NCBI RefSeq assembly: GCF_017876575.1
Contig: NZ_JAGIOE010000001.1
Location: forward strand, 3,762,443 to 3,826,442
From: Paeniglutamicibacter psychrophenolicus
GTDB taxonomy: Bacteria > Actinomycetota > Actinomycetes > Actinomycetales > Micrococcaceae
DNA: 64,000 nt
Direction of reading: 5' to 3'
A program made the translations under genes and the position numbers. Under the pieces are notes generated by a model. That model did no database searches, was not told the DNA's origin, and saw nothing but the letters and a program-made list of their open reading frames with translations. This document shows, piece by piece, positions 1 through 64,000 of this stretch. Position 1 is the stretch's first letter; every line of letters starts with the position of its first letter.

Positions 1-1
1 T

Positions 2-502
2 GCTGCAAATCCCTCCCTTCTTGGTGGCGGTGGCGTTGACGATGCCATTCACGTGGCGGCGGGCCCGTCCCTGCTGGCCGAATGCCGGAAGCTGAGGGCC
101 ACGACCCACCCGGACGGGCTGGCCTCCGGGCTCGCCCTGGCCACTGGCGCCGGAAATCTTCCCGCGCGTTGGGTCATCCACACCCCTGGGCCCAACCGCC
201 ATGTGGGGCAGACGAACCCCAAGACGCTGGACAAATGCTTCACCAATTCCTTGTACGTCGCCTCGCGGCTGGGAGCCACCAGCATTGCGTTTCCGGCCAT
301 CGGCGCCGGGGCCTACGGCTGGACCCCGGAAGACGTCGCCTCGATCGCTGCCCACGCCATCAGCGCGTGGTTCGAGCTGTACGTGCACTCGACATCGATC
401 CACCGGGTCGTGCTGGTTGCATACAACGACGAGGTCGAAGCCGCCTTCCGCGAGGCCTTTGACACACCGCGCACCGAGAGCCAGCTCGTCCACGGACCGT
501 AG
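2..502 (+). CDS. Macro-domain protein, ADP-ribose/O-acetyl-ADP-ribose type (5' end cut by window edge)
   Basis: The frame is open from base 2, so the true start lies outside the window. The first visible residues include the macro-domain phosphate-loop signature (AANPSLLGGGGVDDAIH), followed by the conserved stretch ending in IHTPGP and the second loop FPAIGAGAYGW. This is the classical macro fold that binds ADP-ribose; YmdB-type members deacetylate O-acetyl-ADP-ribose or remove ADP-ribose from proteins. At least 166 residues are visible, close to a full single-domain protein, so only the first 10-20 residues seem to be missing. Expected to be cytoplasmic. Family assignment is firm; the exact substrate is not readable from sequence. 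A strong hairpin follows the stop codon. Confidence 0.9.
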   Translation, partial: AANPSLLGGGGVDDAIHVAAGPSLLAECRKLRATTHPDGLASGLALATGAGNLPARWVIHTPGPNRHVGQTNPKTLDKCFTNSLYVASRLGATSIAFPAIGAGAYGWTPEDVASIAAHAISAWFELYVHSTSIHRVVLVAYNDEVEAAFREAFDTPRTESQLVHGP

Positions 503-540
503 TGCGCCTCGGCGCACCCACTGGCAGTGCATGGTTCCTT

Positions 541-575
541 GGGGGGCTGCCCGCGCATCGCGCGGGCAGCCCCCC
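541..575. terminator. Bidirectional hairpin between convergent genes
   Basis: A perfect 16-bp stem (541-556 with 560-575) and a 3-base loop, G/C only, lies between the macro-domain gene and the convergent ArsR gene. It lacks a clear T-run, so it may act as a GC-rich actinobacterial terminator in both directions. Confidence 0.7.
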
Positions 576-641
576 CAAGTACTTCGCGGGCGCCGGACGC
601 ATTCGCCTTTCGCGCGCCGACGCGTATTCCGAAGCCGGGCA

Positions 642-962
642 CTACCGGGAATCGCTGGCGCTCGAGTCCGGTCCCCCGGCCCCGGAGCCCAGGGCATTGA
701 TGTAGCCGATTGCCGGCCCCAGCCCGTCCACGACCAGCTCGAAGACAACCTCCCGGCCTTCCCTGCGCCTGTGGGCCAGGCCGGCCTCCACGAGGATCCT
801 CAGGTGCTTGGCCACGGCCTGCCTGCTGATCCCCAGGGGCGCACTCAGTCGCGACGCACTGGCCGCCTTCTCTCCTAGTAGTGCAAGCACCTGCCGCCGG
901 GTCTCATCCGACAGCGCCGCAAAGATCGGCTGTGTCGATTCGGCGCCCGGCAGCCCATTCAT
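642..962 (-). CDS. ArsR-family winged-helix transcriptional regulator
   Basis: A 106-residue protein with the ArsR/SmtB winged helix: IFAALSDETRRQVLALL at the start, then the recognition helix region (GISRQAVAKHLRILVEAGL) and a short wing (RREGREVVFEL). No metal-binding Cys motif is visible, so it probably belongs to the metal-independent ArsR group that is paired with SRPBCC proteins. Its start codon overlaps the stop of the SRPBCC gene upstream (ATGA at 959-962), so the two are co-translated. It probably represses its own operon through the inverted repeat at 1420-1469; this is inferred from position, not shown. Confidence 0.9.
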   Translation of the reverse strand: MNGLPGAESTQPIFAALSDETRRQVLALLGEKAASASRLSAPLGISRQAVAKHLRILVEAGLAHRRREGREVVFELVVDGLGPAIGYINALGSGAGGPDSSASDSR

Positions 963-1399
963 TTACCGCTCAAATATCGTTGCGCCGCGAGCATCTCGGC
1001 ATTCCAGCCCCGGGTGTTGGCGCTGATGACACGGGCATGTTCGTCCTGGTCGAAGGCCGCGAATCCGCTCTCCATGACCCGGAGCCTCACCGCACCGGAG
1101 TTGGTGCTTTCCACCCAGAACTCAACGAGCGTGTTGGGGACCGGGTCGTCCCATTCGTCCCCGCCCAGCGAACGGAAGGCCGCGTAGCGCGGAGCCTCGA
1201 GGGTGACCGTCTCGAATTCGAATTGGCCGTAGATGGCGTCATGGACGATGGAGAAGGCGCCGTTGGTTTCGATGCGATGGGGTGTGATCGCCCCGCCATT
1301 GATGAACCAGCCAGGTTCGCTGACCAGCTCCCAGACGGATTCCGCGGTGGCGGTGATGTCGATGGTTGCCTCGATGGCATCCTGTCGTTCGGTGTCCAT
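959..1399 (-). CDS. SRPBCC (AHSA1-like) domain protein
   Basis: A 146-residue START/Bet v1-fold protein of the AHSA1 (activator of Hsp90 ATPase homologue) group: the N-terminal strand IEATIDITATAESVWELV is followed by a long hydrophobic-pocket domain. These proteins commonly bind hydrophobic ligands and are often partnered with an ArsR regulator, as here. The start at 1399 is chosen because a GAGGGG ribosome-binding site lies just upstream; an in-frame extension to 1447 would run through the operator-like repeat and is unlikely. Ligand unknown. The gene order SRPBCC then ArsR is the reverse of the more usual order. Confidence 0.85.
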   Translation of the reverse strand: MDTERQDAIEATIDITATAESVWELVSEPGWFINGGAITPHRIETNGAFSIVHDAIYGQFEFETVTLEAPRYAAFRSLGGDEWDDPVPNTLVEFWVESTNSGAVRLRVMESGFAAFDQDEHARVISANTRGWNAEMLAAQRYLSGK

Positions 1400-1419
1400 G
1401 TGTTTCCCCTCAAGATGCA

Positions 1420-1469
1420 AAGCCCTTGTGCAACAAAATGGTTGCACAAGGGCTTGCGTTGCACAAGGG
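1420..1469. promoter_or_regulatory. Large inverted-repeat operator upstream of the SRPBCC-ArsR operon
   Basis: A perfect 15-bp inverted repeat (1420-1434 and 1441-1455, 6-base spacer) has a core of TTGTGCAAC/GTTGCACAA. A third copy of the half-site (GTTGCACAAGG) follows at 1458-1468. It lies 20-70 bases upstream of the SRPBCC start, where an ArsR autorepressor would bind. It could instead be a terminator for the small gene upstream, but no T-run is seen. Confidence 0.6.
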
Positions 1470-1471
1470 GC

Positions 1472-1648
1472 CTACGGACCGGTAGCCGCCATGGGTTCGA
1501 CGGCCCTCCATGCACTGGAAGGATCCGGGCCGACGGCACCTGAAGCCAGGATGCCGGTCGTCCCGATGATGATGCCGGCCAGGATCACCAGCAGCACCAG
1601 GGCAAGCAGGATCGAGCCAAGCACCGCCGCTCTCTTGCGTGGTTCCAA
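1472..1648 (-). CDS. Small single-pass membrane protein (TTG start)
   Basis: A 58-residue protein starting at a TTG codon with a GGAGG ribosome-binding site about six bases upstream. The order is a short basic start (EPRKR), one long hydrophobic helix from about residue 7 to 34 (AVLGSILLALVLLVILAGII), and a short polar C-terminal tail. It sits 35 bases downstream of argR on the same strand and could be the last gene of the arginine operon. I do not recognise a family. The ribosome-binding site and the clean membrane helix are the support; without them this would be ignored as too short. Confidence 0.6.
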   Translation of the reverse strand: MEPRKRAAVLGSILLALVLLVILAGIIIGTTGILASGAVGPDPSSAWRAVEPMAATGP

Positions 1649-1683
1649 GTTTGCCTCCTGGGGCCCGGAATCCGGTGTGCCGG

Positions 1684-2199
1684 CTACTGCGGGTCGGCCA
1701 ATGCCAAGAACCGGGCTGCGACCTCGGCGCCGCCGTCGACCTCGCGCGTCACCATCATGACGGTGTCGTCCCCGGCAATGCAGCCCAGGATCTGCGGCAT
1801 CGTGGAGTGGTCGATGGACAGGGCCAGGAAATTTGCGGCCCCCGGCGGGGTACGCAGCACCACGATGTTCCCCGAGGCCTCGGCGGTTATCAGCAGTTCG
1901 GCGCATTGCTTGGCGAGCTTGGCGTCATGGATTTCCTGGCTGACCCCTGCCTGCGGGCTGCGGTCTCCACCCTCCTGGCGCACCGCATAGACCAGCCCGC
2001 CGTCGACCCCGCGCACGCGCACCGCACCAAGTTCCACCAGGTCCCTCGACAACGTGGCCTGGGTGACCGCCATCCCGTCCTCGGCCAGCAGGGCCACGAG
2101 CTCGGCCTGCGAACGGACGGTTTGGGTGGACAAGATCGAGCTCACCCGCGCCTGGCGGGCAATCTTCGTTGTTGGCTGGAACGATGCGGGGGTGCTCAT
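1684..2199 (-). CDS. argR: Arginine repressor ArgR
   Basis: A 171-residue ArgR. The N-terminal winged helix (about residues 12-80) carries the conserved RSQAELVALLAEDG and VTQATLSRDLVELGAVRV segments. The C-terminal oligomerisation and arginine-binding domain contains TPPGAANFLALSIDH and the GCIAGDDTVMMV motif whose Asp pair contacts L-arginine. With arginine bound it represses the arg operon at ARG boxes; candidates lie upstream of argC at 7663-7698. Its ATG overlaps the argF stop (ATGA), so it is translated as part of the operon it controls. Confidence 0.97.
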   Translation of the reverse strand: MSTPASFQPTTKIARQARVSSILSTQTVRSQAELVALLAEDGMAVTQATLSRDLVELGAVRVRGVDGGLVYAVRQEGGDRSPQAGVSQEIHDAKLAKQCAELLITAEASGNIVVLRTPPGAANFLALSIDHSTMPQILGCIAGDDTVMMVTREVDGGAEVAARFLALADPQ

Positions 2200-3164
2200 C
2201 GGTTGGAGTCCACTCCGGCAACGTCCGCCAGGCCCGACTTGGCCAGCAGCCAGGCCATGATGGCCTTCTGCGCGTGCACGCGGTTCTCCGCCTCGTCAAA
2301 GACGACCGACTGCGGGCCGTCAATGACCTCCGCGGAGATCTCGTAGCCGCGGTAGGCAGGCAGGCAGTGCAGCACCACGGCATCCTTGTCCGCGTGGGCC
2401 ATGGCCGCCGAATCCACGGCGTAGTCGCGGAACAGCTCCATGCGCTGGGCCTTCTCGTCTTCCTGTCCCATGGAGACCCACGTGTCGGTGGCGACCACGT
2501 CGGCGCCGGCAAGGGCGGCGGCGGCATCGGTGGTCACGAGCACCGAGCCACCGGTTTCGGCCGCACGCTTTTCGGCTGCGGCAATGATCTCCGCGGCCGG
2601 CAGGTAACCCTCGGGACCGGCAATGCGCACGTGCATGCCCGCCGTGACCCCGGCCAGCAGGTAGGAGTTGGCCATGTTGTTGGCCGAGTCCCCCAGGTAG
2701 GCCATGGACAGCCCGGCCAGCGTGCCCTTGTGCTCTCGCACGGTGAGCAGGTCGGCCAGCAGCTGGCAGGGGTGGTAGTCGTCGGACAGGGCGTTGATGA
2801 CCGGGACGTTGGAGTTCTGTGCCATCTCCTCCAGTCCGGCCTGGGCGTAGGTGCGCCACACGATGGTGGAGACCATGCGCTCGAGGACCTTGGCGGAGTC
2901 GGAGATCGATTCCTTGTGGCCCAGCTGCGATTCGGCGGAGTTGATGATCAGCGGGGAACCGCCGAGCTCGGCGATGCCGGCGGCGAAGGAGACGCGGGTG
3001 CGGGTGGAGGTCTTGTCGAAAAAGACCGCCACGGTCTGCGGGCCGGCGTACGGCTTGTATCCGTACTTGTCTTTTTTCATGGCCACGGCAAGGTCAAGGA
3101 CCTCGCCCTGCTCGGCCTGGGTCAGGTCCAGGTCGGTCAGGAAATGGCGAACGGTGTTGGTCAT
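2196..3164 (-). CDS. argF: Ornithine carbamoyltransferase
   Basis: A 322-residue enzyme converting ornithine and carbamoyl phosphate to citrulline. Hallmarks are the carbamoyl-phosphate loop STRTR, the HPCQ motif (DDYHPCQLLADLLT) and the ornithine-binding HCLP motif (VLHCLPAYRG). The start at 3164 gives the usual N-terminus (MTNTVRHFLTDLDLT); the frame stays open further upstream only as a shadow of argD. It lies between argD (11-base gap) and argR (4-base overlap) in the arginine operon. Confidence 0.97.
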   Translation of the reverse strand: MTNTVRHFLTDLDLTQAEQGEVLDLAVAMKKDKYGYKPYAGPQTVAVFFDKTSTRTRVSFAAGIAELGGSPLIINSAESQLGHKESISDSAKVLERMVSTIVWRTYAQAGLEEMAQNSNVPVINALSDDYHPCQLLADLLTVREHKGTLAGLSMAYLGDSANNMANSYLLAGVTAGMHVRIAGPEGYLPAAEIIAAAEKRAAETGGSVLVTTDAAAALAGADVVATDTWVSMGQEDEKAQRMELFRDYAVDSAAMAHADKDAVVLHCLPAYRGYEISAEVIDGPQSVVFDEAENRVHAQKAIMAWLLAKSGLADVAGVDSNR

Positions 3165-3175
3165 GGTCGCGGGTC

Positions 3176-4420
3176 CTATTCCTTGGTGGCGGCAACGGCG
3201 GCGGCGTAAAGCGCCGGCAGTGCCGCAACGAATGTGTCGAGTTGCTCGGTGGTGATGATCAGCGGGGGTGCCAGGCGCAGCGTGTTGGGGCCCGGGGCGT
3301 TGATGATGAACCCGGCATCCAGTGCCGCGGTCACCACGGCAGGTGCGACAGCCGCTTCCAGGTCCAGCCCGATGAGCAGGCCCCGGCCGCGGACGGCGGT
3401 GACGAAGTCCAGCGCGGCAAGCTTGGAGCGCAGCTGGGCCCCCACGGACTTCACCTGGTCCAGGAGCCCCTGGGTTTCGATGACGTGCAAGGTGGCCAGC
3501 GCCGCGGCGGTGGCCACGGGGTTGCCGCCGAAGGTGGTCCCGTGCTGCCCGGGGGCCAGCAGGCCGGTGGCCTGCGTGCCGAAGACGATCATGGCCCCAA
3601 TGGGGAAGCCGCCGCCCAGGCCCTTGGCCAGGGTCATGGCGTCGGGCGTGACCCCGGCGGAGGCAAACCATTCCCCGGTGCGGCCGATGCCGGTCTGGAC
3701 CTCGTCGAAGACCAGCAGTGCTCCGGCCTCCGCGGTGATCGTCCGTGCCGCCTGCAGGTAGCCGGGGGCGAATTCGATGACGCCGGCCTCGCCCTGGATG
3801 GGCTCGATGAACACCGCGGCGGTGGTCTCGTCCACAGCTGCGCGCAGGGCCTCGATGTCGCCGGCCGGGATCCATTCGACTCCCCCGGGCAATGGCTCGA
3901 AGGGCTCGCGGTAGGCCTGCTTCCAGGTCAGCGCGAGCGCGCCCATGGTGCGTCCGTGGAAGGCTTGCTCCAGGGCAATGATCTTGGTGCGGGGGGCCTG
4001 CCGGGTGCCGGCGTTGCGGCGGGCAAGTTTGAAGGCGGCCTCGTTGGCCTCGGTGCCGGAGTTGGTGAAGAAGACCTTGGAACCGGCCGGTGCCTGGCTG
4101 ATTTCCAGCAGTTTTTCGGCCAGGGCGATCTGCGTGGGGCTGGTGAAGAAGTTGGAGATGTGTCCCAGCGTTGCCAGCTGGGAGGAGATCACCGAGGTGA
4201 CCAGCGGGTGGGCGTGGCCCAGGGCGTTGACGGCGATCCCGGAGAGCAGGTCGAGGTATTCCTTGCCGTCCGCGTCCCACACGTGGCAGCCTGCCCCGCG
4301 CACCAACACCCGCTGCGGGGTGCCGAAGACACCGAGCAGCGAGTGGTTGTAGCGGGCCAGCAGCTCGCTGCCGGCCAGGGCGTTCAGGGCGCCGGTTTCT
4401 TGCTCAATGATCGCGTTCAT
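3176..4420 (-). CDS. argD: Acetylornithine aminotransferase
   Basis: A 414-residue class III PLP aminotransferase making N-acetylornithine from N-acetylglutamate semialdehyde. It has the PLP phosphate site ([18 protein letters not shown]), the cofactor-ring Asp in [14 protein letters not shown] and the Schiff-base lysine in [14 protein letters not shown]. Members of this family often also act on succinyl-diaminopimelate in lysine synthesis. Its ATG overlaps the argB stop (ATGA). Confidence 0.96.
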
Positions 4421-5337
4421 GCCTTGTCCTTGGGAATGACTTGGGTTCCGACGCCGGCGGAGGTGAAGACCTCCAGCAGCATGGAGTGCGGTTGGCGGCC
4501 ATCGACGATGTGGGCCTGGCCCACGCCCTCGTCCACGGCCTTGAGGCAGGCTGCCATCTTGGGGATCATGCCCGATTCCAGCGAGGGCATCAGGGCGCGC
4601 AGCTCCTCGGTGTCCAGCGAGGTGATCAGCGATGACTTGTCGGGCCAGGCGGCGTAGAGGCCCTCGACGTCGGTGAGGATCACCAGCTTGGAGGCGCCCA
4701 GGGCGCTGGCCAGCGCCGCGGCGGCGGTGTCGGCGTTGACGTTGAGCACCTGCCCGGTGGGGTTGTCCTTTTCGTCGACCTCCGGGGCCACGGTGGAGAC
4801 GACCGGGATCTTGCCGGCGGCCAGCAGGTCCAGGATCTGGTCGGGCTTGACGCCTGTCACTTCGCCGACGAGCCCGAGGTCCACGTGCTGCCCGGCGATG
4901 TAGGTCCCGGTGCGCACGGCGCGCAGCAGGGCGCCGTCCTCGCCGGAGAGCCCCACCGCGTAGGGGCCGTGCGAGTTGATCAATCCGATCAGTTCGCGCT
5001 GCACCTGCCCGGTGAGCACCATGCGCACCACGTCCATGGCTTCGGGGGTGGTGACGCGCAGCCCGCCCTTGAACTCGGATTCGATGCCCAGGCGGCTGAG
5101 CATGGAATTGATCTGCGGGCCTCCCCCGTGCACGACCACGGGGTTGATCCCCACGTGGCGCAGGAAGACGATGTCCTCGGCGAAGGCGCGGCGCAATGCC
5201 TCGTTGACCATGGCGTTGCCGCCGTACTTGATCACCATGGTGGTGCCGGCGAAACGCTGGATCCAGGGAAGCGCCTCGATCAGGGCCTCGGCCTTGCGTT
5301 GGGCCACGTCCATGGATGTGGGTGTTTTCTCAGACAT
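4417..5337 (-). CDS. argB: N-acetylglutamate kinase
   Basis: A 306-residue amino-acid kinase that phosphorylates N-acetylglutamate. It shows the N-terminal nucleotide loop (VIKYGGNAM), the substrate loop HGGGPQI, and the C-terminal [12 protein letters not shown] helix. The N-terminal extension before the kinase fold (about 30 residues with a helix rich in Ala/Glu) is the type found in arginine-feedback-inhibited hexameric enzymes, so allosteric inhibition by arginine is likely. It is separated from argJ by about 105 bases that contain a long hairpin. Confidence 0.96.
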
Positions 5338-5381
5338 GCTCTTGGGTGATCCTCACTGGAACGTTTGGGTCGGATGGGTGT

Positions 5382-5430
5382 GCCCCCTCGGCGGGCAACG
5401 GAGATTGGATCCGTTGCCCGCCGAGGGGGC
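5382..5430. other. 20-bp perfect hairpin between argJ and argB
   Basis: The arms 5382-5401 and 5411-5430 are exact reverse complements with a 9-base loop. It sits inside the operon, after argJ and before argB on the minus strand. No T-run follows on that strand, so it may be an RNA stability or processing element, or a partial terminator that lowers downstream expression, not a full stop. Confidence 0.7.
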
Positions 5431-5442
5431 GAAAAGCGCCAT

Positions 5443-6621
5443 CTAGCTGCTGTAGGCGGAGTTCTCGTGGACGTAGTCGTGGGTCAGGTCGTTGGTCCAC
5501 AGGCTGGCCTCGGCCATCCCGGCGTTAAGGTCGATTTCCACGAGCACCTGGCGGCCGCTGAGGTCCACCAGGTTCCTGTCGTCGCCCACACCACCGTTGC
5601 GGCAGACCTGCACGCCGTTGATGGACACATTCAGCTCGTCGGCTTCGAAGGCCGCCTGGGTGGTCCCGACCGCGGAGAGCACCCGTCCCCAGTTGGGGTC
5701 TTGGCCGAAGATCGCGGTCTTGAACAGGTTGGAGCGCGCCACGGTGCGCGAGACCTCCACGGCCTCGTCCTCGGTGGCCGCGTTGAAGGTGCGGATGGTG
5801 ATCTCGTGGGCGGCGCCCTCGGCGTCGGAGATCAGCGTCTTGGCCAGCTCCACGCAGGTTGCGGCGAGCCCGGCGGAGAACTCCACGAGGTCCGGGACCG
5901 TGCCCGACGCGCCGGAGGACATCAGGATGACGGTGTCGTTGGTGGACATGCAGCCATCGGAATCGGCGCGGTCGAAGCTCACCCGGGTGGCTTCGCGCAG
6001 CGCGGCGTCCAGCTGGGCGGGATCCAGCACGGCGTCGGTGGTGATGACCACGAGCATGGTGGCCAGCCCGGGGGCGAGCATGCCGGCGCCCTTGGCCATG
6101 GCACCGATCGAGTAGCCGGTGCCGGTGAATCCGGCTTGCTTGGACACGGTGTCGGTGGTCATGATGGCGGTGGCCGCGGCGGAGCCGCCGTCGAACTCGT
6201 TGCCGGTGCCCAGTGCGGCGGCCGCGGCGCCGACGCCGGGGATGATCTTGTCCATCGGCAGCTGCTCGCCGATCAGCCCGGTGGAGCACACCAGCACGTC
6301 ACCGCTGGAAACGCCCAGCACCGTGGCGACGTGCTCGGCGGTGGCGTGGGTGTTGGCGAAGCCCTCGGGGCCGGTGCAGGCGTTGGCGCCGCCGGAGTTC
6401 AGCACCACGGCGTCGGCGCGTCCGTCGCTGATGACCTGGCGGGACCAGTACACCGGGGCGGCTGCCACGCGGTTGGAGGTGAACACGGCCGCGGCGTCGA
6501 AGCGCGGGCCGTTGTTGCGCACCAGCGCCAGGTCCGGGTTTCCGGAGGCCTTGAGCCCGGCGGTGATGCCCGAGGCGTCGAAGCCTGCCGGGGTGGTGAT
6601 TCCCATGGGTGCGGTGCTCAC
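5443..6621 (-). CDS. argJ: Bifunctional glutamate N-acetyltransferase / ornithine acetyltransferase
   Basis: A 392-residue ArgJ that transfers the acetyl group from N-acetylornithine to glutamate (and may also use acetyl-CoA). The autoprocessing site that splits the precursor into two chains is visible as GLATML with cleavage between A187 and the nucleophile T188. The oxyanion region [12 protein letters not shown] and the second conserved segment AIMTTDT are present. Because the recycling enzyme is here, no argA is needed in the operon. ATGA overlap with argC. Confidence 0.96.
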
Positions 6622-7649
6622 GGTGCTACTCCTTCAAGTGCCAGGCCGGCGGTTTCGTTCAGGCCCAGGGCGATGTTCATGGATTGGACGGCGCCGCCGG
6701 CGGTGCCCTTGGTCAGGTTGTCGATGACGGTGGAGACGATCACGCGGCCCGCGTGCGGGTCGAAGGCCAACTGGATCTGGGCGTGGTTCGAGCCCATGAC
6801 CGAGGAGGTCGCGGGCCATTGGCCCTCGGGCAGCACGTGCACGAACGGCTCGTCCTTGTAGGCCGCGACCCAGGCGGCGCGCAGCGTTGCCTCGTCCACG
6901 CCGGGCTTGACCTTGGCGGTGGCGGTGGTGAGGATGCCGCGCGGCATCGGCGCAAGGGTCGGGGTGAAGGAGACCGTCACCGGGACCCCTGCCGCGTTGG
7001 ACAGGCCCTGTTCCATCTCCGGGGTGTGGCGGTGGGAGCCGCCAACGCCATAGGGATTCATCGATCCCATGACCTCGGCGCCGATCAGGTTGACCTTGGC
7101 GCTCTTGCCGGCGCCGGAGGTTCCGGAGGCGGAGACCACCACGACGTCGTCGGGCTCGAGCAGGTTCGCGGCGAAGCCCGGCACGAGGGCCAGCTGGACC
7201 GAGGTCGGGTAGCAGCCTGGCACCGCGATGCGCTTGGCGCCCACGAGCTTGGCGCGGGCCCCGGGCAGCTCGGGCAGTCCGTAGGGCCAGGTTCCGGCGT
7301 GTGTCGAACCGTAGAACTTTTCCCAGGCCTCGGGCGATTCGAGGCGGTGGTCCGCCCCGGCGTCGATGACCAGGGTCTCGGCCGGGAGCCGGGAGGCGAT
7401 TTCGGCGCTGTGCCCGTGCGGCAGGGCCAGGAACACGACGTCGTGTCCGCTCAATTGCTCTACGGTGGTTTCCACCAGGATGCGGTCGGCCAGGGAATGC
7501 AGGTGCGGGGCAAGTTCGCCCAGTCGCTGCCCGGCATTCGAGTGGGCGGTGATGGCCCCGATGGTTACGTCCGGGTGATTGGACAGCAAGCGCAAGACCT
7601 CGCCGCCGGCATACCCACTGGCTCCGGATACAGCTACTGAAATCGTCAT
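6618..7649 (-). CDS. argC: N-acetyl-gamma-glutamyl-phosphate reductase
   Basis: A 343-residue enzyme reducing acetylglutamyl phosphate with NADPH. It has an N-terminal Rossmann motif ([16 protein letters not shown]), the catalytic cysteine in VPGCYPTS and the conserved His segment in [12 protein letters not shown]. First gene of the arginine operon, next to the putative ARG boxes. No clear Shine-Dalgarno precedes the ATG, so a short or absent leader is possible. Confidence 0.96.
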
Positions 7650-7662
7650 AAACCAACCCTAC

Positions 7663-7698
7663 TACGCATTTATGCATGATTACTAATAAATATTCACA
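7663..7698. promoter_or_regulatory. Two ARG-box-like ArgR operators upstream of argC
   Basis: An AT-rich island directly upstream of argC holds two 18-bp sites. 7663-7680 contains the palindrome GCAT-TT-ATGC. 7681-7698 ends in AATAAATATTCACA, matching the ARG-box consensus WNTGAATWWWWATTCANW at all but two positions. Tandem boxes spaced by a few bases are the usual ArgR hexamer target. The AT content contrasts sharply with the surrounding GC-rich DNA. Confidence 0.7.
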
Positions 7699-7802
7699 CT
7701 GGGGTGTCCCATCTCGCAACATCCCCGCCACCTGGCCCGGAGGTTTCGAGGTCGAACGCTATGGTTGTGTCAAAACAAAGAGCCGACCAAGGAGTTGCGC
7801 AC

Positions 7803-8771
7803 GTGAGTCCCCATGCAATTATCGCCCGTCAGGCCGGCGGTCCCGAAGTATTCGACTATGTTTCCTCGGAAACCCTCTCTCCGCGTGCCGGGCAGCTGCT
7901 GGTAAAGGTCGCCGCCGTGGGCGTGAACTTCATCGAAACCTACCAGCGATCGGGAGTTTACAAGGTCAAGTACCCCTTCATCCCGGGCAGCGAATACGCG
8001 GGCACCGTCGAGGCCATCGGCGACGGGGTCACCGGCTTTGCCGTCGGTGACCAGGTGGCCACCACCGAGGGGTCCAAGGCGTACGCCAACTACACGCTGC
8101 TGGATGCCGAGAAGGCCTTGCCGGTTCCCGCAAACGTCCCGCTGGACGTTGCCGGCGCGCTTCCGCTGCAGGGCATCACCGCCCACTACCTCGTCAATTC
8201 GAGCTACAACGTCCAGCCCGGGGACACCGTGCTGACCTATGCCGGGGCCGGCGGGGTGGGCCTGCTGCTGATCCAGTTGCTCAAGCTGCGCGGGGCCACC
8301 GTCATCACAACCACCTCGACCCCGGAAAAGGCGGAACTGGCGCGCGGCGCCGGTGCCGACCATGTCCTGGGCTACGACGAGGTCCCGGCGCGAGTCCGCG
8401 AAATCACCGGTGGCGGCGGCGTGGATGTCGTGTATGACGGAATCGGCAAGGACACCTTCGACGGGTCCCTCGAATCCCTGAAAATCCGCGGCACCCTGGT
8501 GCTCTTCGGCGGCGCGTCGGGCCAGGTCCCGCCCTTTGACCTGCAACGCCTGAATGCACACGGCTCGCTCACCGTGACCCGGCCCAAGATCGGCGACTTC
8601 CTGCTGGATGCCGAGGAGCGCCGCTGGCGCTCGGGCGAGATCTTCGGCCTGGTCGCCGACGGCAAGCTCAACGTCAGGATCGGCGCCCGCTTCCCGCTGG
8701 CCGAGGCCGGTGCCGCGCACACGGCCCTGGAATCCCGTGCCACCACGGGCAAGGTCATCTTGGTACCGTAA
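7803..8771 (+). CDS. Zinc-independent quinone oxidoreductase (MDR family)
   Basis: A 322-residue NADPH:quinone reductase of the medium-chain dehydrogenase family. The N-terminal GroES-like part contains VGVNFIETYQRSGVY and the P-G-S-E-Y/A-G motif; the nucleotide site is YAGAGGVGLLLIQL. No zinc ligands are seen, as expected for QOR. The GTG start at 7803 is chosen for its AAGGAG site eight bases upstream; the longer frame from 7704 overlaps the arg promoter. It is divergent from argC and followed by the IS110-type element. Confidence 0.9.
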   Translation: MSPHAIIARQAGGPEVFDYVSSETLSPRAGQLLVKVAAVGVNFIETYQRSGVYKVKYPFIPGSEYAGTVEAIGDGVTGFAVGDQVATTEGSKAYANYTLLDAEKALPVPANVPLDVAGALPLQGITAHYLVNSSYNVQPGDTVLTYAGAGGVGLLLIQLLKLRGATVITTTSTPEKAELARGAGADHVLGYDEVPARVREITGGGGVDVVYDGIGKDTFDGSLESLKIRGTLVLFGGASGQVPPFDLQRLNAHGSLTVTRPKIGDFLLDAEERRWRSGEIFGLVADGKLNVRIGARFPLAEAGAAHTALESRATTGKVILVP

Positions 8772-8933
8772 CCGCGAGCGGGCTACGCATGCCTGCGGGC
8801 CACTAGACAATATGTAAGTGAGGCCGAAACCTCCGCTTCAAGCTTTCGTGGTTTGCCATGCGTTCGGGTCTTGGCCTTGCAGCCAAACCGCTGTGGAATG
8901 GTAGTGCCACATTGAAGGTTGGAGGTCCCGGCT

Positions 8934-10043
8934 ATGTCCGAGCGTACCTATATCGGGCTCGATGTCCATGCCCGCAGCATCGTGGGATGCGCCCTGAACA
9001 TCGACACCGGCGAATTGACCCGTTCACGTTTCGAGGACGACCTGCTGGGCACCGCGGAATGGGTACGGGGATTCGGCCCCGGGGTCCGGGTCGTCTACGA
9101 GGCCGGTCCCACCGGCTTCGGGCTGGCCCGGCACTTCCGGGCTGCCGGCATCGACTGCGTGATCGCCGCACCCTCGAAACTGCTGCGGGCCCCCGGAGAC
9201 AAAATCAAGACGGATCGGCGCGACGCCAAAATTTTGGCGACCATGCTGGCGCTGGGCGAGGTCACCGAGGTCACGATCCCGGACCCCGGGCAGGAGGCCC
9301 TGCGGGACCTCTCCCGCGCCCGGCATGTCGCCTCGGCCGACAATGCGCATGCCAAGCAGCGGGTCAATGCGATCCTGCTGCGCCACGGCATCCTCTTCCA
9401 AGGCGGCAAGTCCCGCTGGACCCGGGAACACCTGAGGTGGCTGCACCAGCAGCACTTCGAGGACCCGGCGCTCGAGTTCGCCTTCCAGGAATCCCTGGCG
9501 CAGGAGGAGTCCATGTCCGTGCGGCTGAAGCGGATCGACAAGGAGGTGGCCCGCGTCGCCGCGGACTGCCGCTACACCGAGATCATCAATGCCCTGGCGT
9601 GCCTGCGCGGCATCAGCACCGTGGGTGCCTTCGGGCTGGCCACCGAGATCGGGGACTGGACCCGCTTCAACGGGGCCACCATCGGCTCCTATCTGGGCCT
9701 GGTTCCCTCGGAGCATTCCTCGGGCGAGACCCGCACCCAGGGGCGCATCACCAAGGCCGGAAACGCCTACGCCCGCCTCCTGCTGATCGAGGCCGCAACC
9801 GTGCACAAGCGCCCGTACCGCAGGCCCGGGATCCTGGAGCTGCGCCAGCTCGAGCTGGTGTCCCCGGCCACCGCCGCCCGCGCCCGGCAGGGCAACCAAC
9901 GGCTCCATGCCCGCGCCGCGGCCCTCGAGGAACGCCACAAGATGCCGGCGAAGGCCAGGACCGCCATCGCCCGCGAACTTGCCGGCTGGTGCTGGTCCCT
10001 GGCCGCACCCCTGCAGGAAGGCCGCCCCATGGCAGGACGGTGA
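8934..10043 (+). CDS. IS110-family transposase (DEDD recombinase with Tnp_20 domain)
   Basis: A 369-residue transposase. The N-terminal RuvC-like DEDD domain shows D in YIGLDVHA, E in YEAGPTGFGL and the KTDRRDAK pair. The C-terminal Tnp_20 domain contains LRGISTVGAFGLATEIGD, the serine region YLGLVPSEHSSG and ITKAGNAYARLLLIEAA. The start at 8934 has GGAGGT seven bases upstream; an earlier ATG at 8919 lacks this. All catalytic motifs look intact and the frame is open, so the element may be active. IS110 enzymes recombine through a Holliday-junction-like route guided by an element-encoded RNA. Confidence 0.95.
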   Translation: MSERTYIGLDVHARSIVGCALNIDTGELTRSRFEDDLLGTAEWVRGFGPGVRVVYEAGPTGFGLARHFRAAGIDCVIAAPSKLLRAPGDKIKTDRRDAKILATMLALGEVTEVTIPDPGQEALRDLSRARHVASADNAHAKQRVNAILLRHGILFQGGKSRWTREHLRWLHQQHFEDPALEFAFQESLAQEESMSVRLKRIDKEVARVAADCRYTEIINALACLRGISTVGAFGLATEIGDWTRFNGATIGSYLGLVPSEHSSGETRTQGRITKAGNAYARLLLIEAATVHKRPYRRPGILELRQLELVSPATAARARQGNQRLHARAAALEERHKMPAKARTAIARELAGWCWSLAAPLQEGRPMAGR

Positions 10044-10267
10044 CCCCAAGACGTGCCCCGGCGCGCGCACCCGGACGAGGCAACATGCGGAGCCAACACG
10101 AGAACCGACTATGGGCAGGCCCCCAAGCCGACGCCCGATCCTAGACGACGTCACGCTCCACTCGAATTCCTTGTCATGCGGTACCCAACCCGCGTTTGTC
10201 AGTCTGACCATGCCGTCGACCATGACCTGCCGAACCGGGCCCGACGCCACCGCCGGGGCATGGGAAA

Positions 10268-10302
10268 GGCGGCTCCCGGAAGCCAATGTCCCGGGAGCCG
10301 CC
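10268..10302. other. Strong hairpin in the right non-coding end of the IS110 element
   Basis: A perfect 12-bp stem (10268-10279 with 10291-10302) with an 11-base loop lies 225 bases after the transposase stop. It could be the element's terminator or, more interestingly, a stem-loop of a bridge RNA. No T-run follows. Confidence 0.6.
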
Positions 10303-10343
10303 CACCTCTGTCACTTGACAAACCTTCTTACATATCAGTCGGA

Positions 10344-10620
10344 GAGCGACGCTCCCCCGCTGGTGGCCCTCTCTTTTTTGCTTGGCTTGGAATTCGGATC
10401 GAGCTGCCACTGCTGAGGCCCACACCAGCTTCATGCCCCGTCACGAGAGGGAGCACCGGCCTATTAGGGCGGCAAAATACCAGCGTCACCTCAGGAATCC
10501 TTGCCATTCATCCGGAATCGGGGACGTCGCTGGGTGCCCTGTTGCGTCATGTCGATACCTCCGGGAAGTTGATACGTTGCCTCAGAAAGAAACCCCCACG
10601 TAGGCACCGGCAGTGACTCC
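10344..10620. other. Gene-free stretch between the IS110 element and tnpB
   Basis: About 280 bases with no convincing gene. The segment 10370-10385 has a T-rich run (CTCTTTTTTGC). The part near 10600 should hold the right end of the TnpB element and may template the guide portion of its RNA, but I cannot place the boundary. Confidence 0.4.
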
Positions 10621-12210
10621 CTACCTCATGTACAGTACGTAATTGCATGGAATTCCGTGGAACCCCGTGCTCTTGCCGGCCAAACAGCTAGGCTGTCCGG
10701 CCGCCCGGGCCCCTGCAAGGCCCGGGTCCGCTCCAGCGGCCGGTCCCGGGCCCCAGCGCTGCCGGTGCCGTTGATCGAGCCGTTGGAGGGTGGTTCTCCG
10801 CTGCAACGCGCTGTGGTGATCCGTCAGGGGGATCGAACGTCGTCCCCGGATGGCACGAGCGGCGTTGATGTCGCAGTGGAGCTTCTTCCCGCAGAACCGG
10901 CACCCGAAGTGCCTGCCCCTGCGGTTGGCTTTGGCGGTGTACCCGCAGCCGGAGCATTCCTGGCTGGTGTAGGCGGATCCAACTTCGGTAACGGTGATGC
11001 CGTGCTTGGGCCCCAGTGCGGCCAGCCGGGCCTTGACGCAGGCGCGTCCGGTGCGGGTGAGCAGCCGGTTCATGGCCCGGGACATGCCGTGTCCGCGGAA
11101 ATCCAGCCTCTCCACCACCAGCTCCCGGATCCGGTCCTCGCCGTTCTCGCGGGCGAGGATGTTCAGCACCCGCCCGATCTCGTTGGTGACAAAATCCTTG
11201 ATGCGCTTGTTCAGGGCCCGGTATTCGGGGTTGTCACGGAGCCTGAGTCCGCGGGATTGGTGTTCGGCGGCGATCTCGGTGAGCCGCTGGTCCCAGGATT
11301 TGAGGGTGCGGAGCATGCGCTGGCCCAGGAGCCGTCCGTCGCTGGTGGCAAACAGGGCGTTGGCCATCCCGAAGTCCAGGCCCACCACGGTGCCGGTTTC
11401 TCGCTGGAGTGCGTCGGGGGTGTTCAGCAGCAGGGAGATCGCCGCGCCGGCGGGTTGCCCGGCCCCCGTGGTTTCCAGGTGGAGCTGGATGACCCCGGCC
11501 ACCTTGGCCCCGGGTTGGGCCGCCAGGTTCTCGAAGTAGGTGTTGTTTTTCAGCGGGATGCGCACCGGCTTGCCGCGGACGAGGGTGGCGACCGTCACCC
11601 ACCAGGAATATTCCGTGGCCCCGGTGGGGCGTTCGGGCCTGGCGATGGTCGAATCCAGGACCAGGGTCCGCACCCGGGACAGGTCAGGCCGTCGCACCTT
11701 CCGCGCGCTGGTGTGCTTGGCCAGGTGGCGGGCGAGCCTCAGGTCGGCCGGGTCCACCGGCACCCACACGCACTTCTCGGGATGCTTTTCGGCGTAGGTG
11801 TGGGTGGCATGAATGAGTTCCCCGCCGGGGGTTTGCCTCCAGGGCAGGGTTAGGTCGGTGGCCCACCAGGCGTGGCGCGAATTGATGCGGTGCAAGGTGG
11901 TGCGGCGGATTCCGGTCAGGGTGGAGGCGGTGATCGCCTCGCGGACGGCGGTCTCGAGCAGGGCCAGCCAGGAGGCGTGGGCCGCGTGGACCTGGTTGTA
12001 CGCGGACTTGACCTGCCGGGCAGACAGCCGGGTGTCGAAGGGCAGGTCGGTGAGGATCCGCCACTTGGCCAGGGGACGCCCGCCCTGCAGCTCTTTCACG
12101 GTCATCGAGGACAGGTTGGCCAGGGTGTCGCGGAAGGCGGGGAACAGGTCCATGAGGGCTTGTTCCTTGCCGGTGTTGGCGGCCAGCCGGTGGCGGTGGG
12201 CGGTGATCAT
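10621..12210 (-). CDS. tnpB: RNA-guided nuclease TnpB (IS200/IS605-type, no TnpA partner)
   Basis: 529 residues from the ATG at 12210 (the frame is open to 12390, but that extra part is not TnpB-like). The RuvC-like catalytic triad is intact: D279 in VVGLDFGMANAL, E367 in LVVERLDFRG and D447 in HCDINAARAI. The zinc ribbon between the last two has C419/C422 and C437/C440. TnpB proteins are guide-RNA-directed nucleases related to Cas12; the guide RNA usually overlaps the 3' end of the gene and runs into the flank. A tail of about 75 residues after the last catalytic Asp and a long N-terminus make it larger than the usual 400 residues. No TnpA is present, so it is a lone element. Confidence 0.9.
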   Translation of the reverse strand: MITAHRHRLAANTGKEQALMDLFPAFRDTLANLSSMTVKELQGGRPLAKWRILTDLPFDTRLSARQVKSAYNQVHAAHASWLALLETAVREAITASTLTGIRRTTLHRINSRHAWWATDLTLPWRQTPGGELIHATHTYAEKHPEKCVWVPVDPADLRLARHLAKHTSARKVRRPDLSRVRTLVLDSTIARPERPTGATEYSWWVTVATLVRGKPVRIPLKNNTYFENLAAQPGAKVAGVIQLHLETTGAGQPAGAAISLLLNTPDALQRETGTVVGLDFGMANALFATSDGRLLGQRMLRTLKSWDQRLTEIAAEHQSRGLRLRDNPEYRALNKRIKDFVTNEIGRVLNILARENGEDRIRELVVERLDFRGHGMSRAMNRLLTRTGRACVKARLAALGPKHGITVTEVGSAYTSQECSGCGYTAKANRRGRHFGCRFCGKKLHCDINAARAIRGRRSIPLTDHHSALQRRTTLQRLDQRHRQRWGPGPAAGADPGLAGARAAGQPSCLAGKSTGFHGIPCNYVLYMR

Positions 12211-12758
12211 TCCAGGACCTAGGGTGCCACGTCGCAGGTCACACCTTGCACCACAGGGGTGCAGGATGGTTCGGTGCTGCCATTCACCGCTTGGGTTCCG
12301 GCGGTGGGGTGCGGGGTGCCATCGGGTGGGTGCCACCGAACCTCTGGTACGACGTGATGTCGTTGCGCGATTCCATCTGTTTCCATGCATTCACTCTAGG
12401 TGTGGGCACCGACACGTTGGGCTCGCCGCGGGCGGGCTGTGGATCACGGTGGCCCCGGGAAACCACGCCGCCCGGGGCATGGCCCCTGCCGAGGGTTCGC
12501 TCGTCGTGTGCCGGTCGGGATCCGCAACGCTGTCCGGGACTGCGCCACGTGCACGACAGTGTATCGGGAGGCTTCCCCGGCGCCTTCGGTCCGCCTCGGC
12601 GCGGGCCGGTTCCGCACGGCCCGGCATCCGGGCCTGCCCCCACCGGCATTCCCTGGGAGGTGCATGGCAATACTTGCCCCGAGAAGACCCCTGGTCATGG
12701 ACCTTTTTCCATGGAACCAGCGAACTAGTTCCAACACTTCGCGAGCGGAGAAGCGCTA
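12211..12758. other. Gene-free stretch: left flank of tnpB and remnant of a sugar-ABC operon
   Basis: No credible full gene. The last bases read GCTAATGG, where a TAA stop overlaps the ATG of the permease pseudogene; such overlaps are typical inside sugar-ABC operons. The frame ending there (SSNTSRAEKR, then stop) could be the tail of a lost upstream permease. The left end of the TnpB element should lie between 12211 and about 12700. Confidence 0.45.
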
Positions 12759-13647
12759 ATGGCCACCTCGATCCTTGACCGAACCGCGGCACCGGCCGCC
12801 AAGACGGCCCTGGGCGCCCCGAACCCGGGCCGCCGCCGGATCAACCGCACCCTGAAGTACGCGCTGCTGATGCTCTTCGTGGTGATCGTGCTGATCCCCG
12901 CCTACGTCCTGTTCATCACCAGCTTCAAGGGCAGCGCCGACGCCGACCCCTCGCGGGCCTGGTTCTTGCCGACCACCTGGGAAACCGGCGGCTGGGCCAA
13001 GGCCTGGACCACGCTGGCCCCGGCCCTGGGGCGCACCTATGCCCTGGTGGTCCCCGCGGCCATCATTTCCGCCACGCTGGGCTCGATCAACGGCTACGTG
13101 CTGTCCAAGTGGCGCTTCCCGGGCGCCAACGTGGTGTTCACGCTGATCCTCTTTGGCATGTTCATCCCCTACCAGGCGGTCATGATCCCGCTGACCCAGC
13201 TGATGAGCAACCTCGGGGTGCCCCAGGGCGTTCCGTCGCTGATGCTGCTGCACATCGTCTACGGGCTGCCGATCTGTACGCTGATCTTCCGCAACTACTA
13301 CGAGTCGGTGCCCTCCGAGCTCATCGAGGCCGCCCGCATGGACGGCGCCGGGATCCTGCGCACCTATGCCTCGGTGATCTTCCCGGTCTCCGCCCCGGGA
13401 TTCGTGGTCGTGCTGATCTGGCAGTTCACCTCCGCCTGGAACGACTACCTGTTCGCCGCGTTCTTCTCCTCGGGACGCAACGGGCCGGTGACCATCGCGC
13501 TGAGTTTCCTGGCCGGCGGCCAGCTCACCGACTACGGGGGCCTCCATGGCCGGCGCGCTGATCGCCTCGGTGCCGACGCTTCTCGTCTACATCCTGCTGG
13601 GCAAGTACTTTGTCGGCGGGCTGATGAGCGGTTCGGTCAAGGGCTGA
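12759..13647 (+). pseudogene. Carbohydrate ABC transporter permease, frameshifted near the C-terminus
   Basis: A MalG/AraQ-type inner-membrane permease of about 295 residues. The hydrophobic first helix (YALLMLFVVIVLIPAYVLF), six predicted membrane spans and the EAA loop that contacts the ATPase (EAARMDGAGILRTYASVIFP) are present. At 13536-13540 a run of five G replaces the expected four. Removing one G restores the normal C-terminus ([26 protein letters not shown]...) and the stop at 13645-13647. The frame as read instead runs on to 13937 in unrelated sequence. Its partner permease and binding-protein genes are missing upstream, where tnpB now lies. Either a real pseudogene or a homopolymer sequencing error. 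Confidence 0.85.
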
Positions 13648-13670
13648 CCCGTTTCGCCACTCAAGACCCT

Positions 13671-13715
13671 GCGTGGGGGCGTTCGCCGGTGAGGCGGGCG
13701 CCCCCACGCTTTTTT
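13671..13715 (+). terminator. Intrinsic terminator after the permease pseudogene
   Basis: An 11-bp GC stem (13671-13681 with 13699-13709) with a smaller inner stem is followed by a run of six T (13710-13715). It is placed 24 bases after the permease stop. The rest of the gene-free interval to 13988 holds nothing else I can name. Confidence 0.85.
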
Positions 13716-13988
13716 GCAAGAGCCTGTGCCGGTTCCCGGCCCGGGCAGCCACCGGAGGCTGCCCGTGCCTGGTCCCCCAAACCGGGAAACGCGCGGTTCC
13801 CGGCATCCCCAGGCATCTTGGCGGACCGGGCTTCGCCGGGGAAACCGGTTCCGGCGGGCCGGCGGCCGCACCGGAACCGGGTCGTCGTCCACCCGCAGTT
13901 ATCCACAGATTGCAAATATCAGCCCCGTGGTCCTTGACGCGGCGTCATGCTGGAGGCATCAGCCCCTCAACAACCCCAAGGACCCACA

Positions 13989-15170
13989 ATGTCGACCAAG
14001 CACAAGAAGCACCGCCCTGAACACCGCCCACGGTCCCGCACCGGGACACCGCCAATGCCCGCGGTTCACGGCCAACAGGCAGAGGCGACCATCCCTGTTC
14101 GGCCACGGCAGACCGGGCATCAAACGGACGGCTCGGAAGGGCTTGCCGCCCACGCCACGCTTGGGCCGCGCTACCGCGCGTGGCACTCGCGCATCCTCGC
14201 ACGAGGCAATGCCAACGAAGATCTCGAGCATCAGAAGGACTTGCTCCGCGCTTACGCACGTCGAAACGAGTTCCCAACGATTGACTCGTTGAACCCCGAG
14301 GGATTCGGCACTCTTGTCGAGCTGGTTTTGAAGGGATCTCCGGGTGCATCGGCGGAATTGCTGGATGTATTGGATCGCTATCTGCACTTCCTGCAGGACG
14401 AAGGTCTATGGCAGGGGCCCAAGGACGAATTCGCCACCGTCCATGCGCTGACAAATATCCGGGTCTCTCGACCCGGCCCGCGTAAGTTGTGCGCCGACTT
14501 TAGCGCCATGGAGCCGACAATGGCCGAGCCCATGCTTGCCATCCTGCAGTGGGCCCGATTCCTGCTCTCGTCCCATGAAGGCAGGGCCACCATTGAACCA
14601 TTCAGCGAGATCGCGTTGATCCGTTCCTGGCATCGTTCATCCCTTGCCTTGATCCCCGGATTGCCACCGCTGCGGTTCCAGGAAATTATCGAGCTTCTCC
14701 ATGCTCTCGACCTTGCGGGCTTGCATCCCTTGCCAGGACACGAGCCGGGCCCCACCGCGCTCCTGCGGCAAACCGCGAGTGAATACGACCAGACGGACAC
14801 CACCTTGGAGCGGCGGGTCTTGAAAGCGTATCTGCTCGTGTTGATGTGGTCGATCACCAGCTTCCATTCCAGCGAACCCTCGTACGCCGAAGCGACCGAC
14901 TTTCTTTATGAGCTGGCATCGCGGGCCAGCACCATCGAGGATTCACCGTCGGGCTTTGAGAGCAGTTTCCTGTTCCCGGCAACCGTCAACCTGAGAAACC
15001 TGACCAGTCGGAATGCCCATGACCACGACTTTTTCGCCGAGGCACTGTTGCCTTCCGGCCTGCTCGGATTGCACCATGGCGAGCTGTCCATCGCACCACT
15101 GACCCGCGCCGTCATTGCCGAGCTCTGTGGGGAATACGGGATCGACAGCTCAGAGGTTTCGGCGGTTTAG
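13989..15170 (+). CDS. Protein of unknown function, paralogue A
   Basis: A 393-residue soluble protein I do not recognise. It starts with a basic, low-complexity segment (STKHKKHRPEHRPRSR) of about 50 residues, then an all-helical-looking region. The signature YLHFLQDEGLW (residues 131-141) and the pattern around it recur in the gene at 17313-18461 (YLHFLQDNGRW), and both N-termini are Lys/His/Arg-rich. No signal peptide or membrane span. The start at 13989 is supported by AAGGA six bases upstream. A, B and the cassette between them form an accessory block. The basic start could bind nucleic acid, but that is only a guess. Confidence 0.75.
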   Translation: MSTKHKKHRPEHRPRSRTGTPPMPAVHGQQAEATIPVRPRQTGHQTDGSEGLAAHATLGPRYRAWHSRILARGNANEDLEHQKDLLRAYARRNEFPTIDSLNPEGFGTLVELVLKGSPGASAELLDVLDRYLHFLQDEGLWQGPKDEFATVHALTNIRVSRPGPRKLCADFSAMEPTMAEPMLAILQWARFLLSSHEGRATIEPFSEIALIRSWHRSSLALIPGLPPLRFQEIIELLHALDLAGLHPLPGHEPGPTALLRQTASEYDQTDTTLERRVLKAYLLVLMWSITSFHSSEPSYAEATDFLYELASRASTIEDSPSGFESSFLFPATVNLRNLTSRNAHDHDFFAEALLPSGLLGLHHGELSIAPLTRAVIAELCGEYGIDSSEVSAV

Positions 15171-15497
15171 CGCCTCTCCCCAGGATGCATTGTTCCAACC
15201 TGTCTGGTCCCCGGAGAACTCGAGCACCATCCGACCCGCCGCGTCCAGCCCGGTGTTTCCTTCTGGTTTCGCCGTGGCCGCCGCCCCTGCAGGCAACGGG
15301 ATCGAAGTCCATTCCCGGCCCGCTGGCATTGGCCAGTTTGTGGACGACTGTGATGCACGGACTGAATTCGGTTGCGAGCATAGTGGACGGCCCCTGTCCG
15401 GCCAGTGCACTCCCTGCCTCTGGCGTGCCCGATCGTTCCGGGTGGACACTTGTCTCAGGCCCCGGGCACGGCGGGACCCCGGAAGCAGGAGAGCAGC
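15171..15497. other. Gene-free stretch before the OsmC gene
   Basis: About 325 bases without a gene I can support; the frames present have no ribosome-binding site or recognisable content. The OsmC promoter presumably lies here, with AGGAGAG just before the start at 15498. Confidence 0.4.
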
Positions 15498-16016
15498 ATG
15501 GACAGGGAAACGTTGCGCGGCAGGCAGGGACCGCTCAAGCAGCTTTACCGTGAGCAGCCCGGGGCGGGAACCATCAGGCTAAGCGCCAGCGGTGTCGTGG
15601 GCGGCGAAGGGGTTTCTTGCTCCGTGCAGACCGGCCAGGCGCTGGTTTCCGCCGGGCTGCATCCTGCCACCGGTGGCGATGGGACCATGGCATGCTCTGG
15701 CGACCTGCTGCTCCAAGCCCTGGTCGCCTGCGCCGGGGTCACCCTGGCTGCCGTCGCAACCAACCGCGGGCTTGCGGTGGCCGGGACCATCCGGGCCGAG
15801 GGGGAACTGGATGTGCGTGGCACCCTGGGCGTGGATCCTGAAGCCCCGGTTGGCTTCCGGTCCATCAGGTTGGCCTTCGAGCTGGACACCGACGCGGACC
15901 CCCAGGCGGTTGCAGGGCTGATCGCCACCACGGAAAAGTACTGCGTGGTGCTCCAGACGCTGCGCTCCGCGCTGCACGTCGAGACCATTTTCGAGCAGTC
16001 GGCAACCGGCTCCTAG
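15498..16016 (+). CDS. OsmC-family protein
   Basis: A 172-residue OsmC/Ohr-fold protein. It has the central helix with the conserved Cys in LLLQALVACAGVTLAAVAT and the C-terminal strand pattern ending in KYCVVLQTLRSAL. OsmC/Ohr proteins reduce organic hydroperoxides using two cysteines; here one Cys lies in ACAGV and another near KYC, but a Cys also precedes the helix (GVSCSVQTG), so the redox pair is uncertain. Start chosen for AGGAGAG upstream. The last four bases overlap the convergent MerR gene. Confidence 0.85.
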   Translation: MDRETLRGRQGPLKQLYREQPGAGTIRLSASGVVGGEGVSCSVQTGQALVSAGLHPATGGDGTMACSGDLLLQALVACAGVTLAAVATNRGLAVAGTIRAEGELDVRGTLGVDPEAPVGFRSIRLAFELDTDADPQAVAGLIATTEKYCVVLQTLRSALHVETIFEQSATGS

Positions 16017-16642
16017 TGTTGCTCCCCCGCTGCGGTGCCGAGCATCCGGTGGGCCAGGTCCTGGTGCGCCAGCCGGCGCATCGCGGCCAGGATCGGTTCG
16101 TAGACCGCGGTGCCGAGCACGGAGTACTCAACCGCCCGGGACGTGTCGTCACCGGGCAGCTGGGCCAGATCGATCTCGGCGATCGCCATCACGTGCCGGG
16201 CGTAGCCGTGCAGGCGTTCGGTCCCCATGGGCATTCCCACGGCCTCGGCTGCGGCGAGCCCGCGTTCCAGCTGGGCCACCGCAGCGTAGCCGGGGTCGTA
16301 CAGCTGGCCGATCTCCGCCAGCGCGGCCCGGGCCCGTGGATAGTCGGCGCCGGGGTCCGCTTCCACTGCCGGAGGAAGTACCTCGATCGCGCGGCCCAGC
16401 GTGCGGAAGCGGTCCGGCTCCGGGTCGTCGATGAGCCCCAGGATGGTGCGCACTGACGCCAACGGCAGGCCCACGACCTCGGTCAGCGCGCGGATCAGCG
16501 CCAGCCGGCGCACGTGATCCTCACCGTAAATTGCCGTGGTCGCCCCGGTCGACTCCCCCGGGGCCAGCAGCCGTTCGCGCAGGTAGTACTTCACCGTCGC
16601 CAGCGGCACCCCCGAGCGCTGGAGAAGCTCGGACATCTTCAT
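16013..16642 (-). CDS. MerR-family transcriptional regulator
   Basis: A 209-residue regulator with an N-terminal MerR winged helix: MKMSELLQRSGVPLATVKYYLRERLLAPG, then a Tyr-Gly-Glu-Asp wing (AIYGEDHVRRLALIRAL) and the typical dimer helix leading to a C-terminal effector domain of about 120 residues rich in Ala/Leu. No cysteine cluster for metals is visible, so a small molecule is more likely. It is divergent from the membrane-protein gene at 16725, with a nested inverted repeat between them that is probably its operator. A second ATG at codon 3 could also serve as start. Confidence 0.9.
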   Translation of the reverse strand: MKMSELLQRSGVPLATVKYYLRERLLAPGESTGATTAIYGEDHVRRLALIRALTEVVGLPLASVRTILGLIDDPEPDRFRTLGRAIEVLPPAVEADPGADYPRARAALAEIGQLYDPGYAAVAQLERGLAAAEAVGMPMGTERLHGYARHVMAIAEIDLAQLPGDDTSRAVEYSVLGTAVYEPILAAMRRLAHQDLAHRMLGTAAGEQH

Positions 16643-16657
16643 GTAAAACCCCTTGCA

Positions 16658-16700
16658 TTGGATAGTTCAGGTATCTACCTTAGATAGTACAACTATCCAA
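16658..16700. promoter_or_regulatory. Divergent promoter region with nested inverted repeats (MerR operator)
   Basis: The outer arms TTGGATAGTT (16658-16667) and AACTATCCAA (16691-16700) are perfect complements. Inside them lies a second palindrome, TATCTA-CCT-TAGATA (16672-16686). The nested dyads lie between the divergent MerR and membrane-protein genes, where a MerR dimer would bend promoter DNA. Confidence 0.75.
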
Positions 16701-16724
16701 TCGGATTCGAAAGGAACCACTCCC

Positions 16725-17141
16725 ATGGAACCGAGCACGTTGGTCCTTGCCGGAATCCTGCTTCTGGCACTCATCACCGTCGAATCGGGCGGCGCTTTCC
16801 TCGTCCGCGTCGCCGCCGGCGGGGTACCAGCCAACGACCTGCAGAAATCCTGGTACCGCGCCGGGCACGCCCACGCCGCGGTCCTGCTGGTCCTTTCCCT
16901 GACTATCCTCGCCTTCGCCGACCAGCTCGACGTGCCGAGCTGGGTCGGCTGGATCGCCCGCTCGGGTGTCCCGGTCGCCGCGATCCTGATGCCCGCCGGG
17001 TTCTTCCTCTCGGTGCTCGGGAAAAACCCGGAGAAGCCCAACCGGCTGTCGCTGCTGATCGGTCTCGGCGCGGCTTCTCTCACCGCTGGCCTGTTGGCCG
17101 CCGGGATCGGGGCGATCACCACCGGGGCCGGTTCCGCCTGA
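16725..17141 (+). CDS. Four-helix membrane protein, probable MerR target
   Basis: 138 residues with four predicted membrane helices: about 5-25 (TLVLAGILLLALITVESGG), 45-65 (HAAVLLVLSLTILAFAD), 78-98 (VPVAAILMPAGFFLSVLG) and 108-135. The WYRAGHAHAAVLL segment gives a short cytoplasmic or periplasmic loop with two His. I do not recognise a named family. The ATG at 16725 has an AAGGAA site upstream. Divergence from MerR across a shared operator suggests this is the regulated gene. Confidence 0.75.
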   Translation: MEPSTLVLAGILLLALITVESGGAFLVRVAAGGVPANDLQKSWYRAGHAHAAVLLVLSLTILAFADQLDVPSWVGWIARSGVPVAAILMPAGFFLSVLGKNPEKPNRLSLLIGLGAASLTAGLLAAGIGAITTGAGSA

Positions 17142-17312
17142 GGAAACGCCGAACAACGCGCCCTCGCCCCGTTTGCCGTGGGCGTGGCCGGCTTGTGCCA
17201 GGTCGATCGACCGGGCGGGCTCGATTTCTTGTCCACAGTCCTGCGGACGGCAGGCCCGCTGGCCCACGGCTCGGTCCATGCTGGGATTCCCCCACCGAAC
17301 CCAAGGACGGCC

Positions 17313-18461
17313 ATGACCACGACCAGCAAGCAATTGCGCCGCAAGCACCGCAAATCCCCCAAGCCACCGAGGCACGGCACCCACCCTTCGCATGCCTCGG
17401 GGCTTGAACGGCTGCACGGTCTGGAACCTGCCTACATAGCTTGGAGAACCCGCACCGTCCCGCCCGACCAGGCCCACGACGACTGGACTGGTCTGCTCGA
17501 CGTGCTGGAGGCCTACACCAAAATCGGGCCATTCACCGCACCCGACGCATTCGACCCGAAGACCTTCGCCTTGATGCTGAAAGCCATCCGTCGCAGTCCC
17601 GGCGACGCCGCCTGCCGGACCCTGAATCGCTTGGACGGCTACCTGCACTTCCTGCAAGACAACGGCCGCTGGCATCGGGGAGCCGAGCTCTTCGATGTGC
17701 TGCACATGCTGGTCCTGATGCGCGCACCCGGCCCTGACCATCGGCGCACTCCCCGCGAATGCCCGATCGACATGCCAGCCAGGCATGGCCATGGCATATC
17801 CCTGGTCCAGTGGGCTGCCTACCTCCTGGACGGGATGGTCGACGGAAAGTTCATCCCGGGCACCACCGGATCGCTTGCGCTTCCGGTTGCGGACCCTGCC
17901 GGCCCCGTCCTGCTGGCGCCGGGCCTCTACCCGCTTCCGTTCACAGGGCTCATGGACCTTTTCACCGCCATGGGCGAAGCAGATCTCTTCGAAACCGATG
18001 AAGACGAAAGCATCTGGGACGAGGAAGAATGCGTCGAGGGATCCGGGGAGAATGTCGGTGAGCCGTATCCCACGCATGCGGGCATGGCCCTGCTGCAGGA
18101 CGACCATCCTCGAAACCACGCTGCCATCCGCAGCCTGCTGACGGCCTACCTGCGAATCCTGGCCATGGCGCATGCAACACCCTCGGCCGGCCTGGCAGGG
18201 CTACGGCGGGCCGAAAGGTTCATGTCCGTAGTTGGCGACGTGGCCACCGAACCAACGACCGCCAAGGCCCACGGGGAAACCAGCATGCTGAGCCTCGGCG
18301 AAGACATCCAAGACCGCATGGCGGACCGTTTCGGGGAAATCTCCGCATCCATCCTCGCTTGCCTGAAAGCCGGAGTCTTGGAGTACACCGACGGCACTCT
18401 CGTCGCCCAGTCCGTTGTCCGCGAGGCCATCAAGGACCTGCGCGACGAATATGTTGGTTGA
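17313..18461 (+). CDS. Protein of unknown function, paralogue B
   Basis: A 382-residue soluble protein related to the one at 13989-15170. Both share a basic N-terminus (KQLRRKHRKSPKPPR here), an AYIAW/RYRAW motif near residue 40-60, the signature YLHFLQDNGRW (110-120) and a following Q-W-A-x-x-L-L helix. An acidic patch lies near residues 226-243 (DEDESIWDEEE). The ATG at 17313 has AAGGA five bases upstream, and the 40 bases before it resemble those before paralogue A (CATGCTGG...CCAAGGAC). Function unknown; presence of two copies suggests an accessory, possibly mobile or defensive role, but nothing in the sequence proves it. Confidence 0.75.
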   Translation: MTTTSKQLRRKHRKSPKPPRHGTHPSHASGLERLHGLEPAYIAWRTRTVPPDQAHDDWTGLLDVLEAYTKIGPFTAPDAFDPKTFALMLKAIRRSPGDAACRTLNRLDGYLHFLQDNGRWHRGAELFDVLHMLVLMRAPGPDHRRTPRECPIDMPARHGHGISLVQWAAYLLDGMVDGKFIPGTTGSLALPVADPAGPVLLAPGLYPLPFTGLMDLFTAMGEADLFETDEDESIWDEEECVEGSGENVGEPYPTHAGMALLQDDHPRNHAAIRSLLTAYLRILAMAHATPSAGLAGLRRAERFMSVVGDVATEPTTAKAHGETSMLSLGEDIQDRMADRFGEISASILACLKAGVLEYTDGTLVAQSVVREAIKDLRDEYVG

Positions 18462-18616
18462 TCTGCATTGGCCTGTGCACCGGACACCTCCAAGACCTGA
18501 AACTACTGGGGCGCCCGAATCCTGTCACGCGGTCCCCGGCATCCGCCGACAGCTTCACCCTTCGATTCTGCCCTCAGCGGCGATCATCATCCGAATCATG
18601 ACCGGGGAACTCAATC

Positions 18617-18916
18617 TCACGCAACGGCTTCGAAGCGAAACCTGAGACCAAGGGCCTTGACCACCTTGACAATGGTGGCGAAGCTCGGGTTGCCGTCGAC
18701 TGAAAGCGCTTTGTACAGACCTTCGCGGCTCATCCCGACGCGGCGTGCCAGGTCGCTGAGATTGCCGGAACGCGCAATTGTGCCCAATGCGTGGGCGACC
18801 ATGGCGGGGTCGTCGTTTTCTTCCAATACCGCTTCAAGGTATGCCGCAGCGTCCGCTAGATCGTTGAGGTAATCCGCACCATCGTAGGGGCTAAAGGCTT
18901 CAGTTGATTTGCTCAT
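18617..18916 (-). CDS. Antitoxin of a RelE/HigB-type toxin-antitoxin module (HTH type)
   Basis: A 99-residue helix-turn-helix protein of the 'addiction module antidote' (HigA-like) group. The N-terminal part AFSPYDGADYLNDLADAAAYL is typical, followed by the HTH NLSDLARRVGMSREGLYKALS and the C-terminal strand VKALGLRFRF. The start at 18916 (MSKSTE) overlaps the end of the toxin remnant, as in intact modules where the toxin gene comes first. It looks complete and may persist to repress its own promoter or neutralise toxins elsewhere. Confidence 0.88.
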   Translation of the reverse strand: MSKSTEAFSPYDGADYLNDLADAAAYLEAVLEENDDPAMVAHALGTIARSGNLSDLARRVGMSREGLYKALSVDGNPSFATIVKVVKALGLRFRFEAVA

Positions 18917-19210
18917 TGTTCTTCCATTCATCGGCGATTCTGTACGCTTCGTTGATATCGCTCGGCTTGCTCGATTTGCTGCCTCCGCAGAGCAGCAGGA
19001 TTAATCGACCGCCATCCCGAAGGAAATACACCCGGTATCCCGGGCCAACATCAATCCGCAATTCCGAGATCCACGCCCGACCGGTTTTACGTCACCCGGA
19101 TTTCCTGCGGCCAGGCGATCTATCCTCGCTGTTACGCGGGCGGCAGCTCGACGATCCTTCAAGCCAGATCACCATCGGTCAAAGGTCTCACTCTTGAGAA
19201 TCTCGATCAC
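18900..19210 (-). pseudogene. RelE/ParE-type toxin, inactivated
   Basis: Read leftward from the GTG at 19210, the translation begins VIEILKSETFDRW, then hits TGA, then continues SGLKDRRAAARVTARIDRLAAGNPGDVK. After VGRG one base is missing, and in the next frame it continues SELRIDVGPGYRVYFLRDGG and LILLLCGGSKSS, ending in NNEQIN and a stop. This is a RelE/HigB toxin of the 'addiction module killer' group, broken by one nonsense codon and one frameshift. The end overlaps the antitoxin start, the expected order of the module. Confidence 0.85.
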
Positions 19211-19407
19211 ATGTCAACTGTAGTTCACAATTCCATCGCGGACAATGCCGGCTCCACTGCGGAATTTCGGTTCCCAGCCTGTATGTATTTTTGTTCTACT
19301 GCTGCCGAAAACAGCTCTGTCGGGTTCAACGCCGGCACTGCGGTCCTTCGCCGAAGGAACGCAGTGGGAACCTAAAGTTGCAGTCGGCAACCCGGAACCA
19401 ATGACAG

Positions 19408-19459
19408 CAGGGGGCCGGCAACCCCACCGCAAAAGCGGTGAAAGGTTGCCGACCCCCTG
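19408..19459 (-). terminator. Terminator-like hairpin downstream of pheT
   Basis: A 16-bp stem with one G-T pair (19408-19423 with 19444-19459) encloses a second stem CCACCGC-AAAA-GCGGTG. It lies 24 bases beyond the pheT stop. No T-run is visible. The remaining bases 19211-19407 show no gene. Confidence 0.7.
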
Positions 19460-19482
19460 CCTGATCGGGTATTGCCCTTGGG

Positions 19483-22023
19483 TTAGCGCTGCACGGCACC
19501 GAACCGCTCGGCGGCCAGGGCCACCGCGGCGGCACGCGCCTCGGAGGCCTCGTCGGCGGTCAGCGTGCGGTCGGTGGCGCGGAAGCGCAGGCCGAAGGCC
19601 AACGACTTCTTGCCGTCCTCGATGCCGGTGCCGGAGTACACGTCGAAAAGCGCAATGTCCTCGAGCAGCTCGCCGGCGCCCTCGCGCAGGGTCTCAAGCA
19701 CGTCCGAGGCCACCACGGCCGAGTCAACGACCAGCGCGACGTCCTGCGTGGAGATCGGGAAGGTGGAGAGTTCCTTGGCCACGATCACGTCGGCGGCGGC
19801 CTCGAAAAGCTCGTCCGCGTTGATTTCCATGGCCACGGTGCGCTCCGGCAAATCCAGCTCGGCCAGCAGCTTCGGGTGCAGCTCGCCGGCATAGCCCACG
19901 TGCGTGCCGTTGCGCAGCGCCAGGGCCGCGGTGCGGCCCGGGTGGAACGCCTGGTGCGAACCCTGCGAAACCACGACCTCCACGCCCAGCACGTCGCCGA
20001 CCAGCTTGGCCACGTCCAGGGCGTCCGCCCAGTCGTAGACACGCGGGACATGCGTGGCCGCAACCGGCGAATCATGCCCGGTCAGCACCGCGGCAAGGTG
20101 CGTGGGCTGGTGCGGCAGCCCGTTGTACAGTGCGTCCAGTTCCGCATCGGAGGGACGGACACCCAGCGGCGGAACCGATGCGGTGCCAAGGGTTTCGCCC
20201 GGCAGGAACACCTGGCCGGCCTCGTACAGGGCCAGGTCGCGGAAGCCGCGGCCGTGGTTGCGCCGGGCAATGCCCAGCAGGCCCGGCAGGATCGAGGTGC
20301 GCATGAAGCCGAATTCGCTGGACATCGGGTTGTTCAGCTTCACCGCCGGAACCTCGCCGGCCTCCGGGGCACCGAAGGTGTTGTTCTGCGCCTTGGTGAC
20401 GAACGGGTAGGACAACACCTCGGTCAGCCCGGCGTCGGCCAGGGACTGCACCACGCGGCGGCGCTGGGACTGCACGCGGGAGTAGCCGCGGCCCGGAGGG
20501 GCCGTGGGCAGCGTGGCCGGGATCAGGTCGTAGCCGACCAGGCGGGCGATTTCCTCGACCAGGTCCTGCTTGGTGGCCAGGTCCGGGCGCCAGGTCGGCG
20601 CGGTGACGCGGTAGCCGCCCTCGATCTCCTCGATCTGCGCCCCGATCTCGCCCAGGGACCAGGTGACCTGCTCTTTCGTGTAGTCGATGCCGATCAGCGC
20701 CGAGGCGAACCCGGCCGGCAGCTCGATCACGACGGGTTCCGGGGCGGTGCCCTCGTCGGTGACCAGCGTGGTGGCGGTGCCGCCGGCCAGCTGGACCAGC
20801 AGGTCCACTGCGCGCTGGGCAGCCACGTCGGCGATCTTCCAGTCCACGCCGCGCTCGAAGCGCTTCGAGGCCTCGGAGGGCAGCTTGTGGCGGCGGCGCG
20901 AACGGGCGATGGTGATCGGTTCGAAGTGCGCGGCCTCGATCAGCACGGTGGAGGTCGTCGCGGACACCTCGGTGGACGCCCCTCCCATGACACCGGCGAT
21001 GCCGATGGCACCGGACTCGTCGGTGATCAACAGGTCCTCGACGTGCAGCTTGCGTTCCTTGGCGTCCAGCGTCACCAGGGTTTCCCCGGCGTTGGCGCGG
21101 CGCACCGTGATGGCCCCGGTCAGCTTGTCCGCGTCGTAGAAGTGCAGCGGCTGGCCGAGTTCGAGCATCACGTAGTTGGAGATGTCCACGACCAGGGAGA
21201 TCGAGCGCATGCCGGCCAGGCTCAGGCGGCTGGCCATCCACGGCGGGGTCGGCAGTGCCGGGTTCACGTTGGTGATGGTGCGGGTGACAAACCTGTCGCA
21301 GCCGTCCTTGCCGTAGATGCCCGCGGTGTCCTTGAGCTTGACCGGGTGGCCGGGGCCGGTGGCCGCATCCACGGTGACCAGCGACGCCGGATCCGTGAAG
21401 GGCGTGTTGGTGGCGTGCGCGAATTCGCGGGCCACGCCGCGGATCGAGAACGCGTAGGAGCGGTCCGGAGTGACGTTGATTTCGGCGGCCTGGTCGTAGA
21501 GACCCAGCAGTTCCATCGCGTCGGCGCCCAGTTCGGGGTCGAGACCGATGCGGGAGAGAACCAAGATGCCGTCGTGGTCATCGCCAATACCAAGTTCGCG
21601 CACGGAGGCGATCATGCCTGCCGAGAGGTGGCCGTAGGTCTGCCGGGCGCTGATCTTGAAGTCACCTGGCAGTACTGCCCCGGGAAGCGTGACAACAACC
21701 TTGTCGCCCTCCACGAAGTTGTGCGCACCGCAGATGATGCCCTGCACGCCGGAGGGGTCGATGCCCTCGTGGGTCAGGGTCTGTTCGGCACCCTCGGGCA
21801 CGACGCGGACCTGGCACCAGTTGATGGTCTTGCCGTTGGTCTGCTCTTCCTTGACGATGGAGAGCACCTGGCCGACCACGATCGGGCCGGAGATCTCGTC
21901 GGTGGGACGGTGCACGTCCTCTTCCTCGAGTCCCACCTTGACCAGTTCGGCCATGACGTCTTCGGCCGAGGCATCGGCCGGTACCTGCGCGTATTCGCGC
22001 AGCCATGAAAGGGGAATACGCAT
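19483..22023 (-). CDS. pheT: Phenylalanyl-tRNA synthetase beta subunit
   Basis: An 846-residue subunit. In order: the N-terminal tRNA-binding EMAP-like domain (about 40-155), the B3/B4 editing domain (about 210-370), B5 and the catalytic-like core, and the C-terminal ferredoxin-fold anticodon domain (from LSTFPISTQDVALVVD). With PheS it forms the alpha2-beta2 enzyme charging tRNA-Phe, and its B3/B4 domain removes mischarged Tyr. Three bases follow the pheS stop, so the two are translated as a unit. Confidence 0.97.
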   Translation of the reverse strand: MRIPLSWLREYAQVPADASAEDVMAELVKVGLEEEDVHRPTDEISGPIVVGQVLSIVKEEQTNGKTINWCQVRVVPEGAEQTLTHEGIDPSGVQGIICGAHNFVEGDKVVVTLPGAVLPGDFKISARQTYGHLSAGMIASVRELGIGDDHDGILVLSRIGLDPELGADAMELLGLYDQAAEINVTPDRSYAFSIRGVAREFAHATNTPFTDPASLVTVDAATGPGHPVKLKDTAGIYGKDGCDRFVTRTITNVNPALPTPPWMASRLSLAGMRSISLVVDISNYVMLELGQPLHFYDADKLTGAITVRRANAGETLVTLDAKERKLHVEDLLITDESGAIGIAGVMGGASTEVSATTSTVLIEAAHFEPITIARSRRRHKLPSEASKRFERGVDWKIADVAAQRAVDLLVQLAGGTATTLVTDEGTAPEPVVIELPAGFASALIGIDYTKEQVTWSLGEIGAQIEEIEGGYRVTAPTWRPDLATKQDLVEEIARLVGYDLIPATLPTAPPGRGYSRVQSQRRRVVQSLADAGLTEVLSYPFVTKAQNNTFGAPEAGEVPAVKLNNPMSSEFGFMRTSILPGLLGIARRNHGRGFRDLALYEAGQVFLPGETLGTASVPPLGVRPSDAELDALYNGLPHQPTHLAAVLTGHDSPVAATHVPRVYDWADALDVAKLVGDVLGVEVVVSQGSHQAFHPGRTAALALRNGTHVGYAGELHPKLLAELDLPERTVAMEINADELFEAAADVIVAKELSTFPISTQDVALVVDSAVVASDVLETLREGAGELLEDIALFDVYSGTGIEDGKKSLAFGLRFRATDRTLTADEASEARAAAVALAAERFGAVQR

Positions 22024-22026
22024 GTC

Positions 22027-23115
22027 TTAGATCTCCATCCCGAAGTGCTCGCTGAAGCGGATATCGCCCTCGATCATGTCGTGCATGTCGGGGACCTCGT
22101 TGCGGAACATCAGGGTCCGCTCCACGCCCATGCCGAAGGCGAACCCGGAGTATTCCTCCGGGTCGATGCCCGCGGCACGCAGCACGTTGGGGTTGACCAT
22201 GCCGCAGCCGCCCCACTCGATCCATTGCGCCCCGCCCTTGGCGCCCGGGTGCCAGATGTCCAGCTCGGCGGAGGGCTCGGTGAACGGGAAGAAGTTCGGG
22301 CGCAGGCGGATGGAGGCGTCCTCGCCGAACATCTGCCGGGCAAAGTGCTCCAGGGTGCCGCGCAAATCGGCCATGGTCAGGTTCTTGTCGATGGCCAGGC
22401 CCTCGAACTGGTGGAAGACCGGGGTGTGCGTGGCGTCAAGCTCGTCGGTGCGGTAGACCCGTCCCGGGCACAACACGTAGATCGGCACCTCGCGCTCGAG
22501 CATCGAACGGACCTGCACCGGTGAGGTGTGGGTGCGCAGCAACAGATGCGAGTCGACGGGGTCGATGAAGAAGGTGTCCTGCATTTCGCGGGCCGGGTGG
22601 TCCGGGGCGAAGTTCAGGGCATCGAAGTTGAACCACTCGGATTCGACCTCGGGGCCCTCGGCGATTTCCCAGCCCATGCCCACGAAGATGTCCGAGACGC
22701 GGTCCTGCAGCGTGGACAGCGGGTGGCGTGCCCCGGCGCGGCGGCGGCGCGGCGCGGCGGTGACGTCAACGGTTTCCTCCACCAGGATGCGGGCGGCGTC
22801 CTCGGCCTCAAGCACCACGGTGCGCTCGGCCAGGGCCTTGTTGACCCGGCCTCGGGAGGCACCCATGAGCTTGCCGGCAACGGCCTTCTCGGACTTGTCG
22901 AGGCGGCCGATTTCGCGGTTGGCCAGCGACAGCGGAGCCTTCTCCCCGGTGTGGGCCAGGCGTGCGGCCTTGAGCCCATCCAGGTTGCCTGCCGCGGCGA
23001 AGGCGGCCAGCGCCGCCTGCACCACAAGATTGATGCCGGCCTCGTCGGTGGGGTGCGGGACGTCCGGGCTGTGGGCGTCCGTGACGTCCTTTTCCGGATT
23101 CGTGGGTTCAGACAT
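22027..23115 (-). CDS. pheS: Phenylalanyl-tRNA synthetase alpha subunit
   Basis: A 362-residue class II synthetase subunit with an N-terminal coiled-coil (about 30-100), motif 2 (the H-T-S-P region and ...[24 protein letters not shown]) and motif 3 ([13 protein letters not shown]). It forms the catalytic site for Phe activation. First gene of the pheST operon; divergent from the PBP gene with about 150 bases between them. No T-box-like leader could be recognised. Confidence 0.97.
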
Positions 23116-23268
23116 GGGGTTCTACGGCCCTTTTCACTGTTGATTGTGTATCTGGTTCTTTCCCCCTATTCTAGGTGCTCGGCCGCACCACCCTTGAATC
23201 ACGGCGCGCGCCGTCTTTGGGCTGCTCGCGTGTGGACACCGTCCAGTGCTTAGGCAATAGTTGAACCC

Positions 23269-25167
23269 ATGTCGCGAGTTCTTCGAACCTTTGCCCTGCC
23301 TGCCGCCGCCCTGTTGATGATCGGCTCGCTGGGTGCCTGCTCCGCACCTCCGTCACCGAACGCCACCGCCGAGTCGCTGGCCGCCTCCCTGCAGTCCCTG
23401 GATCTGGGCGCCGTCCCGCTGGCCGGGACCGACGCGGCCACGGCCACCGCGGAGCTGGCCGAGGCCCTGAAGCCGCTGGGGTCCATCGACCACAAGGTCA
23501 CCCTGGAATCGGTCACCGAGGACGAGGGATCCGCTGACCCGAAGACCGCCACCGCCACCTACAACAACGTGTGGGACGTCGATTCCTCCGACACCGACTG
23601 GACCTACCAGAGCAGCGCGAAGCTTGAGCTCGACGCGGAAACCAAGACCTGGCTGGTGCGCTACGACCCGTCCATCGCGGTGCCCGGGCTCGAGGCCGGC
23701 CAATACGTGGCCCGCGCATCCACCCCGGCGGCGCGCGGGGAGATCCTGGGCAACAAGGACCAAACCCTGGTGACCGACCGACCGGTGCTGCGCATCGGGA
23801 TCAACAAGGAATCCATCGACGAGGCGCAGTGGGAGAGCTCGGCGAAGAAGGTCGCGAAACTGCTGGAGCTCGACGCCGCCCCCTACGCGCAGCGCGTGGC
23901 CGCCGCCGGGCCGAGGGCCTTCGTCGTGGCCATCACGCTGCGCGACGATGCGGACCGCACCGTCACCGATGCACAACTCGACGCCATCCCCGGGGTCCTG
24001 GCACAACCCGATTCCCTGCCGCTGGCACCCAGCAGGAACTTTGCCCGGGCCATCCTGGGCTCGGTGGGCGAGGCAACGGCGGAAATCGTTGCCGATTCCA
24101 AGGGAGCGGTCACTGCCGGGGAACAGGTCGGGCTCTCCGGATTGCAAAAGGCCTACCAGGACACGCTGGCCGGAACCAAGGGCTACAGCATCAACATCTA
24201 CGACAAGGACAAGCGCGAGGTCTCAACCCTGGTGTCCCGCGAGGCGGTTGACGGCAAGGACCTGAAAACCACGCTCGATCGCGACCTGCAGAAATCGGCC
24301 GAGTCGCTGCTGGCCGATTCGGCCTCCGACAGCGCCCTGGTCGCGGTGCGGCCCTCCGACGGGGCCATCCTGGCCGCGGCATCCGGCCCCGCATCCAACG
24401 CCCAGAACACCGCGTTGCTGGGCAAGTACGCCCCCGGTTCCACGTTCAAGGTCATCACCGCGCTGGCCATGCTGCGCTCCGGGGACACCCCCAAGACCAC
24501 CGTCAAGTGCCCCGCCACCATGACCGTGGACGGCAAGGCGTTCAAGAACTATGACGGCTACCCCTCCAGCGCGCTGGGCAGCATCCCGCTGTCCGAGGCA
24601 CTGGCGCAATCCTGCAACACCGTCTTCCTGCAAGGCGCCTCGAAGGTCAAGGCCCCGGCGCTGGCCGACGCCGCGGCCTCCCTGGGACTGAACCTGAGCC
24701 CCTCGACCGGGGCCGCATCCTTCCTGGGCTCGGTGCCGGACGACTCGACCGGGACCGAGCTGGCGGCCAACGGCATCGGCCAGGGCATCGTAGAGGCCTC
24801 GGCGCTGGGCATGGCAACGGTTGCCGCCTCGGTCCAGAACGCCGCCACCGTCTTCCCCCGCCTGGTCACCAGCCCCGAACCCGAGGCTGCACCCAAGCCC
24901 AAGAAGCCGTTGACGTCGGCCGAGGCCAAGGAGCTGGCCGGCATGATGGCCCAGGTCGTGGACCACGGAACGCTGAAGGACCTCAAGCTCGGATCCAAGA
25001 CCATCGGCAAGAGCGGCACCGCCGAATACGATGCCGAGCGCAACGCCCACGCCTGGGTCATCGCTGCCCGGGGCGACCTGGCCGTGGCGGTATTCGTGGG
25101 CGACGGCAGCGGAGGCGCGCAAACGGCCGGCCCGATCCTTGCCAATTTCCTTTCGGCGATCCAATAG
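23269..25167 (+). CDS. Class B penicillin-binding protein, lipoprotein with NTF2-like domain
   Basis: A 632-residue transpeptidase. A signal peptide with a lipobox (LGAC, C24) predicts anchoring to the outer membrane leaflet as a lipoprotein. Residues about 35-140 form an NTF2-like MecA-N domain, then a dimerisation domain, then the transpeptidase with all three motifs: S391-T-F-K394, S448-C-N450 and K581-S-G-T. This is the arrangement of PBP2a-like proteins such as MecA-related enzymes of actinobacteria; whether it confers low beta-lactam affinity is not predictable here. An intrinsic terminator follows. Confidence 0.93.
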   Translation: MSRVLRTFALPAAALLMIGSLGACSAPPSPNATAESLAASLQSLDLGAVPLAGTDAATATAELAEALKPLGSIDHKVTLESVTEDEGSADPKTATATYNNVWDVDSSDTDWTYQSSAKLELDAETKTWLVRYDPSIAVPGLEAGQYVARASTPAARGEILGNKDQTLVTDRPVLRIGINKESIDEAQWESSAKKVAKLLELDAAPYAQRVAAAGPRAFVVAITLRDDADRTVTDAQLDAIPGVLAQPDSLPLAPSRNFARAILGSVGEATAEIVADSKGAVTAGEQVGLSGLQKAYQDTLAGTKGYSINIYDKDKREVSTLVSREAVDGKDLKTTLDRDLQKSAESLLADSASDSALVAVRPSDGAILAAASGPASNAQNTALLGKYAPGSTFKVITALAMLRSGDTPKTTVKCPATMTVDGKAFKNYDGYPSSALGSIPLSEALAQSCNTVFLQGASKVKAPALADAAASLGLNLSPSTGAASFLGSVPDDSTGTELAANGIGQGIVEASALGMATVAASVQNAATVFPRLVTSPEPEAAPKPKKPLTSAEAKELAGMMAQVVDHGTLKDLKLGSKTIGKSGTAEYDAERNAHAWVIAARGDLAVAVFVGDGSGGAQTAGPILANFLSAIQ

Positions 25168-25206
25168 ACAGTCCCGCCGGCCGCACCCCATAAGGGCCCT
25201 TAAACC

Positions 25207-25257
25207 CCAAAGGGACCAACAATCCTGGAGTTTCCTCCGGATTGTTGGTCCCTTTGG
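25207..25257. terminator. Bidirectional terminator between the PBP and lipoprotein genes
   Basis: A perfect 19-bp stem (25207-25225 with 25239-25257) with a 13-base loop lies between convergent genes. The stem ends in CCAAAGGG/CCCTTTGG, giving short A and T stretches at its base on both strands. Confidence 0.85.
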
Positions 25258-25297
25258 CGTTCGACGGCCGGATCGGTGGGTTCGGCCGCGTGCGTGG

Positions 25298-25957
25298 TTA
25301 GGCGTTCTCGTGCGCGGTTGCCTCGGTGCGGCGCATCGTGGCCACGGCAACGACGGCACCCAGCAGGGCCAGGACGCCGAAGCCCAGCGAGAGGTACAGC
25401 GGGGTGTTGTCCTTCGCTTTGGCCACCGCGGTCAGCGCGCCGGCGGAGTTGCGCATGTCGAAGCTGACGGTGTTGCCGTCGATCTGCGCGCCGCTGCTGG
25501 CACTGACGACCTCGCCCGGGAAGGTCACGCTCATCGTGGATTCGGTCAGCGTCGAGGTGTCGCCGCCTGCCAGGCCCTGGGCGGAGAAGTAGTACTGGCC
25601 GCCGCGGAATTCGATGTTGACCTTCGGGCCGAGCTGGCCGGAAAGATCGCCCATCTCGGTCAGGGACTTGTCATTGATCGTGAAGCGGTAGCCCTTGAAG
25701 CCGTCCTGGTCGTAGGGGGTCTTCGTGGCTTCCTCGGGGAAGTTCTTGAAGATCTCTGCCTCGGTGGTCCCCATCTGGGCCAGGACCTCGCCGACGCTGG
25801 CGTCGCCGACAACCTTCTTGTCGAAGGCCATCACCATGTTCAGCGATGCCTTCTCCGGGCTCGAAACCACCAGATCCACATCCATCTTCATGCAACCGGT
25901 CAGGCTCAACACCAGTGCCACCATCACACCAATGACGGATACGATCTTCTTCATCAA
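25298..25957 (-). CDS. LppM-like lipoprotein with C-terminal membrane anchor
   Basis: A 219-residue protein with a lipoprotein signal peptide (LSLTGC, Cys at about position 22). It has a beta-rich extracellular domain of the LppM type (MDVDLVVSSPEKASLNMVMAFDKK) and one membrane helix near the C-terminus (LYLSLGFGVLALLGAVVAVATM). LppM homologues occur in mycobacteria and related actinobacteria on the cell envelope; their role in this organism is unknown. Confidence 0.8.
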   Translation of the reverse strand: MMKKIVSVIGVMVALVLSLTGCMKMDVDLVVSSPEKASLNMVMAFDKKVVGDASVGEVLAQMGTTEAEIFKNFPEEATKTPYDQDGFKGYRFTINDKSLTEMGDLSGQLGPKVNIEFRGGQYYFSAQGLAGGDTSTLTESTMSVTFPGEVVSASSGAQIDGNTVSFDMRNSAGALTAVAKAKDNTPLYLSLGFGVLALLGAVVAVATMRRTEATAHENA

Positions 25958-26097
25958 ATCTCCTCAGCATTCGGGGCATTGTTCGGCAATGATGCTCCCG
26001 GTTCAACAAACAACTCTAGTGGCTGGGGTGCTTGGGCCAAGAATTGCCCGGTGGCTTCGGGCCCCGGGCCCGGGGTCGGTGGCTAGACTTGGGCAGC

Positions 26098-26601
26098 ATG
26101 AACACCTGGGTGCGCACACGCGAGGTGGCCAACTGGCTGAACCTGAGCACGATCAGCGGAATGGCGCTGGCATTTGCCGCCCGCTGCCCCGTCGTACGCG
26201 GTGAACGCGGAATCCTCCTTGCCAGGAACTACACCCCCGCATTGCCCCGGGCCGGGGCCTTCACGGTGGGCAACGTCGTCTTCTTCCGCGCCCCGCCCCA
26301 CGGCCCGAAGCCCGACCCACGGCTGCTGGCACATGAGGAAGCACACAGCACCCAATACGCCCTGTGCCTGGGGCTGCCGTTCCTTCCGCTGTACTTCGCG
26401 GCGGCCGGATACTCGTGGTTGCGCACCTCGGATCCGGCTTCGCGGAACATCTTTGAACGCGCCGCGGGCCTGCAGGCCGGCGGCTACCGCGAGGTCCCGG
26501 TGCGCAAGCTAGCACCCGTGCTCGCCGCTCAGCTGCGCAGGGTCCTTCGAACGGGCCCTGAAACGCCCCCGGCCGCATCCACAGGAGGAACCACCGCATG
26601 A
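26098..26601 (+). CDS. Small HEXXH-containing protein of unknown function
   Basis: A 167-residue protein with the metalloprotease-like motif HEEAHSTQY (residues about 81-89; HExxH) after a compact N-terminal part, and a hydrophobic segment LPFLPLYFAAAGYSW just after it. The HExxH-Q arrangement resembles the DUF4157-type putative zinc-peptidase fold, without other domains. Its last bases overlap the start of the SIMPL-domain gene (ATGA). The start is placed at 26098 because the residues before it read as low-complexity frame extension. Catalytic activity is not demonstrable from sequence. Confidence 0.7.
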   Translation: MNTWVRTREVANWLNLSTISGMALAFAARCPVVRGERGILLARNYTPALPRAGAFTVGNVVFFRAPPHGPKPDPRLLAHEEAHSTQYALCLGLPFLPLYFAAAGYSWLRTSDPASRNIFERAAGLQAGGYREVPVRKLAPVLAAQLRRVLRTGPETPPAASTGGTTA

Positions 26602-27251
26602 GTACCGCACCCTCGATCACCGTCACGGGAACCGCATCCGCCCCTGCCGTGCCCGACATCATGGCCATCTCCCTGTCCGTCACCTCGCACCATGTGCAGG
26701 CGGCCGAGGCCTTCGCGCTGGCCTCGGTCTGCGCCGGCGCGGTCATCGCCGCGGTGGGATCCGCGGACCCGGAGGCGGAGCTGTCGACCACGGGGATCAC
26801 GCTGACGGCGCGCACCAGCTGGCGCAACGAGGAAGCCGTGCTGCTGGGCTACGATGCCGAAACCACCATCGAGGCCACGAACCTGGCGGTGGATGCGGTG
26901 TCCAGAGTGCTCTCCGCCGCGGTCGGGGCCGGAGGGGACGCGCTGCGGATCCATTCCCTGCGTGCGGAGGTCTCCGATCCAGCGGCTGCCCTGGAAACGG
27001 CCCGCGAGTTGGCCTTCGCCGATGCCCGTGCCAAGGCCGAGCACTTGTCGCTGCTGGCCGGGGCTCGGCTCGGGGCCGCGCTGAAGGTGCGCGAATCGGC
27101 CCACGAGCCGGCACTGCCGCTGCAGCGCGCCAAGGCCGTCGCCATGGCGGCGTCCTCGATGCCGGTGGTGGCAGGCAGGCGGGATCTTTCGGTGGCACTC
27201 GAGGTGACCTGGGAATTGCTGTCCGTCGGGCAGCCGGGGACCGGGGTTTAG
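26598..27251 (+). CDS. SIMPL-domain (DUF541) protein
   Basis: A 217-residue protein of the SIMPL family, with the starting strand SITVTGTASAPAVPDIMAISLSV typical of the group, an alternating alpha/beta body and the ARAKAEHLSLLAGARLGAAL segment that is the best-conserved part. SIMPL homologues include BP26 and YggE and form ring-like oligomers. Many carry a signal peptide, but none is seen here, so a cytoplasmic location is likely. It overlaps the HEXXH gene upstream and the pcp gene downstream (convergent, 4 bases). Confidence 0.85.
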   Translation: MSTAPSITVTGTASAPAVPDIMAISLSVTSHHVQAAEAFALASVCAGAVIAAVGSADPEAELSTTGITLTARTSWRNEEAVLLGYDAETTIEATNLAVDAVSRVLSAAVGAGGDALRIHSLRAEVSDPAAALETARELAFADARAKAEHLSLLAGARLGAALKVRESAHEPALPLQRAKAVAMAASSMPVVAGRRDLSVALEVTWELLSVGQPGTGV

Positions 27252-27880
27252 TACTCGGTGCCGGCGCTGAGCAGCGGTTCGGCCGCGTTGTCCAATGCCA
27301 ATAGGGCCACGGCGGCCACCGCCTTGGCCATCTCTTCGAGGCCGGGGTGCGTGGCGTCCATCCATGGAACATGGATGAAGCCGGCATGGATGCCCGGCAC
27401 CCCGGTGGTGCGGTGCATCAGCGAATAAAACATCTGGTTGCAGACAAAGCTCCCGGCCGAATACGAGATGCCCACCTCGATGGCGTCCCGTCCGGGGGCC
27501 GGTTCCCGCAAGGCCTGCAGCGCGGCCTTCAGCGGAAGGGTGGAGAAGTAGGCAGCCGGAGCACCAATGATGACCGGGCGGTCGATGGGCTGGTCCCCGG
27601 CGTTGTCCGCGATCCGGGCGTCGATGTGGTTGATGGCGACCTTTTCCAGTCCCATGGTCGTTCGCCCTGCGGCCAGCCCCAGGCTGATCACCACGCTCGG
27701 CCGGTGCGCCTCGAGCAGGTCATCGAGCACGGCCGGTGCGGTGGCAAAGACGCAGGGAAGTTCCGCGGCGCGCACCTGAAGTCCCTGCCCGCCCAAGATG
27801 CGCGCGGCCTGCCGGGCAATGGCGAAGGACGGATTGAAGTGCTCTCCCCCGAACGGCTCGAAGCCGGTCAGCAGGATCAC
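27248..27880 (-). CDS. pcp: Pyroglutamyl-peptidase I
   Basis: A 210-residue cysteine peptidase of family C15 that removes N-terminal pyroglutamate. It has the N-terminal MILLTGFEPFGG, the catalytic Glu in GLEKVAIN, the catalytic Cys in SFVCNQMFY and the catalytic His in AGFIHVPW. Its ATG overlaps the Nudix gene stop, so CDF, Nudix and Pcp genes form one operon. Confidence 0.95.
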   Translation of the reverse strand: MILLTGFEPFGGEHFNPSFAIARQAARILGGQGLQVRAAELPCVFATAPAVLDDLLEAHRPSVVISLGLAAGRTTMGLEKVAINHIDARIADNAGDQPIDRPVIIGAPAAYFSTLPLKAALQALREPAPGRDAIEVGISYSAGSFVCNQMFYSLMHRTTGVPGIHAGFIHVPWMDATHPGLEEMAKAVAAVALLALDNAAEPLLSAGTEY

Positions 27881-28311
27881 CGCGTGGCTCCGGCCAGCGT
27901 GTCGGCGAGCACCGCGTGCACGATCGGCAGGTCCGCCGGGATCCAGTCAAGGGTCGCCAGGGCGGCCTCGTCCAGGTCGACCCAGGCCAGCTGGTCGTGG
28001 TCCTCAAGGGTGTCCGGGGTTCCGTCGGAGATCTCGGCGAACCACACGCGCATCGCCGCGCTCTCGTTCAGCACCCAGCCCTCGGGAACCGGCCCGAACA
28101 CCTCGCTGCCCAGCACCACCTGAACGCCAAGCTCCTCGGCCAGTTCGCGCCGGACCCCCGCTTCACAGTTCTCCCCCGGTTCAAGCTTTCCGCCGGGAAA
28201 TTCCCACAACCCCGCCAGCATCGGCGGGGAAGTGCGCCGGGCGGCAAGCAGCTTGCTCGGGGCACTGAGCGAATCCAGGATCGCGGCTGCGACTATTTGC
28301 TTGTAAGCCAT
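27877..28311 (-). CDS. Nudix hydrolase (MutT-like)
   Basis: A 144-residue Nudix hydrolase. The box begins GGKLEPGENCEAG and ends VRRELAEELG, fitting GX5EX7REUXEEXGU. MutT-type enzymes clear oxidised nucleotides such as 8-oxo-dGTP; the GLWEFPGGK start of the box is typical of that group. Five bases downstream of the CDF gene. Confidence 0.9.
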   Translation of the reverse strand: MAYKQIVAAAILDSLSAPSKLLAARRTSPPMLAGLWEFPGGKLEPGENCEAGVRRELAEELGVQVVLGSEVFGPVPEGWVLNESAAMRVWFAEISDGTPDTLEDHDQLAWVDLDEAALATLDWIPADLPIVHAVLADTLAGATR

Positions 28312-28316
28312 CGGAT

Positions 28317-29264
28317 CTAACCCTGCTCCGCAACCGTCTGGGGAACCGCATCGGTGGAGACCAGGATGTCAGGTTCGATGTAGATCACGCACTTATGCTC
28401 CACCGCGGCGCGGATCCGTATTTCGGCCGAATCGATCGCGGCGGCAATCTGCGCCCCGGTGGCGTTCACGGGAACGGAGATCTTGGCCGCAACCAGGATT
28501 TCCTCCGGCCCCAGGTGCAGGGTCTTGAGGTGGATCAGGCGCGCGCCCTCGGCCGTGATGGCCGCCGCGATCAGGTTCACGTGCTCGGCGGTTGCCGATT
28601 CGCCCAGCAGCAGGGATTTGGTCTCCACCGCCAGCACGATGGCGATGGCCACCAGGAGCAGGCCGATGCAGGCGGTGCCCGCGGCATCAAAGATCCCGTT
28701 TCCGGTCAGCAGGGTGAGGCTGACGCCGCACAGCGCCAGGACCAGGCCGATGAGCGCCCCGAGGTCCTCGAGCAGGATCACCGGCAGTTCCGGTGCCTTG
28801 GCGGTACGCACGAACTTGGCCCAGGACTGCTTGCCGCGCACCAGGTTGGATTCCTTGATCGCGGTGCGGAAGGAGAAAGCCTCGGCAACGATCGCGCCGA
28901 TCAGCACCGCCAGAGGCACCCACCACCATTTTCCTTCGATGCCGTGCGGGTCCTTGAATTTCTGCCACGCCTCGTAGAGGGCGAACAGGCCGCCGACGCT
29001 GAAGAGCACGATGGAGACGATGAAGGAGTAGACGTAGCGTTCCCGGCCGTAGCCGAAGGGGTGCTCCTGGTCCGCCTCCTTCCGGGCCTTCTTCCCGCCA
29101 ACGAGCAGGAGGACCTGGTTGCCCGAGTCGGCCACCGAGTGGATGGCTTCGGCGAGCATTGAGGACGAGGCCGTCACGGCCCAGGCCACAAACTTGAACA
29201 GCGCAATGGTCAGGTTGGCCGCCAACGCGGCGACCACCGCTTTCGTTCCGCCCGATGCTGCCAT
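28317..29264 (-). CDS. Cation diffusion facilitator (CDF) family transporter
   Basis: A 315-residue membrane protein. It has six predicted helices with the metal-site HxxxD in helix II (AIHSVADSGNQ) and a D in LLEDLGALIGL of helix V, and a C-terminal ferredoxin-like cytosolic domain. CDF proteins export Zn, Mn, Fe or Co in exchange for protons; the metal cannot be told from these motifs. First gene of the operon with the Nudix hydrolase and Pcp. Confidence 0.9.
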   Translation of the reverse strand: MAASGGTKAVVAALAANLTIALFKFVAWAVTASSSMLAEAIHSVADSGNQVLLLVGGKKARKEADQEHPFGYGRERYVYSFIVSIVLFSVGGLFALYEAWQKFKDPHGIEGKWWWVPLAVLIGAIVAEAFSFRTAIKESNLVRGKQSWAKFVRTAKAPELPVILLEDLGALIGLVLALCGVSLTLLTGNGIFDAAGTACIGLLLVAIAIVLAVETKSLLLGESATAEHVNLIAAAITAEGARLIHLKTLHLGPEEILVAAKISVPVNATGAQIAAAIDSAEIRIRAAVEHKCVIYIEPDILVSTDAVPQTVAEQG

Positions 29265-29416
29265 GGCGTCCCTACTCTCTATGGTTCGTGTGTTCCAGGT
29301 TCCCGCACGATGTTCCGTCCGGCAGCTCCCGCCACCGGCAGGCAGGAGGTCTTGACATGGTGTTTAGGCGTTCCTGCCCCATCCTATGCCACGGGCTTTA
29401 CCGCGGCGGGGCCGGC

Positions 29417-30325
29417 TCAGCCGCGGCGCTGGGCGCGCGCGGAGGCGTACAGGCACATGGTGGCGGCCGTTCCCACGTTCAGCGATTCGGCGATCCCGTA
29501 CAGCGGCACCGCCACGCGGTGGTCCGCTCCGGCCAGTTCGGTCTCGTCCAGTCCCTGGCCCTCGTTGCCGAAGATCCACACGGTGGGTTCCTCCAGCACC
29601 GGCTGGCCCTCCGGGGCCGGTTCGGTGCTGCCGGCCCGACGTGCGGCGCTAGCGTCCTGGAGGGCGTCCAGGTCCGCTGCCCCGTACCCGTCGGCGGCGA
29701 GGATGGTGGAGCCCTGGCCCTTGAAGGCGGCCATGGTTGACCCGAAATCGGCGTTGGTGATGATCGGCAGGTGGAAGATGGAACCGACGGTGGAGCGCAC
29801 GGACTTGGGGTTGTAGATGTCCACGCTGCCACTGGTGAGCACCACGGCATCGGCGCCGGCGGCGTCAGCGGCGCGGATGATGGTTCCCGCGTTGCCCGGG
29901 TCCTGCACGCGGGTCAGCACCGCCACCAGGCGCGGCTTGGTGTCGGCCACGTCCTGCAGGCTGGTTTCGGGGATGATGCACACGGCCACGATGCCCTGCG
30001 GGGTCACGGTGTCGGCCATTGCCGCCAGGACTTCCTGGTTGACCAAGCGTGTGTGCACGCGCTCGGCCTTGTTCGACATGACCTCGAGTTCGGGGTGCTT
30101 GTCCAGGCAGTCCTCGGTTGCGTAGACAGCACGGACCACCTCGGCCCGGCCATGTTCGGCGTTCTCAAGATGCAGGCGCAGGGCCTCGCGGACGGCCTGC
30201 GGGCCCTCGGCCAGGAACTCGCCGCTGCGGGCACGCCCGGTGCGGGTGGCCAGTCGGGCCACTTCGCGAACCTTTTCGGCACGGACGTTGGTCATGGTCA
30301 ATTCATTGTCTCCGGCAAGATTCAT
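29417..30325 (-). CDS. TrmH/SpoU-family RNA 2'-O-methyltransferase
   Basis: A 302-residue SPOUT methyltransferase. An N-terminal L30e-like substrate-binding part is followed by the knotted domain with motifs N-A-G-T-I-I-R-A-A-D (motif 1), FGNEGQGLDE (motif 2) and ESLNVGTAATMCLYA (motif 3). Such enzymes methylate rRNA or tRNA 2'-OH groups; the target is unknown. The start is uncertain: 30325 and 30295 are both possible and neither has a convincing ribosome-binding site. Confidence 0.88.
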   Translation of the reverse strand: MNLAGDNELTMTNVRAEKVREVARLATRTGRARSGEFLAEGPQAVREALRLHLENAEHGRAEVVRAVYATEDCLDKHPELEVMSNKAERVHTRLVNQEVLAAMADTVTPQGIVAVCIIPETSLQDVADTKPRLVAVLTRVQDPGNAGTIIRAADAAGADAVVLTSGSVDIYNPKSVRSTVGSIFHLPIITNADFGSTMAAFKGQGSTILAADGYGAADLDALQDASAARRAGSTEPAPEGQPVLEEPTVWIFGNEGQGLDETELAGADHRVAVPLYGIAESLNVGTAATMCLYASARAQRRG

Positions 30326-30349
30326 GAGAACGACTTTACCGGGGATACG

Positions 30350-30387
30350 CCAAAGGGACGGAATCGCTAACGATTCCGTCCCTTTGG
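30350..30387 (-). terminator. Terminator of the infC-rpmI-rplT operon
   Basis: A perfect 17-bp stem (30350-30366 with 30371-30387) with a 4-base loop lies just beyond the rplT stop on the minus strand and just upstream of the methyltransferase gene. Its base carries CCAAAGGG/CCCTTTGG. Confidence 0.9.
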
Positions 30388-30410
30388 ACAAGAGCTTAGA
30401 AGCTCAAGGA

Positions 30411-31046
30411 CTAGGCGTCCTTGATCTGCTGGCGGGATTCGCCACCTGCAGGCTCAAAGCCTGCGGCCTTGGCGGATTCGATGGTCTCGAACCAAACTTC
30501 GGCAACGGTCTGGTCGTACCAGGTCGAGCCCGGTACGTGGTACTTGTTCGACTGGGCGTTGCCCTTGATGACGAAGCCGGCCGGAGCCTCTGCAGCTTCG
30601 GCAGCCGGAGCGGCAGCCTTCTTGGCAGCGGCCTTCTTGGCAACCGGAGCAGCAACGACTGCGGCGGCGGCCTTCGGGGCGTTGACATCGGCCGGGAGGG
30701 CGTTCTTGGCAACCGCAACCAGGGTGGCGAATGCGTTGGCATCCGACACGGCCAGCTCGGCCAGCATGCGGCGGTCAACCTCGACCTCAGCGGCCTTCAG
30801 GCCCTGGATCAGGCGGTTGTAGGTCAGGCCGTTCGCGCGGGATGCAGCGTTGATGCGCTGGATCCACAGGCGACGGAAGTCACCCTTGCGCTTGCGGCGG
30901 TGGCCGAAGCTGTAGACGAACGAGTGGAGCAGCTGCTCCTTGGCCTTGCGGTACAAGCGCGAACGCTGACCGCGGTAGCCCTTTGCGCGTTCAAGAATGA
31001 CGCGACGCTTCTTATGGGCGTTTACTGCCCGCTTCACACGTGCCAC
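30411..31046 (-). CDS. rplT: 50S ribosomal protein L20 with a C-terminal extension
   Basis: Residues 1-118 are a normal L20 ([18 protein letters not shown]..., [12 protein letters not shown]). It then continues through an Ala/Lys/Pro-rich linker (about 124-154) to a separate small module at about 157-200 with [11 protein letters not shown] and [19 protein letters not shown], giving 211 residues where about 115-130 is usual. The module resembles small domains with a Y-H-x-P-G-S/C-x-x-Y signature found at the C-terminus of various actinobacterial proteins. L20 binds 23S rRNA early in 50S assembly and can repress its own operon. Last gene of infC-rpmI-rplT. Confidence 0.93.
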
Positions 31047-31152
31047 GTGTGTACTCCTTTGTTTCTGTCTCGCCCAGCCGCATCGTGGCGGTCTGGCGAA
31101 AAATCTTTATGTGGTCGGGATTCCAGGATCGGAATCCCAAGACGGACTGGAG

Positions 31153-31347
31153 TTAGATACCGAGCATCCGCTTGATGGTCTTGACGTCCGCCTTGGCGAC
31201 CAACTGGTCAGAAGCCAGGCGACGGGTGATGCGCGAGGACTTGTGCTCCAGGTAGTGACGGCGGTTGGCCTGCTGGCGCATGATCTTGCCGCTACCGGTG
31301 AGCTTGAAGCGCTTCTTGGCGCCACTATGGGTCTTGAACTTCGGCAT
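31153..31347 (-). CDS. rpmI: 50S ribosomal protein L35
   Basis: A 64-residue basic protein with the full L35 pattern: [21 protein letters not shown] at the start and the [19 protein letters not shown] region. It is part of the large subunit. It lies between infC (123 bases upstream) and rplT. Confidence 0.97.
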
Positions 31348-31470
31348 ATCCGCCGTTCTCCTTACTTGCTCCCGGGGTCCTGTCGGGCCGGGGATCTTGC
31401 GGACTCCCGCGTTTGGGGGAATCCGTGGTTCTGGTGTTGCTCTTGCGAGCGTGCCCTGCTCGGGACGACC

Positions 31471-32481
31471 TTACTTGGTCGTCCCGGGCTTGGCGGCGCG
31501 GGTTGCGGGCTTGGGACCCGGCTTGCCCGCAGGCTTTGGAGCCATGGCCATTGGCTTGGGAACGGCCATCGGCTTCGGTGCTGCAACCGGCTTGGCTGCA
31601 ACGACCGGCTTGGCGGCCGGCGCCGGAGCGCTAACCGGCTTGCTGGCTGCCGGACGAACCGGAGCCTTGGAGACTGCCGGACGGCTTGACGCTTCGCGCA
31701 CCGGGGCTGCCTTGACAGGGGCCTTGGCCACTGCCGGGGCTGCCTTGACCGGGGCGACCTTGGGTGCGAGCTTGGCGGCGGCCTCTTCGGCTGCTGCTTC
31801 CGCACGTACCTTGGCAAGCTTTTCCATGATGTCCGACTCGATGACATCGGCAACCGAACCGCCGATGTCGCCCTGGGGCTCCGAGGTGTCCATCTTTGCC
31901 TTGGGGTTCGCTGCCTTGGCCTTGTCCGCGTCGCGCTGTTCCAGGCGACGGGCTTCGGCCTTGGCCTCGGCCTTGTTCTTCAGCGGTCCTACAACCATGA
32001 CCATGTTGCGGCCATCGATGCGGGGGGTGGACTCAACCAGTCCGAACTCGGCAACTGCCTCGGCGAACTTGTTGAGCAGGCGGATGCCCATTTCCGGACG
32101 CTGCTGTTCGCGGCCACGGAACTGGATCATGGCCTTGACCTTGTCACCGGCTCCGAGGAAGCGCAGCGCGTGGCCGACCTTGGTTTCGTAGTCGTGCTTG
32201 TCGATCTTCAGACGGAAACGGATTTCCTTTAGCACGGTGTTCGTCTGGTTCTTGCGCGTTTCGCGTGCCTTGACGGCGGCCTCGTACTTGTACTTTCCGA
32301 AGTCCATCAGCTTGCACACGGGAGGCTTGGCAGTGGGTGCCACCTCCACGAGATCAAGGTCGGACTCGATGGCAAGACGAAGAGCATCCTCAATACGGAC
32401 AATGCCAACCTGTTCACCGGCAGGCCCGACAAGCCGCACCTCTGGGACGCGGATTCGATCATTAATGCGTGGATCGCTAAT
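31471..32481 (-). CDS. infC: Translation initiation factor IF-3 with long C-terminal tail, ATT start codon
   Basis: 336 residues. The first 175 are IF-3: the N-domain ([17 protein letters not shown]...) and C-domain with [18 protein letters not shown] and [12 protein letters not shown]. The rest (about 176-336) is an Ala/Lys/Pro-rich low-complexity tail that is not part of IF-3 elsewhere. The start is ATT at 32479-32481, preceded by AGGAG six bases upstream; no ATG or GTG fits as well. ATT starts on infC allow IF-3 to limit its own synthesis, since IF-3 rejects such codons. Confidence 0.93.
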
Positions 32482-32530
32482 GTGTTGCTCCTGAGTAGTT
32501 CGTAGTTTCAGGCCACCGCAGCAAAAAGAA

Positions 32531-32562
32531 AGGCCTTCGGCTGCAGGTGCAGGCGAAGGCCT
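32531..32562 (-). terminator. Intrinsic attenuator-like hairpin in the infC leader
   Basis: An interrupted stem of 9+5 bp (AGGCCTTCG...CGAAGGCCT, with CTGCA/TGCAG inside) lies 50 bases upstream of the infC start and is followed on the minus strand by TTCTTTTTGC. A terminator inside the leader of its own operon suggests premature termination control, as in the infC or L20 leaders of other bacteria. Confidence 0.75.
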
Positions 32563-32767
32563 CGAATTCGATCGATGAAAAATCATCCAACCGACGAATC
32601 CCGCGGGATCAATCGGTACCGAACTTACCCGGCCGCCTGATTCGGCTGCTGCGGGTGGGAGTGGCCTCCACTTGCATACTGAACCCAGGCGCTTTCGGTC
32701 GCATCCACCGAGGTGGACGACGCATCCAAATGCACGGATTCAGTCGGTCTATGGAAAGCTTAGCAGT

Positions 32768-33133
32768 ATGAGCACTCCTGAAACCAATCCGGACTCCAAC
32801 AACGCCACCAACGAGATTCGCGACATTGCCGAGGTGGCAGCCGTTGAAATCATCACCACCGCCGCTGTGCACCTCATGAGCGCCGCCGCGGTTAAATGCG
32901 GCCTGGCCGAGGGCCACGACGCCGAAGAGCTGAAGGACCTCGACGAGGCCCGCAAGCTCATCACGGCACTGGCCGGCCTGGTCACCTCCGCAGCCCCGGA
33001 AATCGGCTCCCAGCACGCCGGACCGTTGCGCGACGGCCTGCGTTCACTGCAGCTGGCCTTCCGCGAGGCCTCCTCGTTCCCGGACGAGCCGGGCAAGGGC
33101 CCGGGCGAAAAGCTCACCGGCCCGGTGAACTAA
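32768..33133 (+). CDS. DUF1844-family protein
   Basis: A 121-residue acidic protein of the DUF1844 family (VAAVEIITTAAVHLMSAAAVKCGLAEGHDAEELKDLDEARKLI). It is soluble, with no signal or membrane segment, and conserved next to infC in many actinobacteria, where it is read divergently from it. Function unknown. A terminator follows at 33252-33286. Confidence 0.85.
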   Translation: MSTPETNPDSNNATNEIRDIAEVAAVEIITTAAVHLMSAAAVKCGLAEGHDAEELKDLDEARKLITALAGLVTSAAPEIGSQHAGPLRDGLRSLQLAFREASSFPDEPGKGPGEKLTGPVN

Positions 33134-33251
33134 CACCCTCTAAATCCAGGTAACACTTCGACCCATGGACCGCTCGCGGCCGAGAGATTGACCACATCGG
33201 AGTTTCGAGGCATTTCGATCCTCCCGGCCGGACTCGGCCGCAAGGCACAAA

Positions 33252-33286
33252 AGTCCCCCACCGGTTTTCCGGCGGGGGACTTTTTT
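33252..33286. terminator. Bidirectional intrinsic terminator
   Basis: A 13-bp stem with one mismatch (33252-33264 with 33269-33281) has A-run on the left and TTTTTT on the right (33281-33286). It serves the DUF1844 gene and the convergent MFS gene. Confidence 0.9.
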
Positions 33287-33303
33287 GTGGTCCTGCTTCG
33301 GTC

Positions 33304-34647
33304 CTAGCCTTCCGGCACCAGCACCCTGGCCCGGCCGCGGGCGCGCCGGCGCCGGACCTGCTGGGACACCAAGGCCACGGCGCAGATGACCGCCCCGATG
33401 ACACCTACCATGATGAATCCGGCATTGGCCCCGAAGCCGTCCACCGTCGCCCCGGTGATCGGGGAACCCAACGCGGTGCCGCCGGTCAACGCCGATCCGT
33501 ACCAACCCATGGCCTCGCCGCGGCGCTTTTCCGCCACCAGGTCGGTCAGCCATTCCGAGGCCGCCGAGAGCACCGGGGCACAGAGCATCCCGGGCAGGAT
33601 CGAGAGCAGGGCCAGGGACCAGGTGTCGGTGGCAAACGCCATCGGCACCGTCAGCACGGCCATTGCCAGCAGCAGCACGATCGGGGAGATGCGCCGGTTC
33701 AGGCTGCCGTAGACCAAGCCGCCCAGCAGCGAGGCTCCGCACCAGAACAGGAACACGATGCCCAGCTGGCCCTCGCTGCCGTTCTCGTCCAGCAACGAGA
33801 GGATGCCGACCTCGGTGCCCGAGAGCACCAGCCCGGCCCCGGAGGCGGCGATGAACACCGCGACGACCGAGGCGCTGACCCAGCCGAACTTGTGCCGGAA
33901 GCTGCGCCCGCGCGCCGCGACCCGGGCCTTGGTCGACTTCGCGCCGGCCACGATCAGCTCGGCCTCCACGTCGGCCAGGCCGCCGGGGCCCGCGGCGATC
34001 AGCGAGGCCTCGGCCCCGAGGCGCTCCTCATGCGGGTTGGCCTTGTGCGCAACGGCGCCGGGCTGGCCGGAGCGCGTGGGCGGGTTCAACAGCATCAGCG
34101 CGAGCCCGGAGACCGAGGAGGCGATGCCGATGCCGATCATCCCGACGGTGGTGTCCAGCGAGGTCGCCACGATGCCGGCGCCCGCGGGGCCGACGATGAA
34201 GACCAGCTCGGTGGCCATGGCGTCCAGCGCGAAGGCCGAACGCCGGGTGTCCCCGGTGGTCATCACGCCCAGCGCGGTGCGCACCACGGAGAACACCGGC
34301 AGCGAGAAAAGCCCGCCGATGAACACCAGCGGCAGCACCCACATGAAGGAGACCTGCGGGACGATGCTCCAGACCACGACCTCGGCGATGACCGAGGGGA
34401 TCAGGGCCCGGCGCAGCCCGTACATGTCAACGACGTGCCCGCGCCAGGGTGCACCCAGGGCGATGCCGATGGTCATCAGGGCAACAACGAGTCCGGCCGA
34501 TCCCCATTCCTGGTCCAGTTCGTTGACCAGGTGCAGCAGCAGGAGCATGCCGATCGCGGCGTGCGGCAGCCGGGCGACCATGCCGATGAGCAGCAGGGCA
34601 CCAACCCCGGGTTGCTTCAGCAGTTGGCCGTAGCGACCGAATTTCAT
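33304..34647 (-). CDS. MFS transporter
   Basis: A 447-residue integral membrane protein with about 12 predicted helices and the central cytoplasmic loop (about residues 195-265) typical of the major facilitator family. A conserved Asp/Gly-rich loop between helices 2 and 3 (GHVVDMYGLRRALIP) is present. Substrate unknown. The start at 34647 overlaps the SseB gene stop (ATGA); frames further upstream are shadows of that gene. Confidence 0.88.
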   Translation of the reverse strand: MKFGRYGQLLKQPGVGALLLIGMVARLPHAAIGMLLLLHLVNELDQEWGSAGLVVALMTIGIALGAPWRGHVVDMYGLRRALIPSVIAEVVVWSIVPQVSFMWVLPLVFIGGLFSLPVFSVVRTALGVMTTGDTRRSAFALDAMATELVFIVGPAGAGIVATSLDTTVGMIGIGIASSVSGLALMLLNPPTRSGQPGAVAHKANPHEERLGAEASLIAAGPGGLADVEAELIVAGAKSTKARVAARGRSFRHKFGWVSASVVAVFIAASGAGLVLSGTEVGILSLLDENGSEGQLGIVFLFWCGASLLGGLVYGSLNRRISPIVLLLAMAVLTVPMAFATDTWSLALLSILPGMLCAPVLSAASEWLTDLVAEKRRGEAMGWYGSALTGGTALGSPITGATVDGFGANAGFIMVGVIGAVICAVALVSQQVRRRRARGRARVLVPEG

Positions 34648-35546
34648 GCGCCGGTGCCGGGTGCCGCCCGCAGGGCGACCTCGAGCGAGTCGACGTTCTC
34701 GGCGAAGTGCCGGCTGGCGGCCAGCCGGGTGTGCACGCGGGTGACGCAGTCGCGGGCTGCAGTCTCGTCGGTGCCGGGGCGGAAGAGGAATTCGAGGCGC
34801 AGTTCGGGGCCCGATCCCCCGCCGGGCACGGCGGTGCCCGCGGCGGTGCGCGTTCCCACGCCCTGGCCAGGTGCCATGTGGATCCCTGCCAGGGCGTCCT
34901 CCGAGGCCACCTGCTCCTCGATGGCCGCGGCCAGCTCCTCGTTGAGGTAGCTGGGGGTCCACGCGCGTTGCTGGGCCAGCGACCACATGCCCGGGCGGCG
35001 CAGCACGAAGGTGAAGTCGGTTCCGGGATCGAGCACCAGCATCTGGGCTTCCTCGGAAACCGCGGAGAGCGCGGCGCGCGGCGCGAAGACCGCCACGGGG
35101 CGGGCCTCGGCGTGCCAGGCCTGGAGGTTGTCGACGCTGCTGAAAACGGGCAGGGCCTTGCGCCCGTCCGGGGCGGTGAGCGTGACCAGTGCCATGTCAG
35201 CTTCCTTGTCCTCGGTGAAGCCGTGCTCCCCCAGGCCGCCCTCGGCCAGCTGGGCCACCACGGCAATGTAGACGCGGGCCTCGGCCAGGGCTGCGTGGAC
35301 CTGCTGTTCGCTGCCGGTTCCCGCGGCCAGGGCGGCCAGGGCGGCCTCGAGCTTCGGGTCGATCAGGCCGTTGTCGTTGTCGAAGTTGTGCAGCGGGTTT
35401 CCCTCGCCGGACAGGTCCCGGCCTTCCCAGCTTTGCCCCGCCGAGTCGACGGCGCCGCCGGCGCGCTGCAGGGCCGCGGCAATGTGGCCGGGCAGGTGTC
35501 GTTCGGCACCCTGGCCGGCGGGGGAAGAAGGAGGATTCGCGCTCAT
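34644..35546 (-). CDS. SseB-family protein
   Basis: 300 residues. Residues 1-70 are a low-complexity start. The SseB N-terminal domain covers about 75-180 with YIAVVAQLAEG..., KALPVFSSVDNLQAWH and the LDPGT segment; the remainder is a separate alpha/beta part. SseB proteins in actinobacteria are small uncharacterised proteins, not type III secretion factors. It is translationally coupled to the MFS gene, so the two may work together. Confidence 0.8.
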   Translation of the reverse strand: MSANPPSSPAGQGAERHLPGHIAAALQRAGGAVDSAGQSWEGRDLSGEGNPLHNFDNDNGLIDPKLEAALAALAAGTGSEQQVHAALAEARVYIAVVAQLAEGGLGEHGFTEDKEADMALVTLTAPDGRKALPVFSSVDNLQAWHAEARPVAVFAPRAALSAVSEEAQMLVLDPGTDFTFVLRRPGMWSLAQQRAWTPSYLNEELAAAIEEQVASEDALAGIHMAPGQGVGTRTAAGTAVPGGGSGPELRLEFLFRPGTDETAARDCVTRVHTRLAASRHFAENVDSLEVALRAAPGTGA

Positions 35547-35708
35547 ACGCCCATGCTATCCCGCGCCCGCGCCGGGGCCTGATCGGCTGTTTACCCAGCC
35601 CACGGGGCTGCGGCCCATGTGCCACGGCGGATCCCTGCCGGTGGAAGGTCCGCACCTTGTGGCGAAGCTCGCGCGCAGCAACTGCGGCGCGGCGCCGGGG
35701 CGGCCCGG

Positions 35709-36524
35709 CTAGCTGAGGTCCCAGAGCATCCTGTAGTACCCGATGCGAGTTGCATCCGGTTCGATCCCGTAGCCGGCATAGACGTGGTCCTCGTACCCGG
35801 ACCCGTAGTTCCAGGCGGTGCTCCAGGCCGCGACGGCAAGGTCCGCCCAGCGGTCGGCCACACCGAGCTCGCCCAGATCCACGTGGGCGTAGAAGTTCCC
35901 GTGCCCGTCCAGCAGCGTGTTCGGCGCGCAGGCGTCGCCGTGGCACACCACCAGGTCCAGGGGCAGCGGAGGGTTGGACAGCAGTTCCCGGGCCTCGCCG
36001 ATGCCCAGGTGCACGCAGTCCCCGCTCCAGTTTTCGGGTCCCTCCCCCGCCGCGATGCGCTGCTCGAAGGCCCGGAGGCGCTCGCCCACCGACCATTCGA
36101 AGGGGCAATCCTGGACCGGCAAGGACTCGTGCAGCTTCCGGAGTCCCGCGCCCAGGGCACGGGCGGCGAGCTCGGGGCGTTTCATCCAGGTCCCGGACAC
36201 CGCGGATTCCCCCGGCAGGGCGGCGGTGAGCAGCCAGCTTCCCGATTCGTCGCTGCCGACCTGGATCACCTCCGGCACGCGGGCATGCTCGGATGCCCAG
36301 CGAAGCCGCAGGGCCTCCGCGGCGAAATCGGGGTCCGCGGTGCCCCTCGGGGCGTACTTGAGGTACCTGTCGGTGGCGGTGCCGGCCCCGATCCGGTAGG
36401 TCGTACCGCCGGCCTGGTTGATCCAGACCGCCTCGCTGTCTTGGTCCCCGGCCATCCGGGAGACGGAGGCGGGAATTGTGCCGGTCTCGGCGGGGATGAA
36501 GGCAAGGGGAGGTCGAAGACTCAT
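35709..36524 (-). CDS. Aminoglycoside phosphotransferase-like kinase (APH family)
   Basis: A 271-residue APH(3')-like kinase. It has the Brenner motif HGDACAPNTLLD and the metal-binding DLGELGVADRWADLA after it, with the N-terminal ATP lobe (YLKYAPRGTADPDF). Chromosomal homologues of this type often do not confer resistance, so the substrate may be another small molecule or sugar. The frame upstream of 36524 is not supported. Confidence 0.85.
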   Translation of the reverse strand: MSLRPPLAFIPAETGTIPASVSRMAGDQDSEAVWINQAGGTTYRIGAGTATDRYLKYAPRGTADPDFAAEALRLRWASEHARVPEVIQVGSDESGSWLLTAALPGESAVSGTWMKRPELAARALGAGLRKLHESLPVQDCPFEWSVGERLRAFEQRIAAGEGPENWSGDCVHLGIGEARELLSNPPLPLDLVVCHGDACAPNTLLDGHGNFYAHVDLGELGVADRWADLAVAAWSTAWNYGSGYEDHVYAGYGIEPDATRIGYYRMLWDLS

Positions 36525-36592
36525 TCTCCCAGCATGCCCGATCCCCGCCCGGCTTCGCGAGCCGAATCCGCCGAAACACAGGCGGGGACGGG

Positions 36593-36625
36593 AAAAGGGT
36601 GAAGCCCGTTGGACTTCACCCTTTT
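36593..36625 (-). terminator. Terminator of the histidine genes
   Basis: A 12-bp stem (36593-36604 with 36614-36625) whose minus-strand side ends in CCCTTTT, 45 bases past the priA stop. Confidence 0.8.
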
Positions 36626-36669
36626 CACTTCACTTGCCGTGCGCCGCCCAGGTGGCCGGCGCCGGAGAC

Positions 36670-37413
36670 CTAGCGGCGGCCTGCCACGTCCAGGGCCTCG
36701 GCCATGGTGAACTTGCCCGCGTACAGGGCCTTGCCCACGATCGCGCCCTCGACGCCGGCCGGGACCAGCCCGCGCAGCACGCGCAGGTCCTCGAGGCTGG
36801 AGATGCCGCCGGAGGCGATGACCGGCTTGGAGGTGCGCTTACACATCTCGGCCAGCAGTTCCACGTTCGGTCCGCGCAGCGTTCCGTCCTTGGTCACGTC
36901 GGTGACCACGTAGCGGGCGCAGCCTGCGTCTTCCAGGCGGGCGAGCACGTCCCAGATGTCGCCGCCTTCCTTGGTCCAGCCGCGGCCCGAAAGCACGGTG
37001 CCGCGCACGTCCAGGCCGACGGCGATCTTGTCGCCGTGGCGGGCAATGGCGCGGGCGGTCCATTCCGGGTTTTCCAGGGCCGCGGTGCCCAGGTTCACGC
37101 GGGTGGCACCGAATTCGAGGGCGCGTTCGAGGGATTCGTCGTCGCGGATGCCGCCGGAGAGCTCGACCTTGATGGTCAGTTCCTTGGCGATGCGGCCCAG
37201 CAGTTCGGTGTTGGCGCCACGGTCGAAGGCAGCATCCAGGTCAACCAGGTGCACCCATTCGGCGCCGGCTTCCTGCCAGGCCAGGGCGTTTTCGAGCGGG
37301 TCGCCGTAGCTGGTCTCGGAGCCGGCCTCGCCCTGGACCAGGCGCACGGCCTGGCCGTTCACCACGTCGACGGCGGGCAGCAGCTCAAGGATGTTGTTTT
37401 GGTTCTCGGACAT
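36670..37413 (-). CDS. priA: Bifunctional HisA/TrpF isomerase PriA
   Basis: A 247-residue (beta/alpha)8 isomerase. In actinobacteria, PriA catalyses both the HisA step (ProFAR isomerisation) and the TrpF step, since a separate trpF is usually absent. Catalytic Asp in [14 protein letters not shown] (barrel start) and Asp in [15 protein letters not shown] are visible, with phosphate loops GGI and GKALYAGKF. It lies at the end of the hisC-B-H gene set. The dual role is from the family in actinobacteria and is not proved here. Confidence 0.92.
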
Positions 37414-37481
37414 GTTCGATCCTTAGGTTCGGTGTCGGCGGTGCCGGGGCAGGGGTGCGGTGCCGGCAGGTGGGCCGTTGG

Positions 37482-37640
37482 CTAAAGCAGGGTGAGGCGG
37501 TAGGCGGCGAAGAGCGAAAGCCCGGCCAGCGCCCAGACCGCGATGATCCAGGAGAGGTGCGCACGTTGCTGGCGCAGGGAGAGCGCGCCGCCGGCGAGGA
37601 TCCCGGCGACGCCCATGAGTACAACTGACCAGATGAGCAT
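37482..37640 (-). CDS. Small two-helix membrane protein between hisH and priA
   Basis: A 52-residue protein (MLIWSVVLMGVAGILAGGAL at the start, then LRQQRAHLSWIIAVWALAGLSLFAAYRLTLL). Two hydrophobic helices are joined by a short basic loop. The start ATG lies three bases after the hisH stop, so it is translated with it. The position is conserved in relatives as far as I recall, but no function is known. Confidence 0.75.
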   Translation of the reverse strand: MLIWSVVLMGVAGILAGGALSLRQQRAHLSWIIAVWALAGLSLFAAYRLTLL

Positions 37641-37643
37641 GGT

Positions 37644-38279
37644 CTACAGGCTCTCCAACCAGTTGCGCAGCAATCTTGCCCCGGCTTCCCCGGACTTCTC
37701 CGGGTGGAATTGCAGGGCGCACAGCGGCCCGTTTTCGATGCCGGCGATGAAGGGGACCCCGTGTTCGGCCCAGGTGACCTGCGGCGGGGTCATCTTGGGC
37801 TGGGCGACCTCGAAGTTCCATTCCTGCACCGCGTAGGAGTGCACGAAGTAGAAGCGTTCGTTTTCGATCCCGGCGAACAGCTTGCTGCCGGCCGGAGGGG
37901 TGACGGTGTTCCATCCCATGTGCGGGATGACCGGGGCCTTGAGCAGCTCCACGGTGCCGGGCCATTCGCCCAATCCGGGGGTGCGGATCCCGTGCTCAAC
38001 GCCCTCGTCGAAGAAGACCTGGTGTCCGACGCAGACACCGAGCACCGGCCGGCCGCCGGCAATGCGCCGTCCGATCCAGCGGATCGCACCGACGTCCTTG
38101 AGCGCCTGCATGACCGCGGCAAACGCGCCGACGCCTGGAACGAAAAGCCCGTCGCATTCGAGGATGTCCTCGGGCTTGGCCGAGAGCTTGACCTGCGCTC
38201 CGGCAGCCTCAAGTGCCCGGACGGCGGAACGGACATTGCCGGACCCGTAGTCCAGGACCGTGACGGTCTTGGCCGCCAT
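37644..38279 (-). CDS. hisH: Imidazole glycerol phosphate synthase, glutaminase subunit
   Basis: A 211-residue class I glutamine amidotransferase. The nucleophile Cys is in [11 protein letters not shown] and the His/Glu pair in QFHPEKSG. It provides ammonia to HisF (not in this window) for imidazole glycerol phosphate formation. It directly follows hisB with no gap. Confidence 0.96.
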
Positions 38280-38900
38280 CTACAGCGCACCCTTGGTGGA
38301 CGGGATGGCGTCGCCGATGCGGGGGTCGATTTCCACGGCCTCGCGCAGCGCGCGGGCCAGGGCCTTGAACTGGGCCTCGACGATGTGGTGCGGGTCGCGG
38401 CCCGAGATGACCTCGATGTGGGCGCAGATCTGCGCGTGGAAGGTCAGCGACTCGAACACGTGGCGGGTCATCGAACCGGTGAAGTGCCCACCGATCAGGT
38501 GGTATTCCTGGCCGGCCGGCTCGCCGCCGTGGACCAGGTAGGGGCGCCCGGAGATGTCGACCACGGCGCGGGCCAGGGCCTCGTCCAGCGGCGCGTAGGC
38601 GGTGCCGAAGCGGCGGATGCCTGCCTTGCTGCCCAGCGCGGTGCGCAGCACCTCGCCGATGGTGATCGCGGTGTCCTCGACGGTGTGGTGCACATCGATG
38701 TCGATGTCGCCGGTGGCACGCACGGTGAGGTCGATGAGCGAATGCTTCGACAGTGCCGTCAGCATGTGGTCGTAGAACGGTACGCCGGTGCTGATTTCGG
38801 AGCGGCCGGTGCCGTCCAGATCGAGTTCGACAAAGACGGAGGACTCGCTGGTGATGCGTTCGAGGCGAGCGCGACGACCCGTGAGTTTTTCGGCAGACAT
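38280..38900 (-). CDS. hisB: Imidazoleglycerol-phosphate dehydratase
   Basis: A 206-residue HisB of the monofunctional type. It has the [11 protein letters not shown] and [12 protein letters not shown] motifs, whose His/Glu residues bind two Mn ions, repeated later as [16 protein letters not shown] and [18 protein letters not shown]. The start at 38900 ([17 protein letters not shown]) is preferred over the ATG at 38906. About 115 bases separate it from hisC. Confidence 0.95.
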
Positions 38901-39015
38901 GCACATTCCTTTAGATCAGGCGGTGAGACGAGGATGTGGGGCGGCGGAACACCGATGCACTATCGGAAGAAGGGCCAAGGCCCGTCGTCCGGCACCATTG
39001 CCACCTACCCCAAGT

Positions 39016-40137
39016 TTAGCTTGAGAGCGTGTGAGGACCCTGATCGAGCAGTTCCTCGAGGCGGACAAGGAAGGCGGTGGTTTCGTCCTCGGTGCCCGCG
39101 GTGACCCGCAGGTGGCCGGGAATCCCCACGTCGCGGATGATCACCCCGGCCTCGAGCAGCCCGTTCCAGATGGCCTTGGTGTCCTTGACTCCCCCGAAGA
39201 ACACGAAGTTGGAATCGCTGGAGGCGGGGTGCAGCCCCATCCGGGTGAGCTCGTTGACGATGCGGTCTCGCTGGACCTTGATGGCCTCCACGTTGGCCAG
39301 CAGGATGTCCGCGTGCTTGAGTGCGGCATTCGCCGTTGCCTGCGTGACAGCCGAGAGGTGGTACGGCAGCCGCACCAGGCGGATCGCGTCGGCGACCTCC
39401 GGAGCTGCGGCCAGGTAGCCGAGACGGGCGCCGGCCAGGGCGAACGCCTTGGACATGGTCCGCGAAACGATGAGGCGTTCGCGGCCCGGCAGCAGGGAAA
39501 GCGCCGAAAGCGTCCCGGTGTGGGCGAATTCCGCGTACGCCTCGTCGACGATCACGATGGCGTTGCTGGCCTTGCCCGCCTCGTAGACGGCCTCGACGAC
39601 ATCCAGGCCCAGCGCGGTGCCGGTCGGGTTGTTCGGCGAGCACAGGATGACAATGTTCGGCGCGGCCTCGCGGACCTGCGCCGCGGCGTCGATGGCCGAA
39701 AGCCCGTAGTCCGCCGAGCGGACGCCGGCCAGGTAGGTGGTGTCGGTCCCGGAGGCCAGCAGCGGGTACATCGAGTAGGTGGGAGGGAAACCCATCACCG
39801 TGCGCCCGGGCCCGCCGAAGGCCTGCAGGATCTGCTGGAGGACCTCGTTGGATCCGTTGGCCGCCCAGACGTTGTCGGCGTCCAGTCCGTGGCCCAGGTA
39901 GGCGGCGAGGCGTTCGCGCAATTCGGTGAACTCGCGGTCCGGGTAGCGGTTCAGTCCCACGGCTGCTGCGGAGACTTCTTCGACGATGGCCCGGTGCACT
40001 TCCGCGGGAAGCGGATGGGTGTTTTCGTTGACGTTCAACTGGATGGGTACGTCGATTTGGGGTGCGCCGTAAGGTTCAAGACCTTGAAGATTCTCTCGCA
40101 GGGGCAGATTTGCCAGGCGATTTAGCCGTTCATTCAC
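39016..40137 (-). CDS. hisC: Histidinol-phosphate aminotransferase
   Basis: A 373-residue class I PLP aminotransferase. The Schiff-base lysine is in SRTMSKAFALAGARLG; the substrate/PLP motifs NPNNPTG-like (SPNNPTGTAL) and the Asp-Glu-Ala-Tyr (VIVDEAYAEF) are present. It converts imidazole acetol phosphate to histidinol phosphate. First gene of the local histidine set. Confidence 0.95.
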   Translation of the reverse strand: MNERLNRLANLPLRENLQGLEPYGAPQIDVPIQLNVNENTHPLPAEVHRAIVEEVSAAAVGLNRYPDREFTELRERLAAYLGHGLDADNVWAANGSNEVLQQILQAFGGPGRTVMGFPPTYSMYPLLASGTDTTYLAGVRSADYGLSAIDAAAQVREAAPNIVILCSPNNPTGTALGLDVVEAVYEAGKASNAIVIVDEAYAEFAHTGTLSALSLLPGRERLIVSRTMSKAFALAGARLGYLAAAPEVADAIRLVRLPYHLSAVTQATANAALKHADILLANVEAIKVQRDRIVNELTRMGLHPASSDSNFVFFGGVKDTKAIWNGLLEAGVIIRDVGIPGHLRVTAGTEDETTAFLVRLEELLDQGPHTLSS

Positions 40138-40253
40138 GGCTCAAGTCTACGGCGGCGGCGCGGTGACCTTGGAATCTTCACCGGTGCCACGGGTAATAAA
40201 CGGTTAGCAATGATCGGGCGCGGCATCGATCTGCGCGCCCAAGGGCATTGGCC

Positions 40254-40658
40254 CTAGCTTCCGGTGGGGACGAAGAGTTCGGCACCCGGGTGCAGCACGG
40301 AGCTGTTGAGGTTGTTCATGTCGCCGATCCGCCGAACGGCTTCGCGGGGCTCGAGCTGCGGGGCGAACTCCCGGGCAATCCCCCACAAGGTGTCGCCCTC
40401 GATGACGGTGACGGTGACGGCCTCCACGCCCAGCGGGGTGTCGTCCGAGGCGTTGGCCGGGGACTGGAACAGGCCCAGGAGCATGAGCACCGCCGCGCTG
40501 ACCAGGAAGATGGGAAGTGCAATCAGCACGAATTTTCCGCGGCGCGTGAGTCGCAGGGGCGCCAGCGCGGGCTGCGAAGCCAGTGCGGATTGCGGCGCCG
40601 GGGTGTAGTCCTCGGATATTACAAGGTGGAGCGGGGCCGAGAAAGCAGTGTTTGCCAT
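40254..40658 (-). CDS. LysM-domain membrane protein
   Basis: A 134-residue protein: a cytoplasmic N-terminus, one membrane helix at about 42-63 (FVLIALPIFLVSAAVLMLLG) and an extracellular LysM domain (VTVIEGDTLWGIAREFAPQ... to LHPGAELFVPTG) that should bind peptidoglycan. It is divergent from lexA, and an SOS box lies between them at 40741-40756. Such small LysM proteins next to lexA can be SOS-induced cell-division inhibitors (for example ChiZ of mycobacteria, DivS of corynebacteria), and this is the likeliest role here. Confidence 0.85.
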   Translation of the reverse strand: MANTAFSAPLHLVISEDYTPAPQSALASQPALAPLRLTRRGKFVLIALPIFLVSAAVLMLLGLFQSPANASDDTPLGVEAVTVTVIEGDTLWGIAREFAPQLEPREAVRRIGDMNNLNSSVLHPGAELFVPTGS

Positions 40659-40740
40659 GTCTTTGCCTTTCCTCTGTATTCATTTGCCGGACAGGCCCGG
40701 TGGCCCATTCGAACAGATGACGGTTATTCGAACGCATCTT

Positions 40741-40756
40741 TCGAACGTGTGTTCGT
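40741..40756. promoter_or_regulatory. SOS box between the LysM gene and lexA
   Basis: TCGAACGTGTGTTCGT contains CGAAC-N4-GTTCG, the perfect actinobacterial LexA site. Additional half-sites (TTCGAAC at 40712-40732 and 40806-40815) are scattered around it. It can control both divergent genes. Confidence 0.9.
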
Positions 40757-40942
40757 AGTGCGCATCTTATTTCTAGCACCTTTGGACGACACGTGTCCAG
40801 ATCAGTTCGAACAAATCTTTGAAAGTAGTGTCTTTGTCTACTAAGATGGGGGTTGTGGAGCGATGTATTGACTACATCAGTCCACACCGACAATTTGCGG
40901 CACGCGCGGGCAACCGGCGACGATCGGGATGAGGCACTGACA

Positions 40943-41662
40943 ATGACTACCGAACAACGAACCCCTCGACGCGACGCGAAGAGCCTGACCATCCGTCAGA
41001 AGAAGGTTCTTGAGACCATCCAGCGGTCCGTGAGCACCAATGGCTACCCGCCATCGATGCGGGAAATCGGGGACGCCGTGGGACTGGCGAGCCTTTCAAG
41101 CGTGACCCACCAGCTCAGCCAGCTCGAGAAGCTCGGCTACATCCGCCGGGACCCGCGCCGTCCGCGGGCCATGGAGATCCTGCTTCCCCTGCAGCTCAAG
41201 AGCGAGAGCAAGCTCGAAGTGGTGGAGGGCCAGGCAGACCTGAAGGCTGCCAACGGGATGAGCGTCTCGGAGCTGACCACCTCCGCGGACACCGCCATGG
41301 TGCCCCTGGTGGGGCGCATTGCCGCCGGCGGTCCGATCCTGGCCGACCAGGCGGTCGAGGACGTCTTCGCCCTGCCGCGCCAACTGGTGGGACACGGCGA
41401 GCTCTTCATGCTGAAGGTCAGCGGGGACTCGATGATCGACGCCGCCATTTGCGACGGCGACTGGGTGGTGGTCCGCCGCCAGCAGACCGCCAACAACGGC
41501 GACATCGTCGCGGCCCTGCTCGAGGACGAAGCCACGGTGAAGACCTTCCGGCAGCGCGACGGGCACACCTGGCTGCTGCCGCAGAACTCCCGCTACGAAC
41601 CCATCCTCGGTGACGCCGCAACCGTCATGGGCAAGGTCGTATCGGTCATGCGTTCGGTCTAG
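40943..41662 (+). CDS. lexA: SOS-response repressor LexA
   Basis: A 239-residue repressor-protease. The winged helix covers about 15-80 ([29 protein letters not shown]). The self-cleavage site is A128-G129 (GRIAAGGP), and the catalytic dyad is S163 (SGDSM) and K200 (EATVKTF). It represses SOS genes and is cleaved when RecA is active. The start at 40943 (MTTEQ) is favoured over the upstream GTG at 40853, although its ribosome-binding site (GAGG) is only fair. Confidence 0.96.
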
Positions 41663-41687
41663 GCCCGCACCAACACACATCCCCCGC

Positions 41688-41729
41688 AAACACCTGAGGA
41701 CCGGTCAAATGACCGGTCCTCAGGTGTTT
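41688..41729. terminator. Bidirectional terminator after lexA
   Basis: A perfect 20-bp stem (41688-41707 with 41710-41729) with a 2-base loop. It lies between lexA and the convergent helicase gene and has AAA/TTT at its base. Confidence 0.9.
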
Positions 41730-41755
41730 CCCGTGATCCCACGGGCCAGGATTTT

Positions 41756-43762
41756 CTAGCCTTCGCTCAGGCGCTCGAGCGCGGAAATCACCGTCGCCTT
41801 GTCGGGCGTGGCCCACAGGGGTGGCAGCGAGGCACGCAGGAACGTGCCGTAGCGCTCGGTGGCCAGGCGCGAGTCCAGCACTGCCACCACGCCCTTGTCG
41901 TTGACCGAACGGATCAGTCGACCCGCGCCCTGGGCCAGGCGCACCGCGGCGTGGCTCGCGGCCACTGCCATGAAGCCGTTGCCGCCGTGCTTGGCCACGT
42001 CGCGGCTGCGGGCCGAGGACAGCGGGTCATCGGGCCGCGGGAACGGGATCTTGTCGATGATGACCAGCCGGCAGGCGTTGCCCGGCACGTCCACGCCCTG
42101 CCAGAGCGTCATCGTGCCAAAGAGGCAGGTGTCGGGTTCGGCGGAGAACTGGTCCACCAGGGCCTTCATGCTGGATTCGCCCTGGCACAGGATCGGGATG
42201 TCCAGGCGTGCCCGCAGGATCTCCGCGGCTTCCTCCGCGGCGCGGCGCGAGGTGAACAGCGCCAGCGCCCCGCCACCGGAGGCCTTGATCAGGTCCTCGA
42301 TCTCGGACAGGGTTTCCTGGGACATCTGGCGCCCGGGCTTGGGCAGGTGCTTGGCAACGTACAAGATGCCTTGCCTGGGATAGTCGAAGGGGCTTCCCAC
42401 GTCCACACCGTTCCAGGTCGGCGCCCCCTCGCCCACGAGCCCGAGGGTGCCCGCCACGGGTTCGAAGGCGGCACCGATGGCCAGGGTTGCGCTGGTGAGG
42501 ATCACCGTGCGGCCGTCAAAGAGCCCCTCGCGCAACTTGCCGGCGACCGAGAGCGGGGCGACATTCAGCGTCGGCTGGCTGGACTCGTCGGGTTGGACGT
42601 AGCCCTCCCCCGGGCTGAAGTGCCCGGGGCGCGAGGCCCAGATGACTTCCCGCTCCTCGGTCATTTCAAGCATCTTGCTGCACTGCTCCACCAGGTACAT
42701 GACCTGCGAGCGGGCCATCTGGCGTCCGCCGTCGGCGGGGGCGTTGGCCTCGGGCTTTGAATCGGACAGCACCACGCGTGCTGCCTCGGCGATCTGGTTG
42801 ATCGCCGCCTGCTGGTCCTCGTTCAACCCGCGGGCCATGAGCCCGGTGGGGACGCCCTCCAGGGCGCGCTGCAGCGCCTTGGCACCCTGGTTCAGCGAGT
42901 CAACGCTGACCGAGCAGTGCTTGCGCGCCGCCGAGGCGGCGGTCTGGACCATGGCCACCGACAGGGGCCGGGTCACCGAGGAGGTCACGCGGTCCTGCAG
43001 CTCGTGGGCCTCGTCGATGATGACGGTGTCGAAGTCCGGCAGCACGGCCAGTCCCTCGAAGGCCGAGACGGCCAGCATCGCATGGTTGGTGATCACGACG
43101 TCGGCGTTGGCCGCGCGGGCACGGGCCAGTTCGCTGAAGCATTCGGAGGCCATGGGGCATTTTTGGGATCCCAGGCAGTCCATCGCGCTGACCGAAACCT
43201 GGCGCCAGGCCTTGTCGCTGACACCCGGGGTGATGTCGTCGCGGTCCCCGGTGTCGGTCTGCTCGGCCCATTGCCGCAGCCGCACCACTTCCTTGCCCAG
43301 CGCCGAGCCGGGCCCGTCCGCGGAACCACCCAGTGCGGGGGTGCCGGAATCCATCGAAAACAGGGCACCCTCGTCGTCATCGGGGTAGCCGCCGCCGAGC
43401 TTGTACTGGCACACGTAGTTGGAGCGTCCCTTGACCAGGGCCACGTCCATCTCGCGCGGCAACTTGCCCTTCAGCGAGGACAGCAGGCGCGGAACGTCCC
43501 GGCCGACGATCTGGGCCTGGAGCGCCAGGGTTGCGGTGGAAATCACCACCGGCTTTTCCGATTCCAGCGCGTGGGCCAGCGCCGGGACCAGGTAGGCCAT
43601 GGACTTGCCGGTTCCGGTTCCCGCCTGCACCAGCAGGTGCTCGCCGGTTTCCATGGCCCGCACGACCTGGCGTGTCATTTCGTGTTGGCCCGGCCGGCTT
43701 TGTCCGCCCATGCTGGACACTGCTTCGTCCAATAGGGCGATGACATCTGATTCCTCAGCCAT
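41756..43762 (-). CDS. DinG/XPD-like ATP-dependent DNA helicase
   Basis: A 668-residue superfamily 2 helicase. Walker A is AGTGTGKS (47-54) and the DEAH box is at about 250-253. Four cysteines (C118, C196, C202, C208) in NYVCQYKL, DCLGSQKC and ECF form the iron-sulphur cluster of the XPD/DinG family. The C-terminal part holds motifs V and VI (QGAGRLIRS). It is related to E. coli DinG and YoaA; the place next to lexA fits a DNA-repair role. It overlaps the end of hflX by eight bases. Confidence 0.92.
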   Translation of the reverse strand: MAEESDVIALLDEAVSSMGGQSRPGQHEMTRQVVRAMETGEHLLVQAGTGTGKSMAYLVPALAHALESEKPVVISTATLALQAQIVGRDVPRLLSSLKGKLPREMDVALVKGRSNYVCQYKLGGGYPDDDEGALFSMDSGTPALGGSADGPGSALGKEVVRLRQWAEQTDTGDRDDITPGVSDKAWRQVSVSAMDCLGSQKCPMASECFSELARARAANADVVITNHAMLAVSAFEGLAVLPDFDTVIIDEAHELQDRVTSSVTRPLSVAMVQTAASAARKHCSVSVDSLNQGAKALQRALEGVPTGLMARGLNEDQQAAINQIAEAARVVLSDSKPEANAPADGGRQMARSQVMYLVEQCSKMLEMTEEREVIWASRPGHFSPGEGYVQPDESSQPTLNVAPLSVAGKLREGLFDGRTVILTSATLAIGAAFEPVAGTLGLVGEGAPTWNGVDVGSPFDYPRQGILYVAKHLPKPGRQMSQETLSEIEDLIKASGGGALALFTSRRAAEEAAEILRARLDIPILCQGESSMKALVDQFSAEPDTCLFGTMTLWQGVDVPGNACRLVIIDKIPFPRPDDPLSSARSRDVAKHGGNGFMAVAASHAAVRLAQGAGRLIRSVNDKGVVAVLDSRLATERYGTFLRASLPPLWATPDKATVISALERLSEG

Positions 43763-45431
43763 GAATACTAAATTGCTCCACTTCTGCGGCCATGCTTTCG
43801 CGGACCTTGACCATCATGCGTGTTCCCGTTTCGGTGTGTTCGACGGCCAGGATCTCGGCCTCGGCGCCGTGGAGCTTGTTGACCACGTCGCCTCGATCAT
43901 AGGGAATCATCAATTCTAGTTGGACATCGGGGCGGGGAATTGCCGCACTGATTTTCGCGAGCAGTTCCTCGATGCCCTCGCCGGTGCGTGCCGAGACGAT
44001 GACGTGGTTCGGTTCGTGCTGGCGCAGGCGTTCGACGACAAACGGGTCTGCCACATCCGCCTTGTTCAGCACGATGATTTCCGGGATGCCGCGCGCGTTC
44101 ACGTCGTTGAACACCTCGCGCACCGCCTGGATCTGTCCTTCCGGGTCAGGGTGCGCGGCGTCGACCACGTGCAGGATCAGGTTGGCGTCGGCCACTTCCT
44201 CCAGCGTGGAGCGGAAGGCCTCGACCAGTTGGGTGGGCAGCGACTTCACGAAGCCGACGGTGTCCACCAGCGTGTAGGTCAGCCCGTCGCTGGTTTCGGC
44301 CTGGCGGACCGTGGGATCCAGCGTCGCGAACAGCGCGTTTTCGACCAGGACACCGGCATGGGTGAGCCGGTTGAGGAGCGAGGACTTCCCTGCGTTGGTA
44401 TAGCCGGCGATGGCCACCGAGGGCACGGCGTTGCGCTTGCGGTTGGCGCGCTTGGCCTCGCGGGCCGGGAGCATCCCCTTGATTTCCTTGCGGAGCTTGG
44501 CCATGCGGTCGCGAATGCGTCGGCGGTCCAATTCGATCTTGGTTTCGCCGGGGCCGCGGGAGCCGATGCCGCCGCCGGCGGTGCCGACCCGGCCACCGGC
44601 CTGGCGGGACATCGATTCGCCCCAGCCGCGCAGGCGCGGAAGCAGGTATTCGAGCTGGGCCAGTTCCACCTGGGCGCGGCCCTCGTGGCTCTTGGCGTGC
44701 TGCGCGAAGATGTCCAGGATCAGCGCCGTGCGGTCGATGACCTTGACCTTGACGACGTCCTCGAGGGCGCGTCGCTGGGAGGGCGCGAGCTCGGAGTCGA
44801 TGATGACGGTGTCGGCGCCGGTTGCCGCGACGATTTCACGCAGTTCCACGGCCTTGCCCGACCCGAGGTAGGTCGCGGCGTCGGGTTTTGCGCGGCGCTG
44901 GACCATGCCGTCGAGCACTTCGGAGCCCGCGGTTTCGGCCAGGGCGGCCAGCTCCCGCAGGGAGTTCTCCGCGTCTTCGGCGGTGCCTTCGTTCCAGATG
45001 CCGGCCAGGACCACGCGTTCGAGGCGCAGCTGCCGGTTTTCGACCTCGGTGACGTCCTCGAGCTCGGTGGACAGGCTTGCCGCCCGGCGCAGGCCGCGGC
45101 GTGCGTCGAGCTCTTCCTGGTCGCCGTCGAACGAGGTGTGCTCGCCAGCTTGCTTGCTCAGGGCCTGGGCGCGTCCGGCGAGGATGTTCTCTTCCTCCGG
45201 GGCACCGAAGTGCGTGCTTTTGCTGGCTGTGGCGGCGTCGCTGGCAAGGATTCGTTCGATGGCGGCTTGGAGCTGGGCCTCGTCCATGTCGCTGTCCTGC
45301 GGGCCGGAAGGCTGTGGATTGGTCATGTTCCCCTTTGCTTGCTGTATTCCAGAATAGTGCCCCGCACCGACAGAAGCGCCTTCGTGCGTGGATTGGTTGT
45401 CTTGGGTGTGGCGATTGTCTGACTTATGCAT
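43755..45431 (-). CDS. hflX: GTPase HflX
   Basis: A 558-residue ribosome-associated GTPase. The N-terminal HflX domain includes GSGKAVELREIVAATGADTVI. The G domain follows with G1 GYTNAGKSSLLNR (about 343-355), G3 DTVGF and G4 NKAD. HflX splits stalled 70S ribosomes, for example under heat or antibiotic stress. The start at 45431 is chosen for its AAGGAG site five bases upstream; an alternative ATG at 45326 would remove 35 residues. Confidence 0.92.
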   Translation of the reverse strand: MHKSDNRHTQDNQSTHEGASVGAGHYSGIQQAKGNMTNPQPSGPQDSDMDEAQLQAAIERILASDAATASKSTHFGAPEEENILAGRAQALSKQAGEHTSFDGDQEELDARRGLRRAASLSTELEDVTEVENRQLRLERVVLAGIWNEGTAEDAENSLRELAALAETAGSEVLDGMVQRRAKPDAATYLGSGKAVELREIVAATGADTVIIDSELAPSQRRALEDVVKVKVIDRTALILDIFAQHAKSHEGRAQVELAQLEYLLPRLRGWGESMSRQAGGRVGTAGGGIGSRGPGETKIELDRRRIRDRMAKLRKEIKGMLPAREAKRANRKRNAVPSVAIAGYTNAGKSSLLNRLTHAGVLVENALFATLDPTVRQAETSDGLTYTLVDTVGFVKSLPTQLVEAFRSTLEEVADANLILHVVDAAHPDPEGQIQAVREVFNDVNARGIPEIIVLNKADVADPFVVERLRQHEPNHVIVSARTGEGIEELLAKISAAIPRPDVQLELMIPYDRGDVVNKLHGAEAEILAVEHTETGTRMMVKVRESMAAEVEQFSIHG

Positions 45432-45884
45432 GGTGGCTCCTTGGACGGGCACCGTGTGCAACGGTTTGCCCTGGATGCTAGGACCGGGCCGCTTCGCGAG
45501 GCGCGGTCCCGGGGTTGCCTTGATTGGGGGTGATGGTTCAGGTGTCGCCGGGGGCACCTGTGGCCGTGGTCCATCCGGTGCGGCCTGGGTGGGTTCGCGG
45601 GGCCGGCGACGAACACGATGCGTGTTTTCTTGGGCTGGATACCGTGAAATGACTTTTGGGCGCTCCGCCGAACGGTCCGGCCTGATCGACTTCCCTGGAT
45701 CGGGCCTGGGCCCTGGGAAGGATGCGGGGACTGAAATGCGTTCGGTCGCGTCTTACAAGTAAGTCATAGGGAAAACTCTATCACTTTGTTCCGCGATGCA
45801 CATTGAGGCATCTCACATTGAAACCGGGCCTCGTTTGGGGCCTTGGGTTTGGGTTTGTCACCCGTGGCCGGTTAACCTGCAAAG
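45432..45884. other. Gene-free stretch between hflX and the methyltransferase gene
   Basis: About 450 bases with no supported gene. It should carry the divergent promoters of hflX and the methyltransferase. The low-complexity frame extending hflX to 45557 has no ribosome-binding site and is not believed. The part at 45760-45850 is relatively AT-rich, consistent with a promoter. Confidence 0.4.
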
Positions 45885-46502
45885 ATGAGCCCGGAACACT
45901 ATTTCAGCGCCCAACCTTCCACTCCAGAGAAGCGGCGCACCATCAGCGTCGAATTGGGCGGTGCCACGCGCAAGCTGCAGTCTTCCGGCGGCGTGTTCAG
46001 CCCCGACCGGATCGACAAGGGAACCGCGGTGCTTTTGCGCGGTGTTCCGGCCCCGGCGGCCGAGGGAAACCTTCTGGACATCGGCTGCGGCTGGGGACCG
46101 ATCGCGCTCGCCATGGCCTTGGCCTCGCCGGAGGCAACCGTCCACGCGGTCGACGTCAATGAGCGAAGCCTCTCGCTAACCCGAGACAACGCCGCAGCCC
46201 TGGGCCTGAAGAACGTGGTGGTCGCCCTTCCGGATGACGTCGACCCGGCACAGACGTACAACACCATCTGGTCCAACCCGCCGATCCGGATCGGCAAGGA
46301 GGCGCTGCACGAGCTGCTGTTGTTATGGCTGCCGCGCTTGTCCCCGGGCGGAGAGGCCTGGTTGGTGGTGCAAAAGAACCTGGGTGCGGACTCGCTGCAG
46401 AAATGGCTGGGCACGGTCCTGCCGGAAGACTGGAGCATCGGCAGGGTCTCGACGGACAAGGCATTCCGGATCCTGAAGGTTGTACGCCCGAAGGAATCCT
46501 AG
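45885..46502 (+). CDS. RsmC-like class I SAM-dependent methyltransferase
   Basis: A 205-residue methyltransferase. SAM site LLDIGCGWGPIALAMAL, acidic loop HAVDVNERSL and the catalytic SNPPIRIG (NPPY-like) motif of N-methyltransferases acting on guanine or amino groups. It corresponds to the catalytic half of RsmC, the 16S rRNA guanine-1207 methyltransferase; the duplicated N-terminal domain of RsmC is absent. Substrate by analogy only. Confidence 0.88.
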   Translation: MSPEHYFSAQPSTPEKRRTISVELGGATRKLQSSGGVFSPDRIDKGTAVLLRGVPAPAAEGNLLDIGCGWGPIALAMALASPEATVHAVDVNERSLSLTRDNAAALGLKNVVVALPDDVDPAQTYNTIWSNPPIRIGKEALHELLLLWLPRLSPGGEAWLVVQKNLGADSLQKWLGTVLPEDWSIGRVSTDKAFRILKVVRPKES

Positions 46503-46512
46503 GATTCCTTCG
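46489..46512. terminator. 24-bp perfect palindrome at the methyltransferase stop codon
   Basis: CGAAGGAATCCTAGGATTCCTTCG spans the stop codon (TAG) of the methyltransferase gene and lies between it and the convergent dapF. It may act as a compact bidirectional terminator; no long T-run. Confidence 0.6.
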
Positions 46513-46523
46513 CGGCAAGGGCC

Positions 46524-47480
46524 TTAGGCTGCCGAAACCTCGCCCCGGGACACCAGCACCGCCGGGCCGCTGAGCACCACGTGCTCGAGCCCGTCGGGGC
46601 CATCGACGAAGCCGACGCCCAGTTCCCCGCCGGGAACCTGGACCGACCACTGCCGGATGTCGTGGGCCTGGGCCCAGTGCCGGGTGGCGATGGCCGCCGC
46701 GCAGGCTCCGGTGCCGCAGGAGAGCGTCTCGCCGACACCGCGTTCGTGCACGCGCATGCGCACCGAGCCGCGGCCCCCGCTCACCAGCGGGTCGGCGGCC
46801 AGCACGTATTCGACGTTCGTTCCGTGCGCCGGCAGCGGCTCGACCCCGGGGGTCGAGGTGAGCTCGATGCCCTCCAGCTCGCCGGTGTCGGAGATGGCCA
46901 CGACGGTGTGCGGGTTGCCCATGGACACGCTCAAGGCCCCGCGGACGTTGGCCAGCCCGGTGGTTTCCACCCGGGAGTCCAGGCCGTTGGTCGCTGCGGC
47001 CTGCGCATGGATGAACTCCCAGGTGCCCATGTCCACGGCGTAGCCGTCCTCCAGGCGCGTGACGATCTTCAGGCCCCCGCGCGTGCCAATGGGAAGCGTT
47101 GAGCCCACCGGCATCTCCACAAGGTTTTCGCAGACCAGGAAGTGCACGAACACCCGCACGCCATTGCCACACATTTCCGACAGGGACCCGTCGGCGTTGC
47201 GGTAGTCCATGAACCAATAGGCGTCGGGGCGGGTTTCCAGGATCGCCCGGCCCTCGGGCAGGGTGCTGGAGGGGACTGCGCGAATCAGCCCGTCCCCGCC
47301 GATCCCCCGGTGCCTGTCGCACATCCGGGCGACCTGCCCGGGCTCGATGCTGTGCACATCCAGCGGGTCGGCAACGAGGATGAAGTCGTTTCCCGTGCCA
47401 TGACCCTTGGCATAGGGAAGCCTGCCCACCGCCTCTTGCAGGGTGGGGATGGTGCTGGTGGCGGGTTCGGTCGATCTCAT
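46524..47480 (-). CDS. dapF: Diaminopimelate epimerase
   Basis: A 318-residue cofactor-independent epimerase converting LL- to meso-diaminopimelate for lysine and peptidoglycan. The two catalytic cysteines are in EMCGNGVRVF and LSCGTGACAAA. The start at 47480 (MRSTEPATST) is chosen; the frame upstream reads as shadow. It is the housekeeping member of the fold shared with the CntK-like racemase at 62739. Confidence 0.96.
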   Translation of the reverse strand: MRSTEPATSTIPTLQEAVGRLPYAKGHGTGNDFILVADPLDVHSIEPGQVARMCDRHRGIGGDGLIRAVPSSTLPEGRAILETRPDAYWFMDYRNADGSLSEMCGNGVRVFVHFLVCENLVEMPVGSTLPIGTRGGLKIVTRLEDGYAVDMGTWEFIHAQAAATNGLDSRVETTGLANVRGALSVSMGNPHTVVAISDTGELEGIELTSTPGVEPLPAHGTNVEYVLAADPLVSGGRGSVRMRVHERGVGETLSCGTGACAAAIATRHWAQAHDIRQWSVQVPGGELGVGFVDGPDGLEHVVLSGPAVLVSRGEVSAA

Positions 47481-47547
47481 GGTTTCAAGAATACGTGCAG
47501 CAAAACCCCGCGGCCTATTTTCGCCGCTTCCGGGGCCGTGCCCCGGA

Positions 47548-48447
47548 TCAGGATGCGCGGATGCGGGCCAGGACCCCGGGAACCAGGGAGGGTGCCAGCG
47601 GGTCGAACCAGGCGACCCGGTCATCGGCGCCGAACCAGGTGACCTGGCGCCGGGCGAATTGGCGCGTGGCAATGACGGTCTTTTCCGCGGCGTCCTTCAG
47701 CGACATCGTTCCGTCGAGCACCGCCAGGAACTGGGCGTAGCCGATGGCCCGCGAGGCGGTCTTGCCCTCCCGCAGCCCCTGGGAATCAAGTCTGCGGACC
47801 TCCTCGAGCAGGCCCTGCTCGACCATCTTCGCCACCCTCGTCTCCAGCCGCGCATGCAGCAGCGAGCGGTCGATGTTCAGGCCGATCTGGATGGCCGGGG
47901 CGTGGTATTGCCGTTGCGGCATGAAGGAGCTGAAGGGCTTGCCGCTGATTTCGTGGACTTCCAGGGCACGGATCAGGCGCCTGTCATCCAGGTTCCGGGC
48001 GGCCGAGTCCGGGTCGACGGCGGCCAGCCGCTCGGCCAGCGCTCCGATGCCGCCTGCCGCGGCCTCAGCTTCCAGGCGTTGGCGCACCACCGGGTCGGTG
48101 GGCGGGAAATCGATCTCGTCCAGGGCCGCGCGCACATACAAGCCGGACCCGCCCACCAGGATGGGCACGTGTCCGCGGGCACGGATCTGGGCAAAGATCC
48201 CCCGGGCCTCGGCCTGGAAGCGTGCCACGCTGGCTTCCTGGCGCACCTCCATGATGTCGAGCAGGTGGTGGGCGATGCCCCCGCGCTCGTCCTCGGGGAG
48301 CTTGGCCGTGCCGATGTCCATGCCGCGGTAGAACTGCAGGGCGTCGGCATTGACGATTTCCCCGCCCAGTTCCCGGGCCAGGGCGATCGACAGGTCTGAT
48401 TTGCCCGTTCCGGTTGGTCCCAGGACGGCAATGACCGGCAATGTCAT
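47548..48447 (-). CDS. miaA: tRNA dimethylallyltransferase
   Basis: A 299-residue enzyme adding a dimethylallyl group to A37 of tRNAs reading UNN codons. P-loop GPTGTGKS (10-17), the DIGTAK loop and the [17 protein letters not shown] segment are present. It acts before MiaB, whose gene lies ten bases upstream. Confidence 0.96.
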
Positions 48448-48457
48448 GGTCGGCGGC

Positions 48458-49975
48458 CTACTTGCGTGCCGGCAGGGCGGGCATGCCCAGCGAGACGCCG
48501 GTGGTGCCGGTGGTGCCGGTGCCGCAGGATTCGGCCTGCGAGCGGTCCCAGGCGTCCCCAGCCCGCGAGCGGCGCACCGAGTATTCGGCCAGCGTGGCGG
48601 GGTCCGAGACCAGGTGGAAGGCAGCCGATCCTGTCACCGGAACGGTGACCAGGTCGCCGGGGCGCGGGATTTCCCCTCCGGCGGGGACGGAGAAGTGCAC
48701 GAGGCGCTGGTCGGTGGACCGGCCACTGAGCCGGTGCGTTTCTGTGGACTTGCGCCCGGCATGCTCTGTGACCAGCACCTCGACGGTGCGCCCGACCTGC
48801 TTGGCGTTTTCCTCCGCACAGATCCGGTCCTGCAGGGCCGTGAGGCGCTCAAAGCGTTCCTGCACCACGGCCTTGGGCAGCTGGTCGGGCAACTCGGCCG
48901 CGGGGGTGCCGGGGCGCTTGGAGTACTGGAACGTGAAAGCGCTGGCGAAGCGCGAGGCCTCGACCACATCCAGGGTTCCCTGGAAATCCTCCTCGGATTC
49001 CCCGGGGAAGCCCACGATGATGTCGGTGGTGATCGAGGCGTCCGGGATCAAGGTCCGGACCTTCTCCAGGATGCCCAGGAACTTCTTGGACCGGTAGGAG
49101 CGGCGCATGTCCTTGAGGATCTTGTCCGAGCCGGATTGCAGCGGCATGTGCAGCTGCGGCATGACGTTGGGGGTTTCGGCCATGGCCTCGATGACGTCGT
49201 CGGTGAAGGCGGCGGGGTGCGGGCTGGTGAAGCGCACGCGTTCCAGTCCCTCGATCTGCCCGCAGGCGCGCAACAGCTTCCCGAAGGCCAAGCGGTCCCC
49301 GAATTCCACGCCGTAGGAGTTGACGTTCTGCCCCAGCAAGGTCACCTCGATGACGCCGTCGGCGACCAGTGCCTCGATCTCGGCCAGGATTTCCCCGGGG
49401 CGGCGGTCGCGCTCCTTGCCTCGCAGGGCGGGGACGATGCAGAAGGTGCAGGTGTTGTTGCAGCCCACGGAGATCGACACCCATCCCGAGTGCACCGAGT
49501 CCCGCTTGGTGGGAAGCGTGGAGGGGAAGACCTCCAGGGATTCGAGGATCTCCAGCTGGGCCTCGTTGTTGTGGCGGGCGCGTTCCAGCAATGCCGGCAG
49601 GGAGCCGACGTTGTGGGTTCCGAAGACCACGTCGACCCAGGGGGCCTTCTTCAGGATCGTTTCGCGGTCCTTCTGGGCCAGGCAGCCGCCGACGGCGATT
49701 TGCATCTCGGGGCGATTTTCCTTGATATGCGCGAGCATGCCGAGGTTTCCGTAGAGCTTGTTGTCGGCGTTTTCCCGAACCGCGCAGGTATTGAAGACCA
49801 CGACATCGGCAATCTCCTCACCGGCTTCCTGTCTGGACAGCCCGCTGGCCTCCAGCAGGCCGGCCAGCCGCTCGGAATCGTGGACATTCATCTGGCATCC
49901 GTAGGTCCGCACCTCGTAGGTCCGTGTCGATACGGCTGAATCTTGCTCATGGGAAATTGAAATGCTCGCAGTCAC
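48458..49975 (-). CDS. miaB: tRNA-2-methylthio-N6-dimethylallyladenosine synthase
   Basis: A 505-residue radical-SAM enzyme. The N-terminal UPF0004 domain has the cluster cysteines in [16 protein letters not shown] and GGCLAQ. The radical-SAM site is CNNTCTFC, and the TRAM domain is near residues 400-455. It adds a methylthio group to the MiaA product. The tail after the TRAM domain carries a short GTGTTGTTG repeat. Confidence 0.96.
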
Positions 49976-50030
49976 CCCTCAAGGGTACCCAATCGCCCCT
50001 GCCGGGGGCCGAACAAGTCGGCTCCCGGTG

Positions 50031-50891
50031 CTATTGCTCCGCGTCGGGACCGAAGCGTTCATCCCAGGCGGTGTTGACGATGCGGAACGCGACGGACGGC
50101 GAGTAGCCTTTCCGGGCCAGCATGCCCACGAGCCGACGCACGCTTTTCTCCCGGTCGACCCCCATCGACGGCGCCCGCAGCTTGCGTTCCACGAGGTCGC
50201 GGGCGGTTTCTTCCTCGGATTCGTCGTCGATCTGTTCCAGCGCGCTTTCGGCCAGCTCGCCCTCAATGCCCTTCTCCCGCAGCTCGCGCTTGATCGCCGA
50301 GCGTGCCAGGCCGCGGCTGCGGGCCCGGGAACGGACCCAGCTCTCGGCGAAGGCCTCGTCGTCAACGAGCTCGATCTCCTCGAACCTCTCGAGCAGTTCC
50401 TCCGCGATGTGCTCGGGGATCTCCTTTTCCAGGAGCTTGGTCTTCAGCTGGGCGCGGCTCTTGGCAGAAGCCGTGAGCTGGCGCAGCAGGATGGAGCGAC
50501 CCTTGGACGCGTATTGCTCGTCGGTCAGCTCGACCGGTTCCTTGGGTTCCCGCGGCGTCCGCTCGCGGGTCCGCGGCGCCTTCGGGGTGCTGCGTTTGGC
50601 GCCGGCCCGGGCGGAGCGGCCGCCGCTGCCCCACGCACCGGCGCCCCCGGCACCGCGCGAGGAACTGCGTCCGGCGTATCCGGCCCGTTCGCCGAAGGCA
50701 GGCTTGGTTTCGGGCGGCCCGGGGGCCCGCTCGGGTGGCGGGGCCACAGCGGCCGCTTGGCTGTGCGCCCAGACGGGAATCTGGGTCGGGTCTCCCCAGT
50801 CCGAATTGCCGTCTGCCGGGAACGACCAAAGCGGCCGTTCGGCTCCCTGAGGGGAGCCGGACGAACCGCCCTGGTTTTTGGTGGTGCCCAC
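50031..50891 (-). CDS. recX: RecA regulator RecX
   Basis: A 286-residue protein. The C-terminal RecX domain (about 125-286) is made of three-helix repeats (LLRQLTASAKSRAQLKTKLLEKEIPEHI...). The N-terminal 120 residues are Gly/Pro/Ser/Arg-rich and unstructured. RecX inhibits RecA filament growth. The GTG at 50891 lies 4 bases after the recA stop, and AAGGGG lies ten bases upstream of it. The longer frame through recA is a shadow. Confidence 0.88.
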   Translation of the reverse strand: MGTTKNQGGSSGSPQGAERPLWSFPADGNSDWGDPTQIPVWAHSQAAAVAPPPERAPGPPETKPAFGERAGYAGRSSSRGAGGAGAWGSGGRSARAGAKRSTPKAPRTRERTPREPKEPVELTDEQYASKGRSILLRQLTASAKSRAQLKTKLLEKEIPEHIAEELLERFEEIELVDDEAFAESWVRSRARSRGLARSAIKRELREKGIEGELAESALEQIDDESEEETARDLVERKLRAPSMGVDREKSVRRLVGMLARKGYSPSVAFRIVNTAWDERFGPDAEQ

Positions 50892-50895
50892 GGAG

Positions 50896-51942
50896 TTAGG
50901 ACCCCTTGACCACGCGCAACGTATCTTCGCCCTTGTCCTCGGGTGCTTGGCCGATGCCGAGCTTCTCGAGGATCTGGCGTTCGAGTTCGTTGGCGAGATC
51001 CGGGTTGTCACGCAGGAACTTCCGCGCGTTTTCCTTGCCCTGGCCCAGCTGGTCGCCATCGTAGGTGAACCAGGCGCCGGACTTCTTGACGAAGCCCTGG
51101 TCCACGCCGATGTCGATGAGGCTGCCTTCGCGCGAGATGCCCAGGCCGTAGATGATGTCGAACTCGGCCTGCTTGAACGGCGGGGCCATCTTGTTCTTCA
51201 CGATCTTGGCGCGCGTGCGGTTGCCGACCGGGACGGTGCCTTCCTTCAAGGTTTCGATGCGGCGTACGTCGATGCGGATCGATGCGTAGAACTTCAGTGC
51301 CTTGCCACCGGTGGTGGTTTCCGGGCTGCCGAACATCACGCCGATCTTCTCGCGCAGCTGGTTGATGAAGATCGCGGTCGTCTGTGTCTGGGACAGGCGT
51401 CCGGTGATCTTTCGCAGCGCCTGGCTCATCAGACGGGCCTGCAGGCCAACGTGGCTGTCGCCCATTTCGCCTTCGATTTCGGCGCGCGGCACGAGTGCTG
51501 CCACGGAGTCGATCACGACGATGTCCACGGAGCCGGAGCCCACAAGCATGTCCATGATTTCCAGGGCCTGCTCGCCGGTGTCCGGCTGCGAGACCAGCAA
51601 CGCGTCGGTGTCGACGCCCAGCCTCTTCGCGTATTCCGGGTCCAGCGCGTGCTCGGCATCGATGAAGGCGGCAATGCCGCCCAGTCGCTGGGCGCTGGCC
51701 ACCGCGTGCAGGGCGACGGTGGTCTTGCCGGAGGACTCCGGACCGTAGATCTCCACCACGCGGCCACGCGGAAGCCCGCCAATGCCCAGCGCGATGTCCA
51801 GTGCCACCGAACCGGTGGGGATGGCTGCAATGGGCGCTACGGTCTTGTCGCCCAGTCGCATGACCGAGCCCTTGCCGTACTGCTTGTCGATCTGTGCAAG
51901 AGCGGCTTCGAGTGCCTTCTCGCGATCTTTACCAATGGCCAT
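50896..51942 (-). CDS. recA: Recombinase RecA
   Basis: A 348-residue RecA. Walker A GPESSGKT (67-74), Walker [12 protein letters not shown], loop L1 ([20 protein letters not shown]) and L2 ([20 protein letters not shown]) are all intact. It drives homologous recombination and triggers LexA cleavage. An SOS box lies about 155-170 bases upstream. Confidence 0.98.
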
Positions 51943-52098
51943 TGTTCACCTCGGTTGTTGGGGCCCCATGGGACCGTTGCTCTATGTCTGTTCCTGAGCG
52001 TACGACCCGGGGCCGACACTTTGGATTTCGGGCGTTCGCACTGTGCATAACCCACGACAGACGCCGAACGAATCTTCATTATGAACAATACACTCTTC

Positions 52099-52112
52099 CG
52101 AACAGATATTCG
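52099..52112. promoter_or_regulatory. SOS box upstream of recA
   Basis: CGAACAGATATTCG matches CGAAC-N4-GTTCG except for one base. It lies in an AT-richer interval of about 200 bases before recA, which otherwise holds no gene. The same interval overlaps the end of DUF3046 only at 52143. Confidence 0.8.
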
Positions 52113-52142
52113 AACGGATTCGGTGCGTGTGGCGAAATTTCC

Positions 52143-52367
52143 CTAGGATTCCCTGGGAGCGACGTCGCGTCCCAGCCAGCGCTCGGGCGGCACGTCCTGG
52201 ATCCTGCACACGGCCTGCCAGACCTTCTTGGGGGCGACCCCCTTGCCCAGCGCATCGGCGGCGGTGACGCCGCCGACCTCGGCCAGCACCAGGGAAGTGG
52301 CCAATGTGCGGGAATAGCCCGCACCGAACTCGTCGTCCATCAGACGCCAGAAATCACTCAATCGCAC
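52143..52367 (-). CDS. DUF3046 protein
   Basis: A 74-residue protein of the DUF3046 family (MRLSDFWRLMDDEFGAGYSRTLA..., ending in ERWLGRD). It is conserved next to recA in many actinobacteria; function unknown. Confidence 0.9.
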   Translation of the reverse strand: MRLSDFWRLMDDEFGAGYSRTLATSLVLAEVGGVTAADALGKGVAPKKVWQAVCRIQDVPPERWLGRDVAPRES

Positions 52368-52508
52368 CCTCGCAATTGTGCCACGGGTTCCTGGGGGCTT
52401 TAAGCAAAAGGCCCCCGCCCGGCTTCGAAGATCGCAAGACCTTGAATGCCGGCACGGGGGCCGATGATGCGGATGCCAGGTGAAACACTGGATCCGGATG
52501 TCGTGGGG

Positions 52509-52841
52509 TTAGTGGCTCGGTGCCAGGCGCTTGCCGAGTTCAACCGGATAGTCACCAGCGAATTCGCTGGTCAGGTCCACGGGGACCGTATCCGGAATGG
52601 TGATGCCTTCGGCGATGGCCACGCGGTCGCTGACCTCGCGAAGCATCAGTGAAAGCGGCACCTCGAGGGCGCCACAGATCGAGGAGAGAAGCTCGGATGA
52701 GGCTTCCTTTTGTCCACGTTCGACCTCGGAAAGGTATCCAAGGGAGACGCGGGCGCTGTGGGAGACTTCGCGCAAGGTGCGACCCTGGCGTTGACGAACG
52801 TCACGAAGGACGTCACCGATTTCATGTCGAAGGACTACCAT
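52509..52841 (-). CDS. clgR: ClgR-like XRE-family regulator
   Basis: A 110-residue regulator with one HTH (about 12-66: [41 protein letters not shown]...). This matches ClgR, which activates clp protease genes and often recX/recA region genes in actinobacteria. The start at 52841 (MVVLRHEI) has GAGGAG six bases upstream; the longer frame from 53009 is not supported. Downstream of its stop, at 52393-52416, there is a short GGGGGC...GCCCCC hairpin. Confidence 0.88.
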
Positions 52842-53141
52842 CTTGCGCTCCTCTTTGTCTCGGCGGACCTCGCTCTGTAGGCCCACATCACGCCAACGGA
52901 CCACACCGTTTACCGATACTGGTTGCTTGACCATGTGCATTGCCTTTTGTTCTCCGGTCCTAATGCCTTGTGGGGCGATCGGTGCGGGCCACTTTTTTGT
53001 GCCCGTCATGGGTTACAACTGCCGGGGGTCGTTTTTTGTTCCCACGCCCCCACCTTAGCCATTGCTGCGGGTGTTTTTCCACAACAACCGTGAATCGTTC
53101 CGTAATCGAGTCATAAAACGATTCATAGCAACCATCCCCCA
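52842..53141. other. Gene-free stretch upstream of clgR
   Basis: About 300 bases without a supported gene. The part 53060-53140 is AT-rich and presumably holds the clgR promoter. The sequence near 53090-53120 contains CGTGAATCGTTCCGTAATCGAG and CGATTCATAG, loosely repeated ATTCG/CGAT elements of unknown meaning. Confidence 0.4.
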
Positions 53142-53654
53142 TCAAGCTGTGTGGCTGCTGGGCGAAAGGTGGGAAGAAAGCAGTTCAAGTGCGGAGACCG
53201 TGCTCAGGGTGCGGATCTGCGCCCTGTCCCCGGTGAAGTGGTGCTCGGTGAATCCGCTGCCGCTCCCGGAGGCCCACCCCAGGAACACCGTCCCCACGGG
53301 TTTGCCGTCGTGGGCCTCGGGGCCCGCGACCCCCGTGGCCGAGACCGCCACGTCCGCCCCGCATACCCGGCGTGCGCCCTGGGCCATTTGCCGGGCCACT
53401 TCCCCGTCCACCGAGCCCCGCTCCGCCAGCAGCGTCGCCTCCACGCCCAGGACGTTGGCCTTCACCGCACTGGAGTAGCTGACCACGCCGCCGGCCAGCG
53501 CGGCAGAGGCCCCCGGCACTTCGGCGAGGGTGGCGGCTATCATGCCGGCGGTCAGCGACTCGGCGGTGGCCAGGGTCATTCCCCGGGCCTTGGCCGTGGC
53601 AACCACGGTGCGGGCCAGCGCTTGCAGTTCCAGCGGTTCCGGCGGGGGTGTCAT
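53142..53654 (-). CDS. cinA: CinA C-terminal domain protein (nicotinamide-nucleotide amidase type)
   Basis: 170 residues corresponding to the C-terminal CinA/PncC domain alone, with TLATAESLTAGMIAATLAEVPGAS and SATGVAGPEAHDGKPVGTVFLG. PncC enzymes deamidate nicotinamide mononucleotide. The N-terminal molybdopterin-binding half of full CinA is missing, as is common in actinobacteria. The start at 53654 has AAGGAG six bases upstream. Confidence 0.92.
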   Translation of the reverse strand: MTPPPEPLELQALARTVVATAKARGMTLATAESLTAGMIAATLAEVPGASAALAGGVVSYSSAVKANVLGVEATLLAERGSVDGEVARQMAQGARRVCGADVAVSATGVAGPEAHDGKPVGTVFLGWASGSGSGFTEHHFTGDRAQIRTLSTVSALELLSSHLSPSSHTA

Positions 53655-53710
53655 GTCAAGCTCCTTTGCGCATGGTGGAGTGGTGAATCGGCAGGGGGCA
53701 AAAAGCGTTC

Positions 53711-54319
53711 CTACTTCTGTGTGCCGCCGACGGAGGCGGCACGCAGCTGCCAGGCCTTGAGCAGGTAGTCCAGCCCGGTGACGACGGTGATGGCCAGGGC
53801 CAGCAGCATCACGATGAACGCCACCAGGTGCAGCCAGCCAAACATGTGGGTCCAGGGCAGCAGGTAGAGCAGGATCGCCGCGGCCTGCAGCACTGTCTTG
53901 AGCTTGCCGCCGCGCGATGCGGCCATAACGCCGTAGCGGATGACCACGAAGCGCACGGCCGTGATGCCCCATTCGCGCACCAGGATCACGATGGTGATCC
54001 ACCAGGGCAGCTCGGCCAGGACGGAGAACATCACCAGGGCCGAGCCGGTGAGCAGCTTGTCGGCGATCGGGTCGGCGATCTTGCCGAAGTTGGTGATCAG
54101 CCCGCGGCTGCGGGCCAGGTCCCCGTCCAGCTTGTCGGTGTACATGGCCACCGCGAACAGGGCCACGGCCACCCAGCGCATGAGGCCGTATTCCTTGTCG
54201 TCGGCCACCAGGGCCCAGATGAAGAACGGGACCATGACGATGCGCAGGGTGGTGAGCACATTGGCGATGTTCAGGGTCGGCACGTGGGCAGGTGTCGGGT
54301 TCGCTGGGGTTTCAGTCAC
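53711..54319 (-). CDS. pgsA: CDP-diacylglycerol-glycerol-3-phosphate phosphatidyltransferase
   Basis: A 202-residue membrane enzyme of the CDP-alcohol phosphatidyltransferase family. The active-site motif runs from DKLDGDLARSR to NFGKIADPIADK (the D-G-x2-A-R-x8-G-x3-D-x3-D pattern). Five or six membrane helices. It makes phosphatidylglycerol phosphate. Between ftsK and cinA. Confidence 0.93.
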   Translation of the reverse strand: MTETPANPTPAHVPTLNIANVLTTLRIVMVPFFIWALVADDKEYGLMRWVAVALFAVAMYTDKLDGDLARSRGLITNFGKIADPIADKLLTGSALVMFSVLAELPWWITIVILVREWGITAVRFVVIRYGVMAASRGGKLKTVLQAAAILLYLLPWTHMFGWLHLVAFIVMLLALAITVVTGLDYLLKAWQLRAASVGGTQK

Positions 54320-54328
54320 GCTTCTAGG

Positions 54329-57202
54329 CTACCTGCCGGTAAGGTTCCAGGCGTCTTCCGACCCCTCGTCGTCCGCGCCGTCGTGGTAGTCAACCGCCTG
54401 TTCGAAGCCGTCGAGGTCCTCGGCGACCAGGTCGGTGCCGTAGTGGTTGGCGTTGGCGTTCTCCGCCAGGGCGGCCTCGGTCGCGGTCGGGACCACGTCG
54501 CCGGCGCCGGTTTCGTCCCCGCGCATCGCGGCCAGCACCTCGGGCAGGTCGTCGGGTTTGACCAGCACGTCGCGGGCCTTGGACCCCTCGGAGGGTCCCA
54601 CCACGCCGCGGGATTCGAGCAGGTCCATGAGCCGGCCGGCCTTGGCGAAGCCCACGCGCAGCTTGCGCTGGAGCATCGAGGTGGAGCCGAACTGCGTCGT
54701 GACCACGAGCTCGGTGGCCTGCAGCAGCAGCTCCAAATCGTCGCCGATGTCATCGTCGATCTGCTTCTTGGGCGCCTCGACTGCAACGTCGTGGCGGTAT
54801 TCGGCCTTCAGCTGCCCCTTGACGTGTTCGACCACGGATTGGATCTCGGATTCGGTGACCCAGGCACCCTGCACGCGCATGGGCTTGGAGGTACCCATGG
54901 GCAGGAACAGCGCGTCACCCTGGCCCAGCAGCTTTTCGGCGCCGGGCTGGTCGAGCACCACGCGGGAGTCGGTGACCGAGGAGGTCGCGAACGCCATGCG
55001 CGAGGGCACGTTGGCCTTGATCAGGCCGGTGACCACGTCCACGGACGGGCGCTGGGTGGCAAGCACCAGGTGGATGCCTGCGGCACGGGCCAGCTGGGTG
55101 ATGCGGACAATGGAGTCCTCGACGTCGCGCGGGGCGACCATCATCAGGTCGGCGAGCTCATCGACGATGACCAAGAGGTACGGGTAGGGCTTCATGACGC
55201 GCTTGGAGCCCTCGGGCGGGACGGCCTTGCCGTTGCGCACCGCCTTGTTGAAGTCGTCGATGTGCTTGTACCCGAAGTTCGCCAGGTCGTCGTAGCGGGT
55301 GTCCATCTCCTTGACCACCCACTGCAGGGCCTCGGCGGCCTTCTTCGGGTTGGTGATGATCGGGGTGATCAGGTGCGGGACGCCCTCGTAGGCCGTGAGT
55401 TCCACGCGCTTGGGGTCGACCATGACCATGCGGACCTCGTCGGGGGTGGCGCGCATCAGGATCGAGGTGATCATCGAGTTCACGAACGAGGACTTGCCCG
55501 CGCCGGTGGCACCCGCCACCAAGAGGTGCGGCATCTTGGCCAGGTTGGCCACGACGAAGCCGCCCTCGACGTCCTTGCCCACGCCCATGACCATCGGGTG
55601 GTCGGTCTTCCGCGCATTGTGGCTGCGCAGCACGTCGCCCAGCACGACGATTTCCTTGTCGGCGTTGGGGATCTCGATGCCGATCGCGGACTTGCCCGGG
55701 ATCGGGGAGAGGATGCGCACGTCCGAGGAGGCCACGGCGTAGGAGATGTTCTTGGACAGGGCGGTGACGCGCTCGACCTTGGTGCCGGGGGCCAGTTCGA
55801 TCTCGTAGCGGGTGACTGTCGGGCCGCGGGAGAACCCGGTGACCTTCGCGTCGACCTTGAACTGGTCCAGGGTGTCGGTCAGTGCCGCGACGACCGCGTC
55901 GTTGGCCTCGGAGCGTTCCTTGGATGGCGGGCCGGCGGGCAGGAAGTCGGAGGCCGGCAGCGTGTAGGTGACGTCCCCGGAGAGCTGGAGCTGTTCGGTG
56001 CGCGCCGGGATCGGCGGCAGCGGGGCCGCCGCGGGGCGCGAGGGGACCTGCTCGATCGCGCCGGTGGCGTCGTTGTCGTAGCTGGTCAGGTCGATGGCGC
56101 TCATGGCCTGGGTGTCGGCCTCGGGCTCGGTGCCCAGGCCCACGGATTCCATGATGGCTGCGCGTTCGCGCTCGTCCTTGGTGGGGCGGCGCACCCCGGG
56201 GCGGATGGCCGGTTCGGCATCGGCCTCGTCGGCGTAGAAGTCCATCGGGTCCACGGGTGCGCCGTGGTCGTCGGTGATGACCGCGGTGTCGTAGGCGCCC
56301 TCTCCGGTGTTGCCCAAGAGGTCCTCGGCGGCGATGGCCGCCTCGTCGCGGTCCTTGCCGAAGAGCCGCATCTTCTTGCGTGGCTTCTTCGCCGCGGCCT
56401 GTTCCTCGTAGAGGTAGGACTGGTCGTGGTCCTCGGCGCCCAGGTCCACGCCCTTGCTGGAGCCGGCCTCGGGGGCCTGGCCCATGAGCTTCTCGTAGCC
56501 CTCGCGGAAGCGTGCGGGGATGTGCCTGAAGGGGGTGGCGGTGAGGATCATCAGGCTCAACAGGGCCAGTGCGATCATCACCGTCAGCGCCCCGGGTGCG
56601 GATATCAGCCCGGCCAGCGGGACGGTGGCCAGCGCCCCAAGCACTCCCCCGGCGCCCCAGAGGACATCGAAAGGTGCCGAGACCGGAGGAAGTCCCCCGA
56701 CCACGTGGGAGATCCCGGACCCGGCCAGGGAACCGAGGGCCAGGCCGATGCCCACGCGGTTGTTGGCGCGGTGTTCCTCGGGCCAGCGGAAGAGCCGGAT
56801 GGCGCCGATGAGCAGGATCGGCGGCATGAGCGCGGCCATGAACCCGAAGGTTCCCCCGGCCACGGCGTGCACGAAGCCGCCGTACCAGCCGACCCCGCGC
56901 AGCCCCCACCATTCCACGGAGGCAATGACGATGGCGATGATGACCAGGAAGAGCCCGGTTCCGTCGCGGCGCACCTCGTAGTCCGGGTGCACGTCGCGGC
57001 CGATCTTGCGGAAGGCCCCGCCGGTGACACGCGCGATGCCCATCCAGGCCGAACGCACCATGCGCACCGGCAGCGGGAAATCGTGTTCGATCGCTGCGGG
57101 CGTGCTCTTGGAGTTTCTGGTCGTCTTGGACGAGGAGTTCGAGGCACGCGGTTTGCGCGTGGTCGTTTTCCTCTCGCCTTGCGAGGAAGTACGTGGGGCC
57201 AT
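54329..57202 (-). CDS. ftsK: DNA translocase FtsK
   Basis: A 957-residue translocase. A basic N-terminus precedes four or five membrane helices (about 75-260). An acidic linker follows, and the RecA-like motor has Walker A in [15 protein letters not shown] and Walker [14 protein letters not shown]. The C-terminal winged-helix gamma domain that reads KOPS sites begins near [20 protein letters not shown]. It acts at the septum in chromosome segregation. It lies just downstream of the metallophore operon on the same strand. Confidence 0.96.
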
Positions 57203-57309
57203 GGCTCTAGGGTATCGCCCAAGGGCGCCCGAACCCTGAATTTACACGGTTCGACGGGGAACCGGGGCGCTGGAGAATCGTCACAGCCCGTGCGGGCAAC
57301 GGCAGGAAA

Positions 57310-57349
57310 GCCGCCGGCAGGCCCCCGGCGAGGAAGCACTGCCGGCGGC
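57310..57349 (-). terminator. Hairpin between the metallophore operon and ftsK
   Basis: An 11-bp stem (57310-57320 with 57339-57349) in the 205-base gap between the last gene of the metallophore operon and ftsK. No T-run; it may insulate ftsK from the operon. Confidence 0.55.
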
Positions 57350-57407
57350 CGGGCGCAGATCGGTGGCGGATGGCTGCCCCGGATGCCGCGGCGGGGCAGC
57401 CGGTCGA

Positions 57408-58199
57408 TCAGCCGGCAGCCCCCGCCGGCGCCATGGCCGGCTCATCGGCCATGCTGAAGACCAGCTGCAGGGCGCCGCGCACGGAAACCGGTTCGACGTG
57501 GATCCCGTACACCCGCAGCAGCATCTCGGGGGTCAGCACCTCCTCGGGCGTTCCGGTCGCCACCGCCCGGCCATCCTGAAGCATGACCAGCTTCGTGCAG
57601 TAGCGCGCGGCCAGGTTCAGGTCGTGCAGCACGACCACGGTCGTGACCCCCAGCTGCCCGACCATGCGCAGCAGCTCGTGCTGGTAGCGGATGTCCAGGT
57701 GGTTGGTCGGTTCATCCAGCAGCAGGTGGTCCGCCTGCTGTGCCAGCGTGCGGGCCACCAGCACGCGCTGCTTCTCCCCTCCCGAGAGCGTGGAGTAGCG
57801 ACGGTCGGCCAGATCCCGGGCGCCGACCCGGGACAGCGCGGCGGCCACCGTGCGGTGGTCCTCGCGGGTGAAGGCGGCCAACGCCTTGCGGTGCGGGGCG
57901 CGGCCGAGCAGCACCATGTCCGCGACGGTCACCGGCAGGTCGGTGGGCGTTTCCTGGGCGACGACGGCCACCCGCCGGGCCAGCTCGGTGCCGCGCAATT
58001 GCGTGATCGGCTGTTCGTCGAGGACGACCAGCCCGGCCCGCGGGCGCAGGGCCGCGTACAGGGTGCGCAGGAAGGTGGACTTGCCGCTGCCGTTCGGGCC
58101 GATCAGCCCGACGACCTCCCCCGGCCCGGCGTGCAGCCCGACGGATTTGACTACCAGGTTCCCGCCGTAGCCGACGGAAACATCGGTGGCTGTGATCAT
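57408..58199 (-). CDS. FecE-type ABC transporter ATPase (metallophore uptake)
   Basis: A 263-residue ATPase. Walker A GPNGSGKST (34-42), Q-loop Q82, signature LSGGEKQ (138-144) and Walker B HLLLDEP (158-164) are intact. It belongs to the iron-siderophore/heme/cobalamin (FecE/BtuD/FhuC) group. The last 15 residues are Ala/Pro-rich. It is the last gene of the operon and should power uptake of the metal-loaded opine metallophore through the FecCD permease encoded 28 bases upstream. Confidence 0.93.
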   Translation of the reverse strand: MITATDVSVGYGGNLVVKSVGLHAGPGEVVGLIGPNGSGKSTFLRTLYAALRPRAGLVVLDEQPITQLRGTELARRVAVVAQETPTDLPVTVADMVLLGRAPHRKALAAFTREDHRTVAAALSRVGARDLADRRYSTLSGGEKQRVLVARTLAQQADHLLLDEPTNHLDIRYQHELLRMVGQLGVTTVVVLHDLNLAARYCTKLVMLQDGRAVATGTPEEVLTPEMLLRVYGIHVEPVSVRGALQLVFSMADEPAMAPAGAAG

Positions 58200-58227
58200 G
58201 ATTTGGGCCCCCTTGGGCGGTTGGTTG

Positions 58228-59370
58228 TCATTGGGTCGGGTTCAGCTTGCGCACCAGCACGAAGAGCAGCGGGGCACCGAGCAGGGCGGTGACGATGCCC
58301 AGCGGCAGCTCCTGCGGGGCCAGGGCCGTCCGGGCGAGCACGTCGGCCCAGACCAGGAAGATCCCGCCGAGGAGCGCCGCCACCGGCAGCAGCTTGCGGT
58401 GCGTGGAGCCCACGCACAGCCGCGCGATGTGCGGGATGACCAGCCCGACGAATCCGATGCCGCCGGAGGCCGCGACCAGCGCGCCCACGCAGAGCGCGGT
58501 CACCACCATCACCGCCGCGCGCAGCTTCGCCGGGGAGATCCCCATCGTTTGGGCCGTGGAATCGCCGATGGCCAGCGCGTCCAGCGGGCGGGACCAGAGC
58601 AGCAGCAGCGCGGTGGTTCCCGCCACCACCGCCCAGGTGACCAGCGCGGACTGTCCGGTGGCCTGGGTCAGCGAGCCGAGCGTCCAGAAGAGCACCGAGC
58701 GGCCCGCGTTGGGGTCGTCGGAGGCGAAGATCAGCAGCGAGGTGAGCGCGTGCAGCACGTAGCCCACGGACACCCCGGCGAGCACCAGCCGGGTGGAGGT
58801 CATCTGCGAACCGACCCGGGCGAGCAGGAAGACCGCGATCCCGGCGGCCAGCGCCCCGGCGAAGGCGCTGCCGGCCAGCGAGGCCGAGCCGATGCCGGCC
58901 GAGGCCCCGAAGAGGATCGAGGCCGCCGACAGGGTCGAGGCCCCTGAGGTCACGCCCAGCAGGTAGGGTTCGGCCAGGATGTTGCGCGTCAGGGCCTGCA
59001 GGGCCACCCCGGCCAGCGCCAGGCCGGCGCCGACGGCGGCGCCCAGCAGCACCCGGGGCACCCGCAGCAGCAGCACGATCGATTCCTCGGCGTCGGTCCA
59101 GCTGCCCGTCGGCTGGCCGCCGGACAGGTGCTGGCGGAGGATCCGGAGCACCGTGCCCGCTTCGATGTCCACCGGCCCGAGGCCCACGGCCACCGGCAGG
59201 GTGATCAGCAGCGCGGCCAGCAGGCCGGCGAGCCACAGTGCGGTGTGCCGGGTGCGTTGGTCGTGCTCCAGGTCGTCGCCGGAGAAGACCAGCGGCGCCG
59301 GGGGGCGTGGTGGTGGTGGTGGTGGTGGTGCGCTGCGCGGTTCGCGGAGCGCGGGGTCCAGCTGGGTCAT
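58228..59370 (-). CDS. FecCD-type ABC transporter permease (metallophore uptake)
   Basis: 380 residues with an unusual cytoplasmic N-terminus (about 1-45) that includes seven consecutive prolines coded by a GTG/CAC-type triplet tract. About nine membrane helices follow, with the conserved EPYLLGVTSGAS and the RLCVGSTHRKLLP/PQELPLGIVTALLGAP end of FecCD permeases. Only one permease gene is seen, so it probably acts as a homodimer. The start at 59370 overlaps the MFS stop by one base (TGATG). Confidence 0.93.
   Translation of the reverse strand: MTQLDPALREPRSAPPPPPPPRPPAPLVFSGDDLEHDQRTRHTALWLAGLLAALLITLPVAVGLGPVDIEAGTVLRILRQHLSGGQPTGSWTDAEESIVLLLRVPRVLLGAAVGAGLALAGVALQALTRNILAEPYLLGVTSGASTLSAASILFGASAGIGSASLAGSAFAGALAAGIAVFLLARVGSQMTSTRLVLAGVSVGYVLHALTSLLIFASDDPNAGRSVLFWTLGSLTQATGQSALVTWAVVAGTTALLLLWSRPLDALAIGDSTAQTMGISPAKLRAAVMVVTALCVGALVAASGGIGFVGLVIPHIARLCVGSTHRKLLPVAALLGGIFLVWADVLARTALAPQELPLGIVTALLGAPLLFVLVRKLNPTQ
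59307..59330 (+). repeat. Triplet repeat (GTG)8 coding a polyproline run
   Basis: Eight tandem GTG units on the plus strand (CAC on the minus strand) encode part of the Pro7 run near the start of the FecCD permease. Slippage in multiples of three would change Pro number without frameshift. Confidence 0.9.
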
Positions 59371-60605
59371 CAGGGCCTCTTCATGGAGTGGTCGTCGGTT
59401 GCGGTGCGCAGGGTGAGCGCGGCACCGAGGGCAAGCAGGGTGAATCCGCCGAGCACCGCGGCCGCGGCCAGGTAGCCCGCCGCGCCCAGCGCCGCCCCGG
59501 CGGCCCCCGCACCGAGGAACAACCCCAGGGACATGCCGGCGGCGTTCAGGCTCAGCGCGGTGCCGCGCACCTGCCCGCAGCGGCGCACCAGCAGGGTCAT
59601 CACCGCTGCGGAAACCACCGCGTGGCTGGCCGAGAGCACCGCGGTGCCCAGCATCGCCAGCGGCAGCACCGGGGAAAGGTACACCCCGAGCAGGGCCAGC
59701 AGGCCGGTGCCCAGGGCAATGGCCATCACGGCCCGGGTGCGCCCCTCGGAGTCCTCGGCGTTCAGCATCCGCCCGGCGAGCAGGTGCCCGAGGAAGAAGG
59801 ATCCTCCGCTCAGGGACCAGACGAAGGCGAACCAGCCGGTGGAGAGCTGGAACCTGTCCGCATACAACGGGGCGAGGAAGGCCAAGTGCCCCATCAGCGC
59901 GCCGGCCCGCCCGAAGGAGACCAGCAGCAGGGCCCGCGCCCCGGGGATGGCCGCCAGCGTGCGGAATGCGGCCAGGTATCCCAGCCGCGGGGCCGGCTCT
60001 CCCGCGCCGGGGTTGGCGCGGCCGTAGCGCACCAATGCGGGCGCCAGCGCGAGGGAGAGCACGGCGATCGCGATGAGATTGCCCTGCCAGCCCCACCACA
60101 GTGCCGGCAGCACCAGCAGCGGCGCCCCCACGGTGGAGGCCAGGGTCTGGGCGGTCATGACCAGGGTGGCGGCACGGCCCGCGGCGGGAGTGGTCCCGAA
60201 GCGGTCCGCGGCGGCGGTGGACAGCGCCGGGTAGAGCAGCGCGTTGGCCACGCCGGTGGCCAGGCAGAAGGCCGCCAGCGCGGCCAGCCCGGAGAAGGTC
60301 CCGAGCACCGCGGCGATGCCCAGCAGCACGAGGGCGGCGGCGGCCACGCGGCCCGGGGCGATGCGCCCGATCAGCGGGGCCAGCGCGACGCCGGTGAGCA
60401 CCGCGCCGACCCCTGCCAGCCCGCGCAGGGAGCCGACCTCTGCATAGCCGGCCCCGGCCCAGTCGGCGATCGGCACCAGGAAGGTGCTCAGCACGGTGAA
60501 GGGCAACAGGCCCACGGCCGAGGCCAGCAACGCCGGCCAGATCTCGGCGATGATCAGCCGTTCGCCGAGCAGCTTTTCGGTGGTGTCCGCTTCGGCCTGG
60601 CTCAT
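59370..60605 (-). CDS. MFS exporter of the opine metallophore operon (CntE-like role)
   Basis: A 411-residue major facilitator with 12 predicted helices. Gly/Ala-rich helices and a short N-terminal cytoplasmic part ([17 protein letters not shown]). In the staphylopine and pseudopaline systems an MFS or DMT-type exporter (CntE, CntI) encoded beside CntM exports the metallophore, so the same role is inferred. The start at 60605 gives an ATGA overlap with the opine dehydrogenase gene; the ATG at 60614 is the alternative. Confidence 0.88.
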
Positions 60606-61897
60606 GCCGCACACCCGATCCCGGCGCGGATCATGCCCAGGTCCTCGCCGAAGTCCTGCACGGTAAAGGCCGCGGAGCGCGGCTGGCCGGCAAGCCCCTG
60701 GGCCGCCTGCGTGAGCGCGTCCTCGTAGGCGTCCAACAGGTCATCGATCGTCGGGCAGGGAACCTCCAGGTGCCGGGCCACGCCCTGGATGATCTTGGTG
60801 CGGTAGTAGTCTTCCTTCGGCATCCGCGGCACGTCCCAGTGGCCCGAGTCGTTGCGGAAGATCGGCCGGATGGGGATGGCCGAGAAGTCGAAGTACCTCC
60901 CGTCCGCGCTTGGTTCGGAGAAGGGGTCCACCAGCAGCGAGGCGTAGCGCACGTAGACGAGGTACTCCTGGTGGATGGCCGGCAGCTGCTCGAACGCGGC
61001 CACGTCGGCCGGGTCGATGCTCTGCGGGTGCACCGGGTAGCCGTCGTGGAGCATGAAGGACAGCAGGTTGACTCCCCTCCCGCCCAGCGCGGCGACGATG
61101 GCAGAAAGCTCCCGCCACTGCTCGACCATGGTGTGGATCATCAACGGGGTGACGGGCCCCTCGGGGTAGAGCTTGTAGACGTACCGCGGCGGCTGCCCCG
61201 CGGCGAACACGGCGCGCAGCGCGACCTCGTTCATGAACAGCGCCGGATGCACGTACAGGGAGATGTTCCGTGCCTCGGCCTCCGCCGGCAGGCCGAGGAT
61301 CTGCAGCTCGGTGCCCGCCGCTTCATGCACCGCGCGCAGCCGCCGGAGACCGGGCGAGGCGCCGCGGCTTGACCCGGCGTAGATGCGGGCCTTGGCCCCG
61401 GCGGTCAGCACCGAGGCGCCCGGGGTGCCCTCCGGCCAGCGGGTGTCGCCCAGGTAGCTGGAGAAGCTGACGACCTCGGGATCCGCTCCCTGCGCCCTGG
61501 CGTACTCGCGCACCAGGGACCCGGAGCCCAGGGTGGGCGAGAGCAGCACGATGCGCTCGAAACCGCGGAGCACCTCGCCCGCCAGCTGGCGCAGCACCGG
61601 GAGGTAGGCGTCCGCGGTGACCGTGAGCACCAGGGTGTCCCACCTCCCGGCCACGGATCCGTATCCGCGGAATCGCTGCTCGATCCGGCACTCCCCCGCC
61701 AGCGCGGCGTGGCCGGCGTTCTGCACCTCGGCCCGGACGGTGCCGGCGTTGGCCTCCAACGCGGCGAAGAACGCCGCGGAACGCCCGGACTCGCGCCCCG
61801 CGATGCCCAGTTCCCCGGGCAGCCGCCCGAGCAGCACGGCGCTTTGCACCGCCACCGGGCCGGTCCCGGCAATGAGGATGTTTCCCAATTCGTCCAT
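60602..61897 (-). CDS. cntM: Opine dehydrogenase, staphylopine-synthase (CntM) family
   Basis: 431 residues. Rossmann start [18 protein letters not shown]. Family hallmarks: SYLGDTRW with D151, [14 protein letters not shown] with H217, [11 protein letters not shown], and the C-terminal [20 protein letters not shown]. The enzyme reductively condenses an amino group of the CntL product with a 2-oxo acid using NAD(P)H, giving an opine metallophore. From memory of the family, an Asp at the D151 position (D150 in S. aureus) goes with pyruvate use, and Ala with 2-oxoglutarate. It lies between the MFS and CntL genes, with 4-base overlap and 3-base gap. Confidence 0.95.
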
Positions 61898-61900
61898 CTG

Positions 61901-62746
61901 CTAAACGTCTTTTCTTGTCGGGCGCTGCTTCATGTACAGCGCGATATCGAACACCTGGTCGGGCCGGCGGATGGTGTCGGCCAGGCGCCAGCGCGCCGGG
62001 TCGACCTCCTGCATCGGGTAGTTGAACAGCGATTTCAGCCCGTCCCCGAAGCGCATGGCCACCACGACGTCCTCGCGGGTCAACCCATGCACCTGGTGCA
62101 ACAACTCGTATTTCACCGGCACCGTGGAGCTGAACACGATGTGGGTGGCCGCGGAAATGAAGTCCAGCTCGTGGATCGCGGTCCCCTCCAGCCCGATGTC
62201 CAGGCCTTCGCCCAACAGGGCCACGACCCGGCGCCCGAGCGCAATGGACTCGGCATCGATGTCGATCCCGAGCGTGGACGCCCCTGTGCGCGCGGCGACG
62301 TTCAGCAGCGTCATCGGGAAGGATCCCGAGCCGACGAGCAGCAGCTTCGAGTCCTTGGTCGGTGCGACGGCCCCGAATTCCTCGACGATGCAGGATTCGA
62401 TATTGGCGAAGTAGCCCTCCGCTCCCGATTCACCCTCCAGCAGGCGCAGCGCGCGGTACTTCTCGATGACTGCCACGCAGCGCGCCGACTGCGTGCGCAG
62501 CCCGTCCACCAGCTCGGCCGTGCCGGGCGCCGCGGCGAGTTGCGCAAAGGAGGCCTCGTTGCCCGGGTCGGTGACGAAGCGCGAGTAGTCGGCCAGCAGC
62601 TCTTCGAGCTCGCCGGCGTGCCGGGTCGAGCCGTCGTACCCGTTGGCGGCCGAGGCAAAGCGGCGCAGGTAGCCACGCAGCGTGCCCGGCAGGCCCTGGG
62701 CGGTTCCGCCAAGCGGCGCCGAAGTGTCGATTGCCGGTTCAGCCAT
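61901..62746 (-). CDS. cntL: Nicotianamine-synthase-like aminobutyrate transferase (CntL type)
   Basis: 281 residues. A helical N-terminal domain (about 1-125) precedes a SAM-binding Rossmann domain starting LLLVGSGSFPMTLLNVAA (136-153) and GIDIDAESIALGRRV. In CntL enzymes SAM donates its aminobutyrate group (not methyl) to the amino group of histidine. The start at 62746 (MAEPAID) overlaps the racemase gene by eight bases. Bacterial members use D-His when a CntK partner is present, as here. Confidence 0.93.
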   Translation of the reverse strand: MAEPAIDTSAPLGGTAQGLPGTLRGYLRRFASAANGYDGSTRHAGELEELLADYSRFVTDPGNEASFAQLAAAPGTAELVDGLRTQSARCVAVIEKYRALRLLEGESGAEGYFANIESCIVEEFGAVAPTKDSKLLLVGSGSFPMTLLNVAARTGASTLGIDIDAESIALGRRVVALLGEGLDIGLEGTAIHELDFISAATHIVFSSTVPVKYELLHQVHGLTREDVVVAMRFGDGLKSLFNYPMQEVDPARWRLADTIRRPDQVFDIALYMKQRPTRKDV

Positions 62747-63569
62747 GGATGTATGCCGTCCCTTCGGCCACGATGGCAACCTGCCCGGTGACCCGCAGCC
62801 CGGTCACTTTTCCGGAGCCGTAGTCGGCGTGGACGTACATGGTGCCGCCGGGCTGGCGCACGGCGGCGGACACCGGTGCCTGGGCCTTCGCGGCCAGGTA
62901 GGCCCCGAGCGAGGCGGTTCCCGAGCCGCAGCTTCCCTCCCACACCAGGCTGCCCAGTGCGGGGACGTTGACCAGCGGAGCCAGCTCGCCACGCACCGGG
63001 TCGTAGAGCATCACCCCGACCACGGACACGTCTTCGCTGTTCCCCAGCTGCACGGCCACCTGCTCGGCGCGCTCGCGCAGCACCGCATCGTGCCCGGAGC
63101 ACTCGATGACCAGGTGCACCGCATCCGCATACCGCACCATGGCGGCACCCGAGGGGGCGCCCGGGAACGGGTGCGGATCGATCCGGATCGGCAGCGGACC
63201 GGCCAGCTCGCAGCGGTAGCCCGAGCCATGGCGTTCGACACGGCAGTCCAGCAGGTCCGCGGCCCCCGAGGCCTCCAGCCGGAGCTCGACGGGGCCCTCC
63301 AAGCTCAGCGTGGCGGTGTGGAGCGCGGCCAGCGCCATGGTGGCGTTGGCGCAGAACTCGTCCCCCGCCATGTGCAGGCGCGCCTGTGCCTCGGGCGATT
63401 CCGGGGGCAGGACGAACCCGACCTGCTCGGCGTGCACATGCTCGGCGCGCAGCAGCTGGTCGGCGATGGCGCGGTAGTGCCACTCCGGGTGCCTGCTGGT
63501 CACCAGCAGGGTGGTGTTGCAGGTCGGGCTCAGCTTGACGAAGTCGACCTCGGTGGAGCCCCCGGACAT
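62739..63569 (-). CDS. cntK: Histidine racemase, CntK type (DapF fold)
   Basis: 276 residues from the ATG at 63569. The two catalytic cysteines of the DapF fold are C73 (MAGDEFCANATMA) and C214 (VWEGSCGSGTASLGAY). The order of conserved blocks (EQVGFV, DEFCANATM, the LVWEGSCGSGTAS loop, VRQPGGTMYV and VTGQVAIVAEGTAYI at the end) matches CntK of the staphylopine locus as I recall it. It converts L- to D-histidine for the metallophore. The start is uncertain: a TTG at 63662 would add 31 Pro/Arg-rich residues and overlap the upstream stop (TTGA); neither start has a good ribosome-binding site. Confidence 0.92.
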   Translation of the reverse strand: MSGGSTEVDFVKLSPTCNTTLLVTSRHPEWHYRAIADQLLRAEHVHAEQVGFVLPPESPEAQARLHMAGDEFCANATMALAALHTATLSLEGPVELRLEASGAADLLDCRVERHGSGYRCELAGPLPIRIDPHPFPGAPSGAAMVRYADAVHLVIECSGHDAVLRERAEQVAVQLGNSEDVSVVGVMLYDPVRGELAPLVNVPALGSLVWEGSCGSGTASLGAYLAAKAQAPVSAAVRQPGGTMYVHADYGSGKVTGLRVTGQVAIVAEGTAYIHG

Positions 63570-63658
63570 GGCGTGGCGCGGCCGGCCCGGTGCGGGCACC
63601 GCCTGTGCGCGCGGCCGTCCGGCGGGGCGCGCGGGCCGGCGCAGCTGCGTCGGCTGGC

Positions 63659-64000
63659 TCAAGGGGTGGCCAGCTTTTCGGCGAGCAGTTCCACCCCGTC
63701 AACGGCCAGCGGACCGGGCGAGGAATAGTAGTAGTTCAGCGGCACCACGGCCGCGTCGTCGTTGACCGCCTCAAGGCCATCGAGCTCGGGCCTCTCGCGT
63801 AGCTCTTCGAGCACGTCCCGGTCGGTTTCCATCGCCGAGGATCCGGTGGGCAGGTACATCGCGAAGACCTTGTCGGCCGCGCTGGCGACCAGCTCCTCCG
63901 TGGACGGTTCGAAGTAGCGCTTGGGCACCTTGCTGAACACGTTCTCCAGGCCCAGCAGTGACATCTGCTCCGAGACCAGCGACTCGTGCCCGTAGGACCC
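63659..64000 (-). CDS. FecB-like metallophore-binding protein (5' end cut by window edge)
   Basis: 113 codons are visible from the right edge to the stop at 63659, beginning SYGHESLVSEQMSLLGLENVFSKV. This is the C-terminal lobe of a periplasmic-binding (TroA/FecB-type) fold, with the D-T-D/LEELRERPELDGLEAVND helix and the PLNYYYSSPGPLAVDGVELLAEKL end. In Gram-positives it would be a lipoprotein capturing the extracellular metallophore for FecCD-E. The first gene of the operon in this window; the N-terminus and promoter lie outside. Confidence 0.88.
   Translation of the reverse strand, partial: GSYGHESLVSEQMSLLGLENVFSKVPKRYFEPSTEELVASAADKVFAMYLPTGSSAMETDRDVLEELRERPELDGLEAVNDDAAVVPLNYYYSSPGPLAVDGVELLAEKLATP

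Follow-up and report, generated by a model that had tools for sequence, protein, structure and literature searches.

The window, a stretch of 64,000 nucleotides of the Paeniglutamicibacter psychrophenolicus genome, carries at its right end seven co-directional, leftward and mostly overlapping genes in the order fecB-cntK-cntL-cntM-MFS-fecCD-fecE, which together make up one predicted operon:

63659..64000, minus strand: fecB, C-terminal part, presumed metal-metallophore binding lipoprotein (Peripla_BP_2 48.9 bits; PDB phmmer 5cr9 E 2.3e-31)
62739..63662, minus strand: cntK, histidine racemase (NF033599 188 bits; PDB 6jis/6l4l E 4.3e-36 and 1e-35)
61901..62746, minus strand: cntL, nicotianamine-synthase-like aminobutyryl transferase (NF033601 275 bits; PDB 7c9m E 2.6e-68)
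60602..61897, minus strand: cntM, opine dehydrogenase (Pfam Staph_opine_DH 603 bits; PDB 6h31 E 2.9e-100)
59370..60605, minus strand: MFS transporter presumed to export or recycle the metallophore (MFS_1 68.2 bits)
58228..59370, minus strand: fecCD, single FecCD-type permease gene (PF01032 283 bits)
57408..58199, minus strand: fecE, FecE/BtuD-type ABC ATPase (PF00005 110 bits)

Gene calls agree with the seven packed leftward genes proposed in an earlier sequence-only reading. Six of them lie entirely within the window, and fecB crosses its right edge, the rest being taken from the genome (L009:7660-8682); the start of the operon, sought past this edge, was found with the fecB ATG 681 bases beyond. 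The operon can therefore be called complete, as had been claimed, for the genome and not for the window, which holds fecB only in part. Translation of cntK begins at a TTG that overlaps the stop codon of fecB (TTGA), and the MFS gene and cntM share an ATGA overlap. The cntL start was taken as ATG, an upstream TTG lengthening the gene to 62779.

Pfam and NCBIfam profiles and solved structures concur in placing the three enzymes in the CntK, CntL and CntM families, as the sequence-only reading had them. Best NCBIfam matches were NF033600 for CntM (443 bits, curated equivalog cut-off 675), NF033601 for CntL (275 bits, cut-off 350) and NF033599 for CntK (188 bits, cut-off 300). None of the three thus reached its equivalog cut-off, and that of CntM was reached by none of the 395 genomes of the family; these cut-offs seem tuned to staphylococci. 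The Pfam cut-off for Staph_opine_DH, in comparison, is 25 bits. The 7c9m alignment spans residues 34-284 of the longer form of CntL, and cntL sits directly upstream of cntM, a trait of staphylopine-type clusters. The columns of both catalytic CntK cysteines are kept in the PDB alignment and are invariant in all 11 family loci. CntM D151 aligns with S. aureus D150, and this Asp occurs in all 11 family cntM genes, including a broken copy. Asp at this position is associated with pyruvate as substrate (PMC7438024).

The exporter and the FecB/FecCD/FecE importer, also part of the earlier proposal, are represented by genes of the corresponding types in the operon (Pfam profiles), with import- and export-type genes located within six ORFs of cntM. 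The closest NCBIfam models for fecE describe F420-0, heme, siderophore and corrinoid importer ATPases, with no match above its own cut-off among the best 25 shown. The single FecCD permease presumably works as a homodimer. Pfam searches of the cluster found no Opp/Nik-type CntABCDF importer, FecB/FecCD/FecE being there instead. At E 1e-3, the MFS protein had no blastp match in any of 11 Staphylococcus loci, and only marginal matches (E about 1e-4) occurred, in 2 of 68 non-actinobacterial loci.

Past the right edge of the window, where a Zur site had been sought, the fecB promoter region contains the Zur-type box TGATAATGATTCTCA (G000:C1:3827207-3827221), and boxes resembling it are located ahead of other zinc genes. 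The pattern GANAATNATTNTC was found upstream of fecB in nine of the 11 family loci, with a near match in the remaining two, and the fecB box agrees with the Zur motif of S. coelicolor, tGaNNatSatNNtCa (PMC5472717). In the 4.9-Mb genome, TGANAATNATTNTCA occurs a single time, while AATGANAATGATTNTCATT with up to three mismatches occurs at seven places, the present operon among them. The neighbourhoods of four of the other places were examined: three precede genes for a CobW_C protein (MRF is the closest NCBIfam model, with a score under its cut-off), AztD and a ZnuA-type protein, and one has no adjoining zinc gene. The looser published motif alone is not specific, since it has six exact places in the genome; with one mismatch it gave 139 matches per strand versus 16 for the reversed control, and it was dropped as a sufficient test. 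A search covering the Fur family revealed two such proteins: one is encoded about 2 kb from genes for a ZnuA-type protein and an ABC ATPase, and the gene of the other overlaps a catalase-like gene recognised from its own sequence. The candidate Zur protein is encoded at L046:6182-6796. A promoter and terminator scan returned nothing for the operon, including no standard sigma-70 promoter. By its box, the operon is a candidate member of a Zur regulon, with a predicted Zur site in front of fecB.

These features probably describe a zinc-responsive, Zur-repressed operon for the opine metallophore staphylopine, with export by the MFS protein and import by FecB/FecCD/FecE. CntK would produce D-histidine, to which CntL would attach aminobutyrate from S-adenosylmethionine, and CntM would condense the product reductively with pyruvate to yield staphylopine. 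The MFS protein would then export staphylopine, FecB would capture the metal complex outside the cell, and a FecCD homodimer with FecE would bring it in, while Zur with zinc would repress transcription through a 15-bp palindrome located between likely -35 and -10 boxes. The sequence itself shows the gene families, the order of the genes, the retained active-site residues and the conserved box; product, metal, direction of the MFS protein, permease homodimer, promoter boxes and Zur binding are what we infer. Such an operon would provide a concrete and testable staphylopine pathway in an actinobacterium, in which the importer is of FecBCD type and a Zur switch is predicted. Several observations nevertheless run against a staphylopine operon, namely the sub-cut-off enzyme scores, an importer of FecCD and not Opp type, an MFS protein without a blastp match in the Staphylococcus loci, the low specificity of the looser Zur motif and the lack of a standard sigma-70 promoter in the scan.

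The gene set itself is not new to actinobacteria, and the view that a self-contained actinobacterial version was undescribed is ruled out by Morey and Kehl-Fie (2020), whose survey already presents actinomycete clusters with a predicted histidine racemase, an MFS pump and a FecCD importer (PMC7438024). Its CntM cluster 1 includes 24 actinobacterial biosynthetic gene clusters, which resemble the present operon in combining CntKLM, MFS and FecCD; FecCD is the sole importer type in 14 of them, and the other 10 have both types. In contrast to the FecCD-only actinomycetes, said there to encode a methyltransferase too, the present operon is without one and begins with fecB; with only eight methyltransferases in cluster 1 for 14 FecCD-only clusters, the survey leaves room for such a layout. 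None of the matches listed in the open-licence literature describes experiments on an opine metallophore from an actinobacterium. The S. aureus cnt locus shares the cntKLM order, the CntK cysteines, the CntM Asp at 150 and an MFS gene in the cluster, but imports staphylopine by the Opp-type CntABCDF, whereas the present operon has FecB/FecCD/FecE, places fecB first behind a Zur-type box of actinobacterial kind and encodes an MFS protein without significant blastp similarity to Staphylococcus loci. The bacillopaline system of Paenibacillus mucilaginosus is similar in its D-His route, and its CntM belongs to the network cluster of actinobacterial CntMs; it differs by Ala instead of Asp at 150 and by the use of alpha-ketoglutarate, and the Bacillales of this cluster have Opp-type importers where the present operon has a FecCD type (PMC7438024).

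Among the 395 family genomes, 11 (that of the window included) have a cntM match, and the seven genes recur in identical order in all 11, which excludes chance, although the cntM of G074, one of the 11, is split into two frames. The same layout, fecB first and without methyltransferase, also occurs in Pseudonocardia and Austwickia. It constitutes a gene-order-conserved subtype, which the present analysis adds, together with its receiver-only derivatives, to gene sets known since 2020. In two relatives, G112 and G156, the box, fecB, the MFS gene, fecCD and fecE are retained and cntKLM are gone, lost independently; in G156 the fecCD reading frame is apparently lost close to its start. In a third relative, P. 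terrestris, cntM appears frame-broken. The lesions in G156 and P. terrestris may be real or errors of assembly. A comparable retention of uptake genes without full biosynthesis characterises "cheater" staphylococci (S. lugdunensis cntA; S. durrellii without cntK; PMC12709192), but the receiver-only relatives have an actinobacterial FecBCDE, and cntKLM were lost from within the operon with the MFS gene kept.

An MFS gene kept without synthesis genes hints at re-export of recycled metallophore. That the protein mainly recycles imported ligand or helps uptake, rather than exporting newly made ligand, is a somewhat doubtful alternative: its frame is open in G112 (next to fecB, fecCD and fecE) and in G156 (next to fecB and fecE), neither of which has cntKLM, and its dN/dS between G112 and G075 is 0.18, a pairwise value that also averages over the period preceding the loss. 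However, the argument involves only two genomes, linkage by itself could preserve the gene for some time, and the pump is an exporter in characterised systems according to PMC7438024. We tentatively suggest, below even odds, that Micrococcaceae include natural freeloaders in which cntKLM were cut out in at least two lineages, the remaining genes using the metallophore of neighbours and the surviving MFS gene pointing to a conserved task in ligand re-export (recycling) or uptake, not only in secretion of new ligand. The receiver-only relatives allow natural-strain tests of metallophore sharing and of MFS ligand recycling after metal release.

A different opine metallophore, built on another keto acid or later modified and requiring FecCD rather than an Opp importer, is unlikely. 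FecCD has been suggested to accompany bulkier, modified zincophores in actinomycetes (PMC7438024), and CntM of the window is just 40-43% identical to that of the 11 Staphylococcus loci. Yet the CntM Asp is conserved, and profile searches found no methyl- or acetyltransferase among the seven operon genes. Of the other actinobacterial layout, all four loci contain a methyltransferase gene, which is present in none of 17 loci (15 genomes) of the fecB-first layout and its receiver-only derivatives, for which a methyltransferase-modified product was rejected. That the operon is controlled by Fur or DtxR and serves iron or many metals, rather than mainly zinc, is improbable: the fecB box is also similar to a classical Fur box, but the similar boxes before the CobW_C/MRF-like, AztD and ZnuA-type genes, and the two Fur-family genes, one near genes for a ZnuA-type protein and an ABC ATPase and the other overlapping the catalase-like gene, speak against it. 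Zincophores also bind other transition metals (PMC7438024), a point in its favour. The zinc-responsive staphylopine operon is the preferred reading.

Two FecCD rows involving G201 gave dN/dS above 2 and were set aside as a presumed artefact: the slice contains a stop letter, and the codon index would fall out of step were the aligner to omit it. The CntM tree covers 76 of 80 loci; in the other four (L052, L088, L115 and L123) the best open frame spans only part of cntM. In the FecCD tree, which has many long branches, the importers belonging to both actinobacterial layouts join with 94% SH-aLRT and no star.

Seven leftward genes of this 4.9-Mb genome, fecB, cntK, cntL, cntM, an MFS gene, fecCD and fecE, run from beyond the window's right edge to position 57408. 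Their close packing, put forward in the sequence-only reading, was borne out, with overlaps of a few bases and with fecB partly outside the window (it is truncated by the edge and starts 681 bases further out). Overlaps occur at fecB/cntK (TTGA), cntM/MFS (ATGA) and MFS/fecCD (TGATG), the cntL ATG lies inside cntK, and gaps of 3 and 28 bases separate cntL from cntM and fecCD from fecE, respectively. Based on these few-base overlaps and short gaps, the seven genes would by their anatomy constitute a single transcription unit.

Profile searches and solved-structure matches agreed in placing the three enzymes in the CntK, CntL and CntM families, as had been proposed. CntM scored 603 bits against Staph_opine_DH (Pfam), its closest solved structures being staphylopine dehydrogenases of S. 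aureus (E 2.9e-100), followed by the enzymes for pseudopaline and yersinopine. CntL matched S. aureus CntL structures (E 2.6e-68), and CntK matched S. aureus CntK structures (E 4.3e-36) and the F. nucleatum histidine racemase structure (E 3.1e-18). The S. aureus CntK entries bear the name diaminopimelate epimerase; 6JIW is named as CntK in the available text of PMC11602996. Top NCBIfam matches were to the right families, yet under equivalog cut-offs, and the CntM cut-off was passed by none of the 395 family genomes. FecCD scored 283 bits, and Peripla_BP_2 in FecB 49 bits. Neither the two CntK cysteine columns nor the CntM aspartate varies among the 11 family loci. According to the text available, CntK C72 (mutated in 6JIW) and C211 are catalytic (PMC11602996), and at CntM position 150 Asp accompanies use of pyruvate and Ala that of alpha-ketoglutarate (PMC7438024). 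A histidine racemase together with a CntM Asp thus predicts staphylopine as the product. In a 77-row CntM set (named loci being the best 80 of 101), Asp was found in 10 of 11 named actinobacterial sequences, with Gly in one (Actinokineospora, L056), and in 54 of 62 Bacillota sequences, with Ala in eight.

The operon belongs to an already known kind of system. The suggestion that an actinobacterial version was undescribed falls, because actinomycetes with racemase, MFS and FecCD are already reported in the available part of PMC7438024, where opine-metallophore clusters extend to about 250 species in four phyla, including actinobacteria. CntM was detected in 11 of 395 family genomes (3 of 32 genera) and in a single one of 396 genomes sampled across the phylum, the window's own. 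A scan of named genomes confirmed 101 places, of which the best 80 were kept as loci; 12 of these 80 are actinobacterial, and six of the 12 duplicate family-set genomes:

L049 = G095, Arthrobacter sp. MYb229
L050 = G075, Arthrobacter sp. MYb214
L051 = G092, Kocuria polaris
L052 = G074, Paeniglutamicibacter terrestris
L055 = G245, Glutamicibacter uratoxydans
L121 = G157, Glutamicibacter sp. PS

Within this best 80 of 101, the 12 actinobacterial loci can be divided into two layouts. Layout A (fecB-cntKLM-MFS-fecCD-fecE) occurs in eight, namely the six duplicates, Pseudonocardia alaniniphila and Austwickia chelonae, and in none of the 68 non-actinobacterial loci. Layout B occurs in the other four (Actinokineospora, Actinosynnema, Actinophytocola and Saccharothrix). 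Here the MFS gene comes before fecB, and fecE is followed by a PF13649 methyltransferase gene, identified by Pfam on three loci and by tblastn on all four:

L056, L057, L058 and L084, near 14.6-15.5 kb: layout B methyltransferase gene behind fecE

At E 1e-3, tblastn found this gene neither in the window's last 20 kb nor in any of 17 loci, from 15 genomes, that have layout A or a receiver-only derivative of it. Layout A thereby differs from the FecCD-only actinomycetes said in PMC7438024 to carry a methyltransferase too, although the counts in the text available leave room for it. In a CntM tree of the window and 76 of these 80 loci, built by a quick method with SH-aLRT support only, actinobacterial rows formed one group (99), dividing into A (99) and B (99) and placed among Paenibacillaceae, which is consistent with, while not proof of, one ancient transfer.

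A Zur site had been anticipated past the right edge, and a Zur-type palindrome was indeed found upstream of fecB: TTGACAATTGATAATGATTCTCATTAGTGTTT, a 7-1-7 palindrome flanked by TTGACA and TAGTGT. These may be read as putative -35 and -10 elements; a promoter scan did not score them. Nine of the 11 loci carry the pattern GANAATNATTNTC upstream of fecB and the other two a near match, and TGANAATNATTNTCA occurs at one place only in the window's genome. With up to three mismatches, AATGANAATGATTNTCATT occurs at seven places, the operon's own box included, and a reversed control pattern gave no forward and one reverse match. Surroundings were inspected for five of the seven; at 1751262, no zinc gene adjoined among the neighbours listed, and three others precede genes of a candidate Zur regulon:

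L042:5354, box 5' of a CobW_C/MRF-like gene (28 bits for CobW_C, whose cut-off is 22; the closest NCBIfam model, MRF, gave 96 bits, its cut-off being 375)
L043:4734, box 5' of AztD (399.5 bits, cut-off 400)
L044:4801, box 5' of a ZnuA-type gene (PF01297, 167 bits)

The operon box agrees at all fixed positions with the S. coelicolor Zur motif tGaNNatSatNNtCa, as given in the available text of PMC5472717. This motif is not specific by itself, because it has six exact places in the genome. Two Fur-family proteins were found in the window's genome, one encoded about 2 kb from genes for a ZnuA-type protein and an ABC ATPase, and one by a gene overlapping another that we take from its sequence to be catalase-like.

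Using fecB instead of cntM as query (E 1e-60 or better) revealed 13 of 395 family genomes, two beyond the 11 with cntM. These two, G112 and G156, retain the transport genes, and in P. terrestris cntM is broken:

L196:7323-11520, G112 operon without cntKLM
L175:4535-8847, G156 operon without cntL, with a cntK/cntM remnant
L031:8688-10000 and L052:9001-10266, P. terrestris (G074) cntM in two frames, one and the same assembly

G112 was not among the family-set cntM matches listed, and no CntK, CntL or CntM match was found in 19.5 kb around its fecB. Its box is perfect, its fecB, MFS, fecCD and fecE are open and aligned without stops, and the fecB stop and MFS start overlap. G156, without a cntM match in the 395-genome search, has one change in the box, full-length fecB, MFS and fecE, and an open 51-residue remnant fusing the beginning of cntK in frame to the end of cntM; near its start, fecCD is 41 to 56 bases short of three relatives, never by a multiple of three, so that the frame is broken. 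The FecB tree and the MFS+FecE tree both place G112 and G075 as sisters, and likewise G156 and G168. Since G075 and G168 are full carriers, the two cntKLM losses, judged by tree position, are derived and independent. Between G112 and G075, dN/dS (fecB 0.16, MFS 0.18, fecCD 0.14, fecE 0.09) resembles values between full carriers, these pairwise estimates including the time before the loss. In P. terrestris, the other six genes each match in a single open frame, and the cntM break is possibly an assembly error, because both records are the same assembly. Staphylopine uptake without synthesis is known in staphylococci, according to the available text of PMC12709192; new beyond this precedent are an actinobacterial receiver-only case and its retained MFS gene.

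In the window's genome, one operon flank is RNase J with dapA (Pfam), and the other comprises genes that we take from their sequences to be ftsK and pgsA. Among 10 further family loci that were inspected, five (L025, L028-L031) have both flanks, RNase J alone adjoins the operon in G168 and G126, and neither flank was found at the operon in L022-L024. No close fecB was found in 10 of 15 genomes of the genus, with one weak match in G190. RNase J lies within 11 kb of ftsK in all eight fecB-less genomes fetched of these 10, and within 1.5 kb in three. The interval is variable within the genus, occupied by the operon, by next to nothing or by other DNA of several kb:

window 57202-57408 and L009:8682-9194; L171-L181: RNase J / ftsK interval

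Elsewhere in the window, an ORF at 8919-10043 (+) presumably encodes an IS110-type transposase, close to genes that we take to be for arginine synthesis.
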